Shown one piece after another: positions 1-32,802 of a stretch of 32,802 bases of DNA. The DNA is from an uncultured Gammaproteobacteria bacterium (lineage in GTDB: Bacteria > Pseudomonadota > Gammaproteobacteria > GCA-001735895): positions 1 to 32,802 of the forward strand of contig CALDDP010000047.1 in NCBI GenBank assembly GCA_937936805.1, given 5' to 3'. The notes under the pieces were generated by a model. That model saw only the letters and a list, made by a program, of their open reading frames with translations. It was not told the origin of the DNA and made no database searches. Every line of letters starts with the position of its first letter. Positions within the stretch are counted from its first letter, which is position 1. A program made the position numbers and the translations under genes.

Positions 1-54
1 ATTTTATTCTGCGCCATGATTCTCGACCGGATCGTGCAGGGCGAGCGCAAGTAG
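1..54 (+). CDS. 3' end of a CDS truncated by the window edge (...ILFCAMILDRIVQGERK*), possibly an ABC transporter permease C-terminus
   Basis: Open frame from base 1 to TAG at 52-54. The hydrophobic 'AMILDRIVQG' tail resembles C-termini of ProW-type permeases, but the fragment is too short to be sure. Confidence 0.35.
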   Translation: MLFCAMILDRIVQGERK

Positions 55-108
55 GCAGACCTGAAAAATGCCCGTAAAGGTAATCAGTCACCCGAAGGCC
101 TGGCTTCG

Positions 109-834
109 ATGAAGCCGCTTGTGTTTGTGCACGGCTACCTCGGTGGCGGACTGCAATGGGCCGACCAGGTGGAAATTTTCTCGGAATACTTCAGGGTCAT
201 CACGCCCGACCTCCCGGGCTTTGGCGACAACCGGGCGGTGACAACCCCGGAGACCATCCGTGGTCTCGCGCAGTATGTACTGGATGAACTCGACAGGCTC
301 GAAGTTGGCCGGTTTCACCTGGTCGGGCATTCGATGGGCGGTATGATCGTCCAGGAAATGGCAGCGCTGGCGCCCGAGCGCGTCGATAAACTGGTGTTAT
401 ACGGAACCGGGCCCGTCGGCGTTATGCCCGGGCGCTTTGAAACGATCGAAGAATCCAGGTGTGGCGTGAAAGAAAAAGGCGTCGAGGAAACCGGACGTCG
501 CATCGCAGCGACCTGGTTTCAGCATGGAAAGTCGGCGGAAGGTTATGCAGTTTGCGCCGAACTCGCGGTAAAGGCCTCACTACAGGCCGCTCTGGCCGGG
601 TTGACGGCAATGGAAGCCTGGTCCGGCGTAGCGGCATTGTCGAAAATCGAGTCGTCGACCCTGGTGCTGTGGGGTGACGGCGACCGGGCTTACCAGTGGA
701 GTCAGCCTGAACAGCTCTGGAGAGGTATCGAAGGCGCACACCTGGCGGTTATTCCAGGCTGCTCACACTCGGTGCACCTGGAAAAACCGCATTTGTTCAA
801 CGCAATGCTGCTGGATTTTCTCGGCACCGGCTAG
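109..834 (+). CDS. alpha/beta-fold hydrolase
   Basis: 241-aa ORF with oxyanion-type 'VFVHGYLGG', nucleophile elbow 'GHSMGG', late Asp 'LWGDGDRAY' and catalytic His 'GCSHSVHLEKP'. Confidence 0.9.
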   Translation: MKPLVFVHGYLGGGLQWADQVEIFSEYFRVITPDLPGFGDNRAVTTPETIRGLAQYVLDELDRLEVGRFHLVGHSMGGMIVQEMAALAPERVDKLVLYGTGPVGVMPGRFETIEESRCGVKEKGVEETGRRIAATWFQHGKSAEGYAVCAELAVKASLQAALAGLTAMEAWSGVAALSKIESSTLVLWGDGDRAYQWSQPEQLWRGIEGAHLAVIPGCSHSVHLEKPHLFNAMLLDFLGTG

Positions 835-911
835 GGCACGTTCACCTGTGAAAATGGCCCTGTTACTGCCGGGTAATACTGCGTAATAACCGCTTTCAAA
901 GCTGCCGTTGG

Positions 912-1364
912 TTAGCCTGGTTGCCAGGCTGCTGCCTGATTCCGAACCCAGCGAACGATGTCAGCAGTCCCCATCGCACCCGCCTGGCGGGCCACTTCAC
1001 GCCCCTTGTGAAACAGGGCCAGCGTCGGAATACTGCGTATATTGTATTGTGCCCCCAGCTGCTGCTCGGCTTCGGTATTGACCTTGAGTAATCTCAGGCC
1101 GGGTTCCAGTTCGGCCGCCGCCTGTTGAAAAGCCGGCGCCATCATTTTGCAGGGGCCGCACCAGGGCGCCCAGAAGTCCACCAGCAAGGGGATATCATTG
1201 CGCTGCAGATGTTTGACAAAGCTTACCGGGCCAACTTCCAGCGGCTTGCCGTCGAACAATGATGTATGGCATTTGCCGCATTTGGGTGCTTCTTGCCGGC
1301 GCGCCAGCGGAATGCGATTGGTCGCGCTGCAGTGCGGGCAAACGATATGCAAGGACTCGCTCAT
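912..1364 (-). CDS. trxC: thioredoxin 2 (TrxC)
   Basis: N-terminal zinc-type CPHC...CGKC motifs followed by the thioredoxin active site 'FWAPWCGPCKMMAP' and cis-Pro 'RSIPTL'. Confidence 0.93.
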   Translation of the reverse strand: MSESLHIVCPHCSATNRIPLARRQEAPKCGKCHTSLFDGKPLEVGPVSFVKHLQRNDIPLLVDFWAPWCGPCKMMAPAFQQAAAELEPGLRLLKVNTEAEQQLGAQYNIRSIPTLALFHKGREVARQAGAMGTADIVRWVRNQAAAWQPG

Positions 1365-1577
1365 TATTACTACCTTTAGTAAAAAATCGTTGCAGTCTTA
1401 TATGAGGGTCAAAAATAGATTTCCCAGTAAAGAGGTTGGCGAATGATTTTGACCAGTGTTTCCGCTACAGTGTCGGGATTATGCAAACCGGGTGCAAAAC
1501 GCCGGGCGGATTTTCCGACTGGCTGCCAGTCAGCGAAGGCTTACAAACCAGCACCTGAATAGATAGAGATTCAATAG

Positions 1578-2576
1578 ATGAGAAATGCAATGCGACACAG
1601 GCACATGGCGGGTACATTCAGCCGGGCAATGGTAATTCTACTGGCGTTGGTAACGGGGCCGGTATGGTCAGCGGAAAGCTGGGATATGGCCGCGGCGTAT
1701 CCGGCCAAGGACTATATCACCAGCAGTTATATCGCGTTTGCCAAAGGGGTAACGAAACATTCCGGCGGCGGCTTGAAAATCAAGGTCCATCCGTCTGGCT
1801 CGCTGGTCAAAGGTGCGGAAATTTTCAACGCGGTCGAGTCCGGTCGGGTAGCAATCGGTGGGCTGATCATAGGAGCACACGCGATGGAAGATCCTGTTTT
1901 CGGTCTCGATACGGTGCCGTTTCTGGCTACTGACGTCGACGCAGCCTGGGAGCTTTACCAGGTTTCAAAAAATGCGTTGGCATATGCGCTGAAAAAGAGA
2001 AATATGCACCTGCTTTTCACCGCCGTGTGGCCGCCACAGGGATTGTTTGTCAACAAGGAGGTTGCCAGCCTGGCGGATATGAAGGGGGTAAAGTTTCGCG
2101 CCTATGACAACAATACCGAGCGAGTCGCCAGGTTAGCTGGCGCGATCCCGATCCAGACCGAAGCCACTGAAATCAAGCAGGCATTTTCCAGCGGAGCCGC
2201 CGAAAGCATGATTTCCTCCAGTGCGACGGGGGTATTTTACAAGATGTGGGAGCATGTCGAGTATTTCTACGAAGGCAACGCGTGGTATCCCAAAAGCGTC
2301 GTCGTGGTAAATCTTGACGCGTGGAACGGCCTCGACGGCATAACTAAGGAAGTGTTGGTGGAGCAGGCGACCATAGCCGAAAAAGCGGTTTGGGAGGCGA
2401 TGGTGCCAGCCGACGACAATTACAAGAAAACCATGACTTACAACGGTATCAAAGTGCGTCCGACCAGATCGAAGCTGCGCAAGGAGTTTAAGAAAATTGG
2501 TGAAACCTTATCCCGTGAATGGGCAGAGGCCGCAGGGGATACAGGTAAGCAGATTATCGAGGATTTTGATCCGTAA
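1578..2576 (+). CDS. TRAP transporter substrate-binding protein (DctP-like)
   Basis: 332 aa with signal peptide. 'VHPSGSLVKGAEIFNAVESGRVAIGG', 'NKEVASLADMKGVKFRAYDNNTERVARLAGAIPIQTEATEIKQAFSSGAAESMISS' is typical of DctP-family proteins. Confidence 0.88.
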   Translation: MRNAMRHRHMAGTFSRAMVILLALVTGPVWSAESWDMAAAYPAKDYITSSYIAFAKGVTKHSGGGLKIKVHPSGSLVKGAEIFNAVESGRVAIGGLIIGAHAMEDPVFGLDTVPFLATDVDAAWELYQVSKNALAYALKKRNMHLLFTAVWPPQGLFVNKEVASLADMKGVKFRAYDNNTERVARLAGAIPIQTEATEIKQAFSSGAAESMISSSATGVFYKMWEHVEYFYEGNAWYPKSVVVVNLDAWNGLDGITKEVLVEQATIAEKAVWEAMVPADDNYKKTMTYNGIKVRPTRSKLRKEFKKIGETLSREWAEAAGDTGKQIIEDFDP

Positions 2577-2694
2577 ACCTGAGCAGAGGCAGGTCGGATA
2601 CTCTCCACAAGACATGATCAGGAGCCACAAGCACCCGTGAATCTATAGCAATGGTGCTTTCAGGGCTGATTATTCCCAGCTGTGCAGGCGATGT

Positions 2695-3243
2695 TCAGCC
2701 GGCTTCCAGCCTTGCGCGCATTCGTTTGACGGTTTGTTCGAGTTCCCTGGCCGCACCGTCACGCACCAGCGCTGTCGGTACCAGGAATCCGACATCGACA
2801 AATGACTCGTAGATGATTTGCTGAATATTCTCGGTGGGACCTGGAATTATTCCCCAGCTCCCGGAAAGATGGCGAAAATCACCACCGGTCCGGTGCCAGG
2901 TTATCAGTTCGTATGGACGCACATAGTCTCTTTGCAGCGTGTAATCGAACAACAGGAAGGCGACCTTTATCTTGAAGCGAACCCGGGCACCCCGGTCGTC
3001 CTCGCTGATGACCTCCAGGCTGCGTATGCCGGTGAAGGTTTCGGTGAATCGGTCATAGTCGGTTAACAGGTTCCAGATTGCCTCGCGCGAGGCGTTGAGC
3101 TGAAACGTCGCCCGCAACCCCTTCACGCCCCTGTCGTTGGTGACGTCCTCTATGTTTAGCGCATCTTCCGCGAACGCCCCTTTGCCGGGAACGAGCGTCA
3201 TGCAGAGTGACATCAGGACAGGCAGTAAAACCGCATGGCGCAT
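2695..3243 (-). CDS. secreted SRPBCC (START-like/polyketide cyclase) family protein
   Basis: The listed ORF runs 2695..3471, but the internal start MRHAVLLPVLMSLCMTLVPGKGAFAED at 3243 gives a clean signal peptide. The body 'ATFQLNASREAIWNLLTDYDRFTETFTGIRSLEVISED' is SRPBCC-like. Confidence 0.75.
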   Translation of the reverse strand: MRHAVLLPVLMSLCMTLVPGKGAFAEDALNIEDVTNDRGVKGLRATFQLNASREAIWNLLTDYDRFTETFTGIRSLEVISEDDRGARVRFKIKVAFLLFDYTLQRDYVRPYELITWHRTGGDFRHLSGSWGIIPGPTENIQQIIYESFVDVGFLVPTALVRDGAARELEQTVKRMRARLEAG

Positions 3244-3595
3244 TTTACGGCCCTCCAGGGGATTTTCGCAGGTTTGCCAGCTGCTCGCCAACCCGGTCGT
3301 TAGCCGGGGATGAAGCGGTTTGCATAGGTTGATACCTGGAGCTTTAGCTGCACATAGCCCCGATAGTATCACTACGACCTTTTTGCGCACAGTGACAGGC
3401 GATCGAAATACAATTGGATTATCAAACTTGTTACCGGGCGCTATCGCCCTGCAAACAAGCGGTGCGTTCAATATCGAGCTCTACTATTTGATCTGGGTCA
3501 ATATGTGGCCGACAGGGCGATGCATGATTGAGCGCTGGAGTTTCTTTTTCTTTACCCGGCTTTTGCCCACAGCTGAATCGCGATAGAGGGAAATC

Positions 3596-4552
3596 ATGAC
3601 CGTCAAAACACCTGAAGCCATTGAGGTCACGGCAGACAAGATCAATGTGCTGAAGCCCTATGAGCTGACAGACCACCTGGAGCGCGGCAGGGTGCTGATG
3701 TTCCCCACGCCGCCGCTGGAATTGCCGAGTGAAGACGATCTGCGTTTTCTGAAAGAGCAGACTCCCGAGTATCACACGACCAAGAACATCAGCTACTATC
3801 CCCGGGCCGGGCTGCTCAGGGGCATAAAGGCGCCCCCTGATGTCGAGCAACGTACGCTAGGCATACTGAAGGATTACCAGGACAGGGTGGAAGCCTGCCT
3901 GCATCGGCTCATTCCATCGTTTACACCGGACTGGAGATCTGCAACCTCCAGCCTGCGCGTGTTCGAAGAAAATAACCGCGGCCTGCCGATACGGACGCGC
4001 AGCGATCTGATACACCTGGATGCGGGAACCTATGGTGCGGCGCGCGGCGATCTGATTCTGCGTTTCCTGACCAACCTGGACGACAAGGACCGTGTCTGGA
4101 GATGCAAGGGCACCGTTTCCGACCTGGTGGAGACATTTGGCGAAGCGGCCGGGTTAGCGCGCAACGAAGGGTTGCTGCGAGACAGTTTGCTCAACCGCGT
4201 GGGTTCCGGGCTCGTTCGAGGGCTGTCAAAAGTTTTCCCCGCAACGGCAACCCTTGAGCGCTCGGCCTACGATCAGGCGATGCGGCACATGCATAATTAC
4301 ATGAAGGAGAGCGAGGAATTCCAGCAGGATCCGGAAGGCGTGGTTGAAATATGCTTCAAACCGAGAAGCTGCTGGCTGGTGTTCGCAGACATGGCGGGTC
4401 ACTCCTGTCTGTCGGGAGAGTTTGCGATGATCAACACCTTCATGGTGCCGCGGGGAAATTTTCGCCATCAGGAATTCTCGCCCTGGGAAGTGCTCAGCAG
4501 GTATGCGGCCGGAAAGTCGGCGCTAGCGCCTGAAATTCCGTTCGGGATGTAA
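3596..4552 (+). CDS. Kdo hydroxylase (KdoO)-like Fe(II)/2-oxoglutarate dioxygenase
   Basis: 318 aa. 'LRVFEENNRGLPIRTRSDLIHLDAGTYGAARGDLILRFLTNLDDKDRVWR' with an HxD metal motif, plus C-terminal 'FADMAGHSCLSGEFAMINTFMVP'. The layout matches the Kdo hydroxylase family. Confidence 0.72.
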   Translation: MTVKTPEAIEVTADKINVLKPYELTDHLERGRVLMFPTPPLELPSEDDLRFLKEQTPEYHTTKNISYYPRAGLLRGIKAPPDVEQRTLGILKDYQDRVEACLHRLIPSFTPDWRSATSSLRVFEENNRGLPIRTRSDLIHLDAGTYGAARGDLILRFLTNLDDKDRVWRCKGTVSDLVETFGEAAGLARNEGLLRDSLLNRVGSGLVRGLSKVFPATATLERSAYDQAMRHMHNYMKESEEFQQDPEGVVEICFKPRSCWLVFADMAGHSCLSGEFAMINTFMVPRGNFRHQEFSPWEVLSRYAAGKSALAPEIPFGM

Positions 4553-4811
4553 TGCAATGGAGCTGGCAATCCCCGGACGGTATTGCTAGTTCGCTAACGA
4601 CCCCGGACCGACCTCGATATAGCGAAGCTACCTGGTTTTTCAATCCAGGACGAATCTTGCGCCGCGGACGAATTTACTTTACCCGGGCCCACAGGCATCA
4701 TAGCCGGATGACGGGATTCCTCTTTATTCCTGACTTGCCAGGCCACCTGGCGGGCCGGTCAACTATTGCAGATTTGAAGCTAACAATGACGGCAGCCTCA
4801 GCCAACCAGTT

Positions 4812-6320
4812 ATGCCTACTACTACTCGAATAGCGGAACTATCCGGTACCCGGCAGCCGTGGACCCGGGCGATACAACCGACCTGCGATCAATGGCTGCC
4901 CTGCCTGTTGTTTGCTCTGTTATTGCTGATCCCGCTGGCGGCTATTAGCTCGGATGACACGAATGAGTTCATCGAGCAGTGGCAGGTCGACGAGAAATGG
5001 CAGGGGGATTTTGATGGCATGGTCGAGCGCCGCAAGATCCGGGTTCTGGTAAGCCACAACCAGTTAATGTTTTTTTTCGACAAGGCGCGGATCAGGGGTA
5101 TGACCTATGACTCGTTTGTAGAGTTCGAGAAATACATCAACAGGAAACTGAAAACAGGATCGCGCAAAATCAGCGTCGTTTTCCTGCCGGTGACGCGCGA
5201 CAAGCTGTTGCCGTGGCTTGCCGAGGGCAGGGGTGATATTGCCGCGGCAAATCTGACGATCACCGACGAGCGCAGCAGGTTGGTCGATTTCAGTCGACCC
5301 CTGTATGAAAACGTGAGTGAAATTCTCGTCAGCGGTGCGAACGCCCCTGCGATTGAAGCTCTGGATGATCTATCGGGCAGGCAAATTCACGTCCGTCCTT
5401 CGAGCAGTTACTACGAGCATATCGTTGAACTAAACAAAACATTTGAGCAACAGGGTAAACCGGCGCTCGAAATAATTGAGGTCAGCGATTATCTGGAAGA
5501 CTCGGATTTACTGGAAATGGTCAATGCCGGTCTGATTCCGATGATTGCGGTTGATGATCACAAGGCCAGGTTCTGGGGTCAGGTTTTCAAAAAAATCAAA
5601 CTGCATCCGGAAGTTGCATTCAACAGGGGCGGGAGTATTGGTTGGGCCATGCGTAAGGACAGTCCAAAACTAAAAAAAATCGTGGATGAATTTGTCGCTA
5701 AAAATCAGAAAGGAACCCTGATGGGTAATATTCTGTTCAAGCGATACCTGGAGGACAACCAGTGGGCCAGAAATGCCCTCGGACCTGCGGAACAGGAGAA
5801 AGTGCAGGCGCTTTCGGAATTGTTCGAAAAGTATTCCGGTCAGTATAATTTCGATTTCCTGATGATGGTAGCCCTGGCATTTCAGGAATCTCGACTGGAC
5901 CATAGCAGCGTTAGCCATGTCGGGGCGATTGGTATTATGCAGATTTTGCCGAGTACCGCGGCGGACAAAAATGTTGGCATCCCGGATATCGAGAATCTGG
6001 AAAACAACATACATGCCGGTATCAAGTACCTGCGTTTCATACGTGATCGCTATTTCAGCGATCCAGCAATCGACTCGTTGAACCAGAACCTGTTTTCGTT
6101 CGCTGCTTATAATGCCGGACCGGCGAAAATAAATCGGCTGCGCGACCAGGCCGGGAAGGCCGGGTTAGATGCCAATGTCTGGTTCGGTAACGTTGAAATC
6201 CTGGCGGCCAGGAAGATCGGTCGGGAAACGGTGCAGTATGTAAGTAACATCTATAAATACTATGTCGCTTATCGTCTCGCGTTCAATAAGCGCAGGGCCG
6301 CGCAGAAAGAAAAAAAGTAA
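4812..6320 (+). CDS. mltF: MltF-like lytic murein transglycosylase (SBP_bac_3 domain + SLT domain)
   Basis: N-terminal hydrophobic segment, then 'GRGDIAAANLTITDERSRLVDFSRPLYE' (SBP_bac_3), then SLT catalytic region 'ALAFQESRLDHSSVSHVGAIGIMQILPSTA...NIHAGIKYL...FAAYNAGPAKI'. Confidence 0.85.
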   Translation: MPTTTRIAELSGTRQPWTRAIQPTCDQWLPCLLFALLLLIPLAAISSDDTNEFIEQWQVDEKWQGDFDGMVERRKIRVLVSHNQLMFFFDKARIRGMTYDSFVEFEKYINRKLKTGSRKISVVFLPVTRDKLLPWLAEGRGDIAAANLTITDERSRLVDFSRPLYENVSEILVSGANAPAIEALDDLSGRQIHVRPSSSYYEHIVELNKTFEQQGKPALEIIEVSDYLEDSDLLEMVNAGLIPMIAVDDHKARFWGQVFKKIKLHPEVAFNRGGSIGWAMRKDSPKLKKIVDEFVAKNQKGTLMGNILFKRYLEDNQWARNALGPAEQEKVQALSELFEKYSGQYNFDFLMMVALAFQESRLDHSSVSHVGAIGIMQILPSTAADKNVGIPDIENLENNIHAGIKYLRFIRDRYFSDPAIDSLNQNLFSFAAYNAGPAKINRLRDQAGKAGLDANVWFGNVEILAARKIGRETVQYVSNIYKYYVAYRLAFNKRRAAQKEKK

Positions 6321-6478
6321 ACCAGGCAGTGCAGCGGTATTTTCAATAGCTTTCTCCTTGCGCGGGCGTCTCTATCCTGGTTTGGCCACGCACAAGCTCC
6401 CGTAAACCTGATTTCTCGTGTCGGCATCCGGCTGTCGATCCTATGCTATAAATAGTCTACTGGAGTAAGGATTCTAAA

Positions 6479-6838
6479 GTGACTCAATACACAGAAGACA
6501 GAAGCTGTCTCACACAGTTCGCTATGGGCGAAATGTTCGTCAAGGGAGAAAGCCCGCGAGACCACAAGTTAGCTGCCAAATGGTATCTGGATTCAGCCAG
6601 GCAGGGTTATCGTAAGTCACAACGCCGATTGGGCACTATGTATGCGATGGGTCACGGCGTGCCGAAAAACTACATTAAATCTTATGCATGGTTCAAAATC
6701 TCGGCGGTACAGCGTTCACACAAGGCTCTGCGCAATCTAAGGAGAGTCGAATCACGTATGACGAGCGAGCAAATCTATTATGCAAGGAAATTAGCGATAC
6801 AGTACTACGAAACATTTGTTGTCCCCTTTGCCCGCTAA
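6479..6838 (+). CDS. Sel1-like repeat protein
   Basis: 119 aa, GTG start preceded by AAGGA. Repeats 'AAKWYLDSARQGYRKSQRRLGTMYAMGHGVPKNYIKSYAWFKISA'. Confidence 0.8.
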   Translation: MTQYTEDRSCLTQFAMGEMFVKGESPRDHKLAAKWYLDSARQGYRKSQRRLGTMYAMGHGVPKNYIKSYAWFKISAVQRSHKALRNLRRVESRMTSEQIYYARKLAIQYYETFVVPFAR

Positions 6839-6921
6839 ATTGACCCCGATAAAGTGCTAGTCAACTGTACTGATCCCCGCAACACTTCAAGTTATCTGCC
6901 CACTTTTTGGATATTCTGAAA

Positions 6922-7479
6922 ATGCGTCGCGAAAACTTTCTCTACAGGTCCTGCTACTGTGAGGAGAATATCTGGCATCTTGCCCGGGAAGAATGGTTTC
7001 GTGAACTAGAAACAGTGGTTGTGATTGTTTCGGGCGAGGGTCGCTACCGAAGATTCTGGTTTCAGGCTAATGCAGAAAGTCCGGATGCACCGGTGTACTG
7101 GGACTATCACGTCATACTGCTTGCATACGACAAAGACTGGTGGGTGTGGGATCTGGATACGAGGCTTGGATTACCTGTTCTCGCAGATATTTACTTCCGC
7201 AAAACATTCTTGCCACAGAGTATCGATATAACCCGTAACGACGTTATTCTGCGGCTGATCAGCGCTGAAGAGTATGTGAGCAAACTTTCCTCCGATCGTG
7301 CTCATATGAAACTCCCGTCGGGAGAATGGGTCGCCCCACCTCCCGAGTGGCCGATGATCATACAAGGTAAAGACCCTAACCTGCTTGACTGGATAAATAT
7401 CCATCATGCTGCGCCTGGCATAGTACTGACGCTGGCTGAATTTATCCGGGACTATCTTGCCGGGACGACTGATAGCTGA
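6922..7479 (+). CDS. NTAQ1-like protein N-terminal glutamine amidohydrolase
   Basis: 'YRSCYCEENIWHL' (Cys), 'VYWDYHVILLAYD' (His), 'WWVWDLDTRLGLPV' (Asp) reproduce the Cys-His-Asp triad context of NTAQ1. The ATG at 6922 (MRRENFLYRSCYCEEN) is preferred over the TTG at 6907. Confidence 0.8.
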   Translation: MRRENFLYRSCYCEENIWHLAREEWFRELETVVVIVSGEGRYRRFWFQANAESPDAPVYWDYHVILLAYDKDWWVWDLDTRLGLPVLADIYFRKTFLPQSIDITRNDVILRLISAEEYVSKLSSDRAHMKLPSGEWVAPPPEWPMIIQGKDPNLLDWINIHHAAPGIVLTLAEFIRDYLAGTTDS

Positions 7480-7583
7480 CAAAGCGCCTGTAAGCGATCT
7501 TGCAAGGAATTCGAATGCGTCGTAATCTCCCCGGGATTCGGATTGAGAACAGCTGCCGGTATTACCAGTATAATTTTCTGACA

Positions 7584-8156
7584 ATGAGCAAACAGGATCG
7601 CGATAAATGGAACGAGCGCTACGCAGAGGATAGCTATCGCAAGAATAATCCAGTCACTTTATTAGCGGACTGGTTGCCTGAATTTACTGCGGGAAAAGCG
7701 CTCGATGTGGCCTGTGGCGCGGGGCGCAATTCGATTTTTCTGGCACAGGCGGGGTACCGGGTCGATGCGATCGATATTTCCCGGCAAGGTCTGCACAGGG
7801 CCAGACAACAGGCAGAGAGCCAGGGATTAAGTATTAACTGGATTGAGCACGACCTGGACCAGGCTTTCCGCTTCGATACAGATTACGATCTTATTGTCGT
7901 CATGTGGTACGTCGACCTGGCGCTTATTACACGGCTGTGTGGCTGCCTGGCGCCCGGTGGTTATCTTCTGTGCGAGGAACACCTGGTCACCGACCAGGAT
8001 GTGATCGGACCGGCCAACCCGGCCTACCGGGTTGCGCCCGGTGCTTTGCGTGAGGCAGTATCGGGGCTGGAAATCTTACTCTACGAGGAATCCATTGAAA
8101 CCGCTTCCGAGGACGAGCGGGTCGCGAGTGCCCGGGTAGTGGGCAAGAGGAATTAG
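7584..8156 (+). CDS. class I SAM-dependent methyltransferase (TehB-like)
   Basis: Start MSKQDRDKWNERYAED at 7584. 'ALDVACGAGRNSIFLAQAGYRVDAIDIS' is motif I and post-I; 'LAPGGYLLCEEH' follows. Confidence 0.85.
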   Translation: MSKQDRDKWNERYAEDSYRKNNPVTLLADWLPEFTAGKALDVACGAGRNSIFLAQAGYRVDAIDISRQGLHRARQQAESQGLSINWIEHDLDQAFRFDTDYDLIVVMWYVDLALITRLCGCLAPGGYLLCEEHLVTDQDVIGPANPAYRVAPGALREAVSGLEILLYEESIETASEDERVASARVVGKRN

Positions 8157-8189
8157 CATGTTGGAAATACGCGCCAGAGCAGCTTAGGC

Positions 8190-9041
8190 ATGGACAATCG
8201 TGACCAAACCAACTGGTTCCAGGATGTCGAAACGATCATCTCTGAACCGCTCAATTTCAAGGCTAAACTCGCCATTGGTGAGGATGCTTATACTTCGCTG
8301 AAGTTGAAAAATGCCGCGTTCCAGGCCTGGGAAGTGGCCGGGGTGGCAACCACAGCCGCAGTGGTGGCCAAGTCGTCAGTGGTAGCTTCTACGTTTTTTG
8401 CACCGACTGGATTTCTGGCCGCGATCGGAATTGGTACCGCTGCTACTCCGCTGGGCTGGGTAATCGCCGCCGGTGTCGTTAGCGGGGGCGCCTGGGTCGG
8501 TATTACCCGATATTTAAAAAAGGCCTCGGCCAGTCGGGTCACCGTGATCCCGAAGTTTATCAATACACCGCTCGACGTGCTCGCACTCGGCCTTTTCGAT
8601 CTGCTTGCACCATTGGCGTTGAAGGTGACTGCCGTTGACGGCTGTATCGATGGCGCAAAACGTAAGCTGATTGAGGACTACTTTATCAAGGAGTGGGGTT
8701 ATGACCCGGATTTCGTCGCCGAGGGCATCAACTATACCGAATCAAAAACATATGAATTTTCAACCAGGGGCCTGGCACAGGCCCTGGCTGAATTTACGCG
8801 CGATAACAGAGACTGTAACTTCGACATGATGTCGCGGGAAATCCTGGGCTTTCTGGGAAGTATAGGGGCGGTTGACGGTATCCTGGATCAGCGCCAGCAA
8901 AGGGAAATCGAAAAAATTTCAGTCATCTTTAAGTCGGCCGGTAAATACTCGCTAAAGCAGAAAATGCAGGCGGGCTGGGGTGCGCTGAGGAAAATGCCGG
9001 GTCGACTGTTTTCGCGCAAGCATTCGGCGAAAGACAATTAG
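8190..9041 (+). CDS. TerB-like domain protein with a hydrophobic Gly/Ala-rich N-terminal region
   Basis: 283 aa. Hydrophobic block 'AAIGIGTAATPLGWVIAAGVVSGGAWVGI', then two TerB-type acidic motifs 'AVDGCIDGAKRKLIEDYF' and 'AVDGILDQRQQREIEKIS'. Confidence 0.65.
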   Translation: MDNRDQTNWFQDVETIISEPLNFKAKLAIGEDAYTSLKLKNAAFQAWEVAGVATTAAVVAKSSVVASTFFAPTGFLAAIGIGTAATPLGWVIAAGVVSGGAWVGITRYLKKASASRVTVIPKFINTPLDVLALGLFDLLAPLALKVTAVDGCIDGAKRKLIEDYFIKEWGYDPDFVAEGINYTESKTYEFSTRGLAQALAEFTRDNRDCNFDMMSREILGFLGSIGAVDGILDQRQQREIEKISVIFKSAGKYSLKQKMQAGWGALRKMPGRLFSRKHSAKDN

Positions 9042-9063
9042 TGGCCGGGGCTTCTGGACTGCT

Positions 9064-9438
9064 TCAGCCGAAGCGCTTATCGAGATACTCGATAATATTA
9101 TTCGATCCATACATCCATTCGGTCGAGCCATCGTCTTTGCGCAGACGCAAACAGGGTACCTGGTATTTGCCCCCTTCGTTTATCAGCTCGCTGTTCCACC
9201 GTGGATCATTGCGCGCATCGCGCGTTTCTATGTTCAAACCCAGGCGACGAATGTTACGCCTGGTTTTAACGCAGAATGGGCATTGCCTGAACTGGTAAAT
9301 TTTCATGTTTGCTGTTATGGCATCTAGTTCGGCGCGTTTTTGCGCTGAAAAGCCCGGTATTTCTGGCCGTGTGATCCAGTCAAGAAAAATTACAAGCTGG
9401 CCAAGCGGCCAGCGGATCAGGCGAAATACAGTTTTCAT
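9064..9438 (-). CDS. glutaredoxin / glutathione S-transferase N-terminal domain protein
   Basis: 'YQFRQCPFCVKTRRNIRRLGLNIETRDARND...YQVPCL...STEWMYGSNNIIEYLDKRF': CPFC active site, cis-Pro and the GST-N end motif. Confidence 0.85.
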   Translation of the reverse strand: MKTVFRLIRWPLGQLVIFLDWITRPEIPGFSAQKRAELDAITANMKIYQFRQCPFCVKTRRNIRRLGLNIETRDARNDPRWNSELINEGGKYQVPCLRLRKDDGSTEWMYGSNNIIEYLDKRFG

Positions 9439-9677
9439 CGCTAGGTTTTTCCAGTTCTATATCGTTGTGTTGCCGGCTACTCGTCGAGGACAGGAGCAGA
9501 CCATCCGAGGGTGGGATGCCGGCAGTCATTTTGAGTATTTTGCGCATAAAAGCAAGTTGTCAGAGCGTTAATTGCCAGCTCATCCCGCGCTTTTGCGATC
9601 CCTGCTCTCGTCGATACTTCCGTATCACGGTCAAAAGTCGAAAAAAATGCTATAGAAACAGCATGTAGCAGCCGATA

Positions 9678-9717
9678 TAGCGTGCATTAGCGGAAGATAA
9701 GCTAATTGCATGTGCTA
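9678..9717. repeat. imperfect inverted repeat upstream of the 9756 diguanylate cyclase gene
   Basis: Left arm TAGCGTGCATTAGC (9678-9691), right arm GCTAATTGCATGTGCTA (9701-9717). The reverse complement of the right arm is TAGCACATGCAATTAGC. Confidence 0.5.
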
Positions 9718-9755
9718 AATAAAGGGTTGCGCAGGTAACCCGTAACTTTGAAGCA

Positions 9756-11675
9756 ATGACCCTGGATAACATTTTGACGGGCAGATTCTACAACCTGAAA
9801 CTCCGTATAACGGTGCTGCTGACAATATTGTTAATTATGGCATCGAACAATGCGTTGGCGTCAACTGCGCCTGTTCAGCTAAATGAAGCAGAGCGGCAGT
9901 GGTTGAAGGCGCATCCATCGATTCGTCTGGCGGTTGACATTGACTGGTCGCCTTTTGAGTATATCGATGACGAGAAGCAGTATGTCGGTATGGCTGCGGA
10001 ATACATCGAACTGGTGGCTGAGAAGCTTGGCATCGAGTTCGCGGTCGAAAAAGAAAAACCATGGTCTGAAGTCGTCGAATCGGTCAAGAGTGGTGAACTC
10101 GACATGTATTCCTGCGTTGTATCCACTGTCCAGCGCCGGGAGTATGCTAATTTCTCCAAACCCTATCTTTCCTTCCCCATGGTCATAGTTACCAGCGACC
10201 AGGTGGCTTACGTTAATGGCCTTAAAGACCTGCGCAATGAAACCGTCGCCGTGGTGCGAGGTTATGCAACCCATGACCTGTTGGAGAAAAATCATCCAGA
10301 CCTCGAGTTGTATCTGGCGGATAATGTTGCCGATGCGCTGGAGGAGCTTTCTCACGGCAAGGTATATGCCTATATCGGTAACATCGCCACGGTTAGTGAC
10401 GTTATAAGACGTGAGGGCTTAACCAACATAAAAATATCCGGTGAAACACCCTATAGCTATGAATTGTCAATGGGGGTCAGAAAAGACTGGCCTGAATTCA
10501 TACCTATCCTGCAGAAGGCGCTGGATTCAATCACCGAACAGGAACGCGATCAAATCTACCGTAACTGGATAAAACTGCGCTATGAGCACGGTTTTGACTA
10601 CGATCTGTTATGGAAGGTGCTGGCCGGCGTATTCCTGGTTATCATGGTTATTCTTATCTGGAATCGTCGACTCTCGAGTGAAATCGAGAAGCGTACCGAG
10701 ACCGAGAAGCTGCTCAATGATGCACATCACCGGCTCGAGAAGACTAACCAGCAACTGGTTAACTACGTAGAAATTGTCGACAAGTACGTGATTACGTCAT
10801 CGACCGATAACGAGGGAGTAATTATATCTGCCAGTGATGCGTTCTGCGAAATTTCGGGATACAGAGAACAGGAACTGATTGGTAACACCCATGGTATCCT
10901 CCGCCACAAGGATATGCCCGCCGCGATTTACAAACAATTGTGGGACACTATAAAGTGCGGAAAAACCTGGCAAGGAGAGCTTAAAAACAGGAAAAAGGAT
11001 GGCTGCTTTTACTGGGTACACGCCTATATTTCCCCCGTTTTCGACGAGCAGGGAATTATTACCGGTTACACCGCGATCCGCGAAGACATCACCAACAAAA
11101 AACGGGCCGAGGAATTGGCTATTACCGATGAGCTAAGCTCTTTGTTCAATCGTCGTCATTTTAACAGCCTGCTGCCGCAGGAACTCGCGCGCGCCGAACG
11201 CGAACATAAGTGCCTTGCTCTGATGATTATCGATGTCGATTACTTCAAGCCCTATAACGATAATTATGGTCACCAGCAGGGGGACAAGGCATTACAGGTC
11301 GTCTCGGGCGTGTTGCGGGACTCACTGCGCCGTGCGGGTGATTTCGCCTTCCGAATTGGTGGAGAAGAATTTGGCGTCATTGTTACCGTTGACCAGGGCG
11401 AAGATGCTTACAGGGTTGCGGAAAACCTGCGCAAGGCGGTTGAAGACCTGCAGCTCGAGCATGGCTACAACCCGGCATCGCCGTACCTTACGGTGTCTAT
11501 CGGCATAAAAATCCATCAGGGCAGTGGCACCCAGGCACCGCAAATGGATCTGATTTACCGCCTGGCGGACGATGCCCTGTATGAAGCCAAGGGGAATGGA
11601 CGCAATCAGGTAGTACGCACCGGAATCAGTCAGCTGCTGGTTCAGGGTAATGTCAGTTCGGTTGGCAGCCAGTAA
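9756..11675 (+). CDS. diguanylate cyclase: periplasmic SBP_bac_3 sensor + TM + PAS + GGDEF
   Basis: Signal-like N-terminus; 'HPSIRLAVDIDWSPFEYID' SBP; TM 'LLWKVLAGVFLVIMVILIW'; PAS 'SDAFCEISGYREQELIGNTHGILRHKDMP'; 'RAGDFAFRIGGEEFGVIV' with I-site RxxD five residues before GGEEF. Confidence 0.93.
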   Translation: MTLDNILTGRFYNLKLRITVLLTILLIMASNNALASTAPVQLNEAERQWLKAHPSIRLAVDIDWSPFEYIDDEKQYVGMAAEYIELVAEKLGIEFAVEKEKPWSEVVESVKSGELDMYSCVVSTVQRREYANFSKPYLSFPMVIVTSDQVAYVNGLKDLRNETVAVVRGYATHDLLEKNHPDLELYLADNVADALEELSHGKVYAYIGNIATVSDVIRREGLTNIKISGETPYSYELSMGVRKDWPEFIPILQKALDSITEQERDQIYRNWIKLRYEHGFDYDLLWKVLAGVFLVIMVILIWNRRLSSEIEKRTETEKLLNDAHHRLEKTNQQLVNYVEIVDKYVITSSTDNEGVIISASDAFCEISGYREQELIGNTHGILRHKDMPAAIYKQLWDTIKCGKTWQGELKNRKKDGCFYWVHAYISPVFDEQGIITGYTAIREDITNKKRAEELAITDELSSLFNRRHFNSLLPQELARAEREHKCLALMIIDVDYFKPYNDNYGHQQGDKALQVVSGVLRDSLRRAGDFAFRIGGEEFGVIVTVDQGEDAYRVAENLRKAVEDLQLEHGYNPASPYLTVSIGIKIHQGSGTQAPQMDLIYRLADDALYEAKGNGRNQVVRTGISQLLVQGNVSSVGSQ

Positions 11676-11698
11676 CAGCGGCCCGCTGATCGGTGCTG

Positions 11699-13894
11699 CT
11701 AGGCATTGGCCAGGCTTGACTGTTTCTCGCGCTGGGTAACTACGATCTTCAGTAAGTCGGTGGTCGAAACAGGTTTGCTGAACAGAAAACCCTGCATGAT
11801 GTGGCAATTGAGATCCTCCAGAAACTTTAGCTGATTTTTATTTTCAACCCCTTCAGGAATGATATTCATGCCGAGCGCATGCGCCATGCCGATAATGGCT
11901 GCGACCAGTGCGGCGCCTTTCTTCGAATGCTCGATTTCAGAGATGTACGAATAATCTATTTTTACCGTGTGAACCGGTAGTTCGCGAAGATAATTAAGCG
12001 AAGCGTAGCCGGTGCCGAAATCATCAATTGCAATCGAAAACCCCTTGTTGGACAACACCTGTAATTTATGAGTACAGGCCTGAATGTCACTCATGAACAT
12101 ATTTTCCGTGATTTCAATTTCCAGGCGAGATGGCTCGATATCATATTTTCCGGCAATAGCTACCAGGTTCTCTGGGAAATCCTTTTGTCTGATGTCAGCG
12201 GCAGACAGGTTGATGCTGGCTTTCATCCGGCTGTCGAGGAAGTCTTTGTTGCCAAACAGGTCTATCGCTACACGATTCAACACCCACTCGCTGATCTGTT
12301 CAATAATGCGGGACTCTTCCGCCTGTTCAATAAAATAATTTGGTTCGACCAGTCCAAACTGGGGATGATTCCATCTAAGCAGTGCTTCCACGCCGACTAT
12401 CTGTCGGGTTTTGGTGTTGATCTGGGGCTGGTAATACATTTCCAGCTCGTCATTCTTGAGTGCTTTGCGCAACCCGCTTTCTATGGATATTTTTTCAGCG
12501 GCGGCGTGTTCAAGTTTAGCGTTATAAAAGGTATAGCCGTTTTTCCCGGTAGACTTGACCTCGTACATCGCCATATCTGCGTTTTTGATTAGCGTATTGA
12601 TATCTTTTGAATCAACCGGAAAGACAGCGATACCGATACTGACATTGATATAAACTTCCTTGCCGCGCAAGTAGAAAGGCTGTTGCAAACTGGCGATTAA
12701 TTTCTGCGCGACACTCTCGGCCTGTGCCCTGGAGGTGGGCTGGGGAAGGAGCAACATAAATTCATCTCCGCCGAGCCTGGCTAATGTGTCACCCGTTCTG
12801 ATTTCAGCTTTGAGTCGGCCGGCAACTTCGACCAGCAATTGATCGCCGACCACATGGCCAAAGCTGTCATTGATCAGCTTGAACCTGTCCAGATCCAGGA
12901 ACATGACAATCAGTGTTTCACCGGTTCTTTCCGACTGCTTGATTGCGAGGTCCAGGCGGTCGCGCAGCATGGCCCGGTTGGGTAACTTGGTCAGCAAATC
13001 GTGATATGCCTGGTAGGTAATTAGTTTTTCTGCTTTCTTCCTCCTGGAAATATCGCGCGCCACTCCGTAGGTACCCTGGTAAGTGCCCACTTTTTTTGAG
13101 CCTTTCGAATCGACTGAGTAAATGCCCATCGAGTTGAGCTCAATCGGGCAGGTTGTAGCCTCGAAAGGTTTTGCAGAACTTGCCGCATTGCATTTCAGGC
13201 CAAGTTCGACGGTTCGGTTTGAGCGGCTTGCGCGGCGGCGTTCGTTAAAAAGATACTCGGCCTTGAGGTTGTCTTCATCGGCGATGAACTCGCTGAAGTG
13301 CTTACCGATCAGGTCAGATTTCTTGAAACCAAGCAGCCTGGTCACGCTATTGTTCACAAAGGTGAACTCGCCCGCCAGGTTGAGTATGTAAATCAGGTCG
13401 GGTGAATTATCCACCATGTAACGATGGAGTTTCTCAGAGTGCTCCAGGCGACTCTGGATTTGTGCCTTTTCTTCCTCGATGAGCAGCTTGTCGAGGGCAT
13501 TGCGGATGGCATGCTCCAGTTCGTCAAAACTATAGGGTTTCTTGAAAATTTCATAAGCACCCAGGCGAATCGCTTCATTGACCTTGTTGATCGAGGTTTC
13601 ACCGCTTAGTACGATCACGGTTGTCGGAATTTTCTTTTCCTTAATGAAAGCCAGTACCTGATCGCCCGATTTTTTGGGCATGTTGAGGTCAAGTATTATT
13701 AAATTGAATTGCCGTTGTTGGATGAGGGTGATGGCTTCTTCACCATCTTCGGCCTGACTGACATCCGGCCATTTGGTTTGCAGCAGTGTCGCCAGACTCT
13801 CGCGGGCGCGAAGGTCATCATCTACTACCAGAAACGAAACGGGTTTATCCAGGCGCCGGGATTTTTCTTCAAACGAGATCAACGAAATTTCCAT
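11699..13894 (-). CDS. response regulator: REC + PAS + GGDEF + EAL
   Basis: REC 'FLVVDDD...LIILDLNMPKKSG...VIVLSGE...FKKPY'; PAS 'NSVTRLLGFKKSDLIGKHFSEFI'; 'RTGDTLARLGGDEFMLLL'; 'VGVEALLRW', 'EITENMF', 'IDDFGTGYASLNYL', 'VKIDYSYI', 'IPEGVEN'. Confidence 0.95.
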   Translation of the reverse strand: MEISLISFEEKSRRLDKPVSFLVVDDDLRARESLATLLQTKWPDVSQAEDGEEAITLIQQRQFNLIILDLNMPKKSGDQVLAFIKEKKIPTTVIVLSGETSINKVNEAIRLGAYEIFKKPYSFDELEHAIRNALDKLLIEEEKAQIQSRLEHSEKLHRYMVDNSPDLIYILNLAGEFTFVNNSVTRLLGFKKSDLIGKHFSEFIADEDNLKAEYLFNERRRASRSNRTVELGLKCNAASSAKPFEATTCPIELNSMGIYSVDSKGSKKVGTYQGTYGVARDISRRKKAEKLITYQAYHDLLTKLPNRAMLRDRLDLAIKQSERTGETLIVMFLDLDRFKLINDSFGHVVGDQLLVEVAGRLKAEIRTGDTLARLGGDEFMLLLPQPTSRAQAESVAQKLIASLQQPFYLRGKEVYINVSIGIAVFPVDSKDINTLIKNADMAMYEVKSTGKNGYTFYNAKLEHAAAEKISIESGLRKALKNDELEMYYQPQINTKTRQIVGVEALLRWNHPQFGLVEPNYFIEQAEESRIIEQISEWVLNRVAIDLFGNKDFLDSRMKASINLSAADIRQKDFPENLVAIAGKYDIEPSRLEIEITENMFMSDIQACTHKLQVLSNKGFSIAIDDFGTGYASLNYLRELPVHTVKIDYSYISEIEHSKKGAALVAAIIGMAHALGMNIIPEGVENKNQLKFLEDLNCHIMQGFLFSKPVSTTDLLKIVVTQREKQSSLANA

Positions 13895-13911
13895 GGTTAA
13901 AAAACATTGGC

Positions 13912-16041
13912 TTACTGTTCAGTTGATAATGGTATCGACACTTCGAACAAAGCGCCCCTTACCTCATTTTGCATGTACTTGATCTGGCCATCATAGCGAT
14001 TCAGTGTTTCAGCTACTACCGAGAGCCCGAGTCCCCGGTCGTCGCCTTCTTTCTTGCTGGTCACGGGAGAGAAGAGTAACCCGCGTGTTTTTGCATCGAC
14101 TCCTTTACCCCGATCCGAAATTGAGAACTGTGCAAAGGCTCTGCCATCAATATTGACGAAATGATAGCTTGAAATCATGATCGCCGCATCATCGGTTTGT
14201 GCTTCAACTGCATTTTTCACCAGGTTGAGAATAATCTGGCGTAGCGCATCCCGCGGGATGCTTATCTGGGCATCTACCCTGTCGAGGGTCCACATGACCT
14301 GAACCTCACTATCTTTACCAAAGGTTTTGATATACAGCGGGATGCAGGCTTCCAGCTCCGTGTTCAAAAATACCGGCTCGGGTTCGATGTCTTTGCCTTC
14401 CTTGAAATTCAGGACTATGTTGCGGATTCGCTGCAGTTCGTCCTTTAATATCACTATTTCCTTCGAGCTCTCGGCGCCATCGGCTTCTGATTTGAGCTTT
14501 ACGATGTCGATATAGTTACCGATAACACTCAGCGGGTTGCTGATCTCATGAATTAACTTATCGATATCTTTTTGTTCTTCTTCATTCCTGGCTCGGTCTG
14601 CAGCAGCCTGCCGGCGTAAGCCAGGATTGCTTTTCAGCCACATCCCGGCAATGTTTTCCAGGTAACTGGCAATAATGTCCGACAGCTTTTCGAGGTTGTT
14701 TTTTTGCGTTTTGTGAGCACCGATAACAATCGTGCCAATGATCTCATCCTCATAAATCATCGGTAAGCTCAGGGCAATATCATGGTGCAGTCGGCGAACG
14801 ATCTGGCGATCGGATACGGGGGATTTCCGCTTGTCGGTACTTTCAGGTTCGATCCAGAGCTTGCATTGCTCAGTAAAGCTCTTGATTATCTGGCTATTCT
14901 TGTTATCAATCAAGAACTTACTCACTGGCTGGGTCAGGTCCACCTCATACAGTGTTAAAAAGTCGGTGGATCGCGAGTCATGAAACAGTAAAGACACGTC
15001 GGAAACCGAGAAAAACAACTGCATCTCCTGCGCGATTTTCAGCAGCAGGCTTTGCGGCGAATCCAGTACTTCGAACTGTGACTCCTCGGAACTGATCACC
15101 TTGACCAACGAGGCATCCCGGATTTTTCGGGCCAACCGGATAGTTTCTTTTTCGATTCCCCCGCTTAAATCGTCCTGGGTAAGGCTTCTACCCCTGGGTG
15201 AAGTGATGCCAAGCTTGGTGGCTGTTTGGGCCACCTTGTCCTGTACATGAAGGTAGATCTTATTTAAATCCGATTTACTGACCAGTTTCGATTGCCATTT
15301 GGGTGCGGGATTACCGGAGCGGCTCCAGTGGCGGGCAATGTGGCTGGCTTCGGCAACTATCCGGCAAAGAATGTCGCTGCCCTGCAATAGCTGCTCCGTT
15401 TCGTGATGGTAACGTGTAGCATCGGCGATCGTGGGGCTCAGGCTAGGCCATTGTTCCAGTATGGCGGCGCCCAGTTCGGTATGGCTGACACCGTACTTCG
15501 AGATTTCCTGAGAGATGGTTTCAGCCTCGGTTTTGGCATTTATTATTTTGACGTACTGGTCATGATACTTGGCATCGAAAACAATTTGTCCAACGTCGTG
15601 CAGTAAACCCGCGAGGTAGGCATCCTGAGGGTGTTCATACTCTATGGCGATAGCGATATCCCTGGCGAAAACCGCGCAATACAGGGAATCCAGCCAGGCA
15701 TTGTATAAAAATACCTTTTGCGAATTAATCAGGCCGGCAAAAAGCTGCTGAATCGACGAGGTGATGACCATTGATTTCACCTTGTCATGGCCGATCAGGG
15801 TTACCGCTTTCTCCAGGTTATTTATTGGCAGGTCAATCGCAAAAGCGGCCTTGTTTACAGCCATTGTCAGCTTGCTGGTGAGGGCGGCGTCGAAGCTGAT
15901 TATGTCGGCCAGGTCGCCGGTTGAACTGTCCGGGTCATGACAGACATCAAGTAGTTTGCTGAGAATATGCGGCGGACTGGGCAGCCGGACCAGTTCCATG
16001 GATTCAATTATCGATTTTGGGGGGCTACCCGACTCGGCCAT
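13912..16041 (-). CDS. HDOD + GAF-like + histidine kinase (HisKA/HATPase) protein
   Basis: N-terminal HDOD ('RLPSPPHILSKLLDVCHDPDSSTGDLADIISFDAALTSKLT...AGLLHDVGQIVF'), middle GAF-like region, H-box 'IHEISNPLSVIGNYI', N-box 'ILNLVKNAVEA', G-boxes 'ISDRGKGVD' and 'GDDRGLGLSVV'. Confidence 0.9.
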   Translation of the reverse strand: MAESGSPPKSIIESMELVRLPSPPHILSKLLDVCHDPDSSTGDLADIISFDAALTSKLTMAVNKAAFAIDLPINNLEKAVTLIGHDKVKSMVITSSIQQLFAGLINSQKVFLYNAWLDSLYCAVFARDIAIAIEYEHPQDAYLAGLLHDVGQIVFDAKYHDQYVKIINAKTEAETISQEISKYGVSHTELGAAILEQWPSLSPTIADATRYHHETEQLLQGSDILCRIVAEASHIARHWSRSGNPAPKWQSKLVSKSDLNKIYLHVQDKVAQTATKLGITSPRGRSLTQDDLSGGIEKETIRLARKIRDASLVKVISSEESQFEVLDSPQSLLLKIAQEMQLFFSVSDVSLLFHDSRSTDFLTLYEVDLTQPVSKFLIDNKNSQIIKSFTEQCKLWIEPESTDKRKSPVSDRQIVRRLHHDIALSLPMIYEDEIIGTIVIGAHKTQKNNLEKLSDIIASYLENIAGMWLKSNPGLRRQAAADRARNEEEQKDIDKLIHEISNPLSVIGNYIDIVKLKSEADGAESSKEIVILKDELQRIRNIVLNFKEGKDIEPEPVFLNTELEACIPLYIKTFGKDSEVQVMWTLDRVDAQISIPRDALRQIILNLVKNAVEAQTDDAAIMISSYHFVNIDGRAFAQFSISDRGKGVDAKTRGLLFSPVTSKKEGDDRGLGLSVVAETLNRYDGQIKYMQNEVRGALFEVSIPLSTEQ

Positions 16042-16562
16042 TCGTTTTATTTTTTATTTGAATTCAGTACATTATCAAGGGGGGGATGATACATCAAATT
16101 TCTTTGATTTTTTGCGAACCGGTCGGCTATTAGTGAAATGACGGGCGGGAGGGGTTTTTGAGCAATTTCCGGCGCAAAAAGGCTATGCCGGGTTGCTGAC
16201 AGCCCTTTTCTGAGGCCATTTATCGATAATTACCGCTTAATTGAGCAATCATGGCCGGCGCTACTCCGCGATGCCCCGTGCTTGCAGGGACGCGATCTTG
16301 ACCCGATCGCTGCCCTCTTTGTGCGGTGTCTGGCGATTCTTTTCCGGTCGATCAGTTGTCGCAGACTTTCTGGTCTGGTGATCAGAGGCAGTCTCCGGTC
16401 CCGGTAACCGGTTGGCTCGACATTGCTACCGCATTTGCTGTTTTCGAAACTGTGCTGTCGACGATAAACGGATTATTGTCCATATAAACGATTTATAAAT
16501 ACCGGGTTTAATGTAAGAATTGCCAGCCCCGGGTGATAATGCTGCAAACTTCAGGTATCCAT

Positions 16563-16808
16563 ATGTCATACACACCAGAAAACCGTGCCGAGCTGGAAGT
16601 ACTGATGCTGTACAAGTCGGCTACCAACCTCGACGGTATCAAGATCCACAAGACGGCTGAACCCTCGGTGATTGCGGCGGCAGAACGCCTGTTCGAGGGT
16701 GGTTTTATCACCCAGGTTGACGGCGGGTACCTTACCCCGCTCGGAAGCACGGCTGCCGAACATGCGCATTTGCTGTTTGATATGCTGAACGCTCGCATTG
16801 AACAATAA
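16563..16808 (+). CDS. TIGR02647-like small conserved (putative DNA-binding) protein
   Basis: MSYTPENRAELEVLMLYKSATNLDGIKIHKTAEPSVIAAAERLFEGGFITQVDGGYLTPLG..., recalled as resembling the TIGR02647 family. The start at 16563 is preferred over 16533. Confidence 0.55.
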   Translation: MSYTPENRAELEVLMLYKSATNLDGIKIHKTAEPSVIAAAERLFEGGFITQVDGGYLTPLGSTAAEHAHLLFDMLNARIEQ

Positions 16809-16947
16809 GCGCTCTCTGGAAAATATCGTCGATAGATTCGAGCCGAACAAAGGGAAGTATTCGTTCAGGAAAAAAATGCGCTTTCACTTATACTATTTCC
16901 AGTCGGCGCCATGAAATTCATCGGCAATAAAAATCGAATGCATAGAC

Positions 16948-18183
16948 ATGATCGAAACCAGAATACCGGATATTTCTACGCTGCGGCGTATCAAGGTGAC
17001 TTCCGAGTTACCCGAGAACCACCTGATAGCACTCGCCAATCAGCTTGAAGTATTTACTGCCCGAAACAAGGAGTTACTGCTTGAGATCGGTTCGACCGAA
17101 AAGACCAGTCTCTATATTATCAAGGGCAAAGTCTCGCTTAACGCCAGCGATGGCAAAACAAGAATCATAACGGTAGACGAATCCCAGGAATCAAGGCCCG
17201 TCGCTCAATTGCGACCTTGTATCTATGACGTAACAGCGCTTGGGCCTGTCGACTATATGAAAATCGATACCCAGCGGTTCGTTGATTTCGCCCAGCTAAC
17301 CGAGAGCTCCGTGACTGATATCAGTGTGCATTCCCTGTTCAGCGATGACGAAGAAGACGATTCCATTGTTAACCATCTCTACCATAACCTGATGGACAAA
17401 AGTATCCTGCTGCCCGAATTGCCGTCGGTGGCTGACCGGATTCAACGGATTTACAACGGTGAATCTACCGATATCGATGCCATGGCGCACATACTGATTG
17501 CTTATCCTGACGTTGCCCGAAAAATCAAGAATGTGGCTCGCTACGCCAAGAATTATGATATCGGCGCGACCGAAAAAACCCGCCGTTCCATTGAACAGCT
17601 GGGGGTACTGGCCGTGTACTGTCTGATCATGACTTACGCGGTCGGCAAGCTGGTCAAACGCCTGCCGGAGAGTCATTTGCGGCTGGTTGTTTCGTTTTGG
17701 GACCACAGCCTGAATGTCGCTGCGATCAGTCGCGTCCTGGCAAAGAAAACCAGGCTGGTTTCACCTGATCTGGCAATGCTGGCCGGCCTGGTTCATGGCA
17801 TCGGTGTGCTGGTCATTGATGATTTTTTATTACAACACAATAACCTGATGCTGGATCATCTCGAAATTGACCATGCCGTACAGGTGATGCGCCCCGAAAT
17901 TTCCAGCCTGCTGCTACGCAAATGGAATTTTAGCGACGATCTGATTTTAGTGGCGGAAGAGTGCGGCGACTGGTCGCGCAACAAAGAGGGTGAAGCAGAT
18001 TTATGCGACCTGGTTCTGGCCGCGAATTATCTCGGCCTGATGAAGAATGACAAAAATCATTCTCTGCCACATGTCGACACTATGCCCGCAATAGCAAAAC
18101 TCGCTATATCGCCTGAAGACAGTATTAGTGCAATAAAGGAAGCGTCGGTAGTGAGAAGAAATATTAAAAAATTGTTCAGTTAG
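16948..18183 (+). CDS. cyclic nucleotide-binding-like domain + HDOD protein
   Basis: N-terminal cNMP-like beta region 'TARNKELLLEIGSTEKTSLYIIKGKVSLNASDGK', then HDOD 'LPELPSVADRIQRIYNGESTDIDAMAHILIAYPDVARKIKNVA...FWDHSLNVAAISRVLA...MLAGLVHGIGVLVI'. Confidence 0.8.
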   Translation: MIETRIPDISTLRRIKVTSELPENHLIALANQLEVFTARNKELLLEIGSTEKTSLYIIKGKVSLNASDGKTRIITVDESQESRPVAQLRPCIYDVTALGPVDYMKIDTQRFVDFAQLTESSVTDISVHSLFSDDEEDDSIVNHLYHNLMDKSILLPELPSVADRIQRIYNGESTDIDAMAHILIAYPDVARKIKNVARYAKNYDIGATEKTRRSIEQLGVLAVYCLIMTYAVGKLVKRLPESHLRLVVSFWDHSLNVAAISRVLAKKTRLVSPDLAMLAGLVHGIGVLVIDDFLLQHNNLMLDHLEIDHAVQVMRPEISSLLLRKWNFSDDLILVAEECGDWSRNKEGEADLCDLVLAANYLGLMKNDKNHSLPHVDTMPAIAKLAISPEDSISAIKEASVVRRNIKKLFS

Positions 18184-18320
18184 GATTTTTGCAGCGCGCC
18201 ATCGGCACGTCGTTCGAGCCGGCGCCAAATCACGATGCGTCGCGCGGCTTCACCGGGAACCACAGCCCGCGCATGGTTTGATGCCGCTTTGATGACATTG
18301 CCAGGATTTATCGTTTTCAT
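18180..18320 (-). CDS. possible 46-aa small ORF downstream of slp
   Basis: ATG at 18320 preceded by CTGGAGTATCAA (GGAG at 6-nt spacing). Encodes MKTINPGNVIKAASNHARAVVPGEAARRIVIWRRLERRADGALQKS. Confidence 0.35.
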   Translation of the reverse strand: MKTINPGNVIKAASNHARAVVPGEAARRIVIWRRLERRADGALQKS

Positions 18321-18360
18321 TTGATACTCCAGGTTTGGCTGTGCGCTGACGGTACCAGGC

Positions 18361-18906
18361 TCAGGGATATCGCGGGTAGCGATTATAGTATCCGGGATAT
18401 CGAAAGCGGAGATCATAATACCACCAGGGTGGCGGGTAGTTGGGATATAGAACTACGTCGTCTGCTCCCCAAAGGTAAGACCCTTCAACGGAAACAATCG
18501 GGAAGACGTAGTCATACCCGCCGATAGGCCGTTCAATGCTGTCTTCGATCCTCCCGACCACGGTTAACAGCCGGCCAACCTCGTACACCACCGGGTCGAT
18601 AAACCCGTCAAAGCTGGCAATGAAGCGGCCGTCACTGTTGCCGTTTGTGTCTGGTTTCCCGTTGTCCCGCAACTGACGGCGAACTATTTCGACCCAGGTT
18701 TTATCGGTCTTGTTCTCGACTTTTGATATCTCGCCACCCCAGCGCAGTTCGGCACCCATGTATTGATCGATATCCAGCCGTACCGCGGCCAGCGACGGGT
18801 TGTCAGGCGGAATTTTACTGATCGCCTCGGGTGGTTTGCTGGCGCAGCCGCCGGCAAGCGCAATCAAGACAACGAGCCCGATATGTATCCTGAATTTCTG
18901 CATCAT
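18361..18906 (-). CDS. slp: Slp family outer-membrane lipoprotein
   Basis: Lipobox 'VVLIALAGGCASKPPEAI'. 'AELRWGGEISKVENKTDKTWVEIVRRQL...DGRFIASFDGFIDPVVYEVGRLLTVVGRI' matches Slp layout. Tyr/Pro-rich tail. Confidence 0.85.
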   Translation of the reverse strand: MMQKFRIHIGLVVLIALAGGCASKPPEAISKIPPDNPSLAAVRLDIDQYMGAELRWGGEISKVENKTDKTWVEIVRRQLRDNGKPDTNGNSDGRFIASFDGFIDPVVYEVGRLLTVVGRIEDSIERPIGGYDYVFPIVSVEGSYLWGADDVVLYPNYPPPWWYYDLRFRYPGYYNRYPRYP

Positions 18907-19029
18907 GCTGTAGATCAAATCACGAGAGTAAAGTTTCAGCGCCTATTCATATCACAATGCGGTTTAACGAGCATCCATTACTGGATCTAAATAACGGTTT
19001 TGACGAGGCGAAGGAATCAATTGCGAAGT

Positions 19030-21573
19030 CTAGTTGCAGTCACCCAACCCATTTATCCAGGTGGTCAGCAAATTGATTCCACTGCTATCCACCTGGTTGG
19101 AACCCAGTGGCGGCATGCCCTGGCTGTCGCGGCGATTTGCCCTTGCAATGACTAACGAGCGTGCCGCGTCGCCGGGCGCGATTAGACGGGCTGAGGCGAT
19201 TCCGAGATCGCCTTGCAGCGGCGTTGCGTCACAGGCGTTGGTATTTACCAGTGAGGTCGTATAGCGGAGGTCCATCGTGGACGGTGTGGGTCCACCCGGG
19301 CGGTGGCATTGCGCGCAATTCGTATGCAGGTAAGCACGCGCGCGCTCGGAAACACTGGCACCTGAATCGGCCGGATCAGGCATCACCGGAAGACTAGAGG
19401 CCGCCCCGGGTAACGGCGAGGTGAACATCATGACATGGTCGATAGTCTCCAGTTGATTGGACGTCCGCGAGGTAGAAGGATAGGTAAAACCCTTGTTGAG
19501 CTGAGATGTTTCCGGCCCCAGCGCAAAGTTTGCAGTACTGGTGTGACACTCCATGCATTGACCCTCAGACGGAAAAGTCCATAGCTGGCCATCGATGAGA
19601 ACGTTTTTGCCGCCTTTTACACGACTGGCTTCAGTTTGCTGGGCATTCCATTCGTAGGTATAACCCGCCCAGACGCCGTCAGGGTGTCGCATCAGGTGAC
19701 GCGTCTCGACCAGGTTGCCATTAAGGCTGAAGTTTTTGACGATTACGCTACCGTTCGGAAATTCCCAGTCGTCTTCTGCATTTCGGGTTATTGTAGTGCC
19801 GTTGGGCAAGCCAATGTAGCGATCCTTTTGTGCGCCGTCGGACCAGAAAGGCGCGTTGATATCGTAAGGCAATAAACCCGTGTAAGGCCGGGTAATATCA
19901 GCCGGGTCGGTGCAACCGGTAGCTGAAAGCAGAGTCGGTATCGTGTCGGCTGCTGGAGGCCCGGCTGGTACCAGCTTGCGCAAGCGGCTATTGTTGATAT
20001 CGGTAAAATAAAGCTCGCCATATTGATCTACACCAAACGAAGTCGGGCCGAAATTCGTATCGATTAGCTGGTCATTCGTAAATCCACCCAGCCCGTCTGA
20101 TTGTAACGCCCAGAAACGACCTGATCCGTAATCAGCGAAAACGTAGCGGCCAATCAGTCCCGGAATCGCTGAACCTCGATAGACGTAGCCGCCAGTAATC
20201 GAATTGCCAAGGCTGTGGGGATACTCGGAAACCGGGTCGATCAAGCCAGTGCCACATCCTGCTGGATTGTAATTATGGGCCCCTTCGCGACAGCGCCAGC
20301 CGTAATTCCCGCCGCGTTCGATGACGTCCACTTCTTCATAGCTGCCCTGACCTACATCCGCGAGCCAGAGCCCGCCGGTAGCTGAATCAAAACTCCAGCG
20401 CCACGGATTGCGCAAGCCCCAGGCGTATATCTCGGGACAGGCGGCTGCATTTGCTCCGGGTCCGCACTTTGCGTTACCGGCAAAGGGATTGTCAACGGGA
20501 ATAGCGTAGGGATTAGCGGGATAAGATACTCCGGGTCCGAGCACATCGATGCGTAACATCGAGCCGAGCAAGCGAGTCGTGTCCTGTGCCCGGTCGTTCG
20601 GATCGCCACCGCTACCGCCATCCCCCAGACCAATATACAGGTTACCGTCCAGACCGAACGCGATATCCCCACCGTTATGATTGTCAAAGTCCTGATCGAC
20701 TCTCAGTATTACCTGTTCCACGGTCCCGCCACCGGGATTGGTGACATTGTCCAGAATGAAGCGGGAAATGACCGAGCGCATCGCGGGACCGCTATGGTCA
20801 ATCGTGTACGAGAGGAAGATTTCGGGAGTATTGGGGTAATCAGGGTGAAATGCCATGCCTAGCAAACCGCCTTCTGATGCAGTGCGCACAATCCCGGAAA
20901 GATCCAGGTAGGTCGAAGTCGTGGTCGCATTATCGGGATCGAAAGTTACCAATTGGCCCGATTTTCTCAGTATGAACCAGCGTGGATCGACACCAGGTTC
21001 CAGCAGCATTTTGGTCGGCTGTGAGATATTGGGTAGGGCGGGGAACGGATCGATTACAGCAACAGTTGAATCTTCATTGGGTCGAGCCGGGGCAATGCAG
21101 GTTTGATTATCCGGACGATTGTCGAGGCCGGGCAAGCTTGAAAAATCATCGGTGGTAATAATGCCGGTAGCATTGGCTTGAGAAATTGTGGCATTAACAG
21201 GCGCCGACAAGGTCACAACCAGAGTTTCATTTGCTTCAATCTCAGTGTCGCCTTCTATTGTGACGTTTATCGTTTGATCAATGGTGCCGGCAGAAAACTG
21301 CAATGAACCACTGGTCGCCTGGTAATCGACCCCGGCTGTGGCTGAGCCATCCGACGTCGCATAGTCAACACTGACAATTGAGGCGGAGCTAGTCGATAAG
21401 GTCACGCTAAACACCATTGTTACTGTGCCGGAGTCTCCTTCCGAGATACTGACGTTATGAATTGCAATCGAGGGCAACATCGGGGAGACCGCATCCTGCT
21501 CCGAGCTGCCGCTCCCACCACAGGCACTCAGCAGCATGCTAAAGGAGAAAATAAATGCGAAGTACTCTCGCAT
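19030..21573 (-). CDS. multidomain lipoprotein: Calx-beta + GSDH-type PQQ sugar dehydrogenase + diheme c-type cytochrome (SO2930/HNE_0200-like C-terminus)
   Basis: Lipobox-like 'FSMLLSACGGSG'; Calx-beta 'SISEGDSGTVTMVFSVTLS...ATAGVDYQATSGSLQFSAG'; GSDH 'EGGLLGMAFHPDYP', 'NHNGGDIAFGLDGNLYIGLGDGG', 'WGLRNPWRWSFD'; two CxxCH heme sites, CMECH and CAQCH. Confidence 0.87.
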   Translation of the reverse strand: MREYFAFIFSFSMLLSACGGSGSSEQDAVSPMLPSIAIHNVSISEGDSGTVTMVFSVTLSTSSASIVSVDYATSDGSATAGVDYQATSGSLQFSAGTIDQTINVTIEGDTEIEANETLVVTLSAPVNATISQANATGIITTDDFSSLPGLDNRPDNQTCIAPARPNEDSTVAVIDPFPALPNISQPTKMLLEPGVDPRWFILRKSGQLVTFDPDNATTTSTYLDLSGIVRTASEGGLLGMAFHPDYPNTPEIFLSYTIDHSGPAMRSVISRFILDNVTNPGGGTVEQVILRVDQDFDNHNGGDIAFGLDGNLYIGLGDGGSGGDPNDRAQDTTRLLGSMLRIDVLGPGVSYPANPYAIPVDNPFAGNAKCGPGANAAACPEIYAWGLRNPWRWSFDSATGGLWLADVGQGSYEEVDVIERGGNYGWRCREGAHNYNPAGCGTGLIDPVSEYPHSLGNSITGGYVYRGSAIPGLIGRYVFADYGSGRFWALQSDGLGGFTNDQLIDTNFGPTSFGVDQYGELYFTDINNSRLRKLVPAGPPAADTIPTLLSATGCTDPADITRPYTGLLPYDINAPFWSDGAQKDRYIGLPNGTTITRNAEDDWEFPNGSVIVKNFSLNGNLVETRHLMRHPDGVWAGYTYEWNAQQTEASRVKGGKNVLIDGQLWTFPSEGQCMECHTSTANFALGPETSQLNKGFTYPSTSRTSNQLETIDHVMMFTSPLPGAASSLPVMPDPADSGASVSERARAYLHTNCAQCHRPGGPTPSTMDLRYTTSLVNTNACDATPLQGDLGIASARLIAPGDAARSLVIARANRRDSQGMPPLGSNQVDSSGINLLTTWINGLGDCN

Positions 21574-21812
21574 GCGGTTGCACCCTCATAAATGATTATT
21601 CTGAATCTGCTTTGGTCTGGTCATTCTACTTAAGTGGCCAGGGGCTTTTGTTTCGGATAATGTATTGTGGGCCAAAGTCGTATTTAACGCTGCGAACTAA
21701 GTTACAGGGAAAGTCACCATAAACAGCCGTATGACGGCAATTATTAATATATTTTCTACCTGGGTATCGATTATCCAACCTTTTGGCGCCACATAATGAT
21801 ACTTATTTATAA

Positions 21813-21833
21813 TTAGTTGCTAAATGCAACTAA
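21813..21833. repeat. short perfect inverted repeat TTAGTTGC-TAAAT-GCAACTAA upstream of the 21886 ORF
   Basis: 8-bp perfect arms with a 5-nt loop, about 50 bp before the start codon. Confidence 0.45.
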
Positions 21834-21885
21834 ATTACTATGGTATGCGAATCTCTTCAAATAACGTCAGGCAGGAGGTTCGGAA

Positions 21886-22362
21886 ATGAAAACGATTATA
21901 AAAGGGCTGCTGGTATTGCTAGGGCTAACAAATTCGATGGTCAGTGCTGATGCGTTGCGCGAAGCAGATGATATCTACATCGGATTTCAGATGACGACTT
22001 CACTCGATTCGATATCAAGGGGACTATTCTCAGGTCACCATCAGTATAACTACCTCTTTGTCCAGCAAAGGAATGGCATCAAGGACGGAATAGTACTTAC
22101 CCAGGATAACTATGGTAATCGAAGCCTGAACTATCTGAGACCATCTGACAGCTTCGATATTGGACGGAGCAGGGTTGTGGAATATGCGGTGCCTATTATG
22201 CAACTCGAAGCACAGGATAGTCCTAATACTGAGCCACCCACTACCGAGAAATCCAATACTAATGTTTCAACAGCTATTGCAGTAGCGGGTTTGGCGGCTC
22301 TCGTGGCACTCCCCATAATGATCAAAAATGATCTCGAAAAAGACTGGGAACCGGATGATTGA
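21886..22362 (+). CDS. hypothetical exported protein with a C-terminal hydrophobic helix
   Basis: Strong SD AGGAGG at 21873-21878; N-terminal signal 'MKTIIKGLLVLLGLTNSMVSADA'; C-terminal 'VSTAIAVAGLAALVALPIMI' followed by an acidic tail. Family not recognised. Confidence 0.75.
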   Translation: MKTIIKGLLVLLGLTNSMVSADALREADDIYIGFQMTTSLDSISRGLFSGHHQYNYLFVQQRNGIKDGIVLTQDNYGNRSLNYLRPSDSFDIGRSRVVEYAVPIMQLEAQDSPNTEPPTTEKSNTNVSTAIAVAGLAALVALPIMIKNDLEKDWEPDD

Positions 22363-22370
22363 GCTTCAAA

Positions 22371-22424
22371 TTGGGGTCACAATATTCGCTAGTAATCGGA
22401 ATAATTGTAATCTGACCCCGATAA
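22371..22424. repeat. REP-like imperfect inverted repeat (GGGGTCA ... TGACCCC)
   Basis: ttGGGGTCAcaatatt...ataattgtaatcTGACCCCgataa between 22371 and 22424. Arms GGGGTCA 22373-22379 and TGACCCC 22413-22419. Confidence 0.55.
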
Positions 22425-22434
22425 GATTTCCCGG

Positions 22435-23784
22435 TTAGTGCGTCATCGCAACCGCATCGGCATAGCTCGACCGCTCAGCGACGTGATCGAAGCCGATTGC
22501 CCCCAGTTCGTCGAGCAGCAACGCAAGAATTTCGCCGCGTTTGAGTTTGACCGCGGCATCGACCAGCAGCTGGAAAAACAGGTCCCGTTGTGCGTGACTG
22601 CCACCCATTTGCCAGAGGTTGCGCCTGGCCGGCATCATGATATCGATCACCTGTTGGTAATTCTGTTTGCGATGTGCGATCGCCGCTTCGCTTGCAGGCA
22701 GCACCGCTATGGCATATCTCGGTCCGAGGGAACCGGTGTCGTCAGCGACGAAGGCCTTCATCATCTTGACCATTTCGTCGGCTTCCTGGTAACGCCCGGC
22801 CGCGGCCAGGGCCAGGGCGCTATGGGCACTGGTAAACGGGCTTGCATGGTTGCCGACCCGGGTCTGCGCGAGATCGCCGATCGGTTGCCAGCGGTCGGCG
22901 ATATCCACTCCGCGCAACTCGAGCCTTTGTAGCAACGCGGTATCGTTCTGGATGTCGACATAGTAATCGGGAATAGCCTGCATTAGCGGTGAGTCGAGAT
23001 CGCGTAATCGATGGTCGTACAGCTCAAGGGCGGAGTCATAGTCGCCATGCTCGGTATGAAACAAGGCCAGATGCCACCACAGATGATGAACGATATGGTT
23101 TGCCGCCGACCAGTTGGTGGACAGTTCAGACAACCAGCCGACACCGTCGAGCAGGCGGCCCTGCATGATTAGAACATGAGCTACCGCATGAGCGCCCCAG
23201 CAATCTGCGGGATTGCGATCGACCGCTTCACGCCCGCATTTCTCGGCCAGCGCGTAGTCGCCATTTTCTTCCAGGCCGAAAGCACGGATAGAAAGATAAG
23301 AAGAATATCCGGATACATCGGGGTTCCAGCGCGGTGCCGCGCGCTCTGAAATGTCGCGCATCCAGGCGACCTCTCCGATCCAGAACAGCTCAGACTGCGC
23401 GATTCTCAGTGCGAACAGATCAAGCGGGTGATCATTCGCGATCTGCTCGTAATGGGTGACCGCAGCAGTGACGTTATCGACCAGTGCCGCTTCCAGCGCA
23501 GCCATATAATGGCTTTCACGTTGCGAGACCGGGGCGGCGCAGTTTTTCGCTGCCTCCAGTTCGCCGCTTGCTAACGGGTAGAGTTCCGGCTTTTTCAAGC
23601 CAGCGATCAGGGTGCCCTTAATGATGCGAGGCAGCGCGAACCCGGGGTCGGCGGCTATCGCGGCGTCCAGGTGAGCCATGGCATCGGTACGAAAACCGAC
23701 ATAGGCGTTGAAGGCGCGATCGAGTTCCTCGACCGCGGTCGAATCATCTGTTGTAACCGGGTAGCCCCGCTGATCCTGTTGCAT
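22435..23784 (-). CDS. TTC38-like tetratricopeptide repeat protein
   Basis: 449 aa of helical repeats. 'DCWGAHAVAHVLIMQGRLLDGVGWL' and 'NHIVHHLWWHLALFHTEHGDYDSALELYD' match the TTC38-type signature. Confidence 0.75.
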   Translation of the reverse strand: MQQDQRGYPVTTDDSTAVEELDRAFNAYVGFRTDAMAHLDAAIAADPGFALPRIIKGTLIAGLKKPELYPLASGELEAAKNCAAPVSQRESHYMAALEAALVDNVTAAVTHYEQIANDHPLDLFALRIAQSELFWIGEVAWMRDISERAAPRWNPDVSGYSSYLSIRAFGLEENGDYALAEKCGREAVDRNPADCWGAHAVAHVLIMQGRLLDGVGWLSELSTNWSAANHIVHHLWWHLALFHTEHGDYDSALELYDHRLRDLDSPLMQAIPDYYVDIQNDTALLQRLELRGVDIADRWQPIGDLAQTRVGNHASPFTSAHSALALAAAGRYQEADEMVKMMKAFVADDTGSLGPRYAIAVLPASEAAIAHRKQNYQQVIDIMMPARRNLWQMGGSHAQRDLFFQLLVDAAVKLKRGEILALLLDELGAIGFDHVAERSSYADAVAMTH

Positions 23785-23859
23785 TCTGTTTGGCCTGGTA
23801 TCTCTTCGATCGACCTATCATCCGCCTAAATTGTACGGTCGTCCAATTTGCAACGTGGT

Positions 23860-24528
23860 TCAGAGTCGAATAAAACGCGCCGTCAGTGAATACTTGTATA
23901 TCAGCTGCAGGAAAATTCGCAATGCAAGCAGCTGGTATGCGTCGAGCATGTAACGCAACCACGGGTTTCTATTTTCAGGTTGCTGCCACAGGTAGGATGA
24001 CACGAGCCTGCCTGGTTCACCGGTTTCGATCGACGCCATCGCATCACGGTATTCGGGACTGGCGTCAGGGTGCGATCTGAGGCCCTCGGTAATAAACCCG
24101 AGGTATTCAATGGTGGGTTTCAGATCCGGGGTAGAGCGGTTGGTCTGATAAAAATACAGCGTCTCCCCGTCTTGCTCGACGACAGTGCGCCGGTACCTGT
24201 TGACGACCGGAACGACCTCGTAAAAATCCATGCGTGCGGCATCCCTGACGGAGAGAGTGTACAGAAAGCCGTGCACTGACTCACCAGGCGCAGGTTCAGC
24301 CGAGGCATAGCCGCAACCATCCCAGGGCGCGGGATGATCAAAACGCAGACCATAATCCCGTAGCGTGAAATGCCTGGTCGCAAACGGGGTGATCCGCCGT
24401 AGCTGCATTACGGCATCGCTTAGATTGGCACCGAACGCCAGATACTGAACCTTCCCGGATCCGTGTCCAAACAGGCGCTTGATGTTATGGACTTCGAACA
24501 ACAGTCTCCAGATCAGGTAACGAATCAT
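23860..24528 (-). CDS. gamma-glutamylcyclotransferase-like protein
   Basis: 'VQYLAFGANLSDAVM', 'LRDYGLRFDHPAPWDGCGYASAEPAPGESVHGFLYTLSVRDAARMDFYEV' matches GGCT-fold proteins. Confidence 0.78.
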   Translation of the reverse strand: MIRYLIWRLLFEVHNIKRLFGHGSGKVQYLAFGANLSDAVMQLRRITPFATRHFTLRDYGLRFDHPAPWDGCGYASAEPAPGESVHGFLYTLSVRDAARMDFYEVVPVVNRYRRTVVEQDGETLYFYQTNRSTPDLKPTIEYLGFITEGLRSHPDASPEYRDAMASIETGEPGRLVSSYLWQQPENRNPWLRYMLDAYQLLALRIFLQLIYKYSLTARFIRL

Positions 24529-24663
24529 GCTATGTCGGAATTATGAGTAGTAGCGGCACCATACTTATTCACGCAATTTCGGTCAATTGCCGTTTTGTTT
24601 GCCTCTTGTTAAAGCGCCCGATGTGTCGCAGGGCCCGAAATCCCGGTGTGTTAACATAGCGAT

Positions 24664-25767
24664 ATGAAACGACAGCTCGCAGCGATTCTGTATGCCGATG
24701 TAGCTGGTTACAGCCGCCTTACCGGTCAGAATGAGGAACAAACCCACCAGCTATTAAATGAGGCGCTGACCTTGCTAACCGAGGCGATTAGCACGACTGG
24801 AGGTTCCAAGGTGCATGAGGCGGGAGACGCGATACTGGCCGAGTTTCCCAGTGTGACAGAGGCAGTCGATTGCGCATTCGGTTTTCAGAAATCGATGGTT
24901 GGCTGGAAACCGGATCTGCCCGAAAACGAGCGCGTCGAGTTCAGGATAGGTATTCATATCGGCGAGGTCATGCGTGACCGCGGCGACATTTATGGCGATG
25001 GAGTCAACATCGCGGCGCGAATAGAAGAGGTTGCGCAAGCTGGCGGGTTAAGCGTGTCGAGTGCAGTGGTTGAGCAACTGGCATCCGCTAGTAAATATAA
25101 TTTTGACGACCTCGGCTATCGCAATTTCAAAAACATCGACAGGCCTGTGCATGTCTACCAGTTACGGTCCTCTGACTTACTCGGTGGCAACCCTATGCAG
25201 GATATCGAGCGGCGCGTCGAGCATCAGCCGCTGTTTGGCGATGCCATTGAAAAACCGATCGTTACCACGGGCCGGTGCGTATGTGGCTCGGTCAGGTTTG
25301 AGGTAAATCAGGCAGCCGTTGGCACCGGCTTTTGTCATTGTCGGATATGCCAGCGTAGCACTGGTGCGCCCGTGTTTGCGTGGACGGCTTTTCCGCTTGA
25401 CGCGGTAAAGTTCAGTCGGGAAAAACTCAAGTATCACAGAATCTCATTAATTGCCGAACAGGGATTCTGTGAAAATTGCGGATCTCCCGTGGTATGGAGG
25501 AGTTTGAAACCCAAACCGGCAGATTACATGGTTATCGCTACCACCTGCCTGGAAAATCCCGAAGATTACGCGCCGACCTGGCATCAGGGGGTAGAAAGCC
25601 AACTACCCTGGCTGGAAATTCAAGACGATCTCCCCAGGACTCGAACCGAGGAATCGCCTATGCTGCGCCGTGCCTGGGCGTCAATGGGCGCTCCTGAGCC
25701 GGATGACTGGAAGGCGCTGGATTACGAGGAAGCCGAGCAGCTGAATGACGATCCTGAATCGCCTTAG
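24664..25767 (+). CDS. fusion of class III adenylate/guanylate cyclase domain with GFA/CENP-V-type zinc domain
   Basis: Cyclase: 'AAILYADVAGYSRLTG', 'AGDAILAEFPS', 'GIHIGEVMRDRGDIYGDGVNIAARIEEVA', 'DLGYRNFKNIDRPVHVYQL'. GFA: 'GRCVCGSVRFEV', 'GFCHCRICQRSTGAPVFAWTAF', 'GFCENCGSPVVWRS'. One uninterrupted 367-aa frame. Confidence 0.9.
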   Translation: MKRQLAAILYADVAGYSRLTGQNEEQTHQLLNEALTLLTEAISTTGGSKVHEAGDAILAEFPSVTEAVDCAFGFQKSMVGWKPDLPENERVEFRIGIHIGEVMRDRGDIYGDGVNIAARIEEVAQAGGLSVSSAVVEQLASASKYNFDDLGYRNFKNIDRPVHVYQLRSSDLLGGNPMQDIERRVEHQPLFGDAIEKPIVTTGRCVCGSVRFEVNQAAVGTGFCHCRICQRSTGAPVFAWTAFPLDAVKFSREKLKYHRISLIAEQGFCENCGSPVVWRSLKPKPADYMVIATTCLENPEDYAPTWHQGVESQLPWLEIQDDLPRTRTEESPMLRRAWASMGAPEPDDWKALDYEEAEQLNDDPESP

Positions 25768-25801
25768 AAGATAAGTTTGAGTGCCCGTTGTTGCGCTTTG
25801 T

Positions 25802-26779
25802 TTAGCTTTCTACTGCGGCTTCGGCGAAGTGGCAGGCGACCAGGCGCTCGAATTTTGTTTCCAGCGGGGGTGCGGTGCTGCTACAGATATCCTGCACAAA
25901 ACGGCAGCGGGTATGGAATGGGCAGCCCGGTGGCGGATTGAGCGGGGACGGTAGCTCGCCGGTCAACTTGACGCGTTCGCGACGCAACTTGGGATCTACC
26001 GCGGGTGTTGCCCCCAGCAGTGCCTGGGTATAGGGGTGGGCCGGATTGGCAAAAATAGTGCTCGCCTCGCCCTGTTCAACGACCTTGCCGAGGTACATGA
26101 CCATGATCTGGTCGGCAATACGGCGCACCACGCTGAGGTCATGTGAGATGAACACCAGTGCCAGGTTCATTTCTTCCTGTAAATCCATCAGGATGTTGAG
26201 CACCTGCGCCTGTATCGATATATCCAGTGCCGATACCGGCTCATCCGCGATCAGAACTTTTGGCTTCAGCATCAGGGCGCGTGCGATGGCGATACGCTGG
26301 CGTTGCCCACCGGAAAACATGTGCGGGTAACGATCATAATGTTCCGGCCGCAAGCCCACTTTATCCAGCATGGTCTCAGCCAGCCGGCGGCGATCCGCGG
26401 CGGAAACGTTTTGATTGATGATGACCGGTTCCTCGAGGATCACGCCCACCTTTTTGCGCGGGTTGAGTGAGCCATAGGGGTTTTGAAATATGATCTGCAC
26501 ATCCTGGCGCAGTCGCGGAATTTCAGCACCGCCGTGCGCGTGAGGGTCTGCTCCACTGATAAAAATATTACCCTCGGTCGGTTTCTCGATCATCGTGGCG
26601 AGCCTTGCCAGTGTGGATTTGCCGCAACCGGATTCGCCGACGATTGCCAGGGTTTTGCCTGACTCCAGCGAAAAGCTCGCACCATCCACCGCCTTGAGAA
26701 TGGTTGGTTTTGCAAAAAAACCTTCGCCCTTGACCTGGTAGTAACGTTTCAGCTCGTGCCCTTCAATTGCCGCGGTCAT
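25802..26779 (-). CDS. dppF: dipeptide ABC transporter ATP-binding protein DppF
   Basis: Walker A 'GESGCGKSTLAR', signature 'FSGGQRQRIAIARAL', Walker B 'VLIADEPVSALD', oligopeptide-ABC C-terminal Cys cluster 'GCPFHTRCRFVQDIC'. Confidence 0.93.
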   Translation of the reverse strand: MTAAIEGHELKRYYQVKGEGFFAKPTILKAVDGASFSLESGKTLAIVGESGCGKSTLARLATMIEKPTEGNIFISGADPHAHGGAEIPRLRQDVQIIFQNPYGSLNPRKKVGVILEEPVIINQNVSAADRRRLAETMLDKVGLRPEHYDRYPHMFSGGQRQRIAIARALMLKPKVLIADEPVSALDISIQAQVLNILMDLQEEMNLALVFISHDLSVVRRIADQIMVMYLGKVVEQGEASTIFANPAHPYTQALLGATPAVDPKLRRERVKLTGELPSPLNPPPGCPFHTRCRFVQDICSSTAPPLETKFERLVACHFAEAAVES

Positions 26780-27753
26780 GTCGCCTGACCCTCGAGATCA
26801 ACCGGATGAAAACAACGCAAGGTAGTGTCGCTGATGTTTTCCAGTGGTGGCACGCTTGCTCTGCAGTCATCCTGAACATATTTGCAGCGTGGGGAAAACA
26901 GGCAACCGTCCGGCCGGTCACCGGCACCGGGCACGATGCCTTCGATAGTCGGTAGCCGATCCAGACCCAGCGATCGTTCCGGCAATGCATCGAGCAGGGC
27001 ATGGGTGTAAGGGTGATGCGGTGTTGCAAACAAGCCATTAGCTTCCTGCTGTTCCACCTGTTGACCGGCATACATGACGACGACCCGCTTGGCGGTTTCG
27101 GCGACCACGCCCATGTCGTGCGTGATCAACACCAGTGCCATGCCTTTTTCGTTCTGCAGGTTAACCAGCAGGTCGATAATTTGCGCCTGGATAGTGACAT
27201 CGAGCGCGGTAGTCGGCTCATCCGCAACGAGTAATTTCGGGTTACAGGCAATCGCCATGGCGATCATGACGCGCTGGCTCATGCCGCCCGATAACTGGTG
27301 CGGAAAAGCCTTTAATCGTTCTTCGGGGGCAGGAATCCCGACCAGGTCGAGCAGTTCAATGGCACGTTTCTTACGCGCGTTGCGATCGAGGCCAAGATGT
27401 TCTTTCAGGGTTTCACCGATTTGAAAGCCAACCGTGAAACATGGATTCAGGCTGCTCATCGGCTCCTGAAAAATCATCGAGATGTCCTGGCCGATTATTT
27501 TTCGCCGCTCTTTACTGGAAAGTGTAAGCAGGTTTCGACCTTCGAATTCCATCTTGTCGGCGGTCACGTTCGCGGTCCAGGGTAACAGTCCCATCACCGC
27601 TAACATCGAAACCGATTTGCCCGAACCGGATTCACCGACAATCGACAGGATGTCGTTTTCGCCGATGCTCAGATCGACGCCGTCGACTGCACGGAAGGTA
27701 CCTTTTACGGTTTCGAACTCGACCGAAAGATTGCGAATTTCGAGCAGGCTCAT
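26776..27753 (-). CDS. dppD: dipeptide ABC transporter ATP-binding protein DppD
   Basis: True start [15 protein letters not shown] at 27753. Walker A '[12 protein letters not shown]', '[15 protein letters not shown]', '[12 protein letters not shown]'. 4-nt ATGA overlaps with both neighbours. Confidence 0.93.
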
Positions 27754-28661
27754 GATCTTTTCATCTTCGGGTCGAGGGCGTCGCGCAAGCCGTCGCCCAT
27801 CAGGTTGATGGCGAGCACGGCGAGCAGGATCGCCAGCCCCGGGAAGGTGACCGTCCACGGCGCCGATAACATCAGATCCCGGTTTTCCGCGATCAGTGTG
27901 CCCCATTCCGGTGCTGGTGGCTGTGCCCCCATGCCGAGGAAGCCGAGCGCAGCGGTATCCAGAATGGCAGTGGAAAAACTCAGGGTACCCTGCACGATCA
28001 ACGGCGCCATGCAGTTGGGCAGTATGGTGATGAACATGATACGAAAGCGCCCGGCACCGGCCACTTTGCTGGCGATAACGTATTCCTTGGAGCTTTCGGT
28101 AATATACGACGAGCGGGTCAGGCGCACGAAATGGGGCAGGTAGGTGATCGATATCGCGATCATCGCGTTGAGCAGACCGGGTCCCAGAATGGCGACCAGC
28201 ACCAGCGCCATGAGCAGTCCCGGTACCGACATGATGGTGTCCATGATGCGCATGATGGTGGTATCGACCCAGCCGCGGAAAAATCCCGCCAACAGGCCGA
28301 ACACGATGCCGACGCTCAAACACAACAGCACCACGATACCGCCAGCGACCAGGGATAGCCGGGTGCCATAGATTATGCGCGATAACATGTCGCGTCCGGC
28401 ATAGTCGGTGCCGAAGATAAAGTTGCACTTTTCTTCACCCCAGGCCGGTGCGTGTTCGAGACATTCGCGGTATTGAATTGTGGGATCGTGGGGCGCGATA
28501 AAATCCGCGAAAATAGCCATCAAAATGATGCCTGCCAGGAAGGCCAGGCCGACTACGGCAGATTTGCTCTCGGAAAAATAGTACCAGAATTCTGCCAGGT
28601 TCTGCCGTAGCATGCTTTTACGTGGGGTGTCGGCTACCGAGTCCATCGTACCGTTACTCAT
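27750..28661 (-). CDS. dppC: dipeptide ABC transporter permease DppC
   Basis: 303 aa, polytopic. 'FIFGTDYAGRDMLSRIIYGTRLSL' and 'EYVIASKVAGAGRFRIMFITILPNCMAPLIV' (EAA loop). Confidence 0.93.
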   Translation of the reverse strand: MSNGTMDSVADTPRKSMLRQNLAEFWYYFSESKSAVVGLAFLAGIILMAIFADFIAPHDPTIQYRECLEHAPAWGEEKCNFIFGTDYAGRDMLSRIIYGTRLSLVAGGIVVLLCLSVGIVFGLLAGFFRGWVDTTIMRIMDTIMSVPGLLMALVLVAILGPGLLNAMIAISITYLPHFVRLTRSSYITESSKEYVIASKVAGAGRFRIMFITILPNCMAPLIVQGTLSFSTAILDTAALGFLGMGAQPPAPEWGTLIAENRDLMLSAPWTVTFPGLAILLAVLAINLMGDGLRDALDPKMKRS

Positions 28662-29671
28662 GAGCTGGTATGCAGAATTCGTGGATTGATCATTCCGTAC
28701 AGCAGGTCGACCACGAGGTTGACCGACATGATAATCATCGCGATCAATACCAGGCCGCCCTGGACGGCATAATAATCACGGCTGAACACCGAAAAAATGA
28801 TCCATTTACCGATGCCGGGCCAGCTGAAGATGGTTTCGGTCAGTATCGCGCCGGCCATCAGTGTGCCTACCTGTAGCCCGATGACCGTAATAACGGTGAT
28901 CATCGCGTTTCGGAGCGCGTGCAGACCATAGACGCGCAACGGAGACAGTCCCTTGGCACGTGCGGTGCGCACATAGTCTTCGCTCAATACCTCGAGCATC
29001 GCCGAACGCGTTTGCCGGGCAATGATGGCAAGCGGTATCGTGCCGAGCACGATAGTGGGCAATATCATGTGATGCATCGCCGACGCGAAGGCACCCTCTT
29101 CACCGCTTAGCAGCGCATCGATGAGCAGAAACCCGGTCACGGTTTCGACATCAAACAGGAACGAAATCCGACCGGAAATAGGGGTCAGGCCCCAGACGCC
29201 GCCGAACAATATGATCAGTAACAGGCCCCACCAGAATATCGGCATTGAGTAGCCGACCAGCGAAATCCCCATAATACCCTGGTCATATAAGGTGCCGCGT
29301 TTAACCGCGGCGAAAATTCCAATCGGCACGCCAATAACAACCGCCAGTATCATCGCGGTTAAACCAAGCTCTATCGTCGCCGGGAATAATTCGAGGAATT
29401 CGTCCAGTATGGGTCGATTGGTCAGCACCGAGGTGCCGAAATCGCCATGCAATAAATTCCAGATATAATCGAGGTATTGTTGCCAGACGGGTTTATCCAG
29501 ACCCAGCTTGAGCATGATTTCAGCGTGTCTTTCCGGTGTCATATCGCGTTCACCGGCAAGCGCGGCGACGGGATCGCCAGGCAGCATTCTGATGAAGCCG
29601 AAGGCCATGATGGTCACCCCGAAAAATATCGGCACCAGCAAGGCAATGCGTTTGAGTACGAAATAAAACAT
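28658..29671 (-). CDS. dppB: dipeptide ABC transporter permease DppB
   Basis: 337 aa. 'LLVPIFFGVTIMAFGFIRMLPGDPV' and 'EDYVRTARAKGLSPLRVYGLHALRNAMITVITVIGLQVGTLMAGAILTETIFSWPGIG'. Confidence 0.94.
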   Translation of the reverse strand: MFYFVLKRIALLVPIFFGVTIMAFGFIRMLPGDPVAALAGERDMTPERHAEIMLKLGLDKPVWQQYLDYIWNLLHGDFGTSVLTNRPILDEFLELFPATIELGLTAMILAVVIGVPIGIFAAVKRGTLYDQGIMGISLVGYSMPIFWWGLLLIILFGGVWGLTPISGRISFLFDVETVTGFLLIDALLSGEEGAFASAMHHMILPTIVLGTIPLAIIARQTRSAMLEVLSEDYVRTARAKGLSPLRVYGLHALRNAMITVITVIGLQVGTLMAGAILTETIFSWPGIGKWIIFSVFSRDYYAVQGGLVLIAMIIMSVNLVVDLLYGMINPRILHTSS

Positions 29672-29689
29672 TTTTATTGTCGGTTATAT

Positions 29690-29725
29690 AATAAAGGCGT
29701 GAGATTTTACTCTCACGCCTTTATT
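29690..29725 (-). terminator. perfect 15-bp stem-loop in the dppA-dppB intergenic region (attenuator/partial terminator or mRNA stabiliser)
   Basis: Arms AATAAAGGCGTGAGA (29690-29704) and TCTCACGCCTTTATT (29711-29725), 6-nt loop. Confidence 0.75.
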
Positions 29726-29753
29726 ACTGATTACTGCACCAGGTAACCTAACC

Positions 29754-31343
29754 TTACTGCAGATCCACATACTTGAAAATGTGGCTGCCCAGTGGGTGAA
29801 TTTTAAAATTCTTCACTTCCTTGCGTACCGGACGGAACTGCACTGAATGGGCAATGGTATACCAGGGCGCTTCCTGCTTGAAAATTACCTGCGCCTTTTC
29901 GTACAGCTTGGTGCGTTCAGCCTGATCGGAGGTCAGTTTGGCAGCACGCAGATAGCCATCAAATTCCTCGTTACACCAGCGTGCAACGTTTGATTTGGCC
30001 GCGGCGCAACCCAGCAGGACGAACATGAAGTTGTCCGGGTCGCCATTGTCACCGGTCCAGCCCAGTAGCGCGGTTGAGTGCTCACCAGCGCGAATCCGCT
30101 CGCGATATTCGCCCCATTCGAATGACTTGATTTCAGCGGTAACACCGATTTTCGCCCAGTCAGCCTGAATCAGCTCGGCCATACGGCGTGCATTCGGGTT
30201 GTAGGGACGTTGTACCGGCATAGCCCAGATGTCGGTTTTCAGCTCCTTGATGCCGGCAACTGCCAGCAGCTTTTTGGCAGTTTCGGGATCGTACTTGTAA
30301 TCCACGATATCGTCATTGTAAGACCACATGGTCGGTGGAATCGGGTTTTTCGCCGGGGAGCCGGAACCCTTGAAGACCACGTCCAGAATAGCCTGCTTGT
30401 CGATAGCCATGCTCAGAGCCTGACGTACGGATTTGTTGTCGAAAGGCGCTTTCGAAGTATTAAACCCCAGGTAACCAACGTTCAGACCAGCCTGGCTCAG
30501 CAGGTTGATGTTCGGGTCTTTGTCCATCGCATCCAGATCGGCTGCGTTAGGATAAGGCATGATGTGACATTCACCGGCCTTCAGCTTCTGGAAACGCACT
30601 GTGGCGTCGGTGGTGATCGCGTAAATCAGCTTGTCAATTTTCGGCGCGCCTTCCCAGTAGTCCTTGAATCCGTTGTAACGGATGACCGAATCTTTCTTGT
30701 AGGAAACGAACTCGAAAGGACCGGTACCGATGGGGGCGTTATCGACGGTTTCCTGGGTGCCTTCAGTCTGCATTTTATCCGCGTACTCAGCGGAAAGAAT
30801 GGAAGCGAAGTCCATTGCCAGGTTCGAGATAAACGGTGCATCAGGCTGGTTCAGCGTGAATTTGACCGTGTAGTCATCAATCTTGTCGATGGATTTAAGC
30901 GCGGGGCCCATGTCCATCCAGCCGAAGTACAGGTACTTGCCGCCGGAAACACTATGATAGGGGTGGTCTGTCTTCCATTGCCGATTGAAACTGAAGAGTA
31001 CATCGTCGGCATTGAAATCGCGGGTCGGAGTGAAGTGCTTGTTGGAGTGCCACTTGACGCCTTTACGCAGCTTGAAGGTATATTCCGTACCATCGGCGGA
31101 TACGCTCCACGACTCGGCTAAACCGGGAACCACCTTGGTAGTACCAGGCTCGAACTCGGTTAAACGGTTGTAGATGGGTTGTGCGGATGCATCAAAGTCG
31201 GTACCTGCAGAATGCAGACTCGGGTTAAATCCTCCGGGGCTGCCTTCGGAACAGAACACAAGTGTTTTACCGGCCGCAAGAGAGGCCGATGCAGTCACCG
31301 CCAGTGATATCGCCAGGGTTGTGCGAATTAAGCTTTTTCTCAT
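29754..31343 (-). CDS. dppA: periplasmic dipeptide-binding protein DppA
   Basis: Signal peptide; '[54 protein letters not shown]' and '[16 protein letters not shown]' closely match E. coli DppA as recalled. Confidence 0.95.
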
Positions 31344-31558
31344 TTTCAGTCCTCGCTACCTGTCTTTTTTACAAAGATTTATAGGTAATTGGTTGGATTA
31401 TTTTTGGGTAATTCAACGTCTCATACGCTGGATTGGAATTGAACCTACTCGCCGCTCGGTTAATTGTCAAGGTTGGTCCAAAAAGGGTACCGGTTTCAGG
31501 CAACGCTTAAGTCGTGAGATTGCAGCTTTCCGGGCGCCAAACGACCACAACCGAACTG

Positions 31559-32692
31559 CTAGCTCGCGGCCCGGGTCGTCGCTGATGACGCGCTGGCCTG
31601 CGGCAGGGGTACCGCCACATTCCAGCCGTGGCGGTCAGGCAATTTGCCGTACTGAATGCCGGTCAACTCATCGTACAGGCGCAGCGTTAATTCCCCGGGA
31701 GGTGTGCTAGCCACCTGGAATACCTCGCCCATGAAGCCGATACTGGCCACGGGACAGATCACGGCTGCCGTACCTGCGCCGAAAACTTCTTCCAGCTCAC
31801 CGCTGCGGAAGGCCGCCACCACTTCATCGATGGCAATGCGGCGCTCTTCCACCGGCAGCCCCCAGTCGTCGAGCAATGTTAGTACGCTGTCGCGCACCAC
31901 GCCCGGCAGGATCGAGCCGCCCAGCGGGGGCGTCACCACCTTGCCGCCGATCTTGAAAAAGATGTTCATCGCCCCGACCTCTTCCACGTAGCGGTGTTCG
32001 TTGCCATCCAGCCACAGCACCTGGTCGAATCCCTGTTGCCGGCTTTCAAATCCGGGCAGCAGGCTGGCGGCATAGTTGGCGGCAGTCTTGGCCGCTCCCA
32101 GTCCACCCACGCTGGCAGCGCGGGTAAAACAGTCTTCGACGTACAGCGATACGCCTTTTTGCAGATTGTTAAAATAGCCGCCCACCGGGGAAGTCATGAT
32201 GATGAAGCGATAGTTGTTGGCGGCACGTACCTCCAGCGTGGCCTCGGTGCCGATGATCAGCGGCCGCACATAGAGCGAATGGCCCCACTGGGATGGCATC
32301 CAGGCGTGATCCAGGGTTATCAGCTGGCGCGTGGCCTCGATCATGATCTGACTTAATTCGTCGACCGGCATGATCGGGATGCATAACCGCTGACAGGAAT
32401 CATGCAGCCTGCGGGCATTCATGTCGGGGCGGAAAATGCGCGCCTCGCCATCCACCCCGCGAAAGGCCTTGTAGCCGTCGAATACCGTCTGTCCATAGTG
32501 CAACATGGCAACCCCGGGTTCCATGGCAAGCGCCTGGTAGGGCTCGATGCGGGGATTCTTCCACGCGCCGTCCGCGTATTCCATGCTGAACATATGGTCG
32601 GAAAAAATACTGCCGAAGCCGAGGTTGTCAAAATCCACCTGGGCCAGGCGGCTTTGCTCGACAGGCGTAACCGGAAATTCTGATGACTGCAT
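31559..32692 (-). CDS. ilvE: branched-chain-amino-acid aminotransferase (type II)
   Basis: 'LHYGQTVFDGYKAFRG', PLP lysine 'GGLGAAKTAANYAASLLP', 'GTAAVICPVASIGF', 'YDELTGIQYGKLPDRHGW'. The start MQSSEFPV at 32692 is preferred over 32746. Confidence 0.9.
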   Translation of the reverse strand: MQSSEFPVTPVEQSRLAQVDFDNLGFGSIFSDHMFSMEYADGAWKNPRIEPYQALAMEPGVAMLHYGQTVFDGYKAFRGVDGEARIFRPDMNARRLHDSCQRLCIPIMPVDELSQIMIEATRQLITLDHAWMPSQWGHSLYVRPLIIGTEATLEVRAANNYRFIIMTSPVGGYFNNLQKGVSLYVEDCFTRAASVGGLGAAKTAANYAASLLPGFESRQQGFDQVLWLDGNEHRYVEEVGAMNIFFKIGGKVVTPPLGGSILPGVVRDSVLTLLDDWGLPVEERRIAIDEVVAAFRSGELEEVFGAGTAAVICPVASIGFMGEVFQVASTPPGELTLRLYDELTGIQYGKLPDRHGWNVAVPLPQASASSATTRAAS

Positions 32693-32802
32693 GGATACGG
32701 GCCTATTGTTAATGGTTAGCGGGATGATACGACAGGACTTGATCAAATTGCGAGATCTGGTCGTAGTAGATCGATGTCCCCAGTTTCTGCTTTTCGGTAT
32801 TC

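Follow-up and report, generated by a model that had tools for sequence, protein, structure and literature searches.

The question raised by this locus is whether one gene encodes a class III nucleotide cyclase joined to a GFA/CENP-V zinc domain and, if it does, what the second domain might do for the first. The open reading frame, which encodes 367 amino acids plus a stop codon and begins MKRQLAAILYADVAGYS, lies in a window of 32,802 nucleotides; this window, the whole stretch of DNA analyzed, is an entire contig (C47) of the 3.35-Mb draft genome, in 348 contigs, of an uncultured gammaproteobacterium. We consider the fusion probably a real sensor-to-messenger device and not an assembly error. 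To its more specific form, a soluble homodimeric class III adenylyl cyclase with the C-terminal GFA domain as its sensor, we would assign a probability of roughly 0.5. The sequences show that both domains are complete, conserved, and held by purifying selection, and that the GFA unit stays with cyclases of different origin.

A cyclase and a separate GFA domain in a single frame had been read from the letters of the DNA, and profile searches bear this out: PF00211 matches residues 6-165 (E 2.1e-15, 57.3 bits against a curated cut-off of 21.9) and PF04828 (GFA) matches residues 201-308 (E 1.7e-19, 70.4 bits against a cut-off of 24.3). The Pfam scan of the 367-residue protein returned no other notable match; a YHS/TRASH domain was not matched, the C-terminal domain being GFA. 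The NCBIfam matches are to cyclase families, all of them below cut-off. Table 1 lists the features.

Table 1. Features of the cyclase-GFA gene, in window coordinates
Feature	Position	Strand	Basis or remark
Cyclase-GFA fusion gene	24664..25767	+	ORF, Pfam, full-length orthologues
Class III nucleotide cyclase homology domain, residues 1-168	24664..25167	+	PF00211; phmmer and Foldseek to 3mr7
Asp12, metal ligand 1	24697..24699	+	in all fusions with sequenced N-terminus
His51, base-binding Lys position	24814..24816	+	residue table
Asp55, metal ligand 2	24826..24828	+	residue table
Asp108, base-selecting Asp	24985..24987	+	invariant in fusions
Asn115 and Arg119, transition-state pair (N-I-A-A-R)	25006..25020	+	residue table, alignment
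Linker, residues 169-199, P-L-F-like motif in gamma and alpha fusions	25168..25260	+	alignments, model
GFA/CENP-V beta-tent domain, residues 200-312	25261..25599	+	PF04828; 8ajq, 3fac, 1x6m matches
Cys205 and Cys207, structural zinc site, first half	25276..25284	+	invariant in fusions
Cys224, Cys226, Cys229 (C-H-C-x-x-C), three-Cys zinc site	25333..25350	+	invariant in fusions; PMC4682968
Cys269 and Cys272, structural zinc site, second half	25468..25479	+	Cys269 invariant; Cys272 is Phe in L039
C-terminal tail, residues 313-367, W-L-x-I-x-D-D-L-P-R-T-R motif	25600..25764	+	low model confidence

That the window comes from a 348-contig draft lends some color to the view that an assembly error or a frameshift merged two genes, and the original prediction had itself named a frameshift as grounds for abandoning it. 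Full-length orthologues in independent genomes rule this out. Six other genomes of the same genus carry the fusion at 61-68% identity with a matching start region, and another gammaproteobacterium, a Chromatiales MAG, carries it full length at 57%. The alphaproteobacterial full-length orthologues fall between 38 and 42% identity overall; they come from Pelagibius/Phaeomarinobacter MAGs (approximately 41%, with one near-identical sequence in two bins), from the isolate genome of Sulfitobacter sabulilitoris (39%), from a single-contig genome (G465, 38%), and from G840 (42%). Because the whole architecture and its start region recur in this way (in no fewer than 10 other genomes, one of them an isolate and another a single contig), we treat a merged-gene artefact as excluded and give it virtually no weight; the linker motif is also kept, and dN/dS is low on both sides of it. 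Between close congeneric pairs the cyclase half has a dN/dS of 0.01-0.06 and the GFA half one of 0.03-0.12; both are under strong purifying selection, while the linker is variable and evolves faster. In four of the sequences (L025, L026, L027, and L038) synonymous divergence is strongly unequal between the halves, the pair L025/L026 having a dS of 0.22 for the cyclase half against 0.88 for the GFA half, which suggests intragenic recombination.

The cyclase-GFA fusion is rare and recurs in distant bacteria. It is present in 7 of 24 genomes sampled from the genus and in 2 of 369 from the class (the source genome counted in both), in the source genome and 1 of the 397 others in a Pseudomonadota-wide sample of 398, in 2 of 385 alphaproteobacterial genomes, and, among 150 genomes of the G465 family, in G465 only; the scan of genome contigs used peptide patterns from one query, and the resulting count is a lower bound. 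Long open frames near other GFA matches, judged by eye to be untranslated extensions, were excluded from the fusion count. In plasmid records no place covered 80% of the query, and the best matches were to the cyclase half. The pairing had been described as not known to be an established architecture; consistent with this, we found no cyclase-GFA protein, and no description of such an architecture, in the open-license literature. Proteins of this kind have probably been deposited already under generic names.

The cyclase half retains the residues that the original prediction had ascribed to it: Asp12 and Asp55 for metal, Asp108 for the base, and Asn115 with Arg119 are all found, and a residue table of fusions and unfused paralogues has them in every fusion sequenced at those positions. 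With respect to the Lys and Asp pair that selects the base, Asp108 is present and the Lys is replaced by His51 in all gammaproteobacterial fusions, whereas the alphaproteobacterial fusions have Lys or Arg. Unfused cyclases, both in the same genome and in its relatives, can have His at this site too (L010, L012, L013, L014, and L050). Since unfused paralogues carry His and the alphaproteobacterial fusions Lys or Arg, the replacement is a trait of the local cyclase lineage and no feature of the fusion. We rejected the replacement as the mark of an unusual enzyme for the same reason: the change that had been pointed out is present, but it is not specific to the fusion protein.

The replacement of Lys had also been taken to leave the choice between ATP and GTP unclear. 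That Lys is indeed replaced, but the choice can be narrowed. In guanylyl cyclases, Glu takes the place of the Lys, and the second position carries no Asp (PMC4215837). Because His is common to the unfused paralogues, Lys or Arg is retained in the alphaproteobacterial fusions, Asp108 is invariant, and the fusions have no Glu where guanylyl cyclases carry one, adenylyl cyclase activity seems more likely than guanylyl cyclase activity. A guanylyl or dual cyclase arising through the Lys-to-His change could appeal to the fact that guanylyl cyclases differ at this position too (PMC4215837), but with Asp108 kept in all fusions, no Glu, and Lys or Arg in the alphaproteobacterial ones, we think it improbable.

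The closest solved cyclase by sequence is 3mr7 (phmmer E 1e-33), an adenylate/guanylate cyclase of Silicibacter pomeroyi whose solved chain has no GFA domain, followed by Rv1900c (1ybt) and Ma1120 (4wp9). Foldseek with the AlphaFold model, in which pLDDT is approximately 80-90 across most of the cyclase domain, returned 3mr7, the nearest by fold as well, at a TM score of 0.88 by target length and also matched 1ybt and 4wpa. In Rv1900c/LipJ of M. tuberculosis (1ybt, 1ybu) the base-binding Lys is likewise replaced, by Asn in place of the His seen here; its partner, a hydrolase, is N-terminal, whereas GFA is C-terminal in the fusion. In a divergent cyclase-like group (L017, L019, L020, and L099), Glu occupies the Lys site, and Thr and Val stand in for the base Asp and the catalytic Asn, respectively; these class III cyclase-like proteins are possibly inactive or altered.

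The GFA half was predicted to have intact Cys clusters, and seven zinc cysteines were found that match published ligands. C205/C207, C224/C226/C229, and C269/C272 align with C31/C33, C52/C54/C57, and C99/C102 of Paracoccus Gfa, in which C31, C33, C99, and C102 form one set of zinc ligands and C52, C54, and C57 the other (PMC4682968). The seven (CxC, CxCxxC, CxxC) are invariant across the fusions except in L039 (genome G021), where Cys272 is Phe, by sequencing error or true loss. That L039 is without Cys272 though the rest of its GFA half is still under purifying selection speaks against the sensor model. By profile the GFA half matches 8ajq (PA2722 of Pseudomonas aeruginosa; E 6.8e-14), 3fac, and weakly 1x6m, Gfa itself (E 0.011); Foldseek with a separate model of this half gave the same three as top matches, with cereblon-type domains as remoter ones, consistent with the published beta-tent grouping (PMC4287342). 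The linker retains a P-L-F-like motif in gamma- and alphaproteobacterial fusions alike (QPLFDD, QPLFSF, RPLFDM, RPFIDM, RGIFNF). It is poorly modeled (pLDDT below 50 at residues 175-195), and the AlphaFold model predicts no rigid transmitter helix in it, which also counts against the sensor model.

One could suppose that the GFA domain senses nothing and is a structural zinc module that aids folding or dimerization of the cyclase. Its zinc cysteines rank with the best-conserved residues of the domain and the linker is the variable, faster-evolving part, both as such a module would have it; yet the fusions never vary at the three-Cys site or at its His225, neither of which the structural zinc requires, and the scanned cyclase paralogues in the same genome manage without any such module. 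We regard this explanation as rather unlikely.

The history of the two halves is informative. Set against 46 other GFA domains, the 12 fused halves group as a single clade (support 100/99; 200 of 200 bootstrap trees), and adding the closest stand-alone GFA proteins, which a further scan had turned up, leaves this clade intact (SH-aLRT 97, as shown on the tree). In the cyclase-half tree the gammaproteobacterial fusions fall among gamma-type unfused cyclases and the alphaproteobacterial fusions elsewhere. Constraining all cyclase halves to one group is rejected (AU p 0.011), whereas the four alphaproteobacterial halves may form one group (p 0.54); the tree was built quickly from about 170 columns, and the grouping put to the test is not independent of the data. 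Gammaproteobacterial fusions and paralogues also share an H-[EY]-A-G-D-A motif and a cyclase domain one residue shorter than that of the alphaproteobacterial fusions. A single vertical origin of the whole fusion, which we considered, is disfavored by the cyclase halves. One GFA-plus-linker unit is, on these trees, paired with cyclase domains of different origin, and this therefore argues for functional coupling. We read this as a single ancient GFA fusion, with the cyclase domain exchanged later in the gammaproteobacterial line; alternatively, one GFA lineage may have been captured on two separate occasions. In both cases this GFA lineage either stayed with a cyclase or was joined to one again.

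What the coupling might be is suggested by two precedents. The AC-YHS protein of Mycobacterium phlei is a class IIIc adenylyl cyclase with a C-terminal YHS domain that is activated by copper: with Mg it is inactive until micromolar copper binds, other tested metals are no substitute, and the effect is not exerted through increased dimerization (PMC4626032). Like the fusion, AC-YHS has one class III cyclase domain, a linker, a small Cys-rich C-terminal domain of metal type, and no membrane part. Unlike it, the fusion has a GFA beta-tent of about 110 residues with seven Cys, in place of a copper-binding YHS/TRASH domain of about 50 residues with one Asp and three Cys, and a linker of about 30 residues instead of 8-11. 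The fusion may thus work like AC-YHS, by analogy, without being a member of that group of copper-sensor cyclases. The second precedent is Gfa of Paracoccus denitrificans (1x6m, 1xa8; PMC4682968), which has the same beta-tent fold and seven zinc cysteines but is stand-alone, longer, and weakly similar in sequence (E 0.011). This founding member of the GFA family binds glutathione, and crystallographic work led to the proposal that glutathione binding moves the three-Cys zinc; its proposed reaction was not accelerated on retest (PMC4682968). Because of that failure the name "formaldehyde-activating" is a poor guide, and because the similarity to Gfa is low, glutathione binding is not to be assumed for the fusion. 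Taken together, the AC-YHS and Gfa precedents make control of the cyclase by zinc, thiol, or aldehyde more plausible, and with the two combined, the GFA domain is most simply seen as a putative thiol, thiol-adduct, or metal sensor that tunes the cyclase dimer.

In such a device, two cyclase domains would pair head-to-tail and convert ATP to cAMP. The GFA domain would carry one structural zinc at C205, C207, C269, and C272 and one labile zinc at the three cysteines C224, C226, and C229. The labile site could be engaged by a thiol (glutathione), a thiol adduct (S-hydroxymethylglutathione), or a transition metal; the ligand would alter the packing of the cyclase pair and raise or lower cAMP, which would then act on one of the cell's cNMP-binding regulators. 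The genome has 14 PF00027 (cNMP-binding) matches over cut-off as candidate receivers. More narrowly, and only tentatively, we suggest that the protein may be a new kind of bacterial second-messenger receptor, its GFA domain directly sensing glutathione, a thiol-bound metal, or S-hydroxymethylglutathione as a sign of formaldehyde stress, and cAMP carrying the output.

A different division of labor would have the GFA domain act as an enzyme or carrier in thiol or aldehyde chemistry, with the cAMP of the tethered cyclase reporting or accompanying the reaction without allosteric control. Most GFA domains are found on their own, and genomes carry many copies (11 matches here, 7-19 in others), so they are functional without a cyclase; the genome also has a match to S-(hydroxymethyl)glutathione dehydrogenase far over cut-off, and the nearest stand-alone relatives carry the same C-terminal tail as the fusion. 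These are alphaproteobacterial GFA proteins of G787, G779, and G975 (L124, L125, L141, L146, and L149); neither they nor the surrounding stretches examined contain a cyclase. Set against this, Gfa did not accelerate its own proposed reaction (PMC4682968), and we hold the enzyme or carrier role to be unlikely, if still worth consideration.

Class III cyclases with a small regulatory C-terminal domain are a known kind; GFA as the partner is, to judge from the open-license literature, new. If the sensor reading is true, the GFA/CENP-V fold gains a signaling role, and the fusion becomes a ready reporter for the true ligand of a large, functionally unclear family, since cAMP from a natural cyclase fusion is a simple and sensitive readout with which to screen candidate GFA ligands. 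Should the coupling prove real, the known inputs of bacterial cAMP signaling would be widened by thiol, aldehyde, or metal status. Many further class III cyclases are encoded in the genome, their partners being mostly TPR, Trans_reg_C, or AAA domains, so that the fusion is one cyclase among many that differ in partner domain.

The surroundings of the gene give no hint of a pathway, which is a further point against the sensor model. The fusion gene stands alone in the window; a GGACT-like gene diverges upstream and an oligopeptide ABC transporter converges downstream. Scans for promoters and CRP sites upstream of the fusion found nothing above chance. The immediate neighbors are not kept near the fusion in other genomes, the GGACT-like gene included, and we dropped the search for an operon partner or pathway among them, the neighbors differing between most genomes. 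The GGACT/AIG2-like gene itself (23860-24528, minus strand; PF06094, E 3.9e-07) has a possible link to glutathione turnover. Farther off (16948-18183, plus strand) lies an HDOD protein whose N-terminal 120 residues, taken in isolation, weakly resemble a cNMP-binding domain (E 0.002-0.003, below cut-off). In G020 (L089) only about 0.6 kb separates its orthologue from the fusion, and in G021 (L086) about 5 kb; we therefore speculate that the HDOD protein could be a receiver of the cyclic nucleotide.

Two further arrangements of GFA domains were seen. A 283-residue open frame (G000:C103:95-871, L005) has two of them in tandem, and in one relative only (G003; L085, 5984-6343, minus strand), a small stand-alone GFA gene sits on the strand of the fusion, approximately 60 bases downstream of it.
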